Source: Bradyrhizobium sp. S69
Lineage (GTDB): Bacteria; Pseudomonadota; Alphaproteobacteria; Rhizobiales; Xanthobacteraceae
Direction of reading: 5' to 3'
Assembly (NCBI RefSeq): GCF_009766005.1
Contig: NZ_LMUK01000046.1
Span: forward strand, 1 to 64,000
DNA length: 64,000 bases
Both the position numbers and the translations under genes were made by a program. The notes below the pieces were generated by a model. It did not search any database, was not told the origin of the DNA, and saw only the letters and a program-made list of their open reading frames with translations. Shown here piece by piece: positions 1-64,000 of this stretch. How positions within the stretch are numbered: the first letter of the stretch is position 1; each line of letters opens with the position of its first letter.

Positions 1-165
1 CGCTGAACCTGTATGCTCGTGTGCGCTTTTTGCTACGTGCATCTTGGCACATGAGACCGCGGGTGCAGCGCGCACCCGGTCTTCCCTGCGCCCTCTTTAT
101 TCGGGGGGCGAATGATTTTTGCAAAACTCGGGCAGATGCCGTCGCGAGATCGCGGAGTTGTGTCT
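1..165 (-). repeat. Dispersed long repeat, truncated copy A
   Basis: This is the reverse-strand, left-truncated copy of a repeat also found at 13926-14362, 48485-49058 and 55735-56453. It carries one arm of the conserved outer stem (CTTCCCTGCGC, 81-91) and the GGGTGC/GCACCC hairpin near 59-77. The other outer arm lies beyond the window edge. Open frames crossing it are low-complexity and resemble no protein, so I read it as non-coding. Confidence 0.8.
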
Positions 166-178
166 CGAACCATCAACG

Positions 179-256
179 TCATTGCGAGGAGCGCTTGCGA
201 CGAAGCAATCCAGCTCTTCCTTGTTGCCTGGATTGCTTCGCTTCGCTCGCAATGAC
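179..256. repeat. REP-like inverted repeat, GTCATTGCGAG family
   Basis: GTCATTGCGAG at 179-189 is mirrored by CTCGCAATGAC at 246-256, with internal GAAGCAATCCA/TGGATTGCTTC-type arms. The same family recurs at 55629-55712 and 61430-61509, and a single arm is near 13886. It is an intergenic palindrome that could fold as a long hairpin. Confidence 0.85.
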
Positions 257-330
257 GATGCTCGCGTTCCGGCTGTTTGAAATGTGAATACGAGTCGTTC
301 GTTGAGGATGAAGCGCCTCCCTACAACGTT

Positions 331-419
331 GTCGTCCCTGCGGACGCAGAACACGGATATGGACACCATCCGGAACGTTGACGGTACGGCGTATGGGTCC
401 CTGCGCGCGCAGGGACGAC
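331..419. repeat. REP-like inverted repeat, GTCGTCCC family
   Basis: GTCGTCCCTGCG at 331-342 is mirrored by CGCAGGGACGAC at 408-419, with an internal TATGGGTCCC segment. It is a diverged member of the family at 55465-55602 and 60573-60691. It lies just downstream of the minus-strand gene ending at 427, so it may also act as a transcript-end hairpin. Confidence 0.75.
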
Positions 420-426
420 AGGCGTT

Positions 427-1584
427 TCACAAAATCGCGTGCGGCAAAAACCGCGAGGTATTACCGGTGATCGGATTTTCGTCCTCGCGGATCGACAGGC
501 CGCAAGGCGCGTGGTCGACCAGCCAGCTTCCGATCACGGGATATTGGCCGGAAAACTCCGGCAGCGGCGCCAGCGCCTGGCGGATAAATCCTTCCGCGCC
601 ATACGGCCCCTCTTGCTCCACCAGGGTTACGCCGGCGCTGACCAGCGCGACGTTGGCGCCCTCGCGCGAATACAGCGGCTTGCGCACAAAGGATGTGCCG
701 AGCCCTGCGGCGTTCGGGTCGTCCTCGAAATAGGCCGGCAGCAGATTGGGGTGACCGGGAAACATCTCCCACAACAGCGGCAGCATGCCCTTGTTGGACA
801 AAAGGCTCTTCCACGGCGGCTCGATCCAACGGGTCGGCGTCTTGGCAAGCTCTGCGCCGAACGCATCGTGAAACATCCATTCCCAGGGATAGAGCTTGAA
901 CGACAGCTCGATCGGACGGTTGTCGAGATCGACGAAGTGGCCGTCATCGGTGAGCCCGATATCCTCGATATCGATCAATGTCGTCGGCAGGCCGGCTTGC
1001 CGGGCGGTGTCTTCGAGATAGGCCAGCGTGCCGGCATCCTCGAGATTTCCCGTCATGCCTGCGAGATGGAGGTGGCGGCCGCCGCCGAGTTTCTTCCACG
1101 CCTCGATCAGGCGCTCATGGATCGAATTGAACTGGTCGGCGCGGCCCGGAATGATGTGCCGCTCGATCGCCTGCTCGAGCCAGGTCCATTGGAATACCGC
1201 GGCCTCGAAGATCGATGTCGGCGTATCGGCGTTGTATTCCAGAAGCTTTGCCGGACCGCGTCCGCTGAAACTGAAGTCGAGCCGGCCATACAGGCTTGGA
1301 TCGTCGCGGTGCCAGCTTGCCGAGATCAGCGGCCAGAAGGCTTCCGGTATCTTCAACCGCCGCAGATATTTTTCGTCGTCGATGGCGCGGCCGACGAGTT
1401 CGAGGCACATCGCGTCGATGTCGCCGGTGGGCGTTTCGATCTGTTGTTCGATCTCATCCAGCGTGAACGCATAATACGCGCGTTCGTCCCAATAGCGCTC
1501 GCCGTCGAATGTATGAAAATCAAATCCGCAGGCGTCGGCGGTGACGCGCCAATCGTCTCGCTCAGGGCAAACGATGCGCCGCAT
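427..1584 (-). CDS. Glutathionylspermidine synthase-like ATP-grasp protein (YgiC/YjfC type)
   Basis: The 385-residue product matches the synthetase half of glutathionylspermidine synthase as found in E. coli YgiC and YjfC: an N-terminal segment with WDERAYYAF, a central LEYNADTPTS motif typical of the family, and a C-terminal ATP-grasp region with RKPLYSREGAN. The amidase half of the bifunctional enzyme is absent. The substrate of these stand-alone forms is not settled; peptide-amine ligation is the family expectation. The ATG at 1584 lies 9 bp after the upstream small gene's stop. The cluster also holds DUF1190-like and DUF350 genes, the usual partners of this family. Confidence 0.88.
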   Translation of the reverse strand: MRRIVCPERDDWRVTADACGFDFHTFDGERYWDERAYYAFTLDEIEQQIETPTGDIDAMCLELVGRAIDDEKYLRRLKIPEAFWPLISASWHRDDPSLYGRLDFSFSGRGPAKLLEYNADTPTSIFEAAVFQWTWLEQAIERHIIPGRADQFNSIHERLIEAWKKLGGGRHLHLAGMTGNLEDAGTLAYLEDTARQAGLPTTLIDIEDIGLTDDGHFVDLDNRPIELSFKLYPWEWMFHDAFGAELAKTPTRWIEPPWKSLLSNKGMLPLLWEMFPGHPNLLPAYFEDDPNAAGLGTSFVRKPLYSREGANVALVSAGVTLVEQEGPYGAEGFIRQALAPLPEFSGQYPVIGSWLVDHAPCGLSIREDENPITGNTSRFLPHAIL

Positions 1585-1593
1585 CGGCAGCTT

Positions 1594-1824
1594 CTAGCCG
1601 CCGCCATGGGCGTGGCCGCCACCGCCGCCATGGCCATGGCCGTGCAGGCGATACGGCGTGCCTCCGAAGCCGCGGGATATCGGCCGGCAATACGGTCTGC
1701 CGTCCGGTCCAGGCTCTACAGTCAAGCCGGGACCGCAGCCGGTTCGCGGCACAAACCCCGCCGATACCGCGCCGACCACCGCGGACCCCATCATCGTCAG
1801 AACAACACGGCGCGAGCGTTTCAT
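1594..1824 (-). CDS. Small Gly/His-rich single-span protein
   Basis: From the ATG at 1824 the product is 76 residues. It begins MKRSRR, has one hydrophobic segment (about residues 6-22, a signal peptide or anchor), and ends in a tail rich in Gly and His (GHGHGGGGGHAHGGG) that could bind metal. I recognise no named family. It sits between the DUF1190-like gene and the ATP-grasp gene, 9 bp before the latter, which argues for co-transcription. An earlier ATG at 1866 would give 90 residues but only adds sequence ahead of a typical basic-then-hydrophobic start. Confidence 0.65.
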   Translation of the reverse strand: MKRSRRVVLTMMGSAVVGAVSAGFVPRTGCGPGLTVEPGPDGRPYCRPISRGFGGTPYRLHGHGHGGGGGHAHGGG

Positions 1825-1968
1825 GGTGCGGCCCAAAGCTGTAAGGGAGAAATTGGCGGGCGCCATTCACGCATGCGCGCCGCGATCAGGCAAGTCCTCG
1901 AATTAAAGTCTCGGAGCCACGTTCTGAAACATATGCGGGACCACGTAGCTTCAGACCGAGGACTGTCA

Positions 1969-2370
1969 CTAGCCGCCGCGGGAAAAATGCGCCGACATCG
2001 CGTGGGCGAACGAACCGAAGCCACCGCGCGTCACGCCGCCCGAACCGGCATCGGAAGAAGCGCCCGACGATGAATGGCTCGAGGTGGAATCGCTGCCGAA
2101 GAAGTAGCTGTGTGACGAATATCCGTGGGTGCTACCCGATGAAGTTACGTGCTGCGAGCAGTCGGTGCCGGGTTGCGACACCGCCGGCGCCGCCAGTCCC
2201 GGCGAGGAAGGCTGGCAGTTCTGGCGCGGCATCAGCGCATAGGCGCTGCCGCCGACCGCGAAGGTGCCCATCAGCAGCAACGCCACATGGCTGGAGCGCT
2301 TCGGCGGCACCGCCGGTTGCGGCGCGATCGGGCCACGCTTGCCAAATTCCTTGTTTGGCGGACGTTCCAT
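1969..2370 (-). CDS. DUF1190/YgiB-like envelope protein
   Basis: The 133-residue product has a basic N terminus, a hydrophobic segment at about residues 27-45 (HVALLLMGTFAVGGSAYAL), a Ser/Gly/His-rich middle and a C-terminal VTRGGFG motif. I recall the same C-terminal motif in E. coli YgiB (DUF1190), whose gene adjoins ygiC. The neighbouring ygiC-like gene here supports that reading. Its role is unknown; it is probably exported or membrane-anchored. It starts 16 bp after the DUF350 stop. The low-complexity middle makes the family match moderate. Confidence 0.7.
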   Translation of the reverse strand: MERPPNKEFGKRGPIAPQPAVPPKRSSHVALLLMGTFAVGGSAYALMPRQNCQPSSPGLAAPAVSQPGTDCSQHVTSSGSTHGYSSHSYFFGSDSTSSHSSSGASSDAGSGGVTRGGFGSFAHAMSAHFSRGG

Positions 2371-2386
2371 GATCAGCGTTCCATGG

Positions 2387-2791
2387 TCAGGTGATCATCG
2401 CGGCCGCGTTGAGCGCGCCGGCCGCCAGCGACGACAGCCCGAGCCAGATCGCCGACGCCATTTCGCCGGCCGCGATCCGCGCCGACAGGTTCGGCACCGG
2501 GATCTTGACGATGAAATAGACCGCGATCTGGACGATCAGCGCGATCGCGCTCCAGATCAGGCAATCCAGCACATTGGCGGAATGGGCGATGGCGCTGACC
2601 ACCGGCAGCACGAAGCCGACAAGGCTCAGGCCCAACGCAATGGCGGCTGCCGGATCGTTGTCGCGGATCAGCTGGAACTCGTTGTGCGGCGTGACGCGGG
2701 TATAGATGAACAAATAGGCCAGCACGGCAACGATGCCGGTGCAGAAATAAACCAGAAACGCCGGCAGTCCGGCCAGGGATTGCAGGATCAT
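2387..2791 (-). CDS. DUF350 inner-membrane protein (YjfL type)
   Basis: This is a 134-residue protein with four evident transmembrane segments: LPAFLVYFCTGIVAVLAYLF, the AAIALGLSLVGFVLPVVSAI region, CLIWSAIALIVQIAVYFIV and the C-terminal small-residue helix. The polar motif between spans 1 and 2 and the overall layout match DUF350/YjfL. In E. coli yjfL lies with yjfC, the same pairing as here. The ATG at 2791 places the first span near the N terminus; an upstream ATG (2833) would add 14 polar residues. It is the first gene of the four-gene minus-strand cluster. Confidence 0.8.
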   Translation of the reverse strand: MILQSLAGLPAFLVYFCTGIVAVLAYLFIYTRVTPHNEFQLIRDNDPAAAIALGLSLVGFVLPVVSAIAHSANVLDCLIWSAIALIVQIAVYFIVKIPVPNLSARIAAGEMASAIWLGLSSLAAGALNAAAMIT

Positions 2792-2894
2792 CTGAAGGCG
2801 CCCCACTCCATTTTCAGCCGCACGGTGGCACATTCCATCTGTCGGTGCACCGGTCCCGGCCGTTCAATCCCCAAAACAAAACAAAAACGCTGCC

Positions 2895-2928
2895 CCAAAA
2901 CAAAAACCCCGCCATTCACGGCGGGGTT
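2895..2928 (-). terminator. Intrinsic terminator of ctrA
   Basis: AACCCCGCC at 2905-2913 pairs with GGCGGGGTT at 2920-2928 (9-bp stem, 6-nt loop). Read on the minus strand it is followed by a T-rich tract (positions 2904 down to 2895). It sits 43 bp past the ctrA stop. Confidence 0.85.
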
Positions 2929-2971
2929 CAGTCGGGAGGAGCGAGCGTTTCGGCTCGCTGGTGATTTGCGA

Positions 2972-3673
2972 TCAGGCGGGAATGCGCTCTTCGACCTCGT
3001 GCGGCTCGCGCAGCACATAGCCGCGGCCCCAGACGGTTTCGATGAAATTGCGGCCTTCGGAGGCGTTGGCGAGCTTCTTGCGCAGCTTGCAGATGAAGAC
3101 GTCGATGATCTTCAGCTCGGGCTCGTCCATGCCGCCATAGAGATGGTTGAGGAACATTTCCTTGGTCAGCGTGGTGCCCTTGCGCAGCGAGAGCAGCTCC
3201 AGCATCTGGTATTCCTTGCCCGTCAGATGCACGCGCTGGCCGCCGACCTCGACCGTCTTGGTGTCGAGATTGACCACGAGGTCGCCGGTCTGGATCACCG
3301 ACTGGGCGTGTCCCTTGGAGCGGCGCACGATCGCATGGATGCGGGCGACCAGTTCGTCCTTGTGGAACGGCTTGGTCATGTAGTCGTCGGCGCCGACGCC
3401 GAGACCCTTGACCTTGTCCTCGATGCCGGCGAGGCCGGAGAGGATCAGAATAGGTGTTTTGATCTTCGACACCCGAAGCTGCTTGAGCACGTCGTACCCC
3501 GACATGTCAGGCAAATTGAGGTCGAGCAGAATAATGTCGTAGTCGTAAAGTTTACCGAGATCGACGCCTTCTTCCCCGAGGTCCGTCGTATAGACGTTAA
3601 AACTCTCGGATTTGAGCATCAGCTCGATCGACTGCGCGACGGCGCTATCATCTTCTATCAGCAATACGCGCAT
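2972..3673 (-). CDS. ctrA: Cell-cycle master response regulator CtrA
   Basis: The 233-residue OmpR/PhoB-type regulator has an N-terminal receiver domain ([20 protein letters not shown] start, phosphoacceptor Asp in [11 protein letters not shown] at about residue 51, the conserved Lys in DDYMTKPF) and a C-terminal winged helix with the CtrA-typical [15 protein letters not shown] and [13 protein letters not shown] stretches. CtrA controls cell-cycle, flagellar and replication genes in alphaproteobacteria after phosphorelay through CckA-ChpT. It is transcribed away from fliI. The C terminus ends HEVEERIPA, longer than the Caulobacter degron-type end, so turnover signals may differ. Identification is secure. 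Confidence 0.97.
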
Positions 3674-4039
3674 GCCAGTCCCCTATAGTCGCCGCCCCGG
3701 GCGTCAGGTCGGCCGCACTTGCGGCACTCAAAACGCCTTTGAACAACTGATTCGGATCCTGACGACATATGGTTAACAAAATCTGATTCGTATGTGCAAG
3801 CTCTTACCGTGCAATTTTTTTCGAATCGCCCTAAGATATTGCTTCGAAGCAGTTTTTTGTATCCGTTCTCGTTCAAGTTCCACATTAAGAGACGGGCCTA
3901 ACCGACTCCCGCGACTCAACCTTCGTTCTGACGGTCGAGCGCTCTCAGTCACCAAAGACAGTGACGCAATGATTAACGATGCGGGTAAACACGAGGTTAA
4001 GGGCCGGGCTTCAAAGCGTGGAAACTTAAGGTTTTCGCA
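3674..4039. promoter_or_regulatory. Divergent ctrA / fliI promoter region with TTAA-type half sites
   Basis: This 366-bp gene-free, AT-richer stretch separates ctrA from fliI. It holds several GGTTAA/TTAAC half sites of the kind CtrA binds: GGTTAAC at 3771-3777, GATTAAC near 3971, GGTTAA at 3995-4000. None of the pairs shows a clean TTAA-N7-TTAAC spacing, so autoregulation or control of fliI by CtrA is a plausible inference, not a demonstrated site. Confidence 0.4.
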
Positions 4040-5365
4040 ATGAAGGCGCTCGCCCAGCAGATCGACGAGATCGACGGCGTCAATATTTATGGCCGCGTGG
4101 TCGGCGTTCGCGGCTTGATGGTCGAGATCGCCGGGCCGATCCACGCCATGTCGGTGGGCGCCCGTATCGTGATCGAGACCGGGGGCAACCGGTTTATCCC
4201 GTGCGAGGTGATCGGCTTCACCGGCGACAACGCCGTGGTGATGCCGTTCGCAGGCCTCGACGGCGTCCGGCGCGGTTGCCGTGCCGTCATCGCCAATGCC
4301 GCAAGCCAGGTGCGGCCGTCGCCGTCGTGGCTCGGCCGCGTCATCAACGCGATGGGCGAACCGATCGACGGCAAAGGGCCGTTGCCGCAGGGCGCCTCGC
4401 CTATGCCGTTCCGGAATTCGCCGCCGCCGGCGCATTCGCGCAAGCGCGTCGGCGAGCCGCTCGATCTCGGCGTGCGGGCGCTCAATACGTTTCTGACCTG
4501 CTGCCGCGGCCAGCGCATGGGTATCTTCGCCGGCTCCGGCGTCGGCAAGTCGGTGTTGCTGTCGATGTTGGCGCGCAACGTCGATGCGGACATCACGGTC
4601 ATTGGCCTGGTCGGCGAACGCGGCCGCGAGGTGCAGGAATTCCTGCAGGACGACCTCGGCGACGCCGGGCTGGCGCGCTCCGTGGTGGTGGTGGCGACTT
4701 CGGACGAGCCCGCTTTGATGCGGCGGCAGGCGGCCTATCTGACCCTCGCGATTGCCGAATATTTTCGCGACGAAGGCAAATCCGTGCTGTGCCTGATGGA
4801 TTCGGTCACGCGTTTTGCGATGGCGCAGCGCGAAATCGGGCTCTCGGCGGGCGAGCCGCCGACCGCCAAGGGCTATACGCCGACCGTGTTCACCGAATTG
4901 CCGAAGCTGCTTGAGCGCGCCGGTCCCGGCATTGACGCCGGGAGCATCACCGCGATCTTCACGGTGCTGGTGGACGGCGATGACCACAACGAGCCGATCG
5001 CGGACGCGGTCCGCGGCATCCTGGACGGCCACATTGTGATGGAGCGGGCGATCGCCGAGCGCGGACGTTTTCCGGCGATCAACATTCTCAGATCGGTGTC
5101 CCGCACCATGCCGAAAGCGGCCGATCCGGCCTATCTCCCGACCATCATGCGCGGGCGCCAGGTGATGGCGACCTATGCGGATATGGAGGAACTGATCCGG
5201 CTCGGGGCCTACCGGGCGGGTTCCAGTCCCGAGGTGGACGAGGCGATCCGGCTGCATGACCCGCTCGAAGGGTTCCTGCGCCAGGGCAAGGACGAGGTGG
5301 CGAACCTTAACGATGGTTACCGGAAACTAGAGAAAATCCTCGGAAGTTTGGAAACGGAACGCTAA
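4040..5365 (+). CDS. fliI: Flagellar export ATPase FliI
   Basis: The 441-residue protein is the hexameric ATPase of the flagellar type III export apparatus. An N-terminal beta-barrel domain (residues about 1-95) precedes the nucleotide-binding domain with Walker A GSGVGKS (about 165-171) and Walker [20 protein letters not shown] and LPKLLERAG are typical of FliI/F1-beta relatives. The C terminus has the helical region ending [12 protein letters not shown]. It is followed after 112 bp by the FliJ-like gene. ctrA lies divergently upstream, consistent with cell-cycle control of flagellar assembly in this group. Confidence 0.96.
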
Positions 5366-5477
5366 CTTTGTCAGGCCATCATCATCTCCACTGCACAATC
5401 GAGATGCCGGTGGGGCCCCTTGAGGGATGCCGGTTCTGTCCCGCGTTCAAATTGGGACTTCTGGGGAGTATGAGTCG

Positions 5478-5897
5478 ATGAAGTCACGTGAAACGCTAAT
5501 CCGCCTGAAGAAATTTCAGGTCGATGAGAAGCGTCGAAGGGTCGCCCAGATTGAGGGCATGATCGCCGATTTCCAGCGGATGTCGGTCGACCTGGAACGC
5601 GAAATCCAGACCGAGCAGGAACGCGCCGGAATCAACGATCCTACGCATTTCGCCTATCCGACCTATGCCAAGGCGGCGATCCAGCGCCGGGAAAATCTGA
5701 CCCGGTCCGCCGACGAGCTGCGTATCCAGCTCGAGGACGCCAAGAGCCTTTTGGGGGAAGCTTTCGAGGAACTCAAGAAAGTCGAACTGCTGGACGAGCG
5801 CGACCAGGCGCGCGAGCGCGCTGAGGAGAACGCCCGCGAGCAGGCCGATCTCGACTCGATCGGGCTGATGCGCTCGCGCATCGGGGCGGTCGCCTGA
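5478..5897 (+). CDS. fliJ: FliJ-like flagellar export coiled-coil protein
   Basis: From the ATG at 5478 (GGGGAG ribosome site at 5463-5468) the product is 139 residues. It is almost wholly charged helix, starting MKSRETLIRLKKFQVDEKRR and continuing with heptad-like Leu/Arg/Glu patterns to the C terminus, as expected of FliJ, the general export chaperone that acts as a stalk in the FliI ring. An upstream in-frame ATG at 5427 lacks a good ribosome site. The position directly after fliI supports the call; FliJ sequences are poorly conserved, so the name rests partly on context. Confidence 0.85.
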   Translation: MKSRETLIRLKKFQVDEKRRRVAQIEGMIADFQRMSVDLEREIQTEQERAGINDPTHFAYPTYAKAAIQRRENLTRSADELRIQLEDAKSLLGEAFEELKKVELLDERDQARERAEENAREQADLDSIGLMRSRIGAVA

Positions 5898-5933
5898 GGT
5901 TTTTCCTTATCGTCAGCTGACTGCAACACCATC

Positions 5934-5962
5934 AAAACCCGGGCCGCAAGGTCCGGGTTTTT
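5934..5962 (+). terminator. Intrinsic terminator after fliJ
   Basis: The arms at 5934-5945 and 5950-5961 form a 12-bp stem (one G-T wobble) around GCAA, followed by T-rich sequence. The first copy of the 21-bp direct repeat begins two bases later. Confidence 0.9.
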
Positions 5963-5963
5963 A

Positions 5964-5984
5964 TTTTGCTGTCCACAGGCCGGC
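5964..5984 (+). repeat. 21-bp direct repeat, left copy
   Basis: The 21 bases at 5964-5984 (core GCTGTCCACAGGCCGGC) are identical to 7368-7388. The copies lie 1404 bp apart and bracket the aminotransferase gene. This one sits between the fliJ terminator and the aminotransferase start. Confidence 0.95.
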
Positions 5985-6034
5985 CGTCATGGGGTATGAC
6001 ACCTCGCTTTGAGCGATGTGAACAGGACGTCGAA

Positions 6035-7363
6035 ATGACCATATCTGATGGCGCGGCAAGCGCCGGCTCCCGCGAATTGGCGGGCTTGTCGACCGGGGCG
6101 CTGCGCGAATTTCGGGACCGCGAACGGGCCCGTTACGAAGCGATCAAGGCGCGCGCGACGCCGTACAATCTGGCGCGCGGCAAGCCCGCGACCGATCAGG
6201 TGGCGCTCGCCGACCAATTACTGACAGCGGTCAGCACGCCCGAACAATGCTGGGCCGAGGACGGCAATGATTGCCGGAACTATTACGGCAGCCCGCAAGG
6301 CCTGATCGAAGCGCGCCGGCTGTTTGCGCCGATGCTCGGTGCGCCGCCCGAGCAGGTGCTGGTCGCCAATAATTCGAGTCTCGCGCTGATGCACGACGTG
6401 ATCGTCTATGCGCTGCTCACCGGCGCGCGCGACGGCGCCGTGCCCTGGCGCGACCAGCGTCCGATCCGGTTTCTGTGTCCGTCGCCGGGCTACGACCGCC
6501 ATTTTCAACTCTGCGAGCAATACGGCATCGAGATGATTCCGGTGTCGTTGACCGGTGCCGGGCCTGACATGGAGGAGGTCGAGCGGCTGGCTGCCGATCC
6601 CCAGGTCAAGGGCATGTGGTGCGTTCCCAAATACAGCAATCCGACCGCGGAGACCTATTCATCCGAGACCGTCGCCCGGCTGGCGCGGATGGGCGCGGCC
6701 GACGACTTCCGGCTGTTCTGGGATAACGCCTATGCGGTTCATCACCTGACCGACACGCCCGACCAACTCGACAACGTGCTTGAAGCCTGCGCCGCCGCCG
6801 GCAATCCGGACCGGGCCATCGTGTTCGGCTCGACCTCGAAGATCACTTTCGCGCAAGCCGGTCTCGGCATGCTGGCGACGTCGCCCGCCAATATGCGCTG
6901 GTTCGTCTCGCGCCAGTCGACCCGCACGATCGGGCCTGACAAGCTCAATCAGATGCGTCATGTCCAGGTGCTGCGCAATGACGCCGGCATCGCCACGCAT
7001 ATGGAGCGGCATCGTCGTCTGCTCGAGCCGAAATTCGCCGCCGTGCAGGAGGTGTTCGAGGCCCGGCTCGGCGGCACCGGGGTCGCCGTCTGGACCCAGC
7101 CGCGCGGCGGCTATTTCGTCAGCCTTGATGTGCTCGACCACTGCGCTGAGCGCGTCGTGGCGCTGGCCAAGGCAGCCGGCATCGAAGTTGTGGCGGCGGG
7201 GCGGACCTTTCCGCTCGGCCGTGACCCGCGGGACCGCAACATCCGCATCGCTCCGTCGTTCCCGCCGGCGGACGAGGTTCGCGCGGCGGTCGACGCGTTT
7301 GCCACCTGCGTCCTGGTCGCCGCCACGGAACATCTGCTCGCCGATCGCGGCGTCAATGCATAA
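6035..7363 (+). CDS. PLP-dependent class I aminotransferase (aspartate aminotransferase-like, MocR-type subgroup)
   Basis: From the ATG at 6035 (AGGACG upstream) the product is 442 residues with a complete fold-type I layout: NYYGSPQGLIEAR near the N-terminal substrate loop, VANNSSLALMHD for cofactor phosphate binding, KYSNPTAETYS, LFWDNAYAVHH (Asp contacting the PLP ring nitrogen) and the Schiff-base Lys in FGSTSKITFAQAG. The subgroup is the one usually annotated as putative aspartate aminotransferase; the true substrate cannot be read from sequence. The N terminus carries about 20 residues ahead of the catalytic domain. An exact 21-bp direct repeat flanks the gene, which is odd for a housekeeping locus. 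Confidence 0.9.
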   Translation: MTISDGAASAGSRELAGLSTGALREFRDRERARYEAIKARATPYNLARGKPATDQVALADQLLTAVSTPEQCWAEDGNDCRNYYGSPQGLIEARRLFAPMLGAPPEQVLVANNSSLALMHDVIVYALLTGARDGAVPWRDQRPIRFLCPSPGYDRHFQLCEQYGIEMIPVSLTGAGPDMEEVERLAADPQVKGMWCVPKYSNPTAETYSSETVARLARMGAADDFRLFWDNAYAVHHLTDTPDQLDNVLEACAAAGNPDRAIVFGSTSKITFAQAGLGMLATSPANMRWFVSRQSTRTIGPDKLNQMRHVQVLRNDAGIATHMERHRRLLEPKFAAVQEVFEARLGGTGVAVWTQPRGGYFVSLDVLDHCAERVVALAKAAGIEVVAAGRTFPLGRDPRDRNIRIAPSFPPADEVRAAVDAFATCVLVAATEHLLADRGVNA

Positions 7364-7367
7364 TACG

Positions 7368-7388
7368 TTTTGCTGTCCACAGGCCGGC
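7368..7388 (+). repeat. 21-bp direct repeat, right copy
   Basis: Identical to 5964-5984. It starts 4 bp after the aminotransferase stop codon and ends 114 bp before the sigma-factor ATG, so it could also be a shared upstream element of the two transcription units. Confidence 0.95.
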
Positions 7389-7502
7389 GAATCGACGTGG
7401 TGGACCTAATCGACGCAAGCTATGTTAGACAGGCACGTGGGCAGGATTCCGCCGCGATCGACCGAAGCGATGGGGGCATCGCGAATTGCTAGAGGACGCT
7501 GA

Positions 7503-8048
7503 ATGCTGACGCCGGCTGAACTGGTCTGGCTGATTGCCGCGGTGGCGAAGGGGGATGAGGCCGCTTTTGAGCGGCTTTATGCCGCCACGCGCGCGAAACT
7601 CTTCGGCGTGGTGCTCCGTATCTTGCGCAGACAGGATCTCGCCGAGGAGGTTATCCAGGAGGCCTACGTCAAGATCTGGAACAGCGCCGGGCAGTTCAAT
7701 CCCGGCCTGTCGTCGCCGATCACGTGGATGGCGTCTATTGCCCGAAACCGTGCCATCGACGTCGTGCGCAAGCGAGGCGAAGTCTCGATCGAAGAGGAGC
7801 CAGCGGCCATGGAAGTGGCGGCCGACACTCCAGATCCGCTGGCGCGCCGGGAAATGAGTGAAGAACTGAAGCGTTTGCTGGAGTGCGTCGGGCGGTTGGA
7901 GCCGGATCGGCAGAAGCTCGTGCTGCTGGCCTACTATAACGGCTGGAGCCGAGAGCAGCTGGCGACCAAGTTCGAGACGCCGGTGAATACGGTGAAGACC
8001 TGGCTGCGCCGCAGCATGATGGACATCAGGGAGTGTCTCGGACTCTAG
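7503..8048 (+). CDS. ECF-type RNA polymerase sigma factor (SigK-like)
   Basis: The 181-residue protein has sigma region 2 (AFERLYAATRAKLFGVVLRI, DLAEEVIQEAYVKIWN, ITWMASIARNRAIDVVRKRG) and region 4 (LEPDRQKLVLLAYYNGWS, VNTVKTWLRRSMMDIRECL). Regions 1.1 and 3 are absent, as in ECF factors. The next gene encodes a membrane anti-sigma factor, the usual cognate partner. The 49-bp gap between them contains three short repeats (ACTTTA/GGACTTTAG at about 8057, 8068 and 8086) around the GAGGAGG ribosome site of the anti-sigma gene. The stimulus is unknown. Confidence 0.95.
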   Translation: MLTPAELVWLIAAVAKGDEAAFERLYAATRAKLFGVVLRILRRQDLAEEVIQEAYVKIWNSAGQFNPGLSSPITWMASIARNRAIDVVRKRGEVSIEEEPAAMEVAADTPDPLARREMSEELKRLLECVGRLEPDRQKLVLLAYYNGWSREQLATKFETPVNTVKTWLRRSMMDIRECLGL

Positions 8049-8097
8049 GGGGTCTTAGACTTTACTTGGACTTTAGAGGAGGTTTGGACTTTAGATA

Positions 8098-8985
8098 ATG
8101 GCTTACAGCGAAGACCATATCGCGCTCGCCGCGGAATACGCTCTCGGTACGCTTGATGCCGAGGAGCGCGCGCAGGTCGAGGCCATGATGTCCGTCGACA
8201 AGGACTTCACGGCAATGGTCGATGCGTGGGAGCAGAAGCTTGGCGTCCTGAACCAGATGGTCGGACTGGTCGAGCCGCGACCGATTGTTTGGGAGAACAT
8301 CAAGGCCGCTATCGGCCATTCCGGCGCGCAGGCGCCGCTGGTGTTGCCGGAGGCGGCGCCGGTGGCCGTTCCGGAAACCGCTCAGCCGGATGTCTCGGCG
8401 GCTCAAATCGCCGTCGACCATGCCAACGTGGTCCTGCTGTCGGGCAGGGTGCGGCGCTGGCGTACGGTCGCGACCGCGATGAGTGCGATCGCGGCGGCGT
8501 TGGTCGCGCTGTTCACGATCGGGCTCTATCAACCGGATCTCTTGCCCGACGGCCTGCGTCCGAAGCCGCGAACGCAAGTGGTCGAGGTCAAGACGCCCGC
8601 GGCAGCGGTCGCAGCATCGGCGCAATATGTTGCCGTGCTGCAGAAGCAGGGCGGTGGGCCGGCCTTCATTCTGACCGTTGACGGAGCGACCAGGAATTTC
8701 ACCATTCGCAAGGTCGATGCGGTGCCCGAAGCCGGCAAGAGTTTCGAGCTTTGGCTGATCTCCGACAAATTGCCCAACCCGCGATCGCTGGGCGTGATCG
8801 GCAACGGCGACTTCACCGCGCGCCCGGTGCTGTCGTCCTATGACGCCGACACCATCAACGCGGCGACCTATGCGATAACGGTCGAGCAGGCGGGCGGATC
8901 GCCCGACGGCAGTCCGCATTCGACGCCGGTTTTCACCGGCAAGCTGGTCGAGACCGTACCGCCGCCGGCTGCGCCCGCGCACTGA
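8098..8985 (+). CDS. Membrane anti-sigma factor (RskA/SigK-regulator type)
   Basis: The 295-residue protein has a cytoplasmic N-terminal anti-sigma helix bundle (HIALAAEYALGTLDAEER, the typical ALGTL signature), one transmembrane span at about residues 122-145 (TVATAMSAIAAALVALFTIG) and an extracytoplasmic RskA-like domain with FELWLISDKLPNPRSLGVI. It should hold the adjacent ECF sigma factor at the membrane until an envelope signal releases it. No ZAS zinc motif is evident. The ATG at 8098 follows GAGGAGG. The operon ends at the hairpin at 9018-9044. Confidence 0.93.
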   Translation: MAYSEDHIALAAEYALGTLDAEERAQVEAMMSVDKDFTAMVDAWEQKLGVLNQMVGLVEPRPIVWENIKAAIGHSGAQAPLVLPEAAPVAVPETAQPDVSAAQIAVDHANVVLLSGRVRRWRTVATAMSAIAAALVALFTIGLYQPDLLPDGLRPKPRTQVVEVKTPAAAVAASAQYVAVLQKQGGGPAFILTVDGATRNFTIRKVDAVPEAGKSFELWLISDKLPNPRSLGVIGNGDFTARPVLSSYDADTINAATYAITVEQAGGSPDGSPHSTPVFTGKLVETVPPPAAPAH

Positions 8986-9017
8986 GGCTCAATAGATCGC
9001 GTGAACCCCAAAAAAAG

Positions 9018-9044
9018 AAAACGCCCGTGGGGAGCGGGCGTTTT
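9018..9044. terminator. Intrinsic terminator after the sigma/anti-sigma pair
   Basis: AAAACGCCCG at 9018-9027 pairs perfectly with CGGGCGTTTT at 9035-9044 around a 7-nt loop. The flanking A-rich and T-rich runs let it work in both directions, serving the small minus-strand gene at 9146 as well. Confidence 0.9.
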
Positions 9045-9145
9045 CGGTAGTCAACTTGGGGGGTAGTTTGGGGTCTTCTACATACTCACGTGGCGACTTT
9101 GGGGGGGCTGGTAAAGAGCCGCGTGAATTCACGAATTCCTTTTGA

Positions 9146-9343
9146 TTAGCGGACCACCACCGCATCCGAACTGGTCAGCGTCACAGCCTTGCCGGCCTTT
9201 ACGACGCGCGCGGTCTGGGTGTAGCCATCATCCGTATTACGGGCCGAAATACCGAAGCCCGCCACTGCGATACCTGCGACAAGCGCCACGACCACGATCT
9301 TGAGGTGGGTCGAGCGGTCGGCGCTGTAGATCGAATGGTTCAT
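9146..9343 (-). CDS. Small single-span membrane protein
   Basis: The 65-residue protein starts MNHSIYSADRSTHLKIVVVA, has one hydrophobic segment (about residues 14-31) and a polar C-terminal half ending SSDAVVVR. A strong AGGAGG ribosome site lies 7 bp upstream on the minus strand, and the ATG at 9343 fits it well. I recall very similar short proteins in multiple copies in Bradyrhizobium genomes, of unknown function. It is monocistronic, facing the sigma/anti-sigma terminator. Confidence 0.8.
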   Translation of the reverse strand: MNHSIYSADRSTHLKIVVVALVAGIAVAGFGISARNTDDGYTQTARVVKAGKAVTLTSSDAVVVR

Positions 9344-9791
9344 CGAAGCCTCCTGACGCCTTGCTGCCTCTTTGCGGATTGGTGTTGTTCTTCCGCAGGC
9401 AGGTTCAACATCTCATGTCAACAAACGTGGGTATTCGCTCTCAGGTCCATCAAGGTGTGATCACAAGGGCGTGATAATACGTGAACGGCCGCGATCGTCG
9501 CTAGGGCAATAACTAGCAGAAGCCGATGATCCTGTAACTATTACAATGCGTTAATGGTTTATCGGAGGTAAGGCCGTCGCAATGGGCGCGAAAGCGCACC
9601 AACAACAAATCATTTGCGTGTGGCCAAAAAACACAGTCCGCGCAGGTGCTTCGGCGGAGCCTGGATAGCCGTGTTCGAATGAGAGCCGCCCCGCGCTTAG
9701 CGCAGGCTGGGTCCGATCAAGCATACGTGACCACACCCGGGCCAAATTGCGTGACACCGACCCACGGCGCTGAGTGGGTTGAGAGGTCGCA
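9344..9791. other. Intergenic, no gene recognised
   Basis: This 448-bp stretch separates two divergent genes and presumably holds both promoters. Translations across it give no recognisable protein, and I see no strong hairpin or repeat. Confidence 0.6.
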
Positions 9792-11546
9792 ATGAGAGGT
9801 TGGGGGCAGTTGCTGATCGTCGCGTTGGGCGGCGTTCTGGCGTTGATGAATTTGGAACCGGTGGCGGCGGCCAACGATGATGCGGACCCGGACGGTTGCT
9901 CGCTGGCCGCGTCGGGCGAGGTGCAGCCGCTGATCACGATGGCGGATGTCGAAATCCGGGCGCACAGCGGCAATCCGGCGCCGGGGGAATCGACGTGTAC
10001 CTGGTCGGCCTATCAGCGGGGCCTGACGGCCGACGCGCCGCCGGACGCAAGCCTGTCGCTGGTGTTCTATCATTTTGCGAGCCCGGCCAGAGCGGAAGCG
10101 CAGATCCAGCGCATCGCCAGGGACGCGCCGCCGCCGCCCAGCCTGGTGCGCACCGCCGATCCGCAGGACCGGATCGCCAGGACCGATCGGACCACCGTGG
10201 TCGCGCGCCACGGCGTCGACATCGCCGTGATCGACGCGGGTCAGGTCCAGGACATGGCCCATGAAAAAGCCGATTGGGATTACAGGATCGAAGCATTAGC
10301 CTTGCAGGCGGTGGGAGCCAAGGTGCTCGGCCCGGTCGACGACCGCGCGACCGCCGACACCTGCCATCTGGTCGCCGCCGAACACATACTGGCGCTGCTG
10401 ACGCTGTCGCCATCGACGATAAAGCCATCGCTCGACGGCAAGCGGTGCTTTTTCAGCGTCAAGGACGGCTCGGGCAACATTGGCGCCTGGGTCAACAATC
10501 GCGGCAGCGCCCACCTCGAACGCGAGAATCTCGGCTTCAACGCCGCCGCGCTCAAGTTCCAGCACGACCAAACCCCGTTTGATCCCGCGAGCAACCTGGT
10601 CGCGACCGCCGATCCGACCGACAGGGTCGTGCTCAATTCGGAGCATCCGGACGAAGTGTGGGCGGTCCACGGCCCCTATTATGTGACGCTGTCGCTGACC
10701 GACATGACACCGGCGGCACGTGCCCATCCGAGCTGGGCGTATCGCGTGCAGCGCGCGGCGCTCGAAGCCGCCGGAGCAACCATCGTCCCGAAGCCCGACA
10801 TCGCGCCGGATCCCGTCGTGCCCGGCCCCGTGGTGGCAAGGCAACCCGACGCGCCCGCCGCCTGGACGCCGCCGCCGCATGCGGCTCCGCCCAACGCCGG
10901 CTTGATCGAACCGCTCCTGCACATCCTCGCGATCCTGGCGCGGATCCGGTTCTTCGTGATGCCGGTCTTCATCGGGCTGCCCATTCTGCTTTCCGTCTGG
11001 AGCAGCAGGGCGAAGTCGGGCGGCGCGAAGTCGAGTATTGTCTGGTGGGCCGTCCCCGCCGGGGTCGGCCTGGGTCTGATCAACATGCTGTTCGGCACCG
11101 TCATCACGACGAAGCTGATCTATCATTACGGCGTGGCCGGCAGCGGGATCGTGACAGCGACCTCCGATAGCGGATCGCGATCCAACGGCCGCCCCATTCT
11201 CAATCACAGCGTACTGATCCGGACACCCGACCGGCAGGTGATCAGCACCAATTTCGCCAGTGACGATTTTAATGTCTATCCTCCGCACAACAGGACCACC
11301 TATCCGGGGAAGGGGGAGGCGTTCACCGTCCGCTATCTGAGCCATTTCCCGCGCGACTTCGTGATCGTTTCGGATGACGGCAGCCCCTGGGCGAGCTGGA
11401 TGCAATGCAGAAATCTGCGCTCAGCCGTCGAGGACGCCCGTCAGAAGCTCGACTTCGCGCCGGACCAAGCGGAATACCGCAAGGCCTACGAAGACGCGGC
11501 CCGCGCCGAACACGATGGCGGTTGCGACAATGACGATCCAGGATAG
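9792..11546 (+). CDS. Exported/membrane protein of unknown function with C-terminal DUF3592-like domain
   Basis: The 584-residue product begins with a signal peptide (hydrophobic to about residue 22, then EPVAAAND). The periplasmic region appears to contain repeated modules, each carrying a Cys (DPDGCSLAA, TADTCHLVA) and an ADP-D-RIA/RVV type motif (ADPQDRIAR, ADPTDRVVL), which suggests an internal duplication. Two transmembrane spans follow (around residues 375-400 and 412-435). The C-terminal part (GVAGSGIVTATSD ... FTVRYLSHFPRDFVIVSDDG) resembles DUF3592-type beta domains. I do not recognise the whole protein. Its stop codon directly abuts that of flhA. Confidence 0.8.
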   Translation: MRGWGQLLIVALGGVLALMNLEPVAAANDDADPDGCSLAASGEVQPLITMADVEIRAHSGNPAPGESTCTWSAYQRGLTADAPPDASLSLVFYHFASPARAEAQIQRIARDAPPPPSLVRTADPQDRIARTDRTTVVARHGVDIAVIDAGQVQDMAHEKADWDYRIEALALQAVGAKVLGPVDDRATADTCHLVAAEHILALLTLSPSTIKPSLDGKRCFFSVKDGSGNIGAWVNNRGSAHLERENLGFNAAALKFQHDQTPFDPASNLVATADPTDRVVLNSEHPDEVWAVHGPYYVTLSLTDMTPAARAHPSWAYRVQRAALEAAGATIVPKPDIAPDPVVPGPVVARQPDAPAAWTPPPHAAPPNAGLIEPLLHILAILARIRFFVMPVFIGLPILLSVWSSRAKSGGAKSSIVWWAVPAGVGLGLINMLFGTVITTKLIYHYGVAGSGIVTATSDSGSRSNGRPILNHSVLIRTPDRQVISTNFASDDFNVYPPHNRTTYPGKGEAFTVRYLSHFPRDFVIVSDDGSPWASWMQCRNLRSAVEDARQKLDFAPDQAEYRKAYEDAARAEHDGGCDNDDPG

Positions 11547-13682
11547 TTACACACTCCCCACCGTCTTGAGCCGGGCGCGCGGGTGGATTTCGGCCTGCGA
11601 CAGCACGGTGGTCTGCGACCTGAAGCGTTCCACCAGCGAGCGCACAAAGGGACGGATCGAGGCCGACGTCACCAGCACCGGCGCCTCGCCTTCGCGCGCG
11701 GCGCGCTCAAAGGCATCGCGCGTCGCGGTCATGAACTCCGACAGTTTGGACGGCTGCATCGCCAGGCTGCGTTCCTCGCCCTGTCCGATCAGCGACTCGG
11801 CGAAGATCTGTTCCCATTTCGCCGACAGCGCGATCAGCGGCAGATAGCCGTTATGCGAGGTGTTCTGCGCGCAGATCTGCCGCGCCAGCCGGGCGCGAAC
11901 GTGTTCGACCATGGTCGCCGGGTTGCGCGAGAACGCCAGCGCGTCGGCGATGCCTTCGAGGATGGTCGAGAGGTCGCGGATCGAGATGCGCTCGGACAAC
12001 AGCAATTGAAGCACGCGTTGAATACCGGAGATCGTGACCAGGCTCGGCACGATGTCCTTGATCAGTTCGCCTTGCTCCTTCGGCAGATCCTTCAGCAGTT
12101 TTTGCACCTCGCCATAGGACAACAGGTCCGACATGTTGTTCTTGAGGAGTTCGGTCAGATGGGTCGACAGCACGGTCGCGGCGTCGACCACCGTATAGCC
12201 CTTCAGCGATGCTTCCTCCTTCAGGCTGGCATCGACCCAGGTCGCGGGCAGCCCGAAGGTCGGCTCGGTGGTGTTGATGCCGGGCAGCCCGACCTGGCTT
12301 CCGCCGGGGTCCATCACCATGAACGAGTTCGGCCAGATCCGCCCCGTGCCGGCATCCACTTCCTTGATCTTGATGACGTAGCTGTTGGCTTCGAGCTGGA
12401 CGTTGTCGAGGATGCGCACCGCCGGCATCACGAAGCCCATTTCGATCGCCAGCGAGCGGCGTAGCGCCTTGATCTGCTCGGTCAGCCGGTCGGTGCCGTC
12501 GGGGCCGTTGACCAGCGGCAGCAGCGCGTAGCCGAGTTCGATCTTGAGGTCGTCGATCTTCAGCGCGGTCGCGATCGGCTCTTCGGCGGCGGCCGCCGCC
12601 TTGGCGGCGGCATCGGCCGGGGCTGATGCCGCGGTGGCCGCCGCCGTCTTGGCGGTGCGATTATTCTTGCGCGCCGAGATCGCCAGCCACGCCGCGCCGC
12701 TGCCCAAGGCCAGGAACGGCAGCATCGGAATGCCCGGCAGCATCGCCAGCACCAGCATCACGCCGGCCGACATGCCCGCGGCCTGCGGATAGCCGGAGAG
12801 CTGTTTCATCAGCGCTTTGTCGGCAGCGCCGCTGACGCCGGCTTTCGAGACCAGAAGGCCGGCCGCGGTGGAGACGATCAGCGCGGGGATCTGGGTGACG
12901 AGGCCATCGCCGACCGTCAGCAGCGTGTAGGTCTGGGCGGCTTCGGAGAAGCCGAGGCCCTGCTGGGCGACGCCGATGATGATGCCGCCGATGATGTTGA
13001 TGAACACCACCAGGAGGCCGGCGACCGCGTCGCCGCGGACGAATTTCGACGCACCGTCCATCGCGCCGAAGAAGCCGCTTTCGTCTTCCAGCGCCTTGCG
13101 GCGCTCCTTGGCGGCTTTCTCGTCGATCAGGCCGGCGCCCAAATCAGCGTCGATCGCCATCTGCTTGCCCGGCATGGCGTCCAGGTGAAAGCGCGCCGCG
13201 ACTTCGGCGATACGTCCCGAACCCTTGGTGATGACGACGAAGTTCACGATCACCAGGATCGCGAACACGATAATTCCGATCACGAAATTACCGCCCATCA
13301 CGAAATTGCCGAATGCCTGGATGACGTGGCCGGCGGCGTCGGTGCCCTCGTGGCCGCGCGACAGGATCAGCCGCGTCGAGGCGAGGTTGAGCGACAGCCG
13401 CAGCATGGTCGAAATCAGCAGCACGGTCGGGAACGACGAGAATTCCAGCGGCGCCTGGATGAACAGCGACGTCATCAGGATCAGGATCGACAGCGTGATC
13501 GAGATCGCCAGGAAGAGGTCGAGCACGACCGAGGGCAGCGGCATGATCAGCACCACCAGGATGGTGAGGATGCCGAACGCCAGCGCGAGATCGCCGCGCT
13601 TCAGGATTTTGCCGATCTCACTCAGGCTGGGAAACCCGGTCCCGGGCGCGCCTGCGCCCGAACCTGCCGTGACGTCAGCCAT
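11547..13682 (-). CDS. flhA: Flagellar type III export gate protein FlhA
   Basis: From the ATG at 13682 (GGAGG upstream on the minus strand) the product is 711 residues. The N-terminal half has about eight transmembrane spans. The cytoplasmic FHIPEP loop is present (IDADLGAGLIDEKAAKERR and GAMDGASKFVRGDAVAG), followed by a long soluble C-terminal domain that docks export substrates. An Ala-rich linker (about 390-420) joins the two halves. A longer frame begins at 13832 but its extra 50 residues look non-coding. It is not adjacent to the fliI-fliJ unit and its 3' end meets the preceding gene with no gap. Confidence 0.96.
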   Translation of the reverse strand: MADVTAGSGAGAPGTGFPSLSEIGKILKRGDLALAFGILTILVVLIMPLPSVVLDLFLAISITLSILILMTSLFIQAPLEFSSFPTVLLISTMLRLSLNLASTRLILSRGHEGTDAAGHVIQAFGNFVMGGNFVIGIIVFAILVIVNFVVITKGSGRIAEVAARFHLDAMPGKQMAIDADLGAGLIDEKAAKERRKALEDESGFFGAMDGASKFVRGDAVAGLLVVFINIIGGIIIGVAQQGLGFSEAAQTYTLLTVGDGLVTQIPALIVSTAAGLLVSKAGVSGAADKALMKQLSGYPQAAGMSAGVMLVLAMLPGIPMLPFLALGSGAAWLAISARKNNRTAKTAAATAASAPADAAAKAAAAAEEPIATALKIDDLKIELGYALLPLVNGPDGTDRLTEQIKALRRSLAIEMGFVMPAVRILDNVQLEANSYVIKIKEVDAGTGRIWPNSFMVMDPGGSQVGLPGINTTEPTFGLPATWVDASLKEEASLKGYTVVDAATVLSTHLTELLKNNMSDLLSYGEVQKLLKDLPKEQGELIKDIVPSLVTISGIQRVLQLLLSERISIRDLSTILEGIADALAFSRNPATMVEHVRARLARQICAQNTSHNGYLPLIALSAKWEQIFAESLIGQGEERSLAMQPSKLSEFMTATRDAFERAAREGEAPVLVTSASIRPFVRSLVERFRSQTTVLSQAEIHPRARLKTVGSV

Positions 13683-13925
13683 GGTCGCAGCCTCCCCCCG
13701 CGTCTGACGGCCGCGGCCGCCGAACGTCTGCGCAGCGGCCGAAGGGCCGCCGTTTCGAAAGTGAGGCACCGCATTGGCGTCCACGGGAACTCCCGTTTTA
13801 CGCGGCTGACGACACTCAACTTCACTGGGCAATTCTTGCCGGGTGTATGGTTAGCAAAGGGTTAACGGAGGGGGGTTCGGACCGTCATTGCGAAGCGATT
13901 GCCAATTCGAGGCCGGCTCCTCGCT

Positions 13926-14362
13926 ATATTCCGCAAATGACGACACGCCTCCGCGTTCTCGCGGCGCGCTTCGCCCGAGGTTTGAAAATTCGTTTGCCCC
14001 CGAAAGAAAGAGGGCGCAGGGAAGACCGGGTGCGCGCTGCACCCGCGGTCTCATGTGCAAAGCAGATAGCGAAAACGCACATGAGCATACAGGTTCAGCG
14101 GAAGCAGTCCGGCCTTCCCTGCGCAATGGTTTTAACGGCCTGTTTCGTGCTCTCCCCGGCGAGACCATGCTTTGTTGTCACCGTCGCCCCCAAGAAGCGT
14201 GAGCTTCTCAAGAACTTGATGCCGGCATCGGGGCATCAGGACCACACGACTTAACCGTCCGCCTCACGCGCTGTTCGTCAAAAGCGCATCCGCGTCCACC
14301 GCTCCCCGCCCCAACGTCAGTGACGATGGCCAACGCCCCCTCTCTCGGGACGGGATGGCAAG
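13926..14362 (+). repeat. Dispersed long repeat, copy B
   Basis: This is a complete copy of the repeat described at 48485-49058. The 111-bp core is 14014-14124, with outer arms GCGCAGGGAAG (14014-14024) and CTTCCCTGCGC (14114-14124). Hairpin 1 is GGGTGCGCGCTGCACCC. Hairpin 2 is CTCATGTGC (14050-14058) with GCACATGAG (14077-14085). Downstream it shares CGTGCTCTCCCCGGCGAGAC and CAGGACCACACGACT with copies C and D. It fills most of the gene-free interval 13683-14450. Confidence 0.88.
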
Positions 14363-14450
14363 GAATAAGCAGCTGATTTGGGTCTGGAGTCAAGGACAAT
14401 TTCTGAAAATCAGAAATACTGCTGGTCCTTCTAATTCGCCCGGTCCTAAT

Positions 14451-15572
14451 TCACGGTTGGCCCAGATACCGAAACAGCACGTCCTTCCACCAGTCCGATT
14501 CCTGGACTTCCAGGAGCGCGACGTTGATCTGTTTCCTTTGGGAGCTGTCGTTGCGCAGCGCAATCGCATAGCTCTGCGGCTCAAAAACTACGTCGGTGAG
14601 TTCGACCGACGCAGACCCGTCCTGACGGATCATCCATGCCAGGATCGGCCTGTCGTAGGCCAAAGCGTCGATCGTTCCGTTCTGGAGCGCTTCAAGGCCG
14701 TCCTTTGGTGACACGACGGTCCGGTATTTGATATGCATCCGCGACAGCGCGTCCTCGGTCGAGGTTCCCCTGATAACGCCGACCCGCACCGCCGACAGGT
14801 CGGCGAGCGAGTTGACCGCGCCATGCAGGCGCTTGGTCGTCAGCGCTGAGGTAATTCCTGCGGTGAACACCGCGATGGCGATGACCGATACCACCATCCA
14901 GACGATCGCAACGATCCGGCCGGGGAGCGTCGCCGGAACAGCACCGCCGCTGGCGCGCTGGGTCATGGTGTTGGTCGACCACCACACGCCTGAACTGATG
15001 CCACGCGCCGTTCCACCGCCGAAGCTCTCGTTGGCGCCGTGTTCGAAAAACCAGATCAGCGCGCCCGCCACGAATGCCAGGCCGAGCAACGCCATCGCGG
15101 CCCGCAAGAAACTCAACGACACGATCGAGCGGATCACCGGTCCCCAGCTCGTGATCCGCTCGGTCTGCACCGCGACCCCGGTTCCAGTGTTGAAATACGG
15201 CGTGGTGAAATCCACCGATTGCTGACGCGCGGGTGTCACCGTGATGGCGGCCACCGCGACATCGAAATCACCGGCTTGCAGGTTCTCCAGCAGCGAATTG
15301 ACCGAGACCGCATCGACGAAGCGATATGGCAGCTTCAGCCGGTCTGCGACGTGCCGCCACAGATCGATACTGATGCCGCTCCAATGGCCCTGGTCGTCCT
15401 TGATCGCGAAAGGGGGTGCTTCCTTGGTGCCGACCACAAGCTCCCGGGTTTCAGGCTCGGTTTCATTCTCCGATGCACCCGCCTGCGGCCCGGCCGTCAG
15501 CACGGACGCGATCACGAGCAGCGCCAGGGCCAGCGCAATCGCCGCCAATGCCGATTGAAACCAGCGTTTCAC
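14451..15572 (-). CDS. Ionotropic-glutamate-receptor-like ligand-gated channel / solute-binding protein with pore insert
   Basis: The 373-residue protein (GTG start at 15572) has a signal/anchor, then a type-II periplasmic binding fold split by a channel module, the layout of prokaryotic glutamate receptors such as GluR0. Lobe 1 (residues about 44-145) includes ELVVGTKEAPPF. The insert has a span at about 155-177, a pore-like segment GISSGVWWSTNTMT (191-204) and a second span at 219-245 ending TAGITSALTTKR. Lobe 2 follows. Where potassium-type receptors carry TVGYGD this one reads TQRASGGAVP, so the canonical filter is missing. It is the last gene of the six-gene sulfatase cluster, 27 bp after the HlyD-like gene. 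Confidence 0.82.
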   Translation of the reverse strand: MKRWFQSALAAIALALALLVIASVLTAGPQAGASENETEPETRELVVGTKEAPPFAIKDDQGHWSGISIDLWRHVADRLKLPYRFVDAVSVNSLLENLQAGDFDVAVAAITVTPARQQSVDFTTPYFNTGTGVAVQTERITSWGPVIRSIVSLSFLRAAMALLGLAFVAGALIWFFEHGANESFGGGTARGISSGVWWSTNTMTQRASGGAVPATLPGRIVAIVWMVVSVIAIAVFTAGITSALTTKRLHGAVNSLADLSAVRVGVIRGTSTEDALSRMHIKYRTVVSPKDGLEALQNGTIDALAYDRPILAWMIRQDGSASVELTDVVFEPQSYAIALRNDSSQRKQINVALLEVQESDWWKDVLFRYLGQP

Positions 15573-15599
15573 GTGTACAATCCAACTCCAGGCATGCTT

Positions 15600-16541
15600 T
15601 CAAAACGGGTTGACGTAGTTGGTGATCGCGATCTGGCGCAGCAAAACCTTGCGGATGACATGCGCGGCCTTCACGCGATCGGTGAAAATCGCGGCCGTGC
15701 CGGTGCTGCCGGCCGGCAGGCTGTCCGCAAGCGAGGTATCGTCGAGCCTGATGCGCGCGACAAAGGGTGCTGCCTCGATGCTCTTCGATTGAACGGCGAG
15801 ACCGGACGTCTGTACCTGACCGGTCGCGATCGCCTGCAGCACGCTCTCCACCTTGCCGCTGAACACCTGACCGGGAAGATATTTGAAGGTGACCTCGACA
15901 TCCTGCCCCGGCGCGACATAGCGCGCATCGATCTGGGCAAGTTCGACGCCAATCAGGGTGTTCGACGTATCGATGAACGCCATCACCGGCGCCAGCGGCA
16001 GGTTGGAGACCCGCGCGCCCTTGCGCAGCGCGACATTGGTGACATAGCCTTCGCCTGGCGCGCGCACCGTGGTCTTGTCCAGATTCCATTTGGCGCTTTC
16101 GAGCTGCGCCTTGAGCTGGTCGACTTCGGATTGCCGTTGCTCGACGTCGAAGCCGCGGCCGGAATCGCGTTCGAGCAACTGTGTCATCTGCGCCAGTCGC
16201 GTTGTCGAGAGTTTTAGCTGCGCCTCGATCGCCTTGACCTGCGCGTCATAGGGAATCGGATCGATACGAAACAGGACGTCGCCGCTCTTCAACGGCACAT
16301 TGGCCGTGACGGGCACGTCGATTGCCTCGCCCGCGACGTCGGGAACGATTGCCACCGAATTGCGCACCACCACCGCGGATCCCTGCGGCGCACCCCAGCC
16401 CATCGGGATGAACAGGCCGATCAGCAGAAGCAAGAACACGATAGCCGGCGAAACTTTCCAGAACAGGTCGAAGCGAACGATGTTCAACTTTACCAGCACG
16501 AAAAGAATGACGAGATAGACATTGAGTAGGACGACGATCAT
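15600..16541 (-). CDS. HlyD-family membrane-fusion protein (YibH-like)
   Basis: The 313-residue protein begins with two hydrophobic segments (residues 3-18 and 31-50), followed by a biotinyl-lipoyl-like half (VPLKSGDVLFRIDPIPYDAQ), a coiled-coil hairpin (LKLSTTRLAQMTQLLERDSG to LESAKWNLDKT) and a beta-barrel half (VRAPGEGYVTNVALRKGARV). This is the adaptor architecture of EmrA/YibH. Start ATG at 16541 overlaps the upstream DUF3302 stop by 4 bp, and E. coli yibH is likewise paired with the DUF3302 gene yibI. No exporter pump gene accompanies it here. Confidence 0.9.
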   Translation of the reverse strand: MIVVLLNVYLVILFVLVKLNIVRFDLFWKVSPAIVFLLLLIGLFIPMGWGAPQGSAVVVRNSVAIVPDVAGEAIDVPVTANVPLKSGDVLFRIDPIPYDAQVKAIEAQLKLSTTRLAQMTQLLERDSGRGFDVEQRQSEVDQLKAQLESAKWNLDKTTVRAPGEGYVTNVALRKGARVSNLPLAPVMAFIDTSNTLIGVELAQIDARYVAPGQDVEVTFKYLPGQVFSGKVESVLQAIATGQVQTSGLAVQSKSIEAAPFVARIRLDDTSLADSLPAGSTGTAAIFTDRVKAAHVIRKVLLRQIAITNYVNPF

Positions 16542-16783
16542 GGCGCCGGCCCCCGCTGTCGCGGTGCAGGAACGTCGATATAGGCCCAGATCAGCGCGAT
16601 CGGCCACAGTGCAAAGCCGCAGATCAAGGTGACCCAGCCGGCCACGGTCACCGCAGCGGCCCATGGATGCCCGCGGGTCGTGGCGATATGCCCAGGCAGC
16701 CAGCCGGCGATGCAGAACACCCCGATCGCGCTGGCGACGAGGATGAGGAGGACGATCCAGGCGAAGATGTCGTAGCCGGACAT
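16538..16783 (-). CDS. DUF3302 small inner-membrane protein (YibI-like)
   Basis: The 81-residue protein has two transmembrane spans: YDIFAWIVLLILVASAIGVF and WVTLICGFALWPIALIWAYI. The intervening loop reads PGHIATTRGHPWAAA, as in the DUF3302 family. It overlaps the HlyD-like gene by ATGA and follows the HAD gene by 7 bp, so translation is probably coupled. The family's function is unknown; its fixed pairing with HlyD proteins suggests an accessory to the adaptor. Confidence 0.88.
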   Translation of the reverse strand: MSGYDIFAWIVLLILVASAIGVFCIAGWLPGHIATTRGHPWAAAVTVAGWVTLICGFALWPIALIWAYIDVPAPRQRGPAP

Positions 16784-16790
16784 GTGAGCT

Positions 16791-17813
16791 CTATCGTTTG
16801 ATGGGAAAAACCGTCTTCCAGTCTCGCTTCATGTCGATGACCGTCCACTCCTTTGCGGCCGCCTGGTCCAGCGCCTTGTCGAGTTTTCCGATTTTTGATT
16901 GCCGGTCGTAGGCGTATTCGCGTTCCGCATCGGTGTGGTGGACGAGACCGGCAAAGCGCGCGCCCGCGCCTGCAGCCGTCCATTGCAGCATCTGCAGATC
17001 GCCGTCGGAGTTGCCGAACGCGAAGATCGGACGACGCCCGATGAAGCGGTTGATGCCGACCGGCTTGCCCGGGCCGTCGTCGACGAATTCGATCTTTGCC
17101 GTCTTGAGCAGTGACGGCTTGCCGCTCGCATCGATCTGAAATGTGACAACGCCGGACGAGCCGACCACCTGCTCGGGCGGAATGCCGTAGATTTTTTCCA
17201 TCCATGGCCGCATGAATTCGACGCCGCCGCCGGAGACCACAAAAGTCTTGAAGCCATTGGCGCGCAAATAAGCCAGCAGTTCCAGCATCGGCTGGTACAC
17301 GAGATCGGTGTAGGGACGGTTGAAGCGTGGATGGCGCGCGTCGACGGTCCAGTCCAGCACGGCCTTGCTAAACTCGTCCGTCGTCATGCCGGCGTGGGTC
17401 GCCGCCATGATCTGCAGCATCCCCTTCTCACCGGTCGCGGCGAGCGCCTCCATGTCCTTGTTGAGGAGCGCCTTGAACGGCTGCGTCGAATTCCATTCCG
17501 GGTGCTGCGGCGCCATTGCCTTGATGCGATCGAATGCGAAGGCGACCTGGAAATAGACCGGTTGCTCGCACCACAACGTGCCGTCATTATCGAAGGTCGC
17601 AATGCGCTGCTCGACCGGAACAAAGTCGACGCCGCCCGGCGTCGTGACGCGGGAGACAAAATCGATGATGGATTTCTTGACCGCGCCGCCGTTCCAGGAA
17701 GGAAGCGGATCGCTTTGGGCCGACACGCCGGCGCAGGCGATCACGACAAAACTGACAGCGAGCAGCGTCACGACAAATGATCGTCGAACAATGAACGCTG
17801 CAAAAACAAACAT
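16791..17813 (-). CDS. Exported HAD-superfamily phosphatase
   Basis: The 340-residue product starts with a long hydrophobic signal segment (to about residue 32, ending CAGVSAQSD). HAD motif I is FDNDGTLW (Asp75 and Asp77), motif II lies in KTFVVSGGG, and motif IV is IFAFGNSDGDLQML. This is the phosphoserine-phosphatase-like branch, but it appears to act in the periplasm. Its substrate is unknown. It lies between the arylsulfatase (79-bp gap) and DUF3302 (7-bp gap), which suggests a second ester-hydrolysing activity alongside the sulfatase. Confidence 0.9.
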   Translation of the reverse strand: MFVFAAFIVRRSFVVTLLAVSFVVIACAGVSAQSDPLPSWNGGAVKKSIIDFVSRVTTPGGVDFVPVEQRIATFDNDGTLWCEQPVYFQVAFAFDRIKAMAPQHPEWNSTQPFKALLNKDMEALAATGEKGMLQIMAATHAGMTTDEFSKAVLDWTVDARHPRFNRPYTDLVYQPMLELLAYLRANGFKTFVVSGGGVEFMRPWMEKIYGIPPEQVVGSSGVVTFQIDASGKPSLLKTAKIEFVDDGPGKPVGINRFIGRRPIFAFGNSDGDLQMLQWTAAGAGARFAGLVHHTDAEREYAYDRQSKIGKLDKALDQAAAKEWTVIDMKRDWKTVFPIKR

Positions 17814-17892
17814 GTCAAACCTCTAATTGAGGTTGCGAGGATACAAGTCATACCGGCCCGTCCTCGGGCGAGCCAGCATGTGCGCGCCGAAC

Positions 17893-19716
17893 TCAGCGCT
17901 GCTGGAGGCGCTGATCGATCATCCTGTTCAGATTGCCGCGAATCCGGTCGAGATCCAGCCCCTCCGTCAACGCCTTTTTCTGCTTCATGCTGTCCAGCGT
18001 GCTTTCCATGATGTTCGCCGGGTTGAAGCTTGGCGGGAACGAACGTGGCGGAAACTCCTTGAATGTCGCTATGAACTTGAAGACCTCCTCGTTCATTCCG
18101 TAGACGTTTCCGACGTGATTTATGATCCAGTCCCAGTAGGTGTTGGAGGTGAAGTCGGCCCGCTCAAACGGGTCCTGCATCAGGTTGAACATTTTTTGCA
18201 GGCGAAGCGTCGTGAACGGCTCGGCCCAGAGCCCCATCGTGCCTTGCATGCGCTGTTCGGAAAACACGTACTTGTAGTCTCCCCACCGCATGCCGACGAG
18301 GAGGCCGTCATCATCGGCATAGAAGAACTTGTCGCGGGCGCTCTTGGTGCCGTTGTTGTTGGCCGCGGTGCCGCTGACGTTGCGCAGGAATTGGGACTGG
18401 TCGTACCCGTCGAGGTGGACCTTGTAACTGACGCCGTTCGCGGCGTAGCCCGCCATGAGCTTGTTGACGATGTCGGGCTCGCCCGCAACGGCGCAGAACG
18501 TGGGAATCCAGTCGTTGTGGCTCATGATTTCATTGCTAACCGTGCCGGGCTTGATGGCGGCCGGCCAGCGCACCAGGCACGGCACCCGAAAGGCGCCTTC
18601 CCAGTTGGTGTTCTTCTCGCTGCGGAACCAGGTCATGGCGCCGTCCGGCCAGGTGTTCATGTGTGGTCCATTGTCGCTGGAGTAGACCACGATGGTGTCG
18701 TTGGTGACGCCCATGTCATCGAGCGCCTTGAGCAAGGCGCCGACGGTATCGTCGTGCTCTTCCATGCCGTCGATATATTCGCTATCCCCGTGGGTGTAGC
18801 GACCGCGATGATCGGTGCGGACGTGGGTGCGCAGGTGCATACGTGTCGCGTTGAACCAGACAAAGAACGGCTTGCCCGCCGTCTGTTGGCGCTTCATGAA
18901 GTCGATCGCCGCGGCCGAAGTCTCGTCGTCGACCGTCTCCATGCGCTTCTTGGTCAGCGCTCCGGTGTCCTCGATGGTTTGCTTGCCGACCTTGCCAAAG
19001 CGCGGATCGACCGTGGGATCATCGCTGTCGGTGGCCTTGCATTTGAGAACACCGCGTGGACCGTATTTCGCGAGATAGGCGGGGTCCTTCGGATAATCGG
19101 GCAGTTCCGGCTCCTCCTCCGCATTGAGATGATAGAGATTGCCGTAGAACTCATCGAAGCCGTTCACGGTTGGCAGCGATTCGTTGCGGTCACCGAGATG
19201 GTTTTTCCCGAATTGCCCGGTACCGTAACCAAGGTTTTTGAGCAGACCGCCGATCGAGGGATCAAGCTGGCTCATGCCCATCGGCGCTCCGGGGAAGCCA
19301 ACCTTGGTGAGGCCGGTACGAATGCCGTGCTGCCCGGTGAGGAAGGCCGCGCGTCCGGCGGTGCACGACTGCTCGCCATAGTAATGCTGCAGCTTGAGGC
19401 CCTCGCGGGCGATGCGATCGATGCTCGGGGTCTCGTAGCCCATCAGGCCACCCGAATAGGCGCTGATGTTGGCAATGCCGATATCGTCACCCCAGATCAC
19501 GAGGATATTGGGTTTGCGGCCGGATGGTGGAGGTGGAGTCGCTGCGGGGGAAGCCGGCGCGGCCTTTTGCGCCTGCGCCAGCGCGCCGGAGGTTATCGTC
19601 GCCGCCGCCATCAGCGCCGACGAGCCAAGCAGGATCTTGCGGCGGCTGAGTGCGCGGTCTTCCGTCTCGTTCAATGAAGCTTCGTGCCGGTCTTGCTCCT
19701 TGGTGTCGTCGGGCAT
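17893..19716 (-). CDS. Tat-exported arylsulfatase
   Basis: From the ATG at 19716 (GAAGGAG upstream) the product is 607 residues. A twin-arginine signal (ALSRRKILLGSSALMAAA) is followed by the sulfatase domain: metal-binding IWGDDIG, and the formylglycine motif CTAGR with the modified Cys at about residue 118, followed by the TGQHGIRTG element. Further motifs include VVYSSDNGPHMN and LVRWPAAIKPG. Type I sulfatases need Cys oxidised to formylglycine; the gene 33 bp upstream encodes the enzyme that does this. The substrate is unknown. CxAxR rather than CxPxR is seen in a minority of family members. Confidence 0.94.
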   Translation of the reverse strand: MPDDTKEQDRHEASLNETEDRALSRRKILLGSSALMAAATITSGALAQAQKAAPASPAATPPPPSGRKPNILVIWGDDIGIANISAYSGGLMGYETPSIDRIAREGLKLQHYYGEQSCTAGRAAFLTGQHGIRTGLTKVGFPGAPMGMSQLDPSIGGLLKNLGYGTGQFGKNHLGDRNESLPTVNGFDEFYGNLYHLNAEEEPELPDYPKDPAYLAKYGPRGVLKCKATDSDDPTVDPRFGKVGKQTIEDTGALTKKRMETVDDETSAAAIDFMKRQQTAGKPFFVWFNATRMHLRTHVRTDHRGRYTHGDSEYIDGMEEHDDTVGALLKALDDMGVTNDTIVVYSSDNGPHMNTWPDGAMTWFRSEKNTNWEGAFRVPCLVRWPAAIKPGTVSNEIMSHNDWIPTFCAVAGEPDIVNKLMAGYAANGVSYKVHLDGYDQSQFLRNVSGTAANNNGTKSARDKFFYADDDGLLVGMRWGDYKYVFSEQRMQGTMGLWAEPFTTLRLQKMFNLMQDPFERADFTSNTYWDWIINHVGNVYGMNEEVFKFIATFKEFPPRSFPPSFNPANIMESTLDSMKQKKALTEGLDLDRIRGNLNRMIDQRLQQR

Positions 19717-19749
19717 GCTGCGCTCCTTCTTCACTGTGAGGACTGACAA

Positions 19750-20739
19750 TTATTCCGTGGCTGGAGTCCTCTTCACGCAACGGAATCCGACGTGACTGGT
19801 TGAGGTATCGACGGCCTCGGCGTGCCGCGCCGCAGGCCGGTAGCGGCGGCAATAGTTCGGCGCGCAGAGATGCGAGCCGCCCTTGATGACCTTGCGCGGA
19901 ATTTTGATATTGGGCTGGCGCGGATCGAAGCTCGTCTCTTCGCGGCCGCCGCGCGGGTTTTCGGGAATGCAGCAGGCCTTCGGCGCATCGGCCGCGTGCT
20001 TCGGCGCATACCAGTCCGAGGTCCATTCCCAGACATTGCCGATCATGTCGTGCAGGCCGTAGCCGTTCGGTGGAAACGCCGTTACCGGCGAGGTGCGTTC
20101 GTAGCCATCGGCGTTCAGGTTCTGCGCGGGAAATTCGCCCTGCCAGGTGTTGGCCATGTGCATGCCACCGGGCGTTAATTCATCGCCCCAGCCGAATTCG
20201 GCACCGTCGAGGCCGCCGCGTGCGGCGAATTCCCATTCGGCCTCGGTCGGCAGGTCTTTTCCTGCCCATTGCGCATAGGCGAGCGCGTCGGCAAACGACA
20301 CGTGCACGACCGGATGGTTGTCGTGCGTATTGATATTGCTTTTCGGTCCATAGGGGTGGCGCCAGTCCGCCCCCTTCATGAAATCCCACCACTGGCTCCA
20401 GTCGCGCAGATTCGCCACGCGCGGCGGCGGCGAGAATACCAGCGAGCCGGCATAGAGCATGTGTGGCAGCGCGCCGGGGTAATATTTCGGGTCGGGCGGA
20501 ATCTCGGCGGATGTCCGGTGGCCGGTCGCCTTGATGAAAGCCTTGAATTGACGGTTCGTCACCGGCGTGCGGTCGATCGAGAAATCATCGACCGTCACCC
20601 GATGCACCGGCGCCTCTTCGGGATAATGATCGCCCGACCCCATGCGGAACGTGCCGCCGGAAATTTGGACCATATCGCCGATCCGGTTATCCCCGGATGG
20701 CTGCTCGTTCCTGCCGATATCGTCCCTCAGCAACGTCAT
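19750..20739 (-). CDS. Formylglycine-generating enzyme (SUMF1/FGE family)
   Basis: The 329-residue protein has the FGE-sulfatase fold with VQISGGTFRMGS, VTVDDFSIDRTPVTN, LPTEAEWEFAARGG and GNVWEWTSDWY. The C-terminal catalytic stretch GGSHLCAPNYCRRYRPAAR keeps both active-site cysteines (Cys292 and Cys297 by my count), which distinguishes true copper-dependent FGE from the many Cys-less relatives. It should oxidise the CTAGR cysteine of the adjacent sulfatase, presumably before Tat export. It is the first gene of the six-gene unit. Confidence 0.95.
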   Translation of the reverse strand: MTLLRDDIGRNEQPSGDNRIGDMVQISGGTFRMGSGDHYPEEAPVHRVTVDDFSIDRTPVTNRQFKAFIKATGHRTSAEIPPDPKYYPGALPHMLYAGSLVFSPPPRVANLRDWSQWWDFMKGADWRHPYGPKSNINTHDNHPVVHVSFADALAYAQWAGKDLPTEAEWEFAARGGLDGAEFGWGDELTPGGMHMANTWQGEFPAQNLNADGYERTSPVTAFPPNGYGLHDMIGNVWEWTSDWYAPKHAADAPKACCIPENPRGGREETSFDPRQPNIKIPRKVIKGGSHLCAPNYCRRYRPAARHAEAVDTSTSHVGFRCVKRTPATE

Positions 20740-21282
20740 GGCATGTGCGCCAATTCAATTTGAGAAGTCCTGTTGCGGTATACGTCCCAAAAACCCTGCG
20801 TTCGATTCAGACCGGCGTGGAACCAGCAGTCATCGGGTGCCGACAGTGCGCCAACCCATCATGCTGGGCGAATGGCTGTTGCTAGAGCCAGAGTCATTGT
20901 CAAATCGTATTTTCGAAAACCGTTCCATATTTCATCCTTGGGTTGCACTGCGCGATCGATCGGTCAGAAATCCTTCCCTATTTTCGCTGCCCGAAGCTTC
21001 GAAGCGAGATCAGAACATCGCGCTGACACGGCGCACGTTTTCGGAAATTGTCTCGAAACACTCAATTCCTGCACGAAAACAGTGCACGGCAATCATTGAT
21101 CAATCGATTTCACCGCGTGCAAAGTTTTTCGATAATTCGAATGAAAGCGGCGCGATAGCCACAGTATGCAATTTCTTGATCGCCTAAAAGTAGAACTGCT
21201 GTTGTCGGGTCGAAATGTCGCATGAGTAATCGGACTGAAATTTGCGATCGTGTATCTTGCTTTCGGAAATGGAGGTGAGCAA
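20740..21282. other. AT-richer divergent intergenic region
   Basis: The 543 bp between the FGE gene and the outer-membrane gene are visibly less GC-rich than the flanks. The frames across it show no protein character. It should hold the promoters of the sulfatase unit and of the divergent outer-membrane gene, whose GGAGG lies at 21271. I see no strong palindrome. Confidence 0.6.
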
Positions 21283-22293
21283 ATGCGACAATATCGCATC
21301 GCCGCACTCGCTGCCGCAGCGGCGCTTTGCTTCAGCCAAAATCCCGCGAAGGCCGCCGAAGGCGGCATCGGCGCCTATCTGATGGGATCGCGCTCAAATG
21401 GCGCGGGGATCACGCCGCCTCCCGGCGTCTACTTCGAGGACGACACGTACTTCTACGACGCCAAGATCGGCGGCGGAAAATCGCTGCCGTTCGGCGGACT
21501 GCTGGTCGCCAATGTCTCGACGCAGTCGTGGCTCAACCTTCCGACCACGCTGTGGGTCACACCCGCCAAGATACTTGGCGGGGATCTGGCGTTCTCGCTG
21601 ACGTCGTCGGTTGGCGAACCGCGCGTCGGCGCCAGCCTGCTGGTCAATTCGCCGCGCTTCGGTCCAATCGGTCTCAACGTTACCGACGACCACACCAACC
21701 TGAGCGATTTCTTCATCCAGTCTTATCTCGGATGGCAGGCCGGTAACTTTCACTGGCAATTTGGGATCGGGGGCGTTGCGCCCTCGGGCACCTATGTCGC
21801 GGGGCAACTCTCAAACGCGTCGCTCAATCGTCCGGCGGTCGATCTGTTCGGCACGCTGACCTGGCTTGATCCCGCGATCGGTTGGGATCTATCTACCGCC
21901 GCTGGGTTTACGTTCAATCAGCCGAACACCGCCACCAACTATACCACCGGTGACGAATTCCATCTGGAGTGGGCGGCAACCAAATACATCACAAAGCAAT
22001 TTACGCTGGGCCTGGTCGGCTATTATTACCAGCAATTCACGCCCGACTCCGGCCTCGGCGCGGTCCTCGGAGGATTTGAAGGACGTGTCGTGGCGCTCGG
22101 CGGATCAATCGGCTACACGTTCGAACTCGGCAAACTGCCGGTCTCGACGCGCCTGAAAGTCTATCGCGAGTTCGACGCCGTCAATCATCTGGAGGGAACA
22201 TCGGGTTTCTTCTCGGTGTCAGTGCCGCTGGGCATCGATAGCTCCGTCGCGACCGTCGATGCGGGCAGATCCGTCAAAGCCAAATTACAGTGA
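21283..22293 (+). CDS. Outer-membrane beta-barrel protein, phenol-degradation MetA-pathway/SphA family
   Basis: From the ATG at 21283 (GGAGGTGAG upstream) the product is 336 residues. A signal peptide (MRQYRIAALAAAAALCFSQN, cleavage near KAAEGG) precedes a protein made of alternating amphipathic beta strands rich in Gly, Tyr and Trp, with GIGAYLMGSRSNGAGITPPP near the start as typical of the family often labelled transporter or MetA-pathway-like. The last strand ends in GFFSVSVPLGI. It is divergent from the FGE/sulfatase unit and may be the outer-membrane port for the same substrate; that link is inference. Confidence 0.85.
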   Translation: MRQYRIAALAAAAALCFSQNPAKAAEGGIGAYLMGSRSNGAGITPPPGVYFEDDTYFYDAKIGGGKSLPFGGLLVANVSTQSWLNLPTTLWVTPAKILGGDLAFSLTSSVGEPRVGASLLVNSPRFGPIGLNVTDDHTNLSDFFIQSYLGWQAGNFHWQFGIGGVAPSGTYVAGQLSNASLNRPAVDLFGTLTWLDPAIGWDLSTAAGFTFNQPNTATNYTTGDEFHLEWAATKYITKQFTLGLVGYYYQQFTPDSGLGAVLGGFEGRVVALGGSIGYTFELGKLPVSTRLKVYREFDAVNHLEGTSGFFSVSVPLGIDSSVATVDAGRSVKAKLQ

Positions 22294-22464
22294 TTGCACC
22301 CGCTGCCTTGCGAAAACTGCCAGCCCGCGGGACCGCGACAAACGTCGTAGATCGCCAAGGTCCGCCGTCATTGTTCGACCTCCCGCACAGCCTGTTCCGA
22401 TTGCGCCCTATTATCGCGCGGGCTGATGCGCCGTACATAGCCGGTGGAACAGAGGAGAGTGACC

Positions 22465-23346
22465 ATGATCGACATCAGCAAAGCCGGAACGTTCGCGCTT
22501 GGCGGCCGCGTGGTGAAGCGGCTCGGCTATGGCGCGATGCAACTGGCCGGACCGGGCGTGTTCGGGCCGCCGAAAGACCGCAAGAGTGCCATCGCGGTGC
22601 TGCGCGAGGCGGTGGCGAGCGGTGTCAATCACATCGACACCAGCGACTTCTACGGTCCGCACGTCACCAATCAGCTGATCCGCGAGGCATTGCATCCTTA
22701 TCCCACCGATCTCGTCATCGTCACCAAGATCGGCGCCCGGCGCGGCAATGACGCCTCATGGATCCCGGCGTTCTCGCGCGGGGAATTGATTGCGGCTGTC
22801 CACGACAATTTGCGCAATCTCGGCCTCGATGCGCTCGATGTGGTCAATTTGCGCTGCATGTTCGGCATCCATGGACCCGCCGAGGGATCGATCGAGGCGC
22901 CGCTGACGGTGTTGGCCGATCTGCAGCGACAGGGCCTGGTGCGTCACATCGGGCTCAGCAACGTCACGGCTGCGCAGATCGCGGAAGGGCGTCGGATCTG
23001 CGAAATCGTATGTGTGCAGAATCTCTATAATCTGGCGCATCGCGACGACGACGCACTGATCGACGAACTGGCGGACGCCGGCACGGCCTATGTGCCGTTC
23101 TTCCCGCTCGGCGGCTTCACGCCGCTGCAATCGACCACCTTGTCGGATGTCGCCACGAGATTAGGCGCCACGCCGATGCAGGTGGCGCTCGCCTGGCTAC
23201 TCCAGCGCGCGCCCAACATCCTGCTGATCCCCGGCACCTCATCGCCGCAACATTTGCGTGAAAATCTCGCCGCGGCCGATTTGAAACTGACGCGCGACAC
23301 GGTGGCCCTGCTGGATCAGATCGCGGCCGACACGGTGCCAGCTTGA
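22465..23346 (+). CDS. Aldo/keto reductase family oxidoreductase
   Basis: The 293-residue protein (ATG 22465 after GAGGAGA) has the (beta/alpha)8 aldo/keto reductase pattern: LGYGAMQLAGPGVFGPPKD, the catalytic Asp-Tyr pair in HIDTSDFYGPHVTN, a Lys in LVIVTKIGA, and NADPH-contacting VALAWLLQRAPNILLIPGTS near the C terminus. It is a short-form bacterial reductase; the substrate cannot be inferred. It stands alone, downstream of the outer-membrane gene, and is followed by a palindromic repeat. Confidence 0.92.
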   Translation: MIDISKAGTFALGGRVVKRLGYGAMQLAGPGVFGPPKDRKSAIAVLREAVASGVNHIDTSDFYGPHVTNQLIREALHPYPTDLVIVTKIGARRGNDASWIPAFSRGELIAAVHDNLRNLGLDALDVVNLRCMFGIHGPAEGSIEAPLTVLADLQRQGLVRHIGLSNVTAAQIAEGRRICEIVCVQNLYNLAHRDDDALIDELADAGTAYVPFFPLGGFTPLQSTTLSDVATRLGATPMQVALAWLLQRAPNILLIPGTSSPQHLRENLAAADLKLTRDTVALLDQIAADTVPA

Positions 23347-23391
23347 GGCGTCCGAGAGCGCGAGGATTATTGATCGAATCGGCCGCGATTT

Positions 23392-23548
23392 CCCTTCACC
23401 TCTCCCGTTGGGAGAGGTCGGCGCGTAGCGCCGGGTGAGGGGTTATCGCCTCTCGTTTGAAATAAGAGCCCTCACCCGATTTGCACCGGACGATGCTTCG
23501 CATCGCCGGGAGCAAATCGACCTCTCCCCACCGGGGAGAGGTGAAGGG
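23392..23548. repeat. Large inverted repeat, CCCTTCACCTCTCCC family
   Basis: CCCTTCACCTCTCCC at 23392-23406 is mirrored by GGGGAGAGGTGAAGGG at 23533-23548. Nested arms (GGTGAGGGG / CCCTCACCC, and CGATGC / GCATCG) can make a branched hairpin. It fills most of the gap between convergent genes and may terminate both. A lone GTCATCCCGCTCTAG arm, shared with the repeat at 30676, follows at 23579-23593. Confidence 0.85.
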
Positions 23549-23610
23549 AGCGCACGGATAGCCCCGACTCATCCAATGTCATCCCGCTCTAGCTATCCGA
23601 TAGCGAGGAG

Positions 23611-24225
23611 TCATGCCGGGAGCGGCCCCTCGATCCCTTGAACTTCACGCACCGCGTCGCGAGTGGCGATCCGCGCGTGATGCGCGACCAGGTTCGGGTA
23701 GGCGCGGATGTCAAAACCAACACGGGGTGCCCAGCCTGTGATCGCATACAAGCCCACGTCGGCGATGGAGTAGTCCTCGCCCAGGAGATAATCGTGCGTC
23801 GACAAATGCTGGTCGACAAAGGCGAAGCGCGCCTTCAGCCGCTCGCGGAAAACATCCTTCGCTCGCTCGTCCAGTGCCGTGTAGAACAGCGGGCCAAGAG
23901 CTCCCTTGTGCAGCTCGCTGGAGAGGAAATTCAGCCAGGCCTGCAGCCTCGCCCGCGCGACGGTTCCGTGCGCCGGCGCGAGCTTTCCGGCTCCATCGCG
24001 GTCCGCGATGTACTGGGCGATCGCGGCGGCCTCAAGAAGCACGCCGCCATCATCGAGCACCAAGGCCGGTACGTAGCCCAGCGGGTTTATCGCGTGGTAG
24101 TCCTCGCCATCCGCCGTCTTCTTGCTGGCTTCATCAATCCTTACGGCGACAAACGAAAGACCACTCTCGATCAAGGCGACATGGGGCATCAGCGATATGG
24201 TGCCCGGCGCGTAGTATAGCTTCAT
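23611..24225 (-). CDS. Glutathione S-transferase, beta-class (GstA-like)
   Basis: The 204-residue protein has the thioredoxin-like N domain (MKLYYAPGTISLMPHVALIE, NPLGYVPALVLDDG with the cis-Pro, LLEAAAIAQYIAD) and an all-helical C domain including DYLLGEDYSIADVGLYA. In beta-class enzymes a Cys at about position 10 is catalytic; here that position is Ser10 in TISLMP, so the usual Cys is not evident. It probably conjugates or reduces small electrophiles. It lies alone, convergent with the aldo/keto reductase gene. Confidence 0.92.
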   Translation of the reverse strand: MKLYYAPGTISLMPHVALIESGLSFVAVRIDEASKKTADGEDYHAINPLGYVPALVLDDGGVLLEAAAIAQYIADRDGAGKLAPAHGTVARARLQAWLNFLSSELHKGALGPLFYTALDERAKDVFRERLKARFAFVDQHLSTHDYLLGEDYSIADVGLYAITGWAPRVGFDIRAYPNLVAHHARIATRDAVREVQGIEGPLPA

Positions 24226-24307
24226 GTAGGCATCTTCCTGCGCCTCCCGGTCAACCGACGTTCAGGTGGCCTGTTTGCCGGGCGGACGTTAATGCGCGCA
24301 GGTCGAG

Positions 24308-25639
24308 ATGCCAATCCGACCTCCTGTTGCGCTGCTTCCGCATGCCCAATATCGCGCCATAACGCTTGACCTGAAGGCGCTGGCCGCCGTAATTGCGGCT
24401 GCCGTGGAAATTTCTTCTCGATTGTCCCCTGATTCGAAGTCATTCATTCCCGACTCGCGCCGGGCGTGGATGCGGCTTGCCGTGGCTGTGCTGATCGGCG
24501 CGTTGGGCAGCGTCGGGATGTGGTCGGTGGTGGTCGCGCTGCCGACGGTGCAGGTGGAGTTCGCGGCGAGCCGTGGCACCGCGTCGCTGGCCTATACGCT
24601 GGCGATGCTCGGCTTCGGGTCCGGCGCGGTGCTGACCGGAAAGATCGCCGACCGCTACGGCATCGTCACCGCGATCGGGCTCGGCATCGGCATCCTCGGC
24701 CTCGGTTATATCGGCGCCGCAACCTCGTCGTCGATCTGGCAGTTCATCCTGGTGCATTTCGCCATCGGTCTCGGTTCGTCCGCGACCTTCGGTCCGCTGA
24801 TGGCGGAAGCCTCGCACTGGTTCGACCGTCACCGGGGCCTCGCGGTCGGCATCGCCGCCAGCGGCAATTACATCGGCGGCTCGATCTGGCCGCCGCTGTT
24901 GAACTGGGCCATGCAGTCGTTCGGCTGGCGCACCACCCACATCGCGGTCGGCATCTTCACCGCAATTGCGATGACGCTGGCGCTGGCGATGTTGCGCCTG
25001 CTGATGGGGGCGGGGGTGCGGCGCAGCCACGTCAATGCGGCGCAGCCGCGGGTCGATTTGCGGTTGTCGACCAACGCGCTGACGGCGATCCTGTCGATCG
25101 CGGGCGTCGGCTGCTGCGTCGCGATGTCGATGCCGCAGGTCCACATCGTCGCCTATTGCGGCGATCTCGGTTACGGCGTGACGCGGGGCGCCGAAATGCT
25201 GTCGCTGATGCTAGGCTTCGGGATCGTCAGCCGCATCGGTTCCGGATTTCTCGCCGACCGGATCGGCGGCATCGCCACCTTGCTGATCGGCTCGCTGGCG
25301 CAGGGCTTTGCGCTGTTGTTCTATCTGTTCTTCGACAGCCTGACCTCGCTCTACCTGATCTCGGCGATGTTCGGCCTGTTCCAGGGCGGCATCGTGCCGA
25401 GCTACGCCATCATCGTGCGCGAGGCGATGCCGGCGCAGGAAGCCGCGACCCGCGTCGGTATCGTGATCTTCGCGACCGTAATCGGGATGTCGTTCGGCGG
25501 CTGGGTGTCCGGCGTAATCTTCGACGCCACCGGCTCCTACGCCGCGGCGTTCTTGAACGGGCTGGGCTGGAATGCGCTGAATATCACCATCGTGACGGCG
25601 CTGCTGCTTCGCGCGCGGCAGCGGTTGGTGCTGGCGTAA
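24308..25639 (+). CDS. MFS transporter, monocarboxylate/oxalate-type
   Basis: The protein has 12 apparent transmembrane segments. The first (LAVAVLIGALGSVGMWSVVV) begins about 57 residues into the 443-residue frame, so the N-terminal extension is doubtful and translation may start nearer 24470. The MFS loop 2-3 motif is GKIADRYGIVTAIG, and loop 8-9 carries FLADRIGGIATLL. The general form matches MFS carriers of the monocarboxylate/oxalate group. No catabolic genes are adjacent, so the substrate is unknown. Confidence 0.88.
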   Translation: MPIRPPVALLPHAQYRAITLDLKALAAVIAAAVEISSRLSPDSKSFIPDSRRAWMRLAVAVLIGALGSVGMWSVVVALPTVQVEFAASRGTASLAYTLAMLGFGSGAVLTGKIADRYGIVTAIGLGIGILGLGYIGAATSSSIWQFILVHFAIGLGSSATFGPLMAEASHWFDRHRGLAVGIAASGNYIGGSIWPPLLNWAMQSFGWRTTHIAVGIFTAIAMTLALAMLRLLMGAGVRRSHVNAAQPRVDLRLSTNALTAILSIAGVGCCVAMSMPQVHIVAYCGDLGYGVTRGAEMLSLMLGFGIVSRIGSGFLADRIGGIATLLIGSLAQGFALLFYLFFDSLTSLYLISAMFGLFQGGIVPSYAIIVREAMPAQEAATRVGIVIFATVIGMSFGGWVSGVIFDATGSYAAAFLNGLGWNALNITIVTALLLRARQRLVLA

Positions 25640-25685
25640 GACGGGGACACGTCGTCTCGGCATTCCGCCGGGACACACCGGAACC

Positions 25686-25781
25686 GTCATCCTGAGGAGC
25701 GGCCATTTGGCCGCGTCTCGAAGGATGGTGTTCGCGGCCATCCTTCGAGACGCGCGCAAGAGCGCGCTCCTCAGGATGACG
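25686..25781. repeat. REP-like inverted repeat, GTCATCCTGAGGAGC family
   Basis: GTCATCCTGAGGAGC at 25686-25700 is mirrored by GCTCCTCAGGATGAC at 25767-25781, with inner arms GTCTCGAAGGATGG/CCATCCTTCGAGAC. The total is 96 bp, exactly the length of its relative at 48182-48277. It lies between convergent genes and could act as a transcription barrier. Confidence 0.9.
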
Positions 25782-25823
25782 TCGGTGATTGCTTCGTAGG
25801 CTCGTTCATCGGGACGACGGTTG

Positions 25824-26231
25824 TTACACCGCTTGCCCGGCCTTGATCAGCACGCAGCCGATGATCTTCAGGCTGCCGTCGGGCTGCTGCTCCAGCGTGT
25901 ACAGCGCTTCCCAGGCTTCGCCGTCGGCATCGAGGATGTGAACGCGCTGCGCGATCTTGCCGTCCGCGACCTGGGCCTCGCCGAATTCAAAACTCTTGTG
26001 GCGATACACCGGGGCGTAGTTTCGCTGCACCATCGACAGGAAAATATCGGGCTGGTGGAACATGCCCTGGATCGCGGGCGCGGCGTAGGAATAGGCGGTC
26101 GCCGCATCGTCGCGGCCGAACGCTTCGACCTGCGAGGTGATGATGCCTTGCGCCGTGGCGAGGTCATTTCCGGCGCGGGCAGGGGCGGCAAGGCCGATCA
26201 GCAAGGCGGCGAGCAAAACGAAGGCGCGCAT
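25824..26231 (-). CDS. DUF4864 secreted protein
   Basis: From the ATG at 26231 (GGGAG upstream) the product is 135 residues. A signal peptide (MRAFVLLAALLIGLAAPARA) is followed by a compact cystatin/NTF2-like domain of the DUF4864 type (ITSQVEAFGRDDAATAYSYA, FLSMVQRNYAPVYRHKSFEF, ALYTLEQQPDGSLKIIGCVL). Function is unknown. A longer frame from 26318 would bury the signal peptide. It lies 141 bp downstream of the caspase-like gene on the same strand, so they may share a transcript. Confidence 0.85.
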   Translation of the reverse strand: MRAFVLLAALLIGLAAPARAGNDLATAQGIITSQVEAFGRDDAATAYSYAAPAIQGMFHQPDIFLSMVQRNYAPVYRHKSFEFGEAQVADGKIAQRVHILDADGEAWEALYTLEQQPDGSLKIIGCVLIKAGQAV

Positions 26232-26372
26232 GACATGGCTCCCGGTTGGTTGGCTGTCCCAGCCCATCTTTCCAGTGCGTCTTCGGCAAAAGCTATACCC
26301 GCGCCGCGATATCCGCAAACAGCTAGCCAGGTCCAGCTTGATCCCGGGTCTGCGATGGAACGCCGCGCAGGT

Positions 26373-27980
26373 TCACCGTCGCGTCCCCCGCAGGTTTTCC
26401 TTGGCTTCGGCATTGCCGAGCGCCGCCGCCTTCTCGAACAATTGCAGCGCCTTCCTGTTATCGCGGGCGACGCCGTAGCCGTTGGAGTAGAGCACGCCAA
26501 GTCCGTTGATGGCGGCGTCATTGCCGAGGGCCGCACCCTGCTCGTAGAAGCGGCGTGCCGCGTCGTAGTCGCGCGGAACGCCGTCGCCGTGCATATACAT
26601 TAGCCCGAGATTGTTCATCGCCGAAGGCTCGCCGGCCTTGGCCGCGGTCTCGTAAAGCTGGCGCGCTTGCGCGCCATCCTTTTTCACCCCGTGTCCGGTT
26701 TCATATTGCCAGCCGAGATCGACCATGCCGATCGGCTCGCCCGCATCCGTCGCCTTCTGGTACCAGCGCGCCGCCTCGACATTGTTCACCGGCGTGCCGG
26801 ATCCGCCTTCGTAGAGCGCGCCGATATTGTTCATCGCCATCGCGTAACCCGCCGCGGCAGCCTGCTCGTAGAGACGCCGCGCTTCGGCATAATCCTTTTG
26901 CCCGGTCGCCACGCGGCCGGCTTCGAACACGAAGCGCATTACGTCGGGATAACGCTGCATCGCGTCTTTGCAGGCGGGGCCGGCCGCCGTGACATTGATC
27001 TTGTCGACCTCGAGGCCCGGCAGCTTCCAGCCATGCCCAGTATCGTAGGGCATCGCCGCCAACCGGTCGCAGTCGACGACGAGACCCTGCCGCAGCGGAT
27101 CGTCCGGTGGCGAGAACCGCAGCTCTTGCGTGGATGCGGGCGTGGTCGCGACCGGCGCACCGCCCGGCGTCAGCGACGCTTGCTTGGGTTCGGCGGGCGG
27201 CAGCTCCGGCTTGCCGGCGAAATAGAAACTGCCGGTGATGGGCGAAGAGGACAGCCACGGCAATTGCTGGCCGCCGGTTGCCTTGTCCACCGCGAGGCCG
27301 ACCTCGTTGAAGGTCTTGAACAGCCCGTAGCCGGGCTTCTGCATCGCCTCGGCCAGCGCCTTGGTGTAGGGACTGTGACCATCGGTGCCATCGAGCGAAA
27401 CGCTGCGCGGCTGGGTCGCGAACGAGATCAAGGTCCCGACCGGGGCCGGCATCTGCGCCAGTCCGCCGGTTCTCGAGCGGACGCCGTGGCCGCCGAACGG
27501 ATTGTCGCGGCAGGCGTCGAGCAAGACCAGATTGATCCTGGTGCCGGATTTTTCCAGCCCGTCGAGAATGTCCGATGTCGAGACCATCTGCATGAAGACA
27601 TCGGCTTCGTCCTGCGGATGGGCATCGACCGGCACCAGATAGTTCAGCCCGTGGGTCTCCACGCCATGGCCGGCGTAGTAAAACAGCGCGACATCGGCGC
27701 CGACCAATTGTGCCCTGAATTCCTGCAGACTGGCGTCGAATCCGGCCTTGTCGAGATCGAGCCGGGCGCCGCCGCCGACCACGAAAAAGCCGAGCGACAG
27801 CAGCGTATCCGACATCAGTTTGGCATCGCTGTCGGGATTAAGCAGTTTGGGCACGGCCTGATAGGCCGAATTGCCGATCACCAGCGCCACGCGTTTTTCG
27901 GCTTGGGCTGTGGACACCCCGGCGCACAGCAAAAGTGCCGCGACGATCCATCGCGACATGATGCCGATCCGACCAGCCAT
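26373..27980 (-). CDS. Secreted caspase-like protease (peptidase C14 p20) with Sel1 repeats
   Basis: From the ATG at 27980 (GGGAGAG upstream) the product is 535 residues. After a signal peptide (ending about STAQAEK) comes a caspase p20 domain with VALVIGNSAYQAVPKLLNP. The catalytic His is in FYYAGHGVE (about residue 105) and the Cys in LLDACRDNPF (about 157), both intact. A Pro-rich linker leads to a C-terminal solenoid of four or five Sel1-like repeats (AMNNIGALYEGG, AMNNLGLMYMHGDG, AINGLGVLYSNGYG). Such bacterial orthocaspases cleave after Arg/Lys in studied cases; the target is unknown. A degenerate 15-bp tandem array lies just upstream. Confidence 0.92.
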   Translation of the reverse strand: MAGRIGIMSRWIVAALLLCAGVSTAQAEKRVALVIGNSAYQAVPKLLNPDSDAKLMSDTLLSLGFFVVGGGARLDLDKAGFDASLQEFRAQLVGADVALFYYAGHGVETHGLNYLVPVDAHPQDEADVFMQMVSTSDILDGLEKSGTRINLVLLDACRDNPFGGHGVRSRTGGLAQMPAPVGTLISFATQPRSVSLDGTDGHSPYTKALAEAMQKPGYGLFKTFNEVGLAVDKATGGQQLPWLSSSPITGSFYFAGKPELPPAEPKQASLTPGGAPVATTPASTQELRFSPPDDPLRQGLVVDCDRLAAMPYDTGHGWKLPGLEVDKINVTAAGPACKDAMQRYPDVMRFVFEAGRVATGQKDYAEARRLYEQAAAAGYAMAMNNIGALYEGGSGTPVNNVEAARWYQKATDAGEPIGMVDLGWQYETGHGVKKDGAQARQLYETAAKAGEPSAMNNLGLMYMHGDGVPRDYDAARRFYEQGAALGNDAAINGLGVLYSNGYGVARDNRKALQLFEKAAALGNAEAKENLRGTRR

Positions 27981-28013
27981 GACACATCTCTCCCCAGCGG
28001 GCAAAAATCCAGG

Positions 28014-28088
28014 CGCTTCAAATCAAGTGCTGGAAATTCAAGTCCTTGAAATCAAGCGCCTGAAATCGAAGCGCTTAAATTCCAGCTG
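28014..28088. repeat. Degenerate 15-bp tandem array upstream of the caspase-like gene
   Basis: Five consecutive 15-bp units start at 28014, 28029, 28044, 28059 and 28074. Units 3 and 4 read CCTTGAAATCAAGCG and CCTGAAATCGAAGCG, and the others are looser. The array lies 34 to 108 bp upstream of the caspase-like ATG (minus strand), so it could be a regulatory iteron set or a hypervariable spacer. Confidence 0.7.
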
Positions 28089-28135
28089 ACCATTGGTCTC
28101 GGCTCGCGGCCGATTGGTTCGATGGCCGTCGGCCG

Positions 28136-28534
28136 CTAATGCGGCTTGGCGTTGGTGCCGATCGCCGCCATCGTCCGGGTCACGCGCTTGGCGACCATGC
28201 TGGCCGTCAACGCCGCGTACTTCTTGAAATGTTCGGAAGCCCGGTGCGTCTTGAAGGCGGCTTCGTTGTCATAGACCTCATAGAGAAACAGATGGTTCGG
28301 ATCATCCGCGAGAGCCAGGATATCGAATTGCCGGCAGCCGGGCTCCTGAATCGCGGCCAGGCTGTTTTCCTTGATCGCGGCCAAATAGTTGTCCCGCTCG
28401 GCCGGCACGATGTCGAGATCGACCGCGTTGACGTAGAGACCGCCGGATTGGGCGACCGCGCGCTGGCCCGACAGCGGAAGCAGCATCGCCACCGCGGCGC
28501 AGGCGGCGATCGAGATCCAGAGTGATTTTTTCAT
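28136..28534 (-). CDS. Exported antibiotic-biosynthesis-monooxygenase (ABM) domain protein
   Basis: The 132-residue protein has a clear signal peptide (MKKSLWISIAACAAVAMLLP, cleavage near RAVAQS) and a single ABM ferredoxin-like domain: DIVPAERDNYLAAIKENSLA, EPGCRQFDILALADDPNHLF, YEVYDNEAAFKTHRASEHFK. These small cofactor-free dimeric enzymes oxidise quinols or degrade small aromatics; an exported form is less common. It is monocistronic, between the caspase-like gene and the cupin regulator. Confidence 0.9.
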   Translation of the reverse strand: MKKSLWISIAACAAVAMLLPLSGQRAVAQSGGLYVNAVDLDIVPAERDNYLAAIKENSLAAIQEPGCRQFDILALADDPNHLFLYEVYDNEAAFKTHRASEHFKKYAALTASMVAKRVTRTMAAIGTNAKPH

Positions 28535-28625
28535 TGAAGCGCTCCCGGTTACTGGCTTGTTTTTGTTGACGGGCCAGCCTGCCGCGCGCGCCCGATTTTG
28601 TCGAGCGCCGGATCGCAGGTCGTGC

Positions 28626-29174
28626 TCAGAACGTCGGCGGAGTGCAGGCGCTGATGACTTCGCATGCTTTGGCGCCGACGCAGCGAAATCGATGCGGGCG
28701 GCGGCTTTCGAAATAATAGGCGTCGCCGGGGTCGAGGATGCGGCGCTCGTCGTCGACGGTGACCTCGAGCCGGCCCGAGACCACGATGCCGCCTTCCTCG
28801 CCGGCGTGAACCAGCGGCACCCGGCCGGTGTCGCTGCCCGGCTCGTAGCGCTCTTTCAGAATCTGCAAGCTGCGGCCGAACAGATTGTCGCCGATCTGGC
28901 GGTAGGAGATCGGCTTCTTGCCGATCTCGGTCAATTCGTCGGATCGATAGAACGCCTTGCGCGGCCGCTCCGGCTCGATCGCGAAGAATTCCGCGAGCCC
29001 CATCGGAATGCCGTCGAGGATGCGCTTGAGCGCGCCGACCGACGGGTTCATCTGGTTGGATTCGATCAGCGAGATCGTCGAATTGGTCACGCCGGAGCGC
29101 TTCGCAAGCTCGCGTTGCGACAGCTTGTGCCGACTGCGAACGAACCGCAGCCGTCCGCCGATATCGACGCTCAT
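28626..29174 (-). CDS. XRE-family regulator with C-terminal cupin domain (PuuR-like)
   Basis: From the ATG at 29174 (AGGGA upstream) the product is 182 residues. An N-terminal helix-turn-helix (RLRFVRSRHKLSQRELAKRS, VTNSTISLIESNQMNPSVGA) precedes a cupin (VPLVHAGEEGGIVVSGRLEV, LDPGDAYYFESRRPHRFRC). This is the PuuR/cupin type, often sensing polyamine-related or amino-acid ligands. The long frame reaching 29645 is antisense to the next gene and not real. It is divergent, with a 159-bp gap, from the omega-aminotransferase gene, which it probably controls. Confidence 0.93.
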   Translation of the reverse strand: MSVDIGGRLRFVRSRHKLSQRELAKRSGVTNSTISLIESNQMNPSVGALKRILDGIPMGLAEFFAIEPERPRKAFYRSDELTEIGKKPISYRQIGDNLFGRSLQILKERYEPGSDTGRVPLVHAGEEGGIVVSGRLEVTVDDERRILDPGDAYYFESRRPHRFRCVGAKACEVISACTPPTF

Positions 29175-29333
29175 TGGAAATCCCTGTTGCAGGTGTTTCG
29201 GATCGAACAAATATGGACCGATCGTATCAATAAAATCAATGGGTTGCAGGAGCGCAGAAAAGGACTTGTTGTGTCTTCGCAAGCGTGATCCGGCTAGCCT
29301 GAGAGCTTTGGCTGCCAACCCAGGAGTGTCACC

Positions 29334-30662
29334 GTGACCGTTCATCAGAAGCCGAACACCCTGCAGCTCGATTCGTTCTGGATGCCGTTCACGGCCAACC
29401 GGCAGTTCAAGGCGGCGCCCCGGATGTTCGCGTCCGCCGAGGGCATGCATTACACCACCGTCGACGGCCGCAAGGTGATCGACGGCTCGGCCGGACTGTG
29501 GTGCGTCAATGCCGGCCATGGCCGCCGCCAGATCGCCGCCGCCGTCGAACGTCAGTTGATGTCGCTCGACTTCGCGCCCTCGTTCCAGATGGGCCATCCG
29601 ATCGCGTTCGATTTCGCCGAAAGGCTGGCCGCGATCGCGCCGCAAGGGCTTGATCGGGTGTTCTTCACCAATTCGGGTTCGGAATCAGCCGATACCGCGC
29701 TGAAGATCGCGCTGGCCTATCAGCGCGCCGCCGGCCAGCCGACCCGGACCCGCCTGATCGGCCGCGAGCGTGGCTATCACGGGGTCGGTTTCGGCGGCAT
29801 GTCGGTCGGCGGCATCGTCAACAACCGCCGTGCCTTCGCGACCCATCTGCCCGGCGTCGATCATATCGTCCATACCCATGATCTCGCGCGCAACGCCTTC
29901 TCCAAGCAATTGCCGCCCCATGGCGCCGAGCTCGCCGACGATCTCGAACGGCTGGTGGCGCTGCATGGTGCCGAGACCATCGCCGCCGTTATCGTCGAGC
30001 CGGTTGCCGGCTCGACCGGCGTGCTGGCACCGCCGCAGGGTTATCTGCAACGGCTGCGCCAGTTGTGCGACAAGCACGGCATCCTCTTGATCTTCGACGA
30101 AGTCATCACCGGCTTCGGCCGGCTCGGTACGCCGTTCGCCGCCAATTATTTCGGCGTGACCCCCGATCTGATGACGACGGCCAAGGGCATCACCAACGGC
30201 ACCGTGCCGATGGGCGCGGTGTTCGCCAGCCGCAAGATTCACGATGGCCTGATGACCGGGCCCGAGAGCCAGATCGAGCTGTTCCACGGCTATACTTATT
30301 CGGCGCATCCGGTGGCCTGCGCCGCCGGCCTTGCGACCCTCGATATCTACGAGGACGAGGGATTGTTGACGCGCGGCGCCTCGCTCGCCGGGTATTGGAG
30401 CGATACATTCCATCAGCTCAAGGGCCTGCCGAACGTGATCGATATCCGCACCGTCGGCCTGATGGGCGCGGTCGAGCTCTCGCCGCGCAAGGATGCGCCG
30501 GGCGCGCGCGGCTATGATCTGATGGTCGATTGCTTCAACCGCGGTCTTTATTTCCGCCAGAGCGGCGATGCCGTCGCGCTGTCGCCGCCCTTGATCGTCG
30601 AGCGCAGCCATATCGACGAGATGGTCTCGATCCTCGGCGACGCCATCAAGCGCGTGGCCTGA
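29334..30662 (+). CDS. Omega-amino acid:pyruvate aminotransferase (class III)
   Basis: The 442-residue PLP enzyme (GTG start at 29334, CAGGAG upstream) has LDSFWMPFTANRQFKAAP, DGSAGLWCVNAGHGR, FFTNSGSESADTALKIAL, VIVEPVAGSTGVLAPP, LLIFDEVITGFGR (PLP-ring Asp) and the Schiff-base Lys in MTTAKGITNGTVPMG. These are hallmarks of beta-alanine/omega-amino acid:pyruvate transaminases. Likely substrates are beta-alanine, taurine-like or polyamine-derived amines. It is divergent from the PuuR-like regulator and precedes dadA. Confidence 0.94.
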   Translation: MTVHQKPNTLQLDSFWMPFTANRQFKAAPRMFASAEGMHYTTVDGRKVIDGSAGLWCVNAGHGRRQIAAAVERQLMSLDFAPSFQMGHPIAFDFAERLAAIAPQGLDRVFFTNSGSESADTALKIALAYQRAAGQPTRTRLIGRERGYHGVGFGGMSVGGIVNNRRAFATHLPGVDHIVHTHDLARNAFSKQLPPHGAELADDLERLVALHGAETIAAVIVEPVAGSTGVLAPPQGYLQRLRQLCDKHGILLIFDEVITGFGRLGTPFAANYFGVTPDLMTTAKGITNGTVPMGAVFASRKIHDGLMTGPESQIELFHGYTYSAHPVACAAGLATLDIYEDEGLLTRGASLAGYWSDTFHQLKGLPNVIDIRTVGLMGAVELSPRKDAPGARGYDLMVDCFNRGLYFRQSGDAVALSPPLIVERSHIDEMVSILGDAIKRVA

Positions 30663-30675
30663 TCCTTGCTCGCTG

Positions 30676-30777
30676 GAGCATGATCCGGAAAAGTGGAAAC
30701 CGGTTTTCCGGAAAGATTATGCTCAGACAACAAGCTAGAGCGGGATGACGATTCGAAGATAAGTCATCCCGCTCTAG
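30676..30777. repeat. Double inverted repeat between aminotransferase and dadA
   Basis: There are two nested palindromes. GAGCATGATCCGGAAAAG at 30676-30693 is partly mirrored by the stretch ending TTATGCTC at 30724. CTAGAGCGGGATGAC at 30735-30749 is perfectly mirrored by GTCATCCCGCTCTAG at 30763-30777. A lone arm of the second palindrome recurs at 23579-23593. Confidence 0.85.
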
Positions 30778-30825
30778 GACTTGAAGCGGCCGCGCAACGA
30801 TGCTGCGGCAGGAGTGCGGTAAATC

Positions 30826-32091
30826 GTGAAAGTCCTTGTTCTCGGCAGCGGCGTTATCGGCGTCACGTCCGCTTATTACCTCGCGCGCGCCGGCCACGAG
30901 GTGACGGTGGTCGACCGTCAGCCAAAGCCTGCGCTCGAGACCAGTTTTGCGAATGCGGGCGAAGTATCGCCCGGCTATTCCTCGCCCTGGGCCGGTCCCG
31001 GCGTGCCGGTCAAGGCGATCAAATGGCTGTTGATGCGGCACGGCCCGCTGGTGATCTGGCCGAAGCTCGATCCGGTGATGTGGATCTGGCTGCTCAAGCT
31101 GCTGCGCAACTGCACCGAGGCGCGCTACGCCGTCAACAAGAGCCGGATGATCCCGATCGCCGAATACAGCCGCGACTGCCTGCGCGCGCTGCGCGCCGAG
31201 ACCGGCATTCACTATGACGAGCGCAGCCGCGGCACGCTGCAACTGTTCCGCAAACAGGCGCAGCTCGACGGCACCGCCGGCGACATCGCGGTGCTCAAGC
31301 AATATGGCGTGCCCTACGAGGTTCTCGATCGCGACGGTTGTATCGCCGCCGAGCCCGCGCTTTCGGCGGTGAAGGACAAGTTCATCGGCGGCATGCGGCT
31401 GCCGCAGGATGAGACCGGCGACTGCCACATGTTTACCGAGGCATTGGCGGCGGAGGCAGCCAAGCTCGGCGTGCAGTTCAAGCTCAATACCACGATCGAG
31501 CGGCTGATCGCGGACGGCTCGAAGATTGCCGGCGTCGTCACCAGCGCCGGGCGGTTGCAGGCCGACGCCTATGTCGTTGCGCTCGGCAGCTGGTCGCCGC
31601 GGCTGCTCCGGCCGCTCGGCATTTCGCTGCCGGTCTATCCCATCAAGGGCTATTCGATCACGGTGCCGATCATCGACGCCGACGCAGCCCCGGTGTCCAC
31701 CGTGATGGACGAGAGCTACAAGGTCGCGATCACGCGGCTCGGAGATCGGATCCGGGTCGGTGGCACCGCGGAAATCTCCGGCTATTCCAACCGGCTCGAC
31801 GCGGCGCGGCGGGCGACGCTCGATCATTCGCTGACCGATATGTTTCCGCGCGGTGGCGACCTTGCCAAGGCCAGTTTCTGGAGCGGCTTGCGCCCGATGA
31901 CGCCCGACGGCCCGCCGGTGATCGGTGCCACCCGTTACGGCAATCTGCATCTCAACACCGGCCATGGCACGCTGGGCTGGACCATGGCCTGCGGCTCGGC
32001 GCGCGCGCTGGCCGATCTGTTGTCGGGCAAGAAGCCCGACATCGACACCGCCGAGCTCGCGCTCAGCCGCTACGACCACCGGTTCGGTTAG
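30826..32091 (+). CDS. dadA: D-amino acid dehydrogenase (DadA-like flavoprotein)
   Basis: The 421-residue FAD enzyme starts [20 protein letters not shown] (GxGxxG dinucleotide motif, then VTVVDRQ). It contains [19 protein letters not shown], the DadA signature, and ends with [20 protein letters not shown]. It oxidises D-amino acids, typically D-alanine, feeding electrons to the respiratory chain. Its place after the omega-aminotransferase, with a repeat between, suggests an amino-acid or amine catabolic neighbourhood. Paralogues of DadA with other substrates exist, so specificity is open. Confidence 0.92.
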
Positions 32092-32117
32092 GACGAGCAG
32101 CTCAAGGAGCCAGGTGA

Positions 32118-32570
32118 ATGCAGACGGACCCGTTACTCGCCGACTACGAGATATCAACCGACGTTGATCGGCTGGACGTCGAGGTCATTCACACATTCCT
32201 GGCGGAGGACAGCTATTGGTCGCGCGGTGTCCCGCGATCGATCGTGGAACGCGCAATCGCGAACTCGCTTTGCTTTGGTGTGTACCATCGCGCCGGGCAG
32301 GTCGGATTTGCGCGCGTCGTGACCGACAGATCGACGTTCGCGCTGCTGGCTGACCTGTTCATCCTTAGGCAATATCGCGGCAAGGGTCTGTCGAAATGGC
32401 TGATGCGTTGCGTCGTCGGACACCAGGATCTGCAAGGTCTGCGGCGCCTGCTTCTGCTGACGTCCGACGCGCACGGTCTGTACAGCCAGTTCGGGTTTGA
32501 ACCACTCGGAAACCCGTCCCGCTTCATGGAAGTGCTTCGGCCGGACGTCTACCGAACTGTGTCGAGCTAA
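32118..32570 (+). CDS. GNAT-family N-acetyltransferase
   Basis: The 150-residue protein is a compact GNAT: EVIHTFLAEDSYWSRGVPRS at the N terminus, then the acetyl-CoA motif A stretch FALLADLFILRQYRGKGLSK with R/Q-x-x-G-x-G/A geometry, and a C-terminal LYSQFGFEPLGNPSRFME. It starts 26 bp after dadA. Its TAA overlaps the stop of the convergent gamma-glutamyltransferase gene by 3 bp. The acceptor is unknown; proximity to dadA hints at an amine or amino acid. Confidence 0.92.
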   Translation: MQTDPLLADYEISTDVDRLDVEVIHTFLAEDSYWSRGVPRSIVERAIANSLCFGVYHRAGQVGFARVVTDRSTFALLADLFILRQYRGKGLSKWLMRCVVGHQDLQGLRRLLLLTSDAHGLYSQFGFEPLGNPSRFMEVLRPDVYRTVSS

Positions 32571-34162
32571 TCCGCCTCCGCGACCGCTTCGCTCCAGGGC
32601 TGGAACGGCTCGGTGGCGCCGCTGTTGGTGGAGCCATCGCGCAGCACGAGGCTCGGACAGGCGAACTTCATCGGCAGGGTTTGGATGCGGGCCGCTTCGT
32701 AGTCGAAGCGGTCACTCAAGGCTTGCCGCGTGGCCGCCGGCAGCCGCACGTCGCCGATCACGACCGCGCCTTCGCTGGCATCGATGCGCGGCTGATGGAT
32801 CGCCGCATCGAGATCCATGCCGTAGTCCATCACAAAGGACAATAGCTGCATCACCGCCGGCAGGATGCGCCGGCCGCCGGAGGCGCCGACCGCGAACCGC
32901 CGGCCATCGGCGGCCTGCGCCAGCACCGGGGTGTAATTGGTCAGGCAGCGCTTGCCCGGCGCCAGCGCGTTGGTGCTGCCCGGCGTCGGGTCGAACCACA
33001 TGATGCCGTTGTTCATGGTGATGCCGGTTTGCGGCGTCACGAATTTCGAACCGAAGGTCGACAGCAGCGTTTGCGTCACCGCCGCCATGTTGCCGTCGCG
33101 GTCGATCACGGAAAAATGCGTGGTGCAGGACGGCGCCAGATGTTCGGCACCGAGCGCGCGCCTGCCGTCGGCATCGCCCATATCCTGCAACCGCTCGCGA
33201 TAGGCCGATTGCAGGGCCAGCGCGTAATTGGTGTAGGCCGATGCGTCTGGTCCACCCTTCGCGGGCTCGAAATCCTGTTGCAGCAGGCGCAGCGCGTGCG
33301 CCAGCGTCGGTCCGGCGGTGAGCTCCGGTGTCGCGAACACCTTGCCGCCGCGATACGGGATCGCCAGCGGCTCGCGCAGATGGGCTTGGAAAGCGCCGAG
33401 GTCTTCGACCGAGAGCGCGCCGCCGGCCGCCCTTATGTCGGAGGCGATGCTGCGCGCGAGATCGCCGGTGTAGAAATCGCGCGGGCCTTCCGCCGCCAGA
33501 TGCGACATCGTCGCCTTGAGCCTGTCCTGCGGCAGACGCACGCTGGAGCGGATGCCCCATGGCGCATTCGGCGGCAGGCCATCGACGAGATAGGCCGCGG
33601 CACTTGCGGGGTAACGTCGCAGGTCGGCCGCGGAGCTTGCGATCATTAGGGTGGTCCACCAATCCACCGCGAGACCTTCACTGGCCAGCCTGACGCTGGG
33701 CCGCAGCAATTCCTGCCAGGGCATTTTGGCGTGGCGACGATGCGCTTCTTCCATGCCGGCGACCACGCCGGGCACCGCGACCGAGCCGGGACCGTGCAGG
33801 TTGCGATCGTCCTTGACCCGCGCCCATGGGAAGAGGTCGGAGACCGTGCCGTCGCCGGTCAGCGGATAGTCGTCGACGCGCAGGCTATCCGGTGCGCGCA
33901 TGCCGTAATCGATCACCTCGAAGCGATTTTCGCGAGCGCGGTACAGCACCATCGCGCCGCCGCCGCCGAGGCCGCTCATCCACGGCTCGAGCACCCCGAG
34001 CGCGAACGTGGTCGCGACCACCGCATCGACGCAGTCGCCGCCGGCCGCGAGCACCTCAGCGCCGACCTCGGCGGCCTTGCGCGATTGCGCGGCAACGATG
34101 CCGCCCGTGGAGACCTTGGCCGGCTTGCGGATCTGCAGGGCGTTGGAGAACTGGTCGCGCAT
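32567..34162 (-). CDS. Gamma-glutamyltransferase family protein (Ntn hydrolase)
   Basis: From the ATG at 34162 the product is 531 residues. A large subunit (VSTGGIVAAQSRKAAEVGAE, GGDCVDAVVATTFALGVLEP, MSGLGGGGAMVLYRA) leads to the self-cleavage site, where the Thr of SCTTHFSVIDRDGN becomes the N-terminal nucleophile of the small subunit (TMNNGIMWFDP, LAPGKRCLTNYTP follow). There is no signal peptide, so it may be cytoplasmic, unlike E. coli Ggt. The frame upstream of 34162 reads antisense through the deaminase gene and is not real. It converges on the GNAT with a 3-bp stop overlap. Confidence 0.92.
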   Translation of the reverse strand: MRDQFSNALQIRKPAKVSTGGIVAAQSRKAAEVGAEVLAAGGDCVDAVVATTFALGVLEPWMSGLGGGGAMVLYRARENRFEVIDYGMRAPDSLRVDDYPLTGDGTVSDLFPWARVKDDRNLHGPGSVAVPGVVAGMEEAHRRHAKMPWQELLRPSVRLASEGLAVDWWTTLMIASSAADLRRYPASAAAYLVDGLPPNAPWGIRSSVRLPQDRLKATMSHLAAEGPRDFYTGDLARSIASDIRAAGGALSVEDLGAFQAHLREPLAIPYRGGKVFATPELTAGPTLAHALRLLQQDFEPAKGGPDASAYTNYALALQSAYRERLQDMGDADGRRALGAEHLAPSCTTHFSVIDRDGNMAAVTQTLLSTFGSKFVTPQTGITMNNGIMWFDPTPGSTNALAPGKRCLTNYTPVLAQAADGRRFAVGASGGRRILPAVMQLLSFVMDYGMDLDAAIHQPRIDASEGAVVIGDVRLPAATRQALSDRFDYEAARIQTLPMKFACPSLVLRDGSTNSGATEPFQPWSEAVAEAD

Positions 34163-34339
34163 GATGGTCTTTGCTCCGCCTTTTTGGCTGTTGGCCGGCC
34201 TTGCTCCCTGCATAGAGCCGCCGCCGTCATCAGGCAAGATCGCGGAATTGGCGGGCAGGCCGGCGTTTGACGATGGGTGGTTTGGCGTTCTACCGTTGCG
34301 GTCGCCGGGCGATGACTTCGACCTCGATGGGAGACCGTA

Positions 34340-34828
34340 TTGCGAGATCACAAATGGGATGAGCGATTTATGCTCCTGGCCCACCATTTGGCATCCTGGA
34401 GCATCGAGAAGGGAAGGCGCGTCGGCGCCGTCATCGTCGGGCCCGACAACGAAATTCGCTCTACCGGATTCAACGGCTTGCCGCGCGGCGTTCGCGACGA
34501 TCTGGAAGAACGCCATTCGCGGGTGACCGGTGCGAAATATATCTGGAGCTGCCATGCCGAGCAGAACGCCATCTTCAACGCGGCGCGGGTCGGCGTGGCG
34601 CTGAAGGGCTGCTCGATCTACGTGCCCTGGTTCCCCTGCGTGGAATGTACCAAGGCCATCATCCAATCGGGCATCTCCGAACTGATTGCCTATGCGCCCG
34701 ATCGGCCCAATTCAAACTGGGCGGAGGATTTCTCCATCGCGGGCGCGATGCTGAAGGAAGCCGATATTACCGTTCGGCTGATTCCGAGGCTCGCCGAACT
34801 GCCGGACGCCTCCGAGGACGATAGCTGA
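34340..34828 (+). CDS. Deoxycytidylate deaminase-like zinc enzyme
   Basis: The 162-residue protein (TTG start at 34340, GGGAG just upstream) has the CDA zinc signature: Cys-His-Ala-Glu in IWSCHAEQNAIFNAA, followed by PWFPCVECTKAII with the two further zinc cysteines. EKGRRVGAVIVGPDNEIRS and GFNGLPRGV are typical of dCMP deaminases (ComEB type), which supply dUMP for thymidylate synthesis. The rare TTG start may limit expression. It is divergent from the gamma-glutamyltransferase gene with a 177-bp gap. Confidence 0.92.
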   Translation: MRDHKWDERFMLLAHHLASWSIEKGRRVGAVIVGPDNEIRSTGFNGLPRGVRDDLEERHSRVTGAKYIWSCHAEQNAIFNAARVGVALKGCSIYVPWFPCVECTKAIIQSGISELIAYAPDRPNSNWAEDFSIAGAMLKEADITVRLIPRLAELPDASEDDS

Positions 34829-34851
34829 TCGCGCGGGGGCCGTGGGCCTGG

Positions 34852-34930
34852 ACAAACGCAGAGCGTTTGGCCTCGGCATAAGCGCAAAGTCGTTTGGCCT
34901 CGGCACAAACGTAAAGTCGTTTGGCCGGAG
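34852..34930. repeat. Three imperfect 27-bp tandem units
   Basis: The units start at 34852, 34878 and 34905. Each has the form A(C/T)AA(A/G)CGCA-AG(T)CGTTTGGCCTCGGC; the last is cut short by GGAG. Each unit holds short AAACG/CGTTT arms and can form a small hairpin. It lies between convergent genes. Confidence 0.8.
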
Positions 34931-34938
34931 GTAAGCGA

Positions 34939-35175
34939 CTACTGCGGCGGCTTCAACTCACTCTGCAGCCAGCCTGCCTTTGCCGATTTCATCGGATCGT
35001 CGGCAATGACGGTTTCGGTATGATTGCACTTCACGCATTCGAACGTGCGGTAATCGAGACCGGCCGGCCCGGGCTGGATGCCCGCCAGCGCCATGCGGGT
35101 TTCGCAACAGGGGCAGCGCGGGTGCTCGACGGGCGAGAGCGCAAACATCGTCGGCGTAACATGCGAGGTCGTCAT
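34939..35175 (-). CDS. Small zinc-ribbon protein
   Basis: The 78-residue protein contains two CxxC pairs (HPRCPCCETRM and FECVKCNHTE) about 24 residues apart, a zinc-ribbon arrangement. GLDYRTFECVKCNHTETVIA is a recurring form in rhizobial genomes as I recall, annotated as hypothetical. There is no signal peptide, so it is probably cytoplasmic. The ATG at 35175 gives MTTSHVTPTMFALSPVEHPR. It is monocistronic and convergent with the deaminase gene. Confidence 0.85.
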   Translation of the reverse strand: MTTSHVTPTMFALSPVEHPRCPCCETRMALAGIQPGPAGLDYRTFECVKCNHTETVIADDPMKSAKAGWLQSELKPPQ

Positions 35176-35508
35176 GGCCGCACCTTATAGACGGTGGAGC
35201 AGGATTGAAGTCTAGGCCGTCACCGGAGCCTTGTCTTTCCATTTTGCGACTTAATCCGACAAATCTTTGACGGTGATGTTCAGACCGCATCGCGGCGCTT
35301 GGCGCGAGACATTGCCGCGTTGCGAAATATTGCTCGCGCGCCGCGTGCATATGGCCGCCTGCACATGATTGTGAACCCGGGACTTCCGGCGGCGCGTAAC
35401 GAAACTGCCCGCGCCCGCGAACAGGATCTTGAAGGACGCGACTTCCAGGCGGCCTCTCGCAAGCCATCTTTCAAGCCAAGCAATCTTTCAAGGGACCAAG
35501 TGATCCAC
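35176..35508. other. Intergenic, no gene recognised
   Basis: These 333 bp lie between the divergent zinc-ribbon and DUF417 genes. An open frame runs through from 35299 but lacks protein character upstream of the ATG at 35509. No palindrome stands out. Confidence 0.55.
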
Positions 35509-35997
35509 ATGAAAATATCTTTCAACATCGCTGAAAATGGAGCGGGATCTTACCGGTTCCTGGCCATTCTGCGCTGGGTCATGGTGGTGATCTTCGTGTC
35601 GTTTGGCATGCAGAAATTCACCCTGCAGTCGGCGCAGGGCATCGTGCAATTCATCAGCAACAGTCCATTCATTTCGTGGCTATCGGCCTTCGGCCTCAGG
35701 GGAGAAGCTTATTTCCTCGGGGTTGCCGAGCTGGGTATCGCGGTACTTCTGGTGGCGGGCGCGTTCAGCCCGGTCCTGTCAGCGATCGGCTCGTTGATGG
35801 GGATGGTCACTTTCGCCATCACCTGGTCGTTCTTCTTCACGACGCCGGGTGTCGTGGTCTGGAGTTGGTCGACCGACCCGATGGCCTGGAATCTCGCCGG
35901 CGAGTTCATCTTCAAGGATATCGTGCTGCTGTGCGTCTGCACCGTGTTGTTCCTGGCGTCGCTGCCGCAATCCGTCGTCCGGTCGCGCTCCAGCTAA
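35509..35997 (+). CDS. DUF417 inner-membrane protein (YkgB/RclC-like)
   Basis: From the ATG at 35509 the product is 162 residues with four transmembrane spans. Family features include LRWVMVVIFVSFGMQKFTLQ, the SNSPFISWLSAFGLRGEAYF loop, GVAELGIAVLLVAGAFSPV, MGMVTFAITWSFFFTTPGV and a final FKDIVLLCVCTVLFLA. DUF417 includes E. coli RclC, part of the reactive-chlorine response. Whether this copy has that role is inference; no RclR/RclA-like gene adjoins it, though a TetR-controlled GST lies downstream. Confidence 0.9.
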   Translation: MKISFNIAENGAGSYRFLAILRWVMVVIFVSFGMQKFTLQSAQGIVQFISNSPFISWLSAFGLRGEAYFLGVAELGIAVLLVAGAFSPVLSAIGSLMGMVTFAITWSFFFTTPGVVVWSWSTDPMAWNLAGEFIFKDIVLLCVCTVLFLASLPQSVVRSRSS

Positions 35998-36064
35998 GAA
36001 CGTTTTTGTCAGTCGCCGATGGCCGACTTATTCTTGAGAACGGTGGTTTAGAACATGACGCCGT

Positions 36065-36628
36065 CTACGCCGGCAAAAGGCCCGCCGCGCGATAGCTGTC
36101 GATCAACGAATCATAGAGCGAGATGTCCGAGCGGCTTCTCGCCATCAATTGAGCGCCGGCGATGGCGGCAAAGATGGCGCGCGCCCGCAATTGGCTCTCC
36201 TCGACACCGACCACGGCCGCGGCGCACAGCACCCTGCTCAGCCACGCGACGTTGACATCGGCAAAGGCCTGAACCTCTTTCTTCACCGGCTCCGGCAGGT
36301 CGTCATATTCGGCAGCCATGAAGCTGCACAGGCACATGCGATTATTGTTCTCGAGCGCCTTGCGAAACGTATCGGGATATCGGCGCAGGCTGTGCAGCGG
36401 ATCCGGGGATTCGGCCAGCACCGCCTCCAGCGCGGCCGCTGAGTCTTCCCAATAACGCCTCGCGACCGCGGCACCGAGATCGGCTTTGCTCGGGAAGTGA
36501 TGGTAGATGCTCGCGGCCTTGATACCCACTTCGGCTGCGAGATCGCGGAAATTCAAGCCGCCATAGCCATGCGCCTGCGCGGTCCGCTTGGCCGCCCCCA
36601 GGATGGCTTCCTTGGAGTTCGTGCTCAT
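36065..36628 (-). CDS. TetR/AcrR-family repressor
   Basis: The 187-residue protein has the N-terminal TetR helix-turn-helix (KEAILGAAKRTAQAHGYGGL, FRDLAAEVGIKAASIYHHFP, SKADLGAAVARRYWE) and an all-helical ligand domain with a Cys pair (NNRMCLCSFMAAEYD). It is divergent from a GST gene with a 113-bp gap that contains two near-identical 18-bp operator-like sites, so it very likely represses both itself and the GST. Confidence 0.95.
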   Translation of the reverse strand: MSTNSKEAILGAAKRTAQAHGYGGLNFRDLAAEVGIKAASIYHHFPSKADLGAAVARRYWEDSAAALEAVLAESPDPLHSLRRYPDTFRKALENNNRMCLCSFMAAEYDDLPEPVKKEVQAFADVNVAWLSRVLCAAAVVGVEESQLRARAIFAAIAGAQLMARSRSDISLYDSLIDSYRAAGLLPA

Positions 36629-36659
36629 TTTTAGACCTCACAGCCATCGAATCGATTGC

Positions 36660-36731
36660 CTACCAAGTGACAGATAGACGTTGACAGCAAAGATTTAAAG
36701 CCACATACATTATCTACCAACTGACAGGTAG
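36660..36731. promoter_or_regulatory. Paired TetR operator-like sites in the tetR/GST gap
   Basis: CTACCAAGTGACAGATAG at 36660-36677 and CTACCAACTGACAGGTAG at 36714-36731 match at 16 of 18 positions and lie 54 bp apart. The second has CTACC/GGTAG dyad ends. The first is 32 bp before the TetR start; the second ends 10 bp before the GST ATG, overlapping its ribosome-site region. Confidence 0.8.
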
Positions 36732-36741
36732 GATAAAGTTC

Positions 36742-37446
36742 ATGAGCATTCACACCAGCAATTCAGAGATCGTCAAATCGGCGGCGATGAAGATTCACGA
36801 TTGGCCGACCGGCCCTTATCCGGCTCGCGTTCGTATCGCCCTGGCGGAGAAGGAGCTGCAATCGCGCGTCCAGTTCGTGACGGTCCATCTGCGGAAAGGC
36901 GAGCACAAGCGGCCTGAATTCCTCGCCAAGAATTACTCGGGCACGCTGCCGGTGCTCGAACTCGACGACGGGACCTTTATTGCCGAATGTACGGCCATTA
37001 CCGAATATCTCGACGCGCTCGACGGCTCTCCCACGCTCACCGGCCGCACGCCGCGCGAAAAGGGCTTGATCCACATGATGAACAAGCGCGCCGAGTTGGA
37101 GCTGCTCGACGCCATCAGTGTTTATTTCCACCACGCCACGCCGGGGCTTGGACCCGACGTCGAGATCTATCAGAACGCCGAGTGGGGTTCGCGTCAACGC
37201 GACAAAGCCCTGAGGGGCATGAACTACTTCGACGGCGTGCTGAAGCAGCAGCCGTTCGTCGCCGGTGAACTGTTCTCGATGGCCGACATCACGGTGATCG
37301 GAGGTCTGATCTTTGCGGGGCTGGTCGAGCTGCCGGTGCCGGCGCAATGCGAGGCGCTTCAAGCCTGGTACGCAAGGATGCAGCAGCGCCCCAGCGTCAA
37401 GAACCGGGTGACGATGTCGGAAGCGTTGACGCTGCCGGCTGGATGA
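36742..37446 (+). CDS. Glutathione S-transferase family protein
   Basis: The 234-residue protein (or 219 from a second ATG at 36787, MKIHDWPTG) has a thioredoxin-fold N domain (PARVRIALAEKELQSRVQFV, NYSGTLPVLELDDGTFIAEC with cis-Pro, TAITEYLDALDG) and a helical C domain (LKQQPFVAGELFSMADITVI). The lack of a clear N-terminal Cys or Tyr leaves its class open. Control by the divergent TetR repressor through the 18-bp sites suggests induction by a toxic electrophile. Confidence 0.92.
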   Translation: MSIHTSNSEIVKSAAMKIHDWPTGPYPARVRIALAEKELQSRVQFVTVHLRKGEHKRPEFLAKNYSGTLPVLELDDGTFIAECTAITEYLDALDGSPTLTGRTPREKGLIHMMNKRAELELLDAISVYFHHATPGLGPDVEIYQNAEWGSRQRDKALRGMNYFDGVLKQQPFVAGELFSMADITVIGGLIFAGLVELPVPAQCEALQAWYARMQQRPSVKNRVTMSEALTLPAG

Positions 37447-37559
37447 TCCGAACAGTCAGGAACCGGAGTGAACGACCGCAACATCGGGTCGGCATCGTCG
37501 ATCCTCGCCGAAATCCCGGTGAAATAGGGGTGCGAAGCTGTTACGGCCGGTCGCGCCGT

Positions 37560-39434
37560 CTATCTTATGATGCCAAGCTCGGCGAGCTTTGCTGTGAGGC
37601 GTTCGGCCAGTTGTTCTGCCTGCTGGCCTGTCGTGTGCAAATGTATTTCGGGGTTCGCGGGAGCTTCATAGGGGGCATCGAAGCCGGTGAAATTCTTGAT
37701 CTTGCCGGCTTTGGCTTTCGCGTAGAGGCCCTTGGGATCGCGTCTGGCGCATTCATCAATCGGTGTATCGACGAATACTTCGATGAATTCCCCATCCGGC
37801 ACCAATCGCCGCAACATCTCGCGATCGGCCGCGTAGGGGGAGATGAAGCAGCACAGCACGATCAGACCGGAATCCGCCAGCAGTTTTGCCACTTCGCCGG
37901 CGCGGCGAATATTCTCGACCCTGTCTGCTTCGGTGAACCCGAGGTCGCGGTTGAGGCCGAGGCGCACATTGTCGCCGTCCAGCAGCATGGTGTGATGGCC
38001 CGCAGCATGAAGCTGCCGCTCGGCGATGTTGGCAATGGTCGATTTGCCCGCGCCCGACAAGCCGGTCAGCCAGACGATTGCGGGCTTCTGGTGCTTTTGG
38101 GCGGCGCGTTCCGCCTTTCCGATCAGCGTCGCCTGCCGATGAAGGTTGGTGCCGCGCCGTAGCCCGAAGGCAATCATCCCTGCACCGACGGTGTGGTTGC
38201 TCAAGCGGTCGATCAGGATAAATGAGCCGGTTTTGCGATTCTGCTCGTACGGATCGAACGCGACGGGTGCAGCTGTCGCCAAATTGCAGAAGGCAATGTC
38301 ATTGAGGCCGAGCGTATGGGTTGCGAGATGCTCGCGGGTATTGACATCGATTTTGTATTTGATCCCGGTCACCGTGATCGGCGTCGTCTTGGTGCCAATG
38401 CGGGCCAGATACGAGCGGCCCGGTATCAGCGCCTGGTTGCTCATCCAAATGATGTGTGCGGCAAACTGGTCCGACACCTCGGGACCCAAAATCGGGCCGA
38501 CGAGCAGATCGCCGCGTGCAATGTCTATCTCGTCCGCGAGCGTGATGGTGATGGCGTCGCCAGTTTCTGCCGATGGTTGCGGGCCCTCATAGGTTAGCAG
38601 CTCCTTCACCCTTGAACTCTGCCCGGAAGCAGCCACCGTAACCGGGTCGCCGGCTTTGATGTGTCCGGACACCACCGTTCCGGCATAGCCACGGAAGTCA
38701 GGGGTGGATCGATTGACCCACTGCACCGGAAAACGGAATGGCTCTTCGTTCGTTTCGCTGTCGCTATCAACCGTCTCAAGATAGTCGAGCAGGGTGGGTC
38801 CACGATACCAAGGCGTATGATCTGACCGCCGTGTGACGTTGTCGCCGTCACGGGCCGAGACCGGAATCGCCATGATGGACGAGAAGCCAAGCTCGGATGC
38901 GAAGGCGCGATATTCAACGACAATTCGCTCGAAAACGTTCGCTTGATACGAGACCAGATCGATCTTGTTCACGGCTATGACGACGTGGCGCAAGCCGAGC
39001 AACGAGCAGATCAGTGAATGTCGCTGCGTTTGCAGCAAAACGCCCTTTCGCGCGTCGATCAGCAGGATAGCTAAATCGGCCTTTGATGCCCCGGTCGCCA
39101 TATTCCTGGTATACTGCTCGTGACCGGGCGTGTCCGCGACGATGAAGGACCGCTTCGGCGTGCTGAAAAAACGATACGCGACATCGATCGTGATGCCCTG
39201 CTCACGCTCGGCCTCGAGCCCGTCCACGAGAAGGGAGAGATCGACTTCATCTCCTGTCGCGCCGCGGCGTGTCGATTCCCTGGTCAGTTCGGATAGTTGA
39301 TCGTCGAAGATTTGCTTCGAATCGTGCAGCAGGCGGCCGATCAGAGTGGATTTACCATCGTCGACCGATCCACAGGTAAGGAACCTGAGAAGATCCTTGT
39401 TGGCCTGCTGGACAGTCGGGGCGACGCCATCCAT
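37560..39434 (-). CDS. cysN: Bifunctional sulfate adenylyltransferase large subunit / APS kinase (CysNC, NodQ type)
   Basis: The 624-residue fusion has an EF-Tu-like GTPase domain (CGSVDDGKSTLIGRLLHDSK, switch ERE-QGITIDVAYRFF, DTPGHEQYTRNM, NKIDLV), beta-barrel domains, and a C-terminal APS kinase with P-loop GLSGAGKSTIANIAE and DGDNVRLGLNRDLGF. With CysD it makes APS from ATP and sulfate, then PAPS. Its ATG overlaps the CysD stop by one base (TGATG). No PAPS reductase lies alongside, so the product may serve sulfation or a reductase encoded elsewhere. Confidence 0.96.
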   Translation of the reverse strand: MDGVAPTVQQANKDLLRFLTCGSVDDGKSTLIGRLLHDSKQIFDDQLSELTRESTRRGATGDEVDLSLLVDGLEAEREQGITIDVAYRFFSTPKRSFIVADTPGHEQYTRNMATGASKADLAILLIDARKGVLLQTQRHSLICSLLGLRHVVIAVNKIDLVSYQANVFERIVVEYRAFASELGFSSIMAIPVSARDGDNVTRRSDHTPWYRGPTLLDYLETVDSDSETNEEPFRFPVQWVNRSTPDFRGYAGTVVSGHIKAGDPVTVAASGQSSRVKELLTYEGPQPSAETGDAITITLADEIDIARGDLLVGPILGPEVSDQFAAHIIWMSNQALIPGRSYLARIGTKTTPITVTGIKYKIDVNTREHLATHTLGLNDIAFCNLATAAPVAFDPYEQNRKTGSFILIDRLSNHTVGAGMIAFGLRRGTNLHRQATLIGKAERAAQKHQKPAIVWLTGLSGAGKSTIANIAERQLHAAGHHTMLLDGDNVRLGLNRDLGFTEADRVENIRRAGEVAKLLADSGLIVLCCFISPYAADREMLRRLVPDGEFIEVFVDTPIDECARRDPKGLYAKAKAGKIKNFTGFDAPYEAPANPEIHLHTTGQQAEQLAERLTAKLAELGIIR

Positions 39435-40372
39435 CAGAAGTAGCCTTCTCTTTTCTTCTTCTCCATGGATGCGGCCTCGTCGCTGTCGATCAGGCGTCCC
39501 TGCCGCTCCGAAACGCGCGTCGATCGCATCTCCGATACGATGTCTTCGAGCGTAACGGCGTCGGATTCAACAGCCGCGGTCAAGGGATAGCAACCGAGCG
39601 TGCGAAAACGCACAAGCCGCGATTCCGGCCGCTCGTCCGCCTCGAGGGGAAATCGATCGTCGTCCACCATGATCCAGGCACCATTGCGCCGCACGACCGG
39701 CCGCTGCTTGGCGAAGTAAAGCGGCACCACGGGAATATTTTCCAGCATGATGTAGAGCCAGATGTCGAGCTCGGTCCAGTTCGACAGTGGGAACACGCGG
39801 ATCGTCTCGCCCGGCCGAATCCGGGTGTTGAACAGGTTCCATAACTCGGGGCGCTGGTTTCGCGGATCCCAGACGTGACCTTGCGAGCGAAAGGAGAAAA
39901 TGCGCTCCTTGGCCCGGCTTTTTTCTTCGTCTCTTCGGGCGCCGCCAAATGCGGCATCGAAGCCATGCAAGTCCAGCGCCTGCTTGAGCGCTTCGGTTTT
40001 CATCACCTGGGTATGCACCGAAGAGCCCGAGGCGACCGGTCCAATGCCGCGCGCCACGCCGTCCTGATTGGTATGCACCAACAAATCAATTCCGAGACGA
40101 CGGGCGGTTTCATCGCGAAACGCAATCATTTCGCGAAATTTCCAGGTCGTATCGACGTGCAGAAGCGGAAGAGGGAGTTTGGCCGGGTGGAACGCCTTGA
40201 TCGCCAGGTGCAGCATCACGCTGGAGTCTTTGCCGATCGAATACAACATCACGGGCTTTTTGAATTCAGCAATAACCTCGCGCATAATCTCGATGGACTC
40301 GGCCTCCAGCCCCCTGAGATGCTTTGGGAGACCGCGTTGCGTCCCCTGGGTTTGCAAGACCGAGATGTCCAT
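39434..40372 (-). CDS. cysD: Sulfate adenylyltransferase small subunit CysD (NodP type)
   Basis: The 312-residue PP-loop ATPase contains [15 protein letters not shown] (SGGKDS-like motif), [44 protein letters not shown], and the family-typical C terminus ending EKKKREGYF. It adenylates sulfate, driven by GTP hydrolysis on CysN. The two genes form a translationally coupled pair. A 270-bp upstream gap separates it from the MarR/nitroreductase unit on the same strand. Confidence 0.96.
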
Positions 40373-40642
40373 TGCGTATTTTCACCGACCAGGGAGTTGT
40401 GAAGCCACGAAAACCGGTTGTGAACCTGTCACTGGAGCTCTTGCGGCTGTTTGCGAGGCCATTCCTTTGCGGCGTCGAGGGCATAATCGCCGAATGCTAC
40501 ATGTATGCAACCTGTTTTCGCCTTTGCCGCCAGAGCCTGACGCGATCGTTGGAAATTTGTCCAATGTGATCCCGCCATTCACCCCGTGCGAGGTGTCGGA
40601 GCATGGGATCGTGCCCGATTTGCTGCCAATTCGATCTGCTTT

Positions 40643-41110
40643 TCAGCTGTCTGCCAGCCGGCCCAGTAATTCGTAGAGAAGTCTCTTCTCATTCGCATTC
40701 AGCCCGGCCAGCGTCTTGGCCGTGCATTCGATCTCGATGGGTAGCAACTCGCTGACAAGCGAGGTTCCGGATGGTGTCAGGCTGACGAGGATCAGCCTTC
40801 CGTCGTCCGGGTCGCGCTGCGTCATCACGAGACGACGCTTCTTCAGCCGAAGCACGACGTCTCTGATGTTGGCGGGCTCCATGGCAACGAGCCGGCCCAG
40901 AAGGTTCTGTGAGAGCGTTCCGCGTTCATGGATCCGGGCCAGTGTTGCAAATTGCGGGGCCGTCAGATCGTATTGACCGATCCGCTCGACGAGATTTGAG
41001 GACGCGCGCTGATACGCGCGGCGCAACAGGAAGCCGACCTGGTCTTCCAGCCTGTATGCCGGTTCGACGCGCGCGGCTGCCGCTGCGCCCTTAGTCGACG
41101 TTCTGGGCAT
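40643..41110 (-). CDS. MarR-family transcriptional regulator
   Basis: The 155-residue winged-helix protein includes QVGFLLRRAYQRASSNLVER, LTAPQFATLARIHERGTLSQ, the recognition helix area LVAMEPANIRDVVLRLKKRR, the wing with TQRDPDDGRLILVSLTPSG and a C-terminal dimerisation helix. Its ATG lies inside the 3' end of the nitroreductase gene (20-bp overlap), so the two are translationally coupled. It probably acts on the 14-bp palindrome upstream of the nitroreductase gene. Confidence 0.94.
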   Translation of the reverse strand: MPRTSTKGAAAAARVEPAYRLEDQVGFLLRRAYQRASSNLVERIGQYDLTAPQFATLARIHERGTLSQNLLGRLVAMEPANIRDVVLRLKKRRLVMTQRDPDDGRLILVSLTPSGTSLVSELLPIEIECTAKTLAGLNANEKRLLYELLGRLADS

Positions 41111-41855
41111 CTCGATACATCACCTTGTGGCGTGTGGTGGCCACCCATTCCTCGATCTGTGTTTCCGTCATGAAGTGGGAGGCGTCAAACTTGTTCCAGT
41201 TGCTGATATCCGCCAAGCTCTTCTTCCATCGTTTGTACGGAGCCTTGGCCGGCGGACCGAAGCACATGATGTCAAGGACGGAGAGCTCCGCGGGAATGCC
41301 GAGCAGCGGCTTCATCGCCTGTTGCGCCTTCTCCTGCCCAATCGCCGTTACCCACCAGACATTATATCCGAGAGCGGCGGCGGCGAGATGCGCCGACATG
41401 GTCGCGGCTGCCACGCTCTGGAGTAAAATCCTCTCCGCGTTCTCCTTGTACATCTTGTCGAGTTCGGAGCCGTCGTTCAGGACCGGAAATGCCTTGACCC
41501 AGCGAAAGTCGCTGACAACGACGATGAAGCCGGGAGCCGATGCAAGACCGCGGTAATCCGGGGTCGGGAATTTCATTTTGAGCTTGGCCCTGAGGATCTG
41601 CTCTTCGCGAAAATATTCCGTGATCTTGTTCTTCAAGTCCTGATCGGTGACGGCAATGAAGTGCCAGGGCTGGGCGTTAGCTCCGGACGGCCCATGCCGC
41701 GCGGCCTCCAGGATCATTTCATAATGCTCTGACGGCATCACATAGCTGGAATCGAAAGCGCGTGTCGTCAGGCGATTTCTCACCACATCCATCAACGCGT
41801 CATATCTGGTGCGATCGGTGAAATCATGGGCGAGCCTGCCCGATAACTCGGTCAT
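41091..41855 (-). CDS. Nitroreductase-family FMN oxidoreductase
   Basis: From the ATG at 41855 (GGGAGG upstream) the product is 254 residues with the nitroreductase pattern: NRLTTRAFDSSYVMPSEHYE, EAARHGPSGANAQPWHFIAV (FMN phosphate site), AAATMSAHLAAAALGYNVWW and LGIPAELSVLDIMCFGPPAK. It is close in layout to flavin reductases acting on nitroaromatics or halogenated phenols; substrate unknown. A frame from 42002 exists but its start is not supported. It overlaps the marR gene by 20 bp. Confidence 0.93.
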   Translation of the reverse strand: MTELSGRLAHDFTDRTRYDALMDVVRNRLTTRAFDSSYVMPSEHYEMILEAARHGPSGANAQPWHFIAVTDQDLKNKITEYFREEQILRAKLKMKFPTPDYRGLASAPGFIVVVSDFRWVKAFPVLNDGSELDKMYKENAERILLQSVAAATMSAHLAAAALGYNVWWVTAIGQEKAQQAMKPLLGIPAELSVLDIMCFGPPAKAPYKRWKKSLADISNWNKFDASHFMTETQIEEWVATTRHKVMYRDAQNVD

Positions 41856-41876
41856 GTGAACCTCCCTGTTTTGATT

Positions 41877-41890
41877 GTTATGATCATAAC
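41877..41890. promoter_or_regulatory. MarR operator-like perfect palindrome
   Basis: GTTATGATCATAAC is a perfect 14-bp palindrome located 22 bp upstream of the nitroreductase ATG. Its size and AT-rich form fit MarR operators, and the co-transcribed MarR gene is the obvious candidate binder. Confidence 0.75.
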
Positions 41891-42150
41891 GATTGGCAGA
41901 GGGAGAAGTCAATGTGGGGAGGCCGCGTTGCGACCTCGTGGCGCGAGGCACGGAAAACGTCCGACTGGATGGCGGCGCTGCACGGGTTATCAATCGGGAC
42001 AAGTCATTGATGGAGTTTCCGCTCGACCTCCTCGATTTGAACGCTCAGCCGTCGTTATTCTTCCCGGGTAGAGAAAGACGATTGTAGACGCTGCAACGGT
42101 ACACGGAGATATCTTGTGAGACGAGGAACACGCGAAATGTTCGGCAGAAA

Positions 42151-44305
42151 TTACTCTACCGTGCATGCGTCTATCGCTGGCTTCAAGCTCGAAACGTCCC
42201 GCGCGAGAATGAATTTTTCCGACGGCGGCCAGGAAACATTTCGTGTCAAGACCTCGTTGATATTGAGGGGGCCCAGATCGAATGCGGCGGCGACGTAAAG
42301 CCGCCCGACGCGAACCACATTATAATTACGGTATGCATATAAGAGTTGCGGAGTCGCGCGCGCGTCCGCTTGCCACCAGGCCTTTCGAGCCACCGTACGG
42401 GCACCCTTGAAATTGCGGCCCACTACCTGAGCCGGGGTGCCCCAGGTTCGAGGGAATTGCTCCAGGCCATCATCAGGCTCTTGCGGATTGCGTCTTTTCA
42501 AAATGAAAACCCGGGTGACAGGACTCTCGTCTATGATGGCCCAAACACCGTAATCGGGAGCCCTGCCGGGGGTGTTCAGCGCGGCGGCAATTTCCTTCCG
42601 ATACGCCACGACTGGTGAAGGCCATATCCCTGTCAGGGCATCCAACTGCTCGGGAATGACAATCAACTTCGACTTCGCGAAAACATAATCCAGATATTCG
42701 CGAAAGGCATCTTCTGTCGCCACAAGCTTCGGATCAAATGTAGAAAACCAAAAGCGGGCGTCGGCGTCCGAGCGCATCGGAAGCTCGCTGAACGGCGTTA
42801 CATTGTTTTGGGCGGCGTAATAGCGTGCGATCGGCCCATTGAATACGCCGAACCAAAAAAAATAAGCCGACGCATTGGCCGTCTCTTGGCCGAACAGCAG
42901 GGAAATTCGGCTGACATCTTCACTCGACAAATATGCCTGATCAAGTTCGTTAAGCCGACGACAACGCGAGGCATCCGCAGAAGGCGATCGCTTGAATCTG
43001 TTAACACCCCAGCCATTCGCATCGATAATTGACTGAAAGGAAGACTTCGTAATTTGCACGGAGCTTAAAGTAAAAATAACTGCGGCCCCAACGTACAGAA
43101 ACACCGAGTCCATTTGCGGCATGCCGCGTCTCGAAAATAGTCCAAACAAAACAGAGAGTGCGCAGCAGATGAGCCCCACCAGAGCAGGTTCGAACTGGTG
43201 CAGAGGACGAATTTCCGCTGCGGAATAAAATCCGCTGAAGGTTAAAAGAGCGAAGATGAGATAAAGATAAAACGAAATGGCTCCGATCACCCCAAGGGCC
43301 CCAACGATAACCTGACCTCTATCATCAGAGAGTATTTTTCTGGTGCCACAAATTGCGGAATAGATTGCAATGAGATGACCAAAGACGGTCAAGGCGACGG
43401 CATAATAAGGCGTCCCGTCCGAGACAAGCGGGAACCATCGTCCTGAAATGGCAAGCCCCGGCATGTTGAGAAGTATCCACGCCGAGCCTGCCAGCTTTCT
43501 TTGATATTCAAACTGCAGGGACGTCGCGGCATTCGAATAGTAGCTGTAGATCGCATGGTACGTAAAATAGAAATAGATCGCTGCCATCGCCGAGCATATC
43601 ACCGCCATCAGAGCAAGATTGGCGACGACCTGAACGCTCAAACGAGATTTTGGCCATACGAAGCGGATCAAGGTTACTAGCGCAAAACCGGCCAAAGGCA
43701 TCACGAGAGACATGAATGCGTTCCCGCGTGACCAGACGGTTGCTCCGAGCGCAACTCCGACGGCTATTGCCGTTATTTTTGAATGTGGATTGGAGATGAA
43801 CCAACAGAACAATGCTGTTGAGCACAGCAACGCATCGACGAATATAGGCTCGGGCATCAGCGAGGTGAGATTGAATTGCATGAGCGCGTGAAAATTCCAC
43901 GGCATTGCAGCAACAAGAAGCGCGGCGACGAACGCCCAGAAGCGTGATACTTTGGACAGCAAGGCGGTTCTGTAAACGATACTTATGCTTACAAAAAAGC
44001 AGAAATAGTTGATGAATATGAGGGAGCCGCGCTGATTGTACAAAAAGGGCGAGAACGCCAAAACCAGAAAATGTTGAAGCCAGTTAAAGTCCCCGGGCTC
44101 AACGATATAACGGAAAGCCGAACCGAAGCTCTGGCGGCTCATGTTCAGAATTTCGTAGAGCAAGGTCGAATATGAAAATGCATCTCCCCTGGGTACGACC
44201 GTCTGATCAACGGTATTGATCTCTCTTTCTGCAACGAGATAAATGAAAAGCGTGCAAACGCCTATTATCACGTAGCAAAGTCAATCCCTTGGCGACTGGT
44301 TCCAT
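42151..44305 (-). CDS. Polytopic membrane protein, GT39/PMT-like, with probable 5' frameshift
   Basis: The uninterrupted frame runs 44271 to 42151 (706 residues from GTG). About ten to twelve transmembrane spans fill the first 420 residues, including a DAFSYSTLLYEIL acidic loop after span 1 and GATVWSRGNAFMS. A soluble C-terminal domain follows. This layout resembles GT-C glycosyltransferases, but I do not recognise the family firmly. The GTG has an in-frame stop four codons upstream and no ribosome site. In another frame an ATG at 44305 encodes MEPVAKGLTLL, which joins the first span perfectly if one base at 44272 is removed. The gene is visibly AT-richer than its surroundings, suggesting transfer. 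Confidence 0.75.
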
Positions 44306-44871
44306 CGTCTTTCACGACACATCGCCTCGATTTGCCCGGCCAAGCATAGCTGTTCGGCTGTTCTCGAACATTCCAGCTTCACGCTCTTGTCTTGAACCCA
44401 TAGCCAAAAGCTAGCCATAGGATTCGATCACCGACAAGGTGGCGGCTGAGGGGTATTAATCTCGGGAGCGTAAAATTCCCCGGGCAAACCCGATGCGCGA
44501 CCTTCGCCTTCAGCACCACGAGCAGCCACGCAAGTAACGACCAAGCGCGAGCTAATCTCGCCAGGGCGGCATCGATCCCCGGCAAGAACGTCGTCATGCT
44601 TGCGCTCTCAAGTGCGCTTCGGGCATGGGAATATCCAAATCTATCTCCGACAGCGGCCCTTACGGCTATAATCGGAAGCCATCAGCGACTATCTGAGAGT
44701 TTGCCACGCCTGATGAAAAATTTAGGCCAAATAATCTCGCAATCGCAGCCACTTACGAGGTCGAGTCGTTCTTAAAGTCAAAACCGAGTCGTTTTCAAAA
44801 TGCGAGGTCGCGGAAAAATCAACGGGTTAACCGAGGCGTTTTCAAAGTGGCCCTACACACATTGATTTGCT
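44306..44871. other. AT-richer spacer with three short repeats, no gene recognised
   Basis: The spacer between the GT39-like gene and the tRNA shows no convincing protein. Near the tRNA three imperfect repeats occur at 44762 (CGAGTCGTTCTTAAAGTC), 44785 (CGAGTCGTTTTCAAAATG) and 44832 (CGAGGCGTTTTCAAAGTG). They could be remnants of a repeat array or protein-binding sites. Confidence 0.6.
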
Positions 44872-44947
44872 TGGTGGGCCCGGCAGGACTCGAACCTGCA
44901 ACCAGACCGTTATGAGCGGCCGGCTCTAACCATTGAGCTACAGGCCC
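44872..44947 (-). tRNA. tRNA with CAT anticodon (probably Ile2, possibly elongator Met)
   Basis: The minus strand folds into a complete 76-nt cloverleaf with encoded CCA. The acceptor is GGGCCTG/CGGGCCC, the D stem GCTC/GAGC with an 8-nt loop, the anticodon stem GGCCG/CGGTC with loop CTCATAA, and the T stem GCAGG/CCTGC with loop TTCGAGT. CAT reads AUG, or AUA if the C is lysidinylated by TilS. The short D loop (AATGGTTA) and acceptor GGGCC-type start look more like tRNA-Ile2 than elongator tRNA-Met. Confidence 0.95.
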
Positions 44948-45027
44948 CGCCGCAGGCGGGCCGCTTGGCGGCCGGCAACGGTGCTGTCATCGTTTACAGG
45001 GATGATCGCCGCCCCGCAATGCTGCCC

Positions 45028-46008
45028 TCACTCCACCGAAATCCCGGCGAATTCGACCACTTTGCGCCATTTGGCGGTCTCCTCGACGATCAGCCTGCCG
45101 TATTCGGCCGATGTCATCGGCTGCGGGCTGCCGCCCAATCCGGCGAGCTGCTCCCTCAGCTTTGGGTCCTCCAAGCCGTCATTGACCGCCTTGTTGAGGA
45201 TGGCGACGATCTCGTTCGGCGTGCCCTTGGGCGCGGACATCCCGTAGAACACGGTCGATTCGTATCCGGCGACGGTCTCGGCGATGGCCGGGATATCGGG
45301 CAGGCCGGGCCATCGCTGGGCTGAGGAAACGCCGAGCGCGCGCACGCTGCCGCCGCGGGCTTGCGCCAGCGCCGTCGGCAGATTGTCGAACATCAACTGA
45401 ACCTTGTTGGACATGATGTCGGGATACGCCAGCGCCGACCCGCGATACGGCACGTGCACCATGTCGCATTTGGTCATGGCCTTGAACAGTTCCGCCGCCA
45501 TGTGCACCGTGGTGCCGTTGCCGGAGGAGGCAAAGGAAATCCTGCCCGGGTTTTGCCTGCAATAGTCGATCAGCTCCGAAACCGTCCTGACCGGCATCGC
45601 ATTCGACACCACGAGCAAATTCGGCACCTGCATGAAGCCTGCGACCGGCACCGTGTCGCGGATGAAATCGAACGGCAGTTTCTTGTAGAGCGAGGCGGAG
45701 ACTGCGTTGTTGGCCCCGGAGAACAATAGCGTATAGCCGTCCGGCGTAGCCCCGATCGCGGCTTCGGTGGCGATATTGCCGCCGGACCCGGCGCGGTTTT
45801 CCACGATGAACTGCTGGCCGAGACGCTCCGACAGCCACTTCGACATGATGCGCGCGACGGTATCGACCGGGCCGCCGGCGGTGAAGCCGATCAGCCAGCG
45901 CACCGGTCGATCAGGATAGTCGGCGGCGGCGGACGGCGCGATGCCGGCCACGAACCAGGCGAGTGCAAACGCAACTACGCGCCAAGACACGATCCTGGAG
46001 GCGGTCAT
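45028..46008 (-). CDS. Tripartite tricarboxylate transporter substrate-binding protein (TctC/Bug family), copy 1
   Basis: The 326-residue exported protein has a signal peptide (FALAWFVAGIAPSAAADYPD) followed by the Bug fold: YPDRPVRWLIGFTAGGPVDT (family signature with the carboxylate-binding loop), ENRAGSGGNIATEAAIGATP, SSGNGTTVHMAAELFKAMTK and HVPYRGSALAYPDIMSNKVQ. It captures a small carboxylate. No TctA/TctB membrane genes accompany it. It begins 4 bp after the stop of a close paralogue, roughly two-thirds identical by eye, so it is a tandem duplicate. Confidence 0.94.
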   Translation of the reverse strand: MTASRIVSWRVVAFALAWFVAGIAPSAAADYPDRPVRWLIGFTAGGPVDTVARIMSKWLSERLGQQFIVENRAGSGGNIATEAAIGATPDGYTLLFSGANNAVSASLYKKLPFDFIRDTVPVAGFMQVPNLLVVSNAMPVRTVSELIDYCRQNPGRISFASSGNGTTVHMAAELFKAMTKCDMVHVPYRGSALAYPDIMSNKVQLMFDNLPTALAQARGGSVRALGVSSAQRWPGLPDIPAIAETVAGYESTVFYGMSAPKGTPNEIVAILNKAVNDGLEDPKLREQLAGLGGSPQPMTSAEYGRLIVEETAKWRKVVEFAGISVE

Positions 46009-46012
46009 GATG

Positions 46013-46990
46013 TCAGTCCACCGAAACGCCGGCGAATTCGACCACCTTGCGCCATTTCTCGGTCTCGCTGGCGATCAGTGTGCCGAATTCGGCCGGCGTC
46101 ATCGGTTTGGGGATGCCGCCGAATTCCGCCAGTTTGGCCACCAGCTTGGGATCCCGCAGCGCTTCGTTGACCGCTTTGTTGAGCGTCTCCACGATCTCCG
46201 GCGGCGTGCCCTTGGGGGCGGAGATGCCGTAGAAGCCGATGGATTCGAAGCCCGGCACGGTTTCCGCAATGGCGGGAACATCCGGCACCCCGGGCCAGCG
46301 CTGCGGCGAGGTGACGCCGAGCGCGCGCACGTTGCCGGCGCGCGACTGCTCCAGCGCCGACGGCAGATTGTCGAAGATCAATTGCACCTTGTTGGACATG
46401 ATGTCGGGAAACGCGATCGCCGAACCGCGATACGGCACATGCACCATCTCGCAATGGGTCATCGCCTTGAACAGTTCTGCCGACATGTGCACCGAGGTGC
46501 CGAGACCGGATGACGCATAGGAGATCTTGCCCGGATTGGCCTTGCAGTAGTCGATGAACTCCTGAATATTTTTGGCCGGCAGCGCATTGGTCACCACCAT
46601 CATGTTGGTCAGTTGCATGATGCTCGCAACCGGCACGGTGTCGCGGATGAAATCATAGGTGAGATGCTTGTAGAGCGAGGTGGAGATGGCGTTGTTGGGG
46701 GCGTCGAACAGGATCGTGTAGCCGTCCGGCGTCGAATTGACGGCGGTGGCGGCCGCGATATTGCCGCCGGAGCCGGCGCGGTTCTCGACCACGAATTGCT
46801 GGCCGAAATGGTCGGACAGCCACTGGCTCATGATCCGCGCCACGATATCGACCGGGCCGCCGGCCGCAAAGCCGATCAGCCAGCGCACCGGTCGATCAGG
46901 ATAACCGGCGGCGGCCGACGGGGAGATGCCGGTGGCGAGGCTCGCAAGGCACATCAAACCGAAGAGGGCTGCGCGTAAAAATCCAGACAT
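46013..46990 (-). CDS. Tripartite tricarboxylate transporter substrate-binding protein (TctC/Bug family), copy 2
   Basis: From the ATG at 46990 (GGGAG upstream) the product is 325 residues, with a signal peptide (MSGFLRAALFGLMCLASLAT, cleavage near PSAAAGYP) and the same Bug motifs as the next gene: IGFAAGGPVDIVARIMSQWL, ENRAGSGGNIAAATAVNSTP, PYRGSAIAFPDIMSNKVQ. Frames upstream of 46990 are not supported. It is the first gene of the tandem pair and divergent from a TAXI-type binding protein gene 124 bp away, so all three may be co-regulated. Confidence 0.94.
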   Translation of the reverse strand: MSGFLRAALFGLMCLASLATGISPSAAAGYPDRPVRWLIGFAAGGPVDIVARIMSQWLSDHFGQQFVVENRAGSGGNIAAATAVNSTPDGYTILFDAPNNAISTSLYKHLTYDFIRDTVPVASIMQLTNMMVVTNALPAKNIQEFIDYCKANPGKISYASSGLGTSVHMSAELFKAMTHCEMVHVPYRGSAIAFPDIMSNKVQLIFDNLPSALEQSRAGNVRALGVTSPQRWPGVPDVPAIAETVPGFESIGFYGISAPKGTPPEIVETLNKAVNEALRDPKLVAKLAEFGGIPKPMTPAEFGTLIASETEKWRKVVEFAGVSVD

Positions 46991-47114
46991 TTTCGCTCCC
47001 GTTATTTTGTTCTTGTTGTCTAAAACCCATGCTTTCATAAAACCCCGCACTTGCCTACAACATCCCCCGCGCGGCAGGCCGTCATGCTCCGCGGAACGAG
47101 TTCCGAGGCCAGAC

Positions 47115-48113
47115 ATGAAGATCGCACGTATGATTTGCGTCGCAACGGCTTTCGCCGCCGCCGGCGCCACAGCACAAGAGGGAGGCAAGACCATTTCAAC
47201 CCCCGCCATTTCAAACCCCGCTATGCCAAAGACCACGATCAATTTCGCAACCGCGACGCCGGGCGGCGGCTTCCCGCTGTACGGCAATGCCCTTGCCGAA
47301 ATCATCAACGCAGCCGATCCGACCTTTTCGATCGAGCCGCGCAACACCAAGGGCAGCAACGAGAACATTCCGCTGCTGGAGGCGGGCCAAGCCGATATCG
47401 CCACCGTCGCCGGCGAGCCTTCCTATGAGGCCTTCATGGGCATCGGGCGGCCGCGCGCGACCCATCTGAAAATCCTGACCGCGATGTATTCCAGTCCCGG
47501 CATGTTCGTGGTGCGCGCCGACAGCCCCTATAAGACCATTCGCGATCTGGTCGGGCAGCCGATCGCGTTCGGCGCCAAAGGCTCCGGCCTGCCGATCCTG
47601 TCGCGCTATATTTTGGACGGCATCGGGCTGAAGCAGGACGAGGATTTCAAATCGGTCTATCTCGACCACGCGGGTGACGGCCCGGCGATGGTGCTCGATG
47701 GCCGGGTCGCGGCACTCTGGGGCGCCGGCGTCGGCTGGCCCGGTTTTACAGCGATCGCAACCAGCCCCGGCGGCGCGCGCTTCGTCGCGCCCGACGCCGA
47801 TGAGATCGGGCGCATCCGCGCCAAGCACAGCTTCCTCAAGCCGCTGACGGTGGCGGCCGGCACCTATCCAAACCAGAACGCCACGATCAACTCGGTCGGC
47901 TCCTGGAGTTTTATCCTGGTGCGCGACAGTCTGCCGGATGATGTCGCCTATCGACTCGCGAAAACGCTGCATGGCGCGGAAGCCACCTTCTGCAAGAAAC
48001 TGGCGCAGGCCTGCGAGACGACCGCGGCGAATACGGTCGCGGCAGCGCCGGAGCCGAATCTGATTCATCCCGGCGTCGCAAAATACTTCCGCGAGATCGG
48101 CGTGATGAAGTAG
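47115..48113 (+). CDS. TAXI-family TRAP transporter solute-binding protein
   Basis: The 332-residue exported protein (ATG 47115) has a signal peptide (MKIARMICVATAFAAAGATA) and the TAXI binding fold: INFATATPGGGFPLYGNALA, EPRNTKGSNENIPLLEAGQA (ligand-binding strand), YSSPGMFVVRADSPYKTIRD and GQPIAFGAKGSGLPILSRYI. TAXI proteins feed TRAP permeases for glutamate-like or aromatic carboxylates; no permease gene is present here. It is divergent from the two TctC paralogues. Confidence 0.92.
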   Translation: MKIARMICVATAFAAAGATAQEGGKTISTPAISNPAMPKTTINFATATPGGGFPLYGNALAEIINAADPTFSIEPRNTKGSNENIPLLEAGQADIATVAGEPSYEAFMGIGRPRATHLKILTAMYSSPGMFVVRADSPYKTIRDLVGQPIAFGAKGSGLPILSRYILDGIGLKQDEDFKSVYLDHAGDGPAMVLDGRVAALWGAGVGWPGFTAIATSPGGARFVAPDADEIGRIRAKHSFLKPLTVAAGTYPNQNATINSVGSWSFILVRDSLPDDVAYRLAKTLHGAEATFCKKLAQACETTAANTVAAAPEPNLIHPGVAKYFREIGVMK

Positions 48114-48181
48114 CTGTGTGAGATCCCGGTGATGAAATAGCTGCGTCGTCCCGGCGAAGGAGCCCGCGAAGCAAGTTCGAC

Positions 48182-48277
48182 GTCATCCTGAGGAGCGCGC
48201 CCTTCGCGCGCGTCTCGAAGGATGGCCACGAACACCATCCTTCGAGACGCGGCCAAATGGCCGCTCCTCAGGATGAC
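48182..48277. repeat. REP-like inverted repeat, GTCATCCTGAGGAGC family
   Basis: GTCATCCTGAGGAGC at 48182-48196 is mirrored by GCTCCTCAGGATGAC at 48263-48277. At 96 bp it is exactly the size of the copy at 25686-25781. It lies 68 bp past the TAXI gene stop. Confidence 0.9.
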
Positions 48278-48362
48278 GGTTCTGGTGTGTTCCGGCGCCT
48301 TAAGCGCAATTGCACACGAGGCGGGGACGACGAAAATATCTCCCTCATTCGATTTCCAGCGC

Positions 48363-48467
48363 GTAGCCCGCATGAGCGAAGCGAGATGCGGGACCGCGGA
48401 GACCCGCATGTCGTGGAGCCTGTCATCGGGCGCGCATTCGCGCGACCCGTTGGCTCATGCGGGCTAC
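48363..48467. repeat. REP-like inverted repeat, GTAGCCCGCATGAGC family
   Basis: GTAGCCCGCATGAGC at 48363-48377 is mirrored by GCTCATGCGGGCTAC at 48453-48467. Inner arms GAGATGCGGG/CCCGCATGTC and GCGCG runs allow a branched hairpin. It is the only member of its family in this window. Confidence 0.85.
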
Positions 48468-48484
48468 GATCACCAAACACAACT

Positions 48485-49058
48485 CCGCATTCTCGCGACA
48501 TGATGTGCCCGAGGTTTGCCAAAACTTCCGCCCTCGCTAAGCAAAGAGGGCGCAGGGAAGACCGGGTGCACGCTGCACCCGCGGTCTCGCGTGCAAGGGT
48601 ATATAAAAAAACGCACACGAGCATACAGGTTCAGCGGAGGCAGTCCGGCCTTCCCTGCGCAATGGTTTTACAGCTTATATCGTGCTCTCCCCGGCGAGAC
48701 CTGGCTTGTTTGCCACCGTCGTTCCCAAGAAGCGTGAACTCCTCGCAAACTTGACACCAGCCATTGGGGCGTCAGGACCACACGACTTTGCCGTCCGCGA
48801 ACGCTTGCGATCGTCTTTCGCAAACTCCGCGTCCATCGCATCCCACCGCGCGTTTCGTGACGTGCGCAACGCCCCTCTTGTTGGGTGGGACGCACGCAAT
48901 ACGCAGCTGATTTGGGTCAAAAACAAAGCGGAATATTTTTTACGAAGGGGCTGGACAGGATTCCGCGCGCGAAGGTGATTTGCCCGTCGGGTTGTTATGT
49001 CGCACTCGAAAACGGAAATTTGTCCTTGCCAGCGAGTCGGACGAATGTCGCTCGCTCG
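48485..49058 (+). repeat. Dispersed long repeat, copy C
   Basis: This is a full copy aligned by eye with B (13926-14362) and D (55735-56453). The core is 111 bp, 48550-48660: outer arms GCGCAGGGAAG (48550-48560) and CTTCCCTGCGC (48650-48660), hairpin 1 GGGTGCACGCTGCACCC, hairpin 2 CTCGCGTGC with GCACACGAG. Beyond the core it shares CGTGCTCTCCCCGGCGAGAC, CAGGACCACACGACTTTGCC and GGGCTGGACAGGATT with copy D, up to the 3' end of the 52-residue gene at 49060. Confidence 0.88.
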
Positions 49059-49059
49059 T

Positions 49060-49218
49060 TCATTGCGCCTCCGCATCGTAAGAAATCCCGCAACCCTGCC
49101 GATGGCACCAGTTCATGTGACAATGCGGGTCGAGCGCGCAGTTGATATGGGTCCAGGCGATATACCCGCAAACCGAAACGGCAACGAGTGCAACGGCGAA
49201 TTTGTCGAACCTACTCAT
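49060..49218 (-). CDS. 52-residue Cys-rich single-span protein
   Basis: A short reading frame encodes MSRFDKFAVALVAVSVCGYI, then AWTHINCALDPHCHMNWCHR and a tail QGCGISYDAEAQ. It has one transmembrane span (about residues 8-21) and four further cysteines, so an oxidised periplasmic domain is likely. Its ATG overlaps the stop of the preceding gene (ATGAGTAG, 8 bp), which argues strongly for translation. The final 30-nt coding block recurs with one mismatch at 56415-56453, beside another copy of the long repeat. I do not recognise a named family. Confidence 0.75.
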   Translation of the reverse strand: MSRFDKFAVALVAVSVCGYIAWTHINCALDPHCHMNWCHRQGCGISYDAEAQ

Positions 49219-49534
49219 GCAGAGTCGGCTGCCAGAACGGGACGCGCTTCATTCCGAACAGCCTTTGAAAGACCGTGCCTCCGGTCTGACCAAGAACAAC
49301 GAAATAGGCGATGATCAATGCAAACGCCAACAGCACGGGCCATCCACCCAGTTCGTAGGTCGCATCGCCAAAGTTGAAGGATGCGATTGGTTTGCCAAAA
49401 GTGGCAGGCGCATCGGATTGATAGGCGAATATTTTTGACACTCCGTACACACAAGCAAAAAAGGCCAGAAAGAAGTCGAGGATACCAGCCAGGTTGCGCT
49501 TCCACATCGGCTGGGGCGGGGTGTAGGTCGCCAT
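49211..49534 (-). CDS. Small RDD-like membrane protein
   Basis: The 107-residue protein (ATG 49534, GGAGAG upstream) starts MATYTPPQPMWKRNLAGILD, with an FFLAFFACVYGVSKIF span, a second span VLLAFALIIAYFVVLGQTGG, and the closing TVFQRLFGMKRVPFW. The WKRNLAGILDFFLAFFACV opening and GQTGGTVFQRLFGMKR closing are the two typical RDD elements (Arg in span 1, Gly-rich turn then GK/MK after span 2). Function is unknown. It overlaps its neighbours by 1 bp upstream and 8 bp downstream, forming a three-gene operon. Confidence 0.85.
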   Translation of the reverse strand: MATYTPPQPMWKRNLAGILDFFLAFFACVYGVSKIFAYQSDAPATFGKPIASFNFGDATYELGGWPVLLAFALIIAYFVVLGQTGGTVFQRLFGMKRVPFWQPTLHE

Positions 49535-49869
49535 CACACTCTCCTGTTTGACAGCCACGAACATACCGCGGCGGGAATGGCGCCGACCAGGCTGAAGACC
49601 GGAACGTCTATGGTGCCTGCCCATGCCGCGGCGAGAACTGAACCCCCACCGGCGAAAAGCGTGGGTGCAATGACGCTGGGAATGCGCGTTCTGGAGACGA
49701 ACCAATCGACCAAAACAACCACCAGCGCCGGCCCAATAAACATCAGGTAGACAAACGCCGGCCCGGACAGGCTGTCCACAACCGCGCCCGTCAGGATGTA
49801 GAGCACGGCATATAACGAGGTCGCGGCAATGGCGGGAAAGAGGAAAAGATAAATTAGAAACCGCTTCAT
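49534..49869 (-). CDS. Small four-span membrane protein
   Basis: From the ATG at 49869 (GGGAG upstream) the product is 111 residues with four hydrophobic stretches (LIYLFLFPAIAATSLYAVLY, AFVYLMFIGPALVVVLVDWF, APTLFAGGGSVLAAAWAG, FSLVGAIPAAVCSWL). No family is recognised. Its stop TGA shares one base with the next ATG. It leads the operon of three small membrane proteins ending at 49060. Confidence 0.78.
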   Translation of the reverse strand: MKRFLIYLFLFPAIAATSLYAVLYILTGAVVDSLSGPAFVYLMFIGPALVVVLVDWFVSRTRIPSVIAPTLFAGGGSVLAAAWAGTIDVPVFSLVGAIPAAVCSWLSNRRV

Positions 49870-50106
49870 GCGACGATCTCCCAAATCTCTTGGTCGGTCT
49901 CGCCGATGTTTTAGTTCAACCGGGCTCAGTGCTTGAATTCCTCAAAACGGCGCCGTCTGGGGCGCTGCGGCAAAGCATCGATCAGGCTTCCGTTCCCAAA
50001 GGGGGCGCTGCGGCGCGCACGTCGAGCCAAGACATGGGCCGGCTGGCGTTGGCCGTAGGCGTTGACATCTCACGTAAGTTGGCGCGGGGTTCCTTGTGGA
50101 GATGAC

Positions 50107-50301
50107 ATGGCCAACAAGTCGCAATTTTCGATTGTCACGTACGAGCGGCGTCCGGGCTATTGGCGCGCGGCGATAACGCCACTTGCGCAGCCCGGCTCGT
50201 CGATTCGGGGCAAGACGACGACCAGCCTCGTGACGGGCGAGGATTCCAGGTCGGAATCCGACGCCATGCGGGCTGCCGAACAACTCATCAAGACGCTGTA
50301 G
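50107..50301 (+). CDS. Small conserved-looking protein of unknown function
   Basis: The 64-residue protein from the ATG at 50107 (GGAG at 50098) reads MANKSQFSIVTYERRPGYWR and ends with an amphipathic helix SESDAMRAAEQLIKTL. It has no signal or span. The pattern (beta strands then a helix, aromatic YERRPGYWRAAITP) resembles short rhizobial hypothetical proteins I recall by shape but cannot name. It is monocistronic. Confidence 0.65.
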   Translation: MANKSQFSIVTYERRPGYWRAAITPLAQPGSSIRGKTTTSLVTGEDSRSESDAMRAAEQLIKTL

Positions 50302-50527
50302 CAAGGGTGACTGATCCAGGGTGTCGTTGAGGGGCACGGGCCCGCGATGCTACTAGATTAACTGAGTGCATTGTTACCGTAACTCCAGGATCATCGTCGA
50401 CCAAGGGCCGCTGCACGAAAAACCAGCTGCGGGAATTTCCGAATCAACTGATGTTGATGTAGGCGGGGTGGGCAGCGAACTAGCAATCTCCAGTGAACTC
50501 ATGCACTGAAAGGCGAACAAGGTCGGG

Positions 50528-50965
50528 GTGGTCGTCATGGCGTTGCGGGTTATTGATTCCCTGGTTCTGCGGTGCGAGCCGATGATCCTGTTGCTGGGCC
50601 GCCTCTGCATCGGATCGCTTTATCTGATGTCGGGGGTCAATCACTGGCTGGATTTGACGCTGCTCACGCATTTCATGGCGGGCCTGCCCGGTTCGGTGGA
50701 TGTGTGGGCGATGTTGGCTGCGACCATCGAGGTCGCGAGCGGTCTCGCGCTGATTCTCGGCTTCCGCACCCGCGAATTCGCCCTGCTGCTGGTGCTGTTC
50801 AATCTCGGCGCCGCGGTGATCGGCCACCCTTATTGGTCGATCGCCAATGATGCCACCGCACGCTGGGCCCAATTCATCCATTTCTGGAAAGACATCGGGC
50901 TCGCCGGCGGCACCCTCTTCGTCCTCGCGCGCGGCGCGGGACCCCTCAGCATCGATCGGGCGTGA
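50528..50965 (+). CDS. DoxX-family inner-membrane protein
   Basis: The 145-residue protein (GTG 50528 or ATG 50537) has four spans with DoxX features: LLGRLCIGSLYLMSGVNHWL, a short amphipathic loop, LAATIEVASGLALILGFRTR, EFALLLVLFNLGAAVIGHPY and a C-terminal FWKDIGLAGGTLFVLA. The WKDIGLAGG stretch is characteristic. DoxX proteins are linked to redox or thiosulfate-associated membrane complexes; no partner is adjacent. Confidence 0.9.
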   Translation: MVVMALRVIDSLVLRCEPMILLLGRLCIGSLYLMSGVNHWLDLTLLTHFMAGLPGSVDVWAMLAATIEVASGLALILGFRTREFALLLVLFNLGAAVIGHPYWSIANDATARWAQFIHFWKDIGLAGGTLFVLARGAGPLSIDRA

Positions 50966-51042
50966 GAGGGCGGCGTCACGAGCATGGCGCGGCGTAACTT
51001 CGATAAAATAATTCACTGAATTTGAAAAGACATGGTCGGCGC

Positions 51043-51315
51043 TCAGGGGGTTGGGCGCCACCATCCGTGTATTGCAACAACGAGGCATCCGGCCAACGCG
51101 AACATCTGGAGGCCCATTGTTGTCCAGTAACTCACGGGCGCGGTATCTCGGTAAATGAACCGGTTTGACCAGCTGAAAAATAGCCAGTCGACAACATCGG
51201 TATTGAAATACGCGATTTTTCGCTCGGCGAGGCCATTCCTTATTGTGCGCCAGCAATCGACGCACAAATAGATCGCGACGATACGGGCGACGACTTCATA
51301 GAGGAACATCTGCAT
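51043..51315 (-). CDS. Small membrane protein of unknown function
   Basis: A 90-residue product from the ATG at 51315 (a TTG-started frame from 51351 would add 12 residues). It has two spans: FLYEVVARIVAIYLCVDCWR and TTMGLQMFALAGCLVVAIHG. The central ERKIAYFNTDVVDWLFFSWS segment is amphipathic. No clear ribosome site supports either start and I know no family, so this is a moderate call based on membrane topology and open frame. Confidence 0.55.
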   Translation of the reverse strand: MQMFLYEVVARIVAIYLCVDCWRTIRNGLAERKIAYFNTDVVDWLFFSWSNRFIYRDTAPVSYWTTMGLQMFALAGCLVVAIHGWWRPTP

Positions 51316-51402
51316 ACGCGCTTGGTCGGCGTTGGCGCTTCGAAGGTTCAATGGCGAATAGCGAGTGGCGAATAGAGAGGGTATCCATTCGCTACTCGCC
51401 GC

Positions 51403-52785
51403 TCAGAAATTCGCCACCGTCTTGAGCCCGAACACCAGGGCGTTTGGATTGGCGCTGGTGCCGCCGGGGTCGATTATATACTGGATGTTCGGCCGCACCT
51501 GCAGGCCGGCGAGCGGCCGGTAGGTGTAATAGAGCTCCATGCTGTATTCGTTGCCCTGCACGGCCACCGGGCTGAAGCCGACCAGGTTTTGGCCGGCCAG
51601 GTTCTGCAACTCTTCCGACCAGGCGACGCTGCTGTTGACGTGGGTGGTGCCGACCGCAAATGCGATGTCGTCCTGGGGCCGCCAGCGAAGCGGGCCGGTA
51701 TAGGTCAGACCGCCTGCGACCTGATAATCGGTGGTCGCGGTGCGTCGGTCGGCCATCGTCGCGTTCAGGAACAGGCTTAGCGCACCCGCGGCACTGGCTT
51801 GCGACGGGCGCATCACCTGCTGAACGAAGCTGACATAGCCGCCGTAACGCCCGCGGCTCTGCGCCAGCGGCAATCCGCTCAGCACGGCCGGGTTGCCGTT
51901 GATATCGGTGGCCACATTGGGAGCCATCGAGGTGTCGTACCAGCCGCCGAACTTGTAGCTGCCTTGCAAGTCACCGAACTTCGGCAGCCATCCGAGTTCG
52001 ACCGGGATCAAAAGCCCGGTGGATCCCGGATAGATCACCGGAAGTGCTGATTGCGCCACGTCCAGATAGCCGGGATTGGAATCGAACACACCGAACTGAA
52101 AATAACCAAAGCCCGGCAGGTTGAACTTCAGCCGCGTGGCCCAATAGCTGATCGGCCAATTGTAGATGTAGTTGCCGACGAGGTTGCCGGGTTGCGCGCC
52201 GCAGAAGGTTAGGTTCTGGAAGTCGCATGCGAACGATGCGAAATCCTCGCCAAACGGAATCCGCCCGATCTTCCAGTCGACCGCGCCGCCGACGAACTTC
52301 TGGTCGTACCAGAAATCCGTCAGCCGCAGCGTCCGGCCGCGTCCGAACACTTCCTGCACCTGCTGCAAGGTGCCGAGGCGCGCGTCATCGCTCAGATTGC
52401 TGCCGTTGCGGTCGGTATACGTCACCTGGACCGTGCCGCCGGGCAGCACGCCGAGCTTTGTGAGATCGAACGTGGTGCCGACGACCCATTGATCGGTGTA
52501 GGCGACCTGCTGCCGCTGACCGCCCGTGGCATTGCCGGCGACCTCGCTGGTGTAGCCGAACTGGAAATCGATGCCGGCATTCACCAGCCGGGTTCTCGCG
52601 CCGTTCCAGTCGCCGAGCAGCCAGGGAACTGGAGCCGGCGCCGGGCCGCTGCCACCGCTGGGAATCGTCAGGTCGGCGGCATCGGCGGCGCCGCTGCCGG
52701 CACAGGCCGACATCACTGCGAGACCCAGCCAAAGATAGAGCGCCGTTCGATGCTTCGTTCGGTTGCCGGATGACGCACTCATCAC
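51403..52785 (-). CDS. Carbohydrate-selective porin, OprB family
   Basis: The 460-residue protein has a signal peptide (ALYLWLGLAVMSACAGSGAA) and the OprB N-terminal pattern WLLGDWNGARTRLVNAGIDF, then FGYTSEVAGNATGGQRQQVA. Barrel strands alternate to a C terminus ending GLKTVANF (terminal Phe, the outer-membrane insertion signal). OprB passes glucose and related sugars. It lies 42 bp downstream of gcd on the same strand; together they form a glucose entry and periplasmic oxidation unit. Confidence 0.93.
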   Translation of the reverse strand: MMSASSGNRTKHRTALYLWLGLAVMSACAGSGAADAADLTIPSGGSGPAPAPVPWLLGDWNGARTRLVNAGIDFQFGYTSEVAGNATGGQRQQVAYTDQWVVGTTFDLTKLGVLPGGTVQVTYTDRNGSNLSDDARLGTLQQVQEVFGRGRTLRLTDFWYDQKFVGGAVDWKIGRIPFGEDFASFACDFQNLTFCGAQPGNLVGNYIYNWPISYWATRLKFNLPGFGYFQFGVFDSNPGYLDVAQSALPVIYPGSTGLLIPVELGWLPKFGDLQGSYKFGGWYDTSMAPNVATDINGNPAVLSGLPLAQSRGRYGGYVSFVQQVMRPSQASAAGALSLFLNATMADRRTATTDYQVAGGLTYTGPLRWRPQDDIAFAVGTTHVNSSVAWSEELQNLAGQNLVGFSPVAVQGNEYSMELYYTYRPLAGLQVRPNIQYIIDPGGTSANPNALVFGLKTVANF

Positions 52786-52827
52786 GACGCTCCAGGGTTC
52801 AATCTTTCGGGTTCGATCCCTTTGGGT

Positions 52828-55203
52828 TCAATCCTTCAACGTGTAGGCGATGACGTAGTCGCCGCGCTTGGTGCCGAACGAGCCATGGCCGCCGGCCGCG
52901 GTGACGACATATTGCTTGCCGTCGACCGCGTAGCTCATCGGCGTCGATTGCGCGCCGGCCGGCAGGCGATCTTCCCAGACCACCTTGCCGTTACGCACGT
53001 CGTAAGCCCGGATCGTGTACTCATAGGTTCCGGTGTAGAAGGCGACCCCGCCCGCGGTCGTCATCGGCCCGCCCAGCATCGGCACGCCCATCTTGAACGG
53101 AAGCGGCAGCGGCGTGGTATCCCGGATGGTGCCGTTGGGATGCTGCCAGACGATCTTCATGGTTTTCAGATCGATCGCGGCCATCGAGCCCCAGGGCGGG
53201 CGGTAGCACGGCACGGAGAAGGGCGAGAGAAAGCTCGAAATATCCACCCCGAACGGCGTGCCATACATCGGCTGCGCCCCGACCTCGCTGCCGACCGGCT
53301 TATCGGCCGTCGGCGCGGCAGGGTTGAGCGGGCCGCGCGGAATGAGCTTCGACCTGAACGGCAGCGACATCGGGTTGGCGATGGCGATCTGTCTCACAGG
53401 GTCGACCGCGATGCCGCCCCATTCGAACATGCCGAGATTACCCGGGAATACCAGCGTGCCCTGCAACGACGGCGGCGTGAACGTGCCCTCGTAACGCAAC
53501 CGATGGAACATGATCCGGCACAGCAGTTGGTCGAAGATCGTGCCGCCCCACATGTCGGCGCCGGTCAGCTTCGCCTCGGGGCGGAACGTCAGCTCGGAAA
53601 ACGGCTGCGTCGGCGCGGTGCGGTCGCCGGGCGCGGGTCCCTGCGGCACCGGACGTTCCGGCGCCGGCACGATCAGCTCGCCGGTCCTGCGGTCGAGCAC
53701 GAACAAATTGCCGACCTTGGTCGGCTGGATGATCGCGGGGACGACGCCTTTGGCCGTCGTGACATCAACCAGGCTCGGTTGCGAGGGAACGTCCATGTCC
53801 CAGAGGTCATGATGCACGGTCTGGTACGACCAGACGCGCTTGCCGGTATTGATATCCAGCGCGACGATCGAGCTGGAATAGCGTTCGACCAGCGCATCGC
53901 GATTGCCGCCCCAGATGTCAGGCCCGTTATTGCCGGTGGGGATGTAGACCAGATTCAATTTCGGATCGAACGAGGATGCGATCCACGAGTTCGGCGAACC
54001 GTTGGTGTAATGCCGCGTCGGCGACGGCAGCGCATTCTCGTCGGCGGCACCGGAGTCCCAGGCCCAAACCAGTTTGCCGGTGGTGACATCGAAGCCGCGG
54101 ATCACGCCGGACGGCACCTCGACCGCATAATTGTCGATCACCGCGGCGGCGACGACCATGATCTTGTCGCTGACGACCGGCGGCGAGGTCGGCTCGAAGA
54201 AGCCCGCCGTCTTGTTTCCCATCCCTTGCTGCAGGTCGAGGGTGCCGTGATCGGCAAAGCCATCGCAGAGCTTGCCGCTGTCGGCATCGAGCGCGATCAT
54301 GCGCCCATCATTGACCGGCAGGAAGATCCGCCGGCGGCATTCGGCGGGCGCCGGACTGCCGCTGCTATCGACCGCGCCCGCCGAGGCCTCGTGGTAGGAG
54401 ACCCCGCGGCAGGTCATGTGCTGGAACGTGTTGTTGAAATTCAGCTTCGGATCGTACCGCCAGCGCTCGGTGCCGGTCTTGGCGTCGAGCGCGAACAGCA
54501 CCTGGTGCTGCGAGCAGAGATAGAGCGTATCGCGCACCTTGATCGGGGTGACCTCGAAGGTGGTCTCGCCGGAATCGTTTGGCGTCGCGACATCGCCGGT
54601 GCGGAAGGTCCATGCCACCTTGAGGTTGCCGGCATTGTCCGGCGTGATCTGCTTCAGCGGCGAATAACGCTGTCCGAATTGCGTGCGGCCATAGGCGCGC
54701 CAGTCGCCATCCGGTTGCGGGTCGGCTTCGCTTTGCGGTACCGCGGACGCAGTCTCGACGATCGTGCCGTTGATGTCGTGAGTGCTGGACAGAAGCGCGA
54801 CGCCGAGGACGGCCGCGGCCGCCACGACGCCGATCCAGAGCGGCGCGGTCGCGCGTGCGTAAGAGGCCGGCTGGTTTTGCCCCAGGGCGCGAACGATCAT
54901 TGGCGCCAGCAGCCAGAGTGCCATCGGGAAGATGATGTCGCCGCGCGCGGCGAGCGGCCACCAATCGAATTGCACCTCATAGACCGCCCACGCCAGCGTG
55001 CCGATCAGCACGATCGCAAACAGCCACAGCGCCGAGCGCCGTTGCGCCAGCAACAACGCGGCCGTGGCGAGAATGCCGACACCGAGGATGATATAGAAGA
55101 CGGAGCCGCCCAGCGCGGCGAGCCAAATGCCGCCGCCCGCAAGCAGCAGGCCGATCAAGCCATAGATGATACCCGTGATGAAGATGGCCCTGGATCGCTG
55201 CAT
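52828..55203 (-). CDS. gcd: Membrane-bound PQQ-dependent glucose dehydrogenase (glucose/quinate/shikimate family)
   Basis: The 791-residue quinoprotein has five N-terminal transmembrane spans (to about residue 145), then the eight-bladed PQQ propeller: GDWRAYGRTQFGQRYSPLKQ, WTFRTGDVA, repeated tryptophan-docking motifs (LVWAWDSGAADENALPSPTR, WSYQTVHHDLWDMDVPSQP) and a C-terminal GGPMTTAGGVAFYTGTYEYT, YVVTAAGGHGSFGTKRGDYV. It oxidises aldoses (or quinate/shikimate) in the periplasm and passes electrons to ubiquinone. PQQ synthesis genes are not in the window. The OprB porin follows. Confidence 0.95.
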   Translation of the reverse strand: MQRSRAIFITGIIYGLIGLLLAGGGIWLAALGGSVFYIILGVGILATAALLLAQRRSALWLFAIVLIGTLAWAVYEVQFDWWPLAARGDIIFPMALWLLAPMIVRALGQNQPASYARATAPLWIGVVAAAAVLGVALLSSTHDINGTIVETASAVPQSEADPQPDGDWRAYGRTQFGQRYSPLKQITPDNAGNLKVAWTFRTGDVATPNDSGETTFEVTPIKVRDTLYLCSQHQVLFALDAKTGTERWRYDPKLNFNNTFQHMTCRGVSYHEASAGAVDSSGSPAPAECRRRIFLPVNDGRMIALDADSGKLCDGFADHGTLDLQQGMGNKTAGFFEPTSPPVVSDKIMVVAAAVIDNYAVEVPSGVIRGFDVTTGKLVWAWDSGAADENALPSPTRHYTNGSPNSWIASSFDPKLNLVYIPTGNNGPDIWGGNRDALVERYSSSIVALDINTGKRVWSYQTVHHDLWDMDVPSQPSLVDVTTAKGVVPAIIQPTKVGNLFVLDRRTGELIVPAPERPVPQGPAPGDRTAPTQPFSELTFRPEAKLTGADMWGGTIFDQLLCRIMFHRLRYEGTFTPPSLQGTLVFPGNLGMFEWGGIAVDPVRQIAIANPMSLPFRSKLIPRGPLNPAAPTADKPVGSEVGAQPMYGTPFGVDISSFLSPFSVPCYRPPWGSMAAIDLKTMKIVWQHPNGTIRDTTPLPLPFKMGVPMLGGPMTTAGGVAFYTGTYEYTIRAYDVRNGKVVWEDRLPAGAQSTPMSYAVDGKQYVVTAAGGHGSFGTKRGDYVIAYTLKD

Positions 55204-55464
55204 GGCTGCTCCGATGCGAAAAGCGACCGGCCCGTCCCGCGCAAGCGCAACAGACCGCGTCCGCTTTCAGGTAGCTTCGTCCAATCAACCCTAACTGGCA
55301 ACCGTCAACTGCTGCATTCATGCAACATTCGAGCGTTAAGTCGCGACCCCAAACCGCGCCGCAGCAGGCTTCTTCAAATACGCGCCAAATGTTCAACAAC
55401 GAACACGGCAGGTGAGGGGGCTTATTCACGTCGATTGAGATCGAGTCGATGAAGTAATTTCCGT
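55204..55464. other. gcd upstream region
   Basis: These 261 bp before the first repeat presumably hold the gcd promoter. There is no gene-like frame and no clear palindrome. From 55465 to 56564 the gap is packed with repeats described separately. Confidence 0.5.
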
Positions 55465-55602
55465 CGTCCCGGCCTAGCGCGCAATTGCGCGTAAGGCGCC
55501 GGGACCCATAACCCCTGGCGTGCATTGCTTCGGAAAGCGTCTGCCGCGTTGCCAATACGAGAAGACACGGCGTATGGGTCCCGGCGTTCGCCGGGACGAC
55601 AA
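55465..55602. repeat. REP-like inverted repeat, GTCGTCCCGGC family
   Basis: GTCGTCCCGGC at 55465-55475 is mirrored by GCCGGGACGAC at 55592-55602. Inner hairpins end GGGACCCATA and begin TATGGGTCCC, so two small hairpins sit inside one large one. Related to 60573-60691 and, more distantly, 331-419. Confidence 0.9.
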
Positions 55603-55628
55603 AATTAGCATTTTGTTCGTGCAAAGCC

Positions 55629-55712
55629 GTCATTGCGAGGAGCGAAGCGACGAAGCAATCCATGTCACAAGCAAGAGCTGGATTGCTTCGTCGCTTCGCT
55701 CCTCGCAATGAC
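55629..55712. repeat. REP-like inverted repeat, GTCATTGCGAG family
   Basis: GTCATTGCGAGGAG at 55629-55642 is mirrored by CTCCTCGCAATGAC at 55699-55712. The inner arms AGCGAAGCGACGAAGCAATC and their complement extend the stem nearly to the centre, so this is the most perfect member of the family in the window. Confidence 0.92.
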
Positions 55713-55734
55713 GTTGATAGGTTCACGACACGAC

Positions 55735-56453
55735 TCCGTATTCTCGCGGCATGATGTGCCCGAGCTTTGCAAATTCGTTCGCCCCAAAAGAAGAGGGCGC
55801 AGGCGACCCTCAGAAGAAGAGGGCGCAGGGAAGACCGGGTGCACGCTGCACCCGCGGTCCCGTGTGCAAAGGGTGATAAAAAAACGCACACGAGCATACA
55901 GGTTCAGCGGAGGCAATCCGGCCTTCCCTGCGCGATGGCGTTACGGCTTATTCCGTGCTCTCCCCGGCGAGACCTGGCTTGTTTGCCACCGTCGCTCCCA
56001 GGAAGCGTGAGCTTCCGAGAACTTGACACCAGCCATCGGGGCGTCAGGACCACACGACTTTGCCGTCCGCGAACGCTTGCGCTCGTCTTTCGCAAACGCC
56101 ACGGCCCACCGCATCCCACCGCGCGTGTCGTGACGTGCGCAACGCCCCTCTCATCGGGCGGGATGGAGTCGTTCTGAAGTGTGTCGGGTAGGAAGGTAAA
56201 GCGAAAAATTTTTCGCAAGAGGGCTGGACAGGATTTTGCGCGAGCGAGGTGAGTTGCCCGACGGGTTGATTTGTCGCACCCGAAAGCGGTAGTTCGTCCT
56301 TGCGACTCAACCGGGCGAGGCGAACGCCCGCCGCGATCACAGGCTCCGCGAAGCAATCCATCTTGAGCCGTATGCGGGCAAGGTAGTTAGCTCACCCGTG
56401 CTTGGCCTTCTCACTCATTTCGCTTCCGCATCGTAAGAAATCCCGCAACCGCG
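55735..56453 (+). repeat. Dispersed long repeat, copy D
   Basis: The core is 111 bp, 55823-55933: outer arms GCGCAGGGAAG (55823-55833) and CTTCCCTGCGC (55923-55933), hairpin 1 GGGTGCACGCTGCACCC, hairpin 2 CGTGTGC (55861-55867) with GCACACG (55886-55892). Just upstream a GAAGA-GGGCGCAGG segment is partly duplicated. Downstream it matches copy C through GGGCTGGACAGGATT and GTTGCCCGACGGGTTG, and reaches the decayed gene tail at 56415-56453. Confidence 0.88.
56415..56453 (-). pseudogene. 3' remnant of a paralogue of the 52-residue gene
   Basis: The minus strand encodes GCGISYDAEAK then TGA. A 30-nt block differs from the end of the gene at 49060-49218 (GCGISYDAEAQ) by one base. The upstream coding part is missing; a GTAGGGCGG palindrome starts 12 bp away at 56465. 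Both tails adjoin a copy of the long repeat. Confidence 0.75.
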
Positions 56454-56464
56454 TCGATAGCCCC

Positions 56465-56532
56465 GTAGGGCGGATCAGCGAAGCGTGATCCGCCGTTTGC
56501 CAACGCGAACGCCTTTGGCTGATCCGCCCTAC
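56465..56532. repeat. Inverted repeat, GTAGGGCGGATC family
   Basis: GTAGGGCGGATCAG at 56465-56478 is mirrored by CTGATCCGCCCTAC at 56519-56532, with an inner CGTGATCCGCCGTTTGCCAA segment. Copies occur at 58508-58598 and 59012-59093. It lies 32 bp past the stop of the epimerase-like gene. Confidence 0.9.
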
Positions 56533-56564
56533 GAACTGACGATGTCGCCGTGGGCCCGCGGGCA

Positions 56565-57464
56565 CTATCCACCCTTAACGTATTTCCGCCAGTTGTGCGC
56601 TTCCTTAAAGCCCAGCACCTCGCGCGCCTTCTTGTTCGACAGCGGCGCCTCGTACTCGCCGAGTTCGCGGGTGATCCGGACGTTGGGACAATAGCGGCCC
56701 AGCACGTCGCGGGTCGGAATGTTGGCGGTGATGGTGTCGTTGACGGCGTTGAAGACCTGAAAGCCGAGCCCGTCTTTCTGGATCGCCAGATGCACGATCT
56801 CGCCGAGGTCGCGGGCGTCGATATAGCTCCAGGCATTGCGCTTTCGCGACGGCAGATTGGCCAGGAAGCCGGGAAACATCTCGTATTCATCCGGCTCGAT
56901 CACGTTTCCGATCCGCAGCGCATAGATGTCGATGCCGTAGCGCATCGCGAAGGCGCGCGCGGTCTTTTCATTGACGACCTTGGAAAGCCCGTACGAATCC
57001 ATGGGATCGGTGTCGTAATCCTCCTCGAGCGGGAAGCTCCTGAAATCCTTGTCGCCTTCGGCAAAGCAGACGCCGTAGGTGGTTTCGCTGGAGGCGATCA
57101 CGATCTTGCGGACGCCGAGTTTGGCCGCGGCTTCGATCACATTGTAGGTGCTGATCGTGTTGACGCGGAACGTTTCGTTATCCGGCTCGATCAGCACCCG
57201 CGGTATCGCGGCAAAATGCACGACGGCGTCCGGCGGCGACGGCGGCTTGCCGTCTGCGAAACGGTCGAGGCCGAAATGCGTGGTCAGGGCGTTGAAGGCC
57301 TGGCCGCTGTCCGTCAGATCGGCGATCAGGGTCTTGATGCCGGGATGATCGAACGGCTTGAGATCGACATTGAGAAGGTCGTAACCCCTGCTCTTCAGAT
57401 GCGGCAGGGCGTGCCTGCCGGCCTTGCCGGTTCCCCCGGTGAATACCACGCGCTTGCCTGTCAT
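56565..57464 (-). CDS. NAD-dependent epimerase/dehydratase-like short-chain oxidoreductase
   Basis: From the ATG at 57464 the product is 299 residues. An extended SDR fold is clear: VVFTGGTGKAGRHALPHL (Rossmann TGxxGxxG), VVHFAAIPRVL, the catalytic Tyr and Lys in DSYGLSKVVNEK (YxxxK) with IASSETTYG before it, and LRIGNVIEPDEY. The C terminus ends in EVLGFKEAHNWRKYVKGG. Sugar-nucleotide epimerases and uronate dehydrogenases share this form; no glycan genes adjoin to narrow it. The frame upstream to 57584 is unsupported. Confidence 0.92.
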   Translation of the reverse strand: MTGKRVVFTGGTGKAGRHALPHLKSRGYDLLNVDLKPFDHPGIKTLIADLTDSGQAFNALTTHFGLDRFADGKPPSPPDAVVHFAAIPRVLIEPDNETFRVNTISTYNVIEAAAKLGVRKIVIASSETTYGVCFAEGDKDFRSFPLEEDYDTDPMDSYGLSKVVNEKTARAFAMRYGIDIYALRIGNVIEPDEYEMFPGFLANLPSRKRNAWSYIDARDLGEIVHLAIQKDGLGFQVFNAVNDTITANIPTRDVLGRYCPNVRITRELGEYEAPLSNKKAREVLGFKEAHNWRKYVKGG

Positions 57465-57613
57465 TTTCCGTTTCCGTCCGTTGTCGATCGAATGATGGAG
57501 ACGCAGTGTAATCCGGCCATTGCGGCGACAGTGCACACATCGACGTGTCGTTGCGTGCGGCCTGGTCCGATCAAGCGCCGTCACCCGCCATTTTCCGATA
57601 CCGAAAATTCCTC

Positions 57614-57660
57614 TTGAACATTGTTCATTTTTGGCTTAGACATATTTGAACAATGTTCAA
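57614..57660. promoter_or_regulatory. Two operator-like dyads upstream of the CREST-type gene
   Basis: TTGAACATTGTTCA at 57614-57627 and TTGAACAATGTTCAA at 57646-57660 are near-perfect dyads. Each is the reverse complement of the other apart from the last base, and their centres are about 32 bp apart (three helical turns). The second spans a possible ATG at 57653, favouring a downstream start for the gene. Confidence 0.78.
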
Positions 57661-58492
57661 TCATGTGATGGATCCGAAAATGCCAACCTTTTCCTGTGCG
57701 GACGCGTCGACCGGCCCGGGCCAGCCCATCAAGCCGTATATCAAGTACGCGCCAACGCTCCTCACCATCGGCATCATGGTGATCATGGCGGCCTACGGAC
57801 CCATCGCGCAGCCGCTGCATTACAACGAATTCGCCGACGGATCGGCGGCTTTCGGCATCCACCACGCCGCCGATGTGCTTTCCAACGCGGGGTTCGCCCT
57901 GGTCGCGATCTGGGGCTGGCTGACCCTTTGGCCCCGGCGCAGCAGCGACCGATTGCGCGCGGGATGGCCAGGCTACAGGTTGTTTCTGATCGGCCTGTTG
58001 CTCACCGCTTTCGGGTCCGGCTTCTATCATCTCGCCCCCGACAATGCCCGCCTGATCTGGGACCGGCTGCCGATCGCGCTGGTTTGCGCCGGCCTGCTCG
58101 TCGGCGTTCGCGGCGATACCCAGCCCGGATCGAAGACGGAAATCGAAGCGATCGTTCTCGGGCTTTTCGCCGTCGCCAGCGTCGCATGGTGGGTCTACAC
58201 CGACAGCAGCGGCGCGGGCGATTTGCGACCCTATCTCCTGTTGCAGGTACTGCCGCTCGTCCTCATCCCGTTATGGCAGGCGATTTATCGCGCGCCGCGC
58301 ATCGATCGCATCGCCTTCGCCGCGGCGATGGCGCTCTACGTGCTGGCCAAGATCGCCGAGCTGCTCGACCACAAGATCGCGAATACTTTCGGCTTCGTCA
58401 GTGGGCACACCTTGAAACACCTGATCGCCACGATGGCCACCGCCGCGGTCGTCTGGGGGCTGAGCCGGCGATTTTCGGAGGATATAGGATAG
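57653..58492 (+). CDS. Seven-span CREST-superfamily (ceramidase-like) membrane protein
   Basis: The frame gives 279 residues from 57653. ATGs at 57668 and 57680 are better candidates because an operator-like dyad covers the first. Seven spans follow PTLLTIGIMVIMAAYGPIAQ. Metal-site features of the CREST superfamily (alkaline ceramidase, PAQR) can be seen: SNAGF in span 2, GSGFYHLAPDNARLIWDRLP (His then Asp) and the C-terminal SGHTLKHLIATM with paired His. It is likely a zinc-dependent amide or lipid hydrolase; the substrate is unknown. Confidence 0.8.
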   Translation: MFNHVMDPKMPTFSCADASTGPGQPIKPYIKYAPTLLTIGIMVIMAAYGPIAQPLHYNEFADGSAAFGIHHAADVLSNAGFALVAIWGWLTLWPRRSSDRLRAGWPGYRLFLIGLLLTAFGSGFYHLAPDNARLIWDRLPIALVCAGLLVGVRGDTQPGSKTEIEAIVLGLFAVASVAWWVYTDSSGAGDLRPYLLLQVLPLVLIPLWQAIYRAPRIDRIAFAAAMALYVLAKIAELLDHKIANTFGFVSGHTLKHLIATMATAAVVWGLSRRFSEDIG

Positions 58493-58507
58493 CGATTGCG
58501 GTGACAG

Positions 58508-58598
58508 CCCTTAGGAAGGATCAGCGAAGCGTGATCCGCCGTTTGCCAATGTGAAGAGGCGGATACGCCTTTGGCTAACTAACTAATTCGCCCTACGA
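58508..58598. repeat. Inverted repeat, GTAGGGCGGATC family, diverged copy
   Basis: It shares GGATCAGCGAAGCGTGATCC and CGCCGTTTGCCAA with the copy at 56465 and GTGAAGAGGCGGAT with the copy at 59012. The outer left arm has decayed (CTTAGGAAGG). It lies just past the CREST-type gene stop. Confidence 0.8.
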
Positions 58599-58691
58599 GC
58601 TGTCGCATGAAGAAAATGTAATTTCCGGAGCGCGAACCGCGACAAAGCAGCTCTCGTCCTATGAGCATAGGTCAAAATCAGGAGCTGTCCA

Positions 58692-58997
58692 ATGCTTACG
58701 AAATCCAGGTTCGTTGCCCTCACAGTCCTGGCTCTCACGATAGGCAGTCTGCCTGCCAAAGCCACAGAACTGCACGTCGGCAATGCCATGTTCGACGCCA
58801 TCCTCAACGATGCACTTGCCGCCCACCGTCGCTATTACGGCGTCGGTGACCCAAGGTGCCCGATCGTTCGAACCTCGGACCGTTACGGCAACTACACCGG
58901 GCGGGTTCATACATGCCAGCTTCCGCCAAGGATTTCTAATGGCGTCATCGAGATGCATTCCCGCCGTTTGAGCGTAGGAGACGAAGACCAAAGGTGA
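58692..58997 (+). CDS. Small exported protein of unknown function
   Basis: The 101-residue protein (ATG 58692, CAGGAG upstream) has a signal peptide (MLTKSRFVALTVLALTIGSL, cleavage near AKATEL) and a mature part of about 78 residues with two cysteines (DPRCPIVRT, VHTCQLPPR) that may form a disulfide. DAILNDALAAHRRYYG is helical. I do not recognise the family. It lies between two GTAGGGCGG-type palindromes. Confidence 0.75.
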   Translation: MLTKSRFVALTVLALTIGSLPAKATELHVGNAMFDAILNDALAAHRRYYGVGDPRCPIVRTSDRYGNYTGRVHTCQLPPRISNGVIEMHSRRLSVGDEDQR

Positions 58998-59011
58998 TCG
59001 GTCTTTAAGCC

Positions 59012-59093
59012 CGTAGGGCGGATCCGCGAAGCGTGATCCGCCGTTTGCCTACGTGAAGAGGCGGATCACGCCTTTGGCTAATCCGCCGTACGA
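59012..59093. repeat. Inverted repeat, GTAGGGCGGATC family
   Basis: GTAGGGCGGATCCGCG at 59012-59027 is answered by GGCTAATCCGCCGTAC ending 59093, with inner arms GCGTGATCCGCC/GGCGGATCACGC. This is the third copy within 2.7 kb, two of them bracketing the small exported gene. Confidence 0.88.
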
Positions 59094-59237
59094 GCTTGCT
59101 TACCTAAGGTATTGGAACAGTAGAGCACGTAATTTGAAATGTCGTATATCCGCAGCGACTACCGTCAATAGTGCTGAGTTGCTGCTTTTTCGGCGCCTCG
59201 CATCGCATGGCGTCGCCGCCGCCCGCTATTAGCGCGC

Positions 59238-60449
59238 TCACTTCTTCACCATCGCACACGCCGGGTCCATCGGCCCGAACGCGTCTTCGCCGGATATCTT
59301 GGCCAGTACCTTGTAATAGTCCCACGGATATTTCGATTCCTCGGGCGACTTGACCTGGACCAGCATCAAATCGTGCACCATCAGATTATCCTCGCGCAGT
59401 TTGCCGTTGCGGGCGAAAAAATCCTCGATCGGCTTCTCGCGCATCTTGGCGGCGACCTTGAGCGGCTCGTCGGTGCCGCTGTCCTTGATGGCGTTGAGGT
59501 AAACCATCACGGACGAATAGACGCCGGCCTGCCACATCGTCGGCATCCGGTTCATCTTGGCGAAATAGCGTTTTGACCATTCGCGGGTCTTGTCGTCCAT
59601 GTCCCAATAGAACGACGTGGTCAGCAACAACCCCTGCGCCGCCGGCAGTCCCAGCGAATGAATGTCGGTGATCAGCGCCAGCAGGCCGGCCATCTGCTGG
59701 CCGCCTTTCAGCACGCCGAACTCGCCGGCGGTCTTGATCTCGTTCATGTTGTTTGGTGGGCCACCGGCGATGCCGATGATCTTGGCCTTCGAGGCCTGGG
59801 CCTGCAGAATGAACGAGGACAAATCCGGCGTGGCAAAGGGCGGCTTCACCGAGCCCAACACCTTGCCGCCGTTCTTGAGGATCACGGCGGACGCGTCGCG
59901 CTCCAGCGAATGGCCGAACGCGTAATCGTCGGTGATGAAGAACCAGCTATCGCCGCCGCGCTTCACCACTTCCTGCGCGGTGCCGACTGCAAGCGCGCGG
60001 GTGTCGAACACCCACTGGATAGCGTAGGGCGAACAGAACTTGCCGTGGAAATCCGCCGAGCCGGTCGAATGCGTGATGAACATCCGCTTCTTTTCATTGG
60101 CGATGTTCTGCACCGCGAGGCCGACAGCGGACACCGGCACGTCCACGATCAAATCGACCTGCTCGGTGTCGTACCAGCGCCGCGCGATCCCGGCGCCGAT
60201 ATCCGGCTTGTCCTGGTGGTCGCCGACGATTACCGAAATCGGCTTGCCGAGCACCGTGCCGCCGAAATCGTCGACCGCCATTTGCGCTGCGGTGACCGAT
60301 CCCTGGCCGGTCGGGGTCGAGGCCGGCCCGTTCATGTCGGTCAGCACGCCGATCTTGACCACATCATCCGACACCTGCGCCAGCGCCGCGGACGACGACA
60401 GCAGCGCGCCCGCGAATGCGGCGAGTAGCGATAATTTTCCTGACAACAT
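59238..60449 (-). CDS. Branched-chain-amino-acid-type ABC transporter substrate-binding protein (LivJ-like)
   Basis: From the ATG at 60449 (GGGAGG upstream) the product is 403 residues. A signal peptide (LSLLAAFAGALLSSSAALAQ) precedes a type-I periplasmic binding fold: VVKIGVLTDMNGPASTPTGQ, AQMAVDDFGGTVLGKPISVI, DVPVSAVGLAVQNIANEKKR, HSTGSADFHGKFCSPYAIQW and the C-terminal FGPMDPACAMVKK. It is of the subgroup common for aromatic or other organic ligands in Bradyrhizobium. No permease or ATPase genes adjoin it. Confidence 0.93.
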   Translation of the reverse strand: MLSGKLSLLAAFAGALLSSSAALAQVSDDVVKIGVLTDMNGPASTPTGQGSVTAAQMAVDDFGGTVLGKPISVIVGDHQDKPDIGAGIARRWYDTEQVDLIVDVPVSAVGLAVQNIANEKKRMFITHSTGSADFHGKFCSPYAIQWVFDTRALAVGTAQEVVKRGGDSWFFITDDYAFGHSLERDASAVILKNGGKVLGSVKPPFATPDLSSFILQAQASKAKIIGIAGGPPNNMNEIKTAGEFGVLKGGQQMAGLLALITDIHSLGLPAAQGLLLTTSFYWDMDDKTREWSKRYFAKMNRMPTMWQAGVYSSVMVYLNAIKDSGTDEPLKVAAKMREKPIEDFFARNGKLREDNLMVHDLMLVQVKSPEESKYPWDYYKVLAKISGEDAFGPMDPACAMVKK

Positions 60450-60572
60450 CCCGTTTCCTCCCGTGACCATCCGGCGCATTGGCCGTGTTGCTTGGCCGGG
60501 AGCCTAACTCAGCCGGCGGGCCCTTTTTGCTATTATTCCGTGGCTGCCGTCAACGCGACTGGGGATCGTTAT

Positions 60573-60691
60573 GTCGTCCCGGCGCAGGCCGGGACCCATA
60601 GCCCCTGGCGTCAGTAGGAGCAGAAGGCCTTTGCTCCATCGACACAACGCGAGTCCTCGCCGTATGGGTCCCGGCGCAAGGCCGGGACGAC
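60573..60691. repeat. REP-like inverted repeat, GTCGTCCCGGC family
   Basis: GTCGTCCCGGC at 60573-60583 is mirrored by GCCGGGACGAC at 60681-60691, with inner hairpins GTCCCGGCGCAGGCCGGGAC and GTCCCGGCGCAAGGCCGGGA. It lies in the gap between LivJ-like and mobA genes on the same strand. Confidence 0.9.
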
Positions 60692-60700
60692 GCGAGGATG

Positions 60701-61330
60701 TTAGTCTCCATCCAACTCCGCCAACCGCTCCGCTTCCGCGACATCCTCGATCGTGTTGGCATTGAAGAACGGATCGAGCGGCGCTGTCGGCCAGGCGACG
60801 GTGGCCAATTTGTAGCGAGCGGTCCAGCGGTCGACCCGCCTGATATTGTCCTGCACCAGCGCGTGGCGAAGCTCGTCGCGCAGGGCGACGCGCCATAGTC
60901 CGATCACCGGATGCGACTGTCCGCCGGAGGCCGCGACCGCGAGTTGGGCGTCTTCGCTCACCAGCGCCTCGTTAAGGCGGGCCACCAGATCGCGCGGCAG
61001 GAACGGACAATCCGCCGCCGCGCTCAACACCATCGAAACCCCGGGGCGATGGGCGGCGGCCCAATCGAGTGCGGCGAGAATGCCGGCGAGCGGCCCGGGA
61101 AAGTCCTCGACGGTGTCGGGGACAACGGCCAAGCCAAACCGCGCAAACCGTGCCGGATCGCCATTGGCATTGAGAATGAGCTCGCCGCATTGCGGCTTGA
61201 GCCGCGCGATCACGCGGTCGAGGATGGTGCGACCGCCGATCTGGCGCATCGGCTTGTCGCCCCCGCCCATCCGCCGCGCCAGCCCGCCGGCCAGCAGCAC
61301 GCCGGGAATGGCCTCGTGGCTCACAGCCAT
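60701..61330 (-). CDS. mobA: Molybdenum cofactor guanylyltransferase MobA
   Basis: From the ATG at 61330 the product is 209 residues. The nucleotidyltransferase signature is present near the N terminus ([20 protein letters not shown]), with [30 protein letters not shown] and [17 protein letters not shown] (metal-binding Asp). It transfers GMP from GTP to molybdopterin to form the dinucleotide cofactor of DMSO-reductase-family enzymes. Extra residues to 61369 are unsupported. It is divergent from mobB, with a palindromic repeat in the gap. Confidence 0.94.
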
Positions 61331-61429
61331 GTCGCGCGATCGATCTTCATCATGTCGGCAGGTTAGCATGACAAGCAGCGTTAGCCGATATAAAGCAACT
61401 CGTAGAATGAACGAAATGCGACCAGTTCG

Positions 61430-61509
61430 TCATTGCGAGCGAAGCGAAGCAATCCATGGCAGCGAAGCAAGGGCTGGATTCTTCGTCGCTGTCGCTCCTC
61501 GCAATGACG
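61430..61509. repeat. REP-like inverted repeat, GTCATTGCGAG family
   Basis: GTCATTGCGAG at 61430-61440 is mirrored by CTCGCAATGAC at 61499-61509. It ends 13 bp before the mobB ATG, an unusual promoter-proximal position that would put the hairpin in the mobB leader. Confidence 0.88.
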
Positions 61510-61522
61510 GGAAGAGTACCAC

Positions 61523-62050
61523 ATGAACGTGATTGGCCTCTCGGGATGGAGCGGCGCCGGCAAGACCACCTTGCTGACGCGGGTGATCCCTCTTCTGTTG
61601 GCCAAGGGGTTGCGCGTCTCCGTCATCAAGCATGCCCATCACGATTTCGATGTCGACGTGCCCGGCAAGGATTCCTGGGTGCACCGGCAATCCGGCGCGA
61701 CCGAGGTGCTGGTGGCCTCGTCCCGCCGCTGGGCCCTGATGCATGAATTGCGCGATGCCGCCGAGCCGCGATTGCCGGAGCTCTTGAGCCGGATGTCGCC
61801 GGTCGATCTCGTCGTCATCGAAGGTTTCAAGCGCGAGCCGCACGCCAAGATCGAAGTGCATCGCATCGCCAACCACAAGCCGCTGTTGTTTCCCGACGAT
61901 CCCGACGTCGTCGGCATCGCCACCGACGCCGTGGTTGCAACCACGCTGCCAATGGTCCATCTCGATGATGTCGAGGCCATCGCAGCCTTGATGCAGCGCG
62001 CCGCGATCCCGGTCGAACAGGTGCTGGCGCGAAGCCCGAGCGAGGGATAA
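61523..62050 (+). CDS. mobB: Molybdopterin-guanine dinucleotide biosynthesis adapter MobB
   Basis: The 175-residue GTP-binding protein has a P-loop VIGLSGWSGAGKTTLLTRVI, then VSVIKHAHHDFDVDVPGKDS with the MobB His-rich motif, SGATEVLVASSRRWALMHEL, and DLVVIEGFKREPHAKIEVHR (Walker B region). It assists MobA in cofactor synthesis. The ATG at 61523 lies just downstream of a palindrome. It is followed 9 bp later by the TusA-like gene. Confidence 0.94.
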   Translation: MNVIGLSGWSGAGKTTLLTRVIPLLLAKGLRVSVIKHAHHDFDVDVPGKDSWVHRQSGATEVLVASSRRWALMHELRDAAEPRLPELLSRMSPVDLVVIEGFKREPHAKIEVHRIANHKPLLFPDDPDVVGIATDAVVATTLPMVHLDDVEAIAALMQRAAIPVEQVLARSPSEG

Positions 62051-62059
62051 AAAGGCACG

Positions 62060-62308
62060 ATGGCGATCACGAAACTGGACTTGAAGGGCCTCAAATGCCC
62101 GTTGCCGGCGCTGAAGACGCGCAAGGCGCTGAAGACGGTGCCGCCGGGGGATTTCCTGGAAGTGCACTGCACCGATCCGCTGTCGGTGATCGATATCCCG
62201 AACCTGATCCGGGAAACCGGCGACAAAGTCGAGATCACCGAGCGCGCCGAGGGCCGGATCGTGTTCATGATCGAGAAAATCAATCGGGCGATGCCGTCCG
62301 CCAATTAA
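62060..62308 (+). CDS. TusA-family sulfur-carrier protein
   Basis: The 82-residue protein has the TusA/SirA fold with KLDLKGLKCPLPALKTRKAL, where Cys13 in the CPxP motif carries persulfide sulfur, and the C-terminal KVEITERAEGRIVFMIEK strand. TusA proteins relay sulfur to tRNA thiolation or to molybdenum cofactor enzymes; lying 9 bp after mobB it is plausibly tied to the latter. Confidence 0.93.
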   Translation: MAITKLDLKGLKCPLPALKTRKALKTVPPGDFLEVHCTDPLSVIDIPNLIRETGDKVEITERAEGRIVFMIEKINRAMPSAN

Positions 62309-62696
62309 TCTTAGCTAGTGATATCGACCTTTTTCCTATCGACACCCGCCTCGGCTTCTGTCCCAATTGGGGTTCTCCGTGGGGACTCGGAGGTGGGTCG
62401 TGTTGGTGGCAGGGCTTGTTGGTAACAGGCTTGTTGGTAGCAGGCTTGCGCGTTTGGGGCGGGTGAATTTCCTGATTTAGGCCGGAACTGATGGTGGCAT
62501 ATCCTGCCGCATCAGAGGTTGGAATTGTCGGATGTGCTTGGTGGTCCCGGCGCATCCTTGGATTGTGCGGAGCAGCAATGCACGATCTTACTGCCCGTGA
62601 TAGGCTTTGGCGGGGTTTTAGACGGGCGGATCGGTGGCGAACGGGATCGGTGGCGGCAGACACGCCCGAAAAGGGCGGCTGTTAAGGGAGGATTGA
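62309..62696. other. Spacer before MFS gene with a short tandem repeat
   Basis: The spacer has no gene-like frame. It contains a short tandem array at 62400-62445: a 16-bp unit, then TTGTTGGTAACAGGC (62416-62430) and TTGTTGGTAGCAGGC (62431-62445). The GGGAGG at 62686-62691 is the ribosome site of the next gene. Confidence 0.65.
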
Positions 62697-64000
62697 ATGA
62701 CGACAATCAGCAGTGCCGGAAGCATGTCCGGCGCAGGCGCAGGGCTCCTCGACAGGGAACGGACGGTTGCGAGCGCCGGCTTCAATCGATGGATGGTGCC
62801 GCCCGCGGCGCTCTGCATCCATTTGTGCATCGGCATGGCCTACGGCTTTTCGGTGTTCTGGCTGCCGCTGTCGCGCGCGCTGGGATTGACGGCGCCCAAG
62901 GCATGCCCCGACATGTCGCTGCTGCAGGAGCTGTTCACCACGAGCTGCGACTGGAAAGTCGCCAGCATGGGCTGGATGTTCACGCTGTTCTTTGTCGCGC
63001 TCGGCGTATCGGCGGCGATCTGGGGCGGCTGGCTGGAGCGGGTCGGACCACGCAAGGCCGGCTTCGTCGCCGCGTTGTGCTGGGGCGGCGGCCTGTTGAT
63101 CGGCGCCTTCGGGATTTATGTCCATCAGCTCTGGATCATGTGGCTCGGCGCCGGCGTCATCGGCGGTATCGGCCTCGGCCTCGGCTACATCTCTCCGGTG
63201 TCGACCCTGATCAAATGGTTTCCGGATCATCGCGGCATGGCGACCGGCATGGCGATCATGGGTTTCGGCGGCGGCGCGATGATTGGCGCGCCGCTGGCCA
63301 ACATCCTGATCACCCATTTCAAGACACCCACATCGGTCGGCGTGTGGGAAACCTTCGTCGTGATGGGCTTGATCTACTTCGTGTTCATGACCATCGGCGC
63401 GTTCTCCTATCGCATCACCCCGCCGAACTGGAAGCCGGAAGGCTGGACCCCGCCGGCCAAATCCAATGCGATGATCTCCAAGGCCAATGTCCATCTCGAC
63501 GACGCCCACAAGACCCCGCAGTTCTGGCTGATCTGGTGGGTGCTCACGCTGAACGTGTCGGCCGGGATCGGCGTGATCGGCATGGCCTCGCCGATGTTGC
63601 AGGAAATCTTCGGCGGCAAGCTGATCGGATTTCCGGATGTCGGCTTCAACGCGTTGAGCCTCGAGCAGAAGGCGACCATCGCGGCGATCGCAGCCGGCTT
63701 TACCGGCTTGCTCTCGCTGTTCAACATCGGCGGCCGCTTCTTCTGGGCCTCGCTGTCCGACTATATCGGCCGCAAGGGGACCTACTATTGCTTCTTCCTG
63801 CTCGGGATCGCGCTCTATGCGCTGGCGCCGACTTTCGCGGCGATGGGCTCGAAGGCTCTGTTCGTGCTTGGCTTCGGCATCATCCTGTCGATGTACGGCG
63901 GCGGCTTTGCGACGGTGCCGGCCTATCTCGCCGACATGTTCGGGACCCAGTTCGTCGGCGCCATTCACGGGCGCTTGCTGACGGCGTGGTCGACCGCGGG
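62697..64000 (+). CDS. OFA-type MFS transporter (oxalate/formate antiporter family), 3' end beyond window
   Basis: The frame is open from the ATG at 62697 to the window edge (434 complete codons), so the C terminus is missing. It encodes MTTISSAGSMSGAGAGLLDR, then spans starting AALCIHLCIGMAYGFSVFWL. MFS loop WLERVGPRKAGF, GYISPVSTLIKWFPDHRGMA and TGMAIMGFGGGAMIGAPLA are strong marks of the OFA family, as is WASLSDYIGRKGTYY in loop 8-9. It probably exchanges small mono- or dicarboxylates across the inner membrane. Confidence 0.92.
   Translation, partial: MTTISSAGSMSGAGAGLLDRERTVASAGFNRWMVPPAALCIHLCIGMAYGFSVFWLPLSRALGLTAPKACPDMSLLQELFTTSCDWKVASMGWMFTLFFVALGVSAAIWGGWLERVGPRKAGFVAALCWGGGLLIGAFGIYVHQLWIMWLGAGVIGGIGLGLGYISPVSTLIKWFPDHRGMATGMAIMGFGGGAMIGAPLANILITHFKTPTSVGVWETFVVMGLIYFVFMTIGAFSYRITPPNWKPEGWTPPAKSNAMISKANVHLDDAHKTPQFWLIWWVLTLNVSAGIGVIGMASPMLQEIFGGKLIGFPDVGFNALSLEQKATIAAIAAGFTGLLSLFNIGGRFFWASLSDYIGRKGTYYCFFLLGIALYALAPTFAAMGSKALFVLGFGIILSMYGGGFATVPAYLADMFGTQFVGAIHGRLLTAWSTA

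Follow-up and report, generated by a model that had tools for sequence, protein, structure and literature searches.

The repeated 111-bp module at 14014-14124 of the window, by which is meant the whole 64,000-nucleotide stretch of Bradyrhizobium DNA analysed here, is best understood as the 3' domain of a much longer structured RNA. With a probability of about 0.7, we take this RNA of ~415 nt to represent a dispersed family of promoter-bearing non-coding genes, many members of which stand under the control of an S24 repressor. The conserved fold, its strand, the intergenic location, the copy number, the presence and absence of the element at one locus, and the greater likeness of copies within the genome than between orthologues were all computed directly. 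The window harbors three complete copies of the RNA gene (B, C, and D) and part of a fourth (A), with the following features.

13945..14359, minus strand: RNA gene, copy B, ~415 nt, with its 5' end near 14359 and its 3' end near 13945, from the consensus fold, covariation, and single-sequence fold; the end positions are drawn from conservation.
14014..14124, minus strand: 3' domain of copy B, equal to the 111-bp module (closing helix, hairpin 2, and competing inner helices), from the covariance model and pair counts.
14365..14393, minus strand: promoter-like hexamers of copy B, -35 TTGACT (14388-14393), 17 nt, -10 GCTTAT (14365-14370), at a position shared by the family.
14399..14416, minus strand: operator-like palindrome TTTCTGATTTTCAGAAAT of copy B, from a pattern search; the same motif occurs at the S24 repressor locus.
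48478..48892, minus strand: RNA gene, copy C (approximate ends), from sequence and fold, with a core model match at 48550-48664 minus.
48899..48927, minus strand: promoter-like hexamers of copy C, -35 TTTGTT (48922-48927), 17 nt, -10 GCGTAT (48899-48904), from sequence and family position.
55729..56167, minus strand: RNA gene, copy D (approximate ends, placed by eye), with a core model match at 55823-55937 minus.
1..165, plus strand: copy A, of which the window edge leaves just the 3' part (3' end approximate), from the core model match and sequence.
13883..13942, no strand assigned: stretch of REP-like palindromic sequence that borders copy B on its 3' side, outside the RNA, from sequence.

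The module was originally described, in an earlier note on this DNA, as a 111-bp branched palindrome repeated at four or more intergenic sites. The three complete 111-bp cores (14014-14124, 48550-48660, and 55823-55933) are indeed present with their arms GCGCAGGGAAG/CTTCCCTGCGC, as is the fourth, copy A, which is cut at the window edge (1-91) and lies in the opposite orientation to the other three; the hairpin-2 pairings that were quoted, including the mismatches of copies A and C, are also correct. The length of 111 bp holds for the three window cores but not throughout the family, in which 190 located cores span 106 to 119. The covariance model matches the core of copy B at 14014-14128 on the minus strand with 125.8 bits (44.1 bits on the plus strand) and that of copy A at 1-91 on the plus strand with 80.0 bits, its 5' end being cut. 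The number of sites rises to at least 69 copies in the 7.5-Mb genome to which the window belongs; that genome is placed in Bradyrhizobium by the FlhA protein of the window, whose best named matches come from contigs of this genus. A 37-nt stretch of the module finds 69 matches there at a tolerance of up to 3 mismatches, 37 of them forward and 32 reverse, whereas the same stretch read backwards as a control finds 0, and the repetition is therefore far beyond chance. The conserved unit reaches well beyond the module, extending over ~450-520 bp in this genome and ~655 bp in another species, many of whose copies match over that length. Within an alignment of 43 copies from the window's genome, conservation runs from ~100 bp before to ~250 bp after the core, with the promoter modules lying beyond.

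Beside copy D (window 55793-55826), AGAGGGCGCAGG is doubled with a 26-bp shift, so that the edge of the core is partly duplicated in tandem, and similar doublings are seen at other copies in the genome. A copy at L355:1596-1890 (plus strand, C54 of the same genome) is without its 3' domain, the match running to approximately query position 275 and resuming at 456. The window also contains a member of another intergenic repeat family, a 92-nt inverted pair (25666-25757 and 48206-48297) that is 97% complementary over a distance of 22 kb.

The consensus fold was built on 64 representatives and then on 139 representatives below 95% identity, and on the minus strand the latter gives 108 pairs. These make up a small helix at the 5' end, a long-range domain that branches several times, the 3' domain formed by the 111-bp module, and a hairpin at the 3' end. 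Along the tree of the 139 representatives, 173 compensatory branch events, in which both partners changed and the pair was kept, are found in 49 of the 108 pairs. Controls with slid partners give 5-19 such events. When the partners are re-dealt 200 times, the count averages 9.7 and never exceeds 24; when the substitutions are re-dealt across columns 30 times, it averages 38 and peaks at 49. One hypervariable helix accounts for 58 events in 9 pairs, pairing being kept while the letters change. Cells with double changes in the 64 cores number 99 versus 31.7 in shuffles, and none of the 500 shuffles reaches as high. An all-pairs G-test with a Fitch tree-based null returns just 4 pairs at E<0.05; we think that this null is inflated by long branches, and the event-count test is used in its place, with both outcomes given here. 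Covariation, on which the structural reading of the earlier note had been made to depend, is thus strong over many copies, and the conserved secondary structure that it supports strongly favors a structured RNA.

The strand of this RNA is the minus strand of copy B, opposite to that adopted in the earlier note. A comparison was made with 84 pairs predicted from both strands, because the pairs should not be picked by strand, and these hold 713 G-U against 185 A-C cells when read on the minus strand; by pair, 53 lean to G-U and 17 to A-C (p 1.9e-5). Single-sequence folding of copy B gives z scores of -4.77 on the minus and -1.46 on the plus strand, and the stretch 48477-48888 of copy C gives -4.50 on the minus strand. 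The structured RNA that had been put forward as one of two explanations of the module is accordingly upheld in kind, but it is some four times longer than the module, is read from the other strand, and includes the module merely as its 3' domain.

Within that domain, covariation is seen in the closing helix and in hairpin 2, and it extends to copies belonging to other genera. Hairpin 1 (GGGTGC/GCACCC) retains its pairing in 99.5% of cells, but none of its 6 pairs shows double changes. It shares one strand with a competing longer helix, which is paired in 91.4% of cells and has double changes in 2 of its 10 pairs, and the two may both form in turn.

Upstream of the RNA, the regions of the window's genome fall into three promoter module types, represented by 18, 9, and 10 copies, and 5 further copies fit none; the promoter region of copy C is of type b, while that of copy D belongs to none of the three. 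Over 116 diverse upstream regions the sigma-70 hexamer score peaks at a single offset, reaching 4.53 of 12 where shuffles reach at most 3.27. At this offset the -10 element ends 22 nt before the conserved GAGGGGC, leaving ~6-7 nt to the first helix. In genus g52, one copy (L167) carries TTGACA-18-TATAGT, with 11 of 12 matches, at the family promoter position. A strict consensus scan of copy B finds neither promoter nor terminator, and so the promoter assigned to it relies upon its position and family resemblance. No intrinsic terminator is found at the two copies scanned, copy B and L167.

Type-a promoters carry the palindrome TTTCTGATTTTCAGAAAT adjacent to the -35 element, and it is this putative operator that points to a repressor. 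Genome-wide, with up to 1 mismatch, 40 sites are found (control 0), of which 31 are no more than 450 bp from a listed core and 8 belong to additional or truncated copies of the element. The remaining site is at the S24 repressor locus, the sole place away from RNA copies. The repressor, of 207 aa, has a Peptidase_S24 domain (Pfam E 3.7e-13) and an HTH_3 match of 21.6 bits, below the Pfam cut-off of 23; a PDB sequence search with it gives no match. Its gene is divergent from one encoding a GcrA domain (Pfam E 1.3e-27, below the NCBIfam cut-off for GcrA itself). By eye, three operator-like sites precede the repressor gene and two cover the promoter of the small ORF that follows it. That ORF (L356:1581-1871, plus strand, C50 of the same genome) has no Pfam or NCBIfam match, and the arrangement, with two operator-like sites over its promoter, recurs in the Bradyrhizobium genomes asked. 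Many type-a promoters of the genome read TTGACTC (for example at window 14387-14393), which places a GANTC sequence, the site of CcrM methylation, on the -35 element; this is noted beside the fact that the repressor gene adjoins a gene of the gcrA family.

Among 26 genomes, a close repressor orthologue is present in all 13 Bradyrhizobium (75-93% identity) and in one genome of genus g69 (54%), and operator-like sites, some of them degenerate, are seen by eye at the repressor locus in 13/13 Bradyrhizobium. The Ala-Gly region, Ser, and Lys, which we take to be the features expected for self-cleavage as in LexA, are retained in all 14 close orthologues aligned, and the repressor is probably self-cleaving. 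A second clade has its own version of the operator: RNA promoters there carry CCGAAATTCGG in 20/23 and 8/14 copies (0/41 in the window's genome), and the upstream region of the repressor shows CCGAATTTCGG. A further palindrome, GATTTGCCCGNCGGGCAAATC, occurs at 23 sites, 4 of them away from listed cores; one of these four, on inspection, is another RNA copy. Since operator-like sequences lie both at RNA promoters and at the repressor locus, in the second clade as well, it is likely from these sequences that many RNA copies are controlled by this HTH/Peptidase_S24 (LexA/CI-like) repressor. The model cannot cover all of them, because the type-a operator is present in only 16 of 41 upstream regions of the window's genome and because the RNA also occurs in genera in which no close repressor orthologue is found. 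Only g69 among the other RNA-carrying genera has a close orthologue, and most of the remaining genomes of the 26 show just weaker, partial matches.

The RNA is found by sequence in 32 of 35 sampled genomes of the same genus, with up to 14 candidates scored per genome; G007, G030, and G033 yielded no copies. Within the family sample, 29 of 248 genomes (own included) match, in 8 of 47 genera, and 24 genomes from other families of the order show no sequence match. The covariance model matches 17 of 397 genomes in an order-wide sample (own included), all in the same family. When run on a chosen set, it matches 14 of 20 genomes in 9 of 12 genera, and the raw hits, which include some on the opposite strand, number 30 in one Bradyrhizobium, 22 in a genus-g50 genome, and 1-10 in the others. 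The g50 genome (G084) has 11 of its 22 model hits starting no more than 270 bases from a contig start, as if long identical repeats had broken the assembly. The RNA family comprises tens of copies in many Bradyrhizobium genomes and fewer in related genera. Plasmid and phage collections contain no match to window 13960-14300.

By gene calls based on custom codon scoring, 40 of 40 copies in the window's genome lie outside genes, one overlapping by 28 bp. All four orientation classes relative to the neighbors occur (15, 10, 8, and 7 copies), and the upstream gene points into the RNA in 25 of the 40. A cis element specific to a particular gene is ruled out because neighbors and orientations vary. 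REP-like motifs are found within 150 nt 3' of the RNA in 32/40 copies against 213/1075 random pieces of the same loci, a comparison in which the motifs were picked post hoc and coding DNA is among the random pieces.

Flanks were compared, with the element masked, for 42 copies of the window's genome, 23 of G005, and 14 of G008. Both flanks are common, and in the same orientation, for eight G005-G008 pairs and for two loci of the window's genome. At the latter two, the flanks are 80-86% identical and the core only 74-78%, no higher than the cross-genome core identity means of 0.764 and 0.772, while copies within the genome have a core identity of 0.928 among themselves. The orthologous G005-G008 cores, at 0.846-0.922, are above their cross-genome mean of 0.831. 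Since its copies are more alike than orthologous copies are, the window's genome displays the pattern that concerted evolution would give, with replacement by re-insertion as the alternative. One G005 locus, followed in seven other genomes, is occupied in 2, empty in 4, and filled with other DNA in 1, and so copies come and go; the four empty alleles have a REP-like palindrome in a spacer of 54-126 bp. The site of copy B is uninformative for dating by synteny, because the flhA upstream region of four named Bradyrhizobium lacks the element and has a different neighbor, and because a search of 146 genomes of the genus yields no close relative for the gene upstream of copy B (best match outside its own genome 68% identity). 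The protein encoded upstream of copy B (window 14451-15572, minus strand) has SBP_bac_3 (solute-binding) and Lig_chan (ligand-gated ion channel) domains and resembles a bacterial glutamate-receptor channel.

The comings and goings of copies bear upon the other explanation in the earlier note, a non-autonomous mobile element. The occupied and empty alleles fit such an element, but the 11-bp arms form an RNA helix internal to the unit rather than its ends, and several copies sit at orthologous sites across species. A developed version of this idea has the hairpins recognized as single-stranded DNA, in an IS200/IS605- or RAYT-like manner, so that the covariation would be that of DNA hairpins. This would account for the dozens of dispersed copies, for the alleles just mentioned, and for the REP-like palindromes beside the ends, and the strand bias would likewise be produced by G-T pairing in single-stranded DNA. 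It sits poorly with a structure that spans several domains over ~415 nt, with a hypervariable helix that is unlike a sequence-specific recognition end, and with a first helix that begins just past a promoter-like site. Neither terminal inverted repeats nor target duplications are seen by eye at the element ends, where flanking REPs blur the junctions. On balance we regard it as unlikely.

Action in cis on the neighboring genes, as a structured 3'-UTR, a terminator, or an mRNA-stabilizing repeat of the REP/BIME or ERIC kind, appears less probable again. The intergenic placement, the inward-pointing upstream genes, and the adjoining REP-like palindromes are all in keeping with such a role; the diversity of orientations and neighbors is not, and nor is the possession by the RNA of its own promoter-like site and operators. 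Least credible of all, to the point of near dismissal, is a conserved small protein or a decayed coding repeat. Mechanically called ORFs of at least 100 aa do overlap the copies, on both strands, but core lengths leave remainders of 0, 1, and 2 in 75, 73, and 42 of the 190 cases and so change in single-base steps, and no frame is open throughout the 40 copies of the window's genome, the shortest stop-free maxima being 29-47 aa. On these two grounds the protein-coding reading was rejected, and compensatory changes in pairs are likewise unexplained by coding.

The promoter-bearing RNA family would work in the manner of multi-copy small RNA families. We read it as new, in that it fits none of those with which it was compared, Rfam is without a match, and the published Bradyrhizobium REPs have different sequences. 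Rfam returns nothing for the element above the gathering threshold, only weak matches at chance level. Multi-copy bacterial small RNAs usually exist in a handful of copies. ERIC elements are intergenic repeats of more than 100 bp with a conserved imperfect palindrome, and in these respects resemble the RNA element, but they are shorter than ~415 nt and are not known to have a promoter of their own. The proposed regulation resembles that of genes repressed by LexA/CI-type S24 proteins, with palindromic operators over sigma-70 promoters and a repressor bearing Ala-Gly, Ser, and Lys; here, in contrast, the regulated unit is a repeated non-coding RNA, and the operator TTTCTGATTTTCAGAAAT presumably differs from the alpha-proteobacterial LexA box.

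Among published families, the suhB small RNA motif of the alpha-proteobacteria has a putative promoter, several copies per genome, five of them in B. japonicum, and no fixed neighboring genes (PMC1273637). In these respects it resembles the present RNA. It differs in having a terminator and only one short conserved helix (PMC1273637), whereas the present RNA has ~415 nt, many helices, at least 69 copies, and no Rfam match. Br-REP1 and Br-REP2 of B. japonicum USDA 110 are described as repeats with an RNA fold that occupy intergenic sites in Bradyrhizobium and its relatives, Br-REP2 within a larger repeat for which data are not shown (PMC5082802). To that extent they are similar to the present element, but they are short palindromes (PMC5082802), and their consensus, allowing up to 3 mismatches, occurs in 0 of 40 RNA copies of the window's genome. 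The GTAG/CGTC-tagged REPs, dispersed palindromes in Bradyrhizobium with hairpins of 20-40 bp, adjoin the present element, but in the sections consulted they are themselves without a promoter or multi-domain fold (PMC3733652). The literature covered on Bradyrhizobium REPs and small RNAs does not describe the element, an earlier partial description being possible (Madhugiri 2012); literature searches by sequence strings returned nothing relevant by title, and the accessible part of a published transcription start site paper makes no mention of the repeats (PMC4842269).

The proposed mechanism can be outlined as follows. Each intact copy would be a transcription unit starting at the first helix, and the S24 repressor, which has this operator in its control regions too, would hold many of the promoters off. 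Upon induction, with RecA-dependent DNA damage as the likeliest signal, the repressor would cleave itself and many copies would be released together; the released RNA may act in trans, perhaps as a scaffold or sponge. Spreading would take place at the DNA level, each unit taking its promoter along, between intergenic sites rich in REPs, and gene conversion probably keeps the copies alike. It is conceivable, though we advance it only tentatively, that this represents a new class, in which dozens of unlinked, concertedly evolving genes for a large RNA are governed by a LexA/CI-like repressor and fire as a set after DNA damage.

If true, the RNA would be SOS-released across the genome and have a protein partner of its own, or else the family would be comparable to a SINE that moves as DNA and brings its promoter along. 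Some 70 or more promoter-bearing copies with operators pointing to a damage-type repressor beside a gcrA-family gene would constitute a new regulatory layer in nitrogen-fixing soil bacteria. Two questions are thereby made testable: what benefit a cell draws from the simultaneous release of so many copies of a single RNA, and by what means RNA genes scattered over a bacterial chromosome stay alike.
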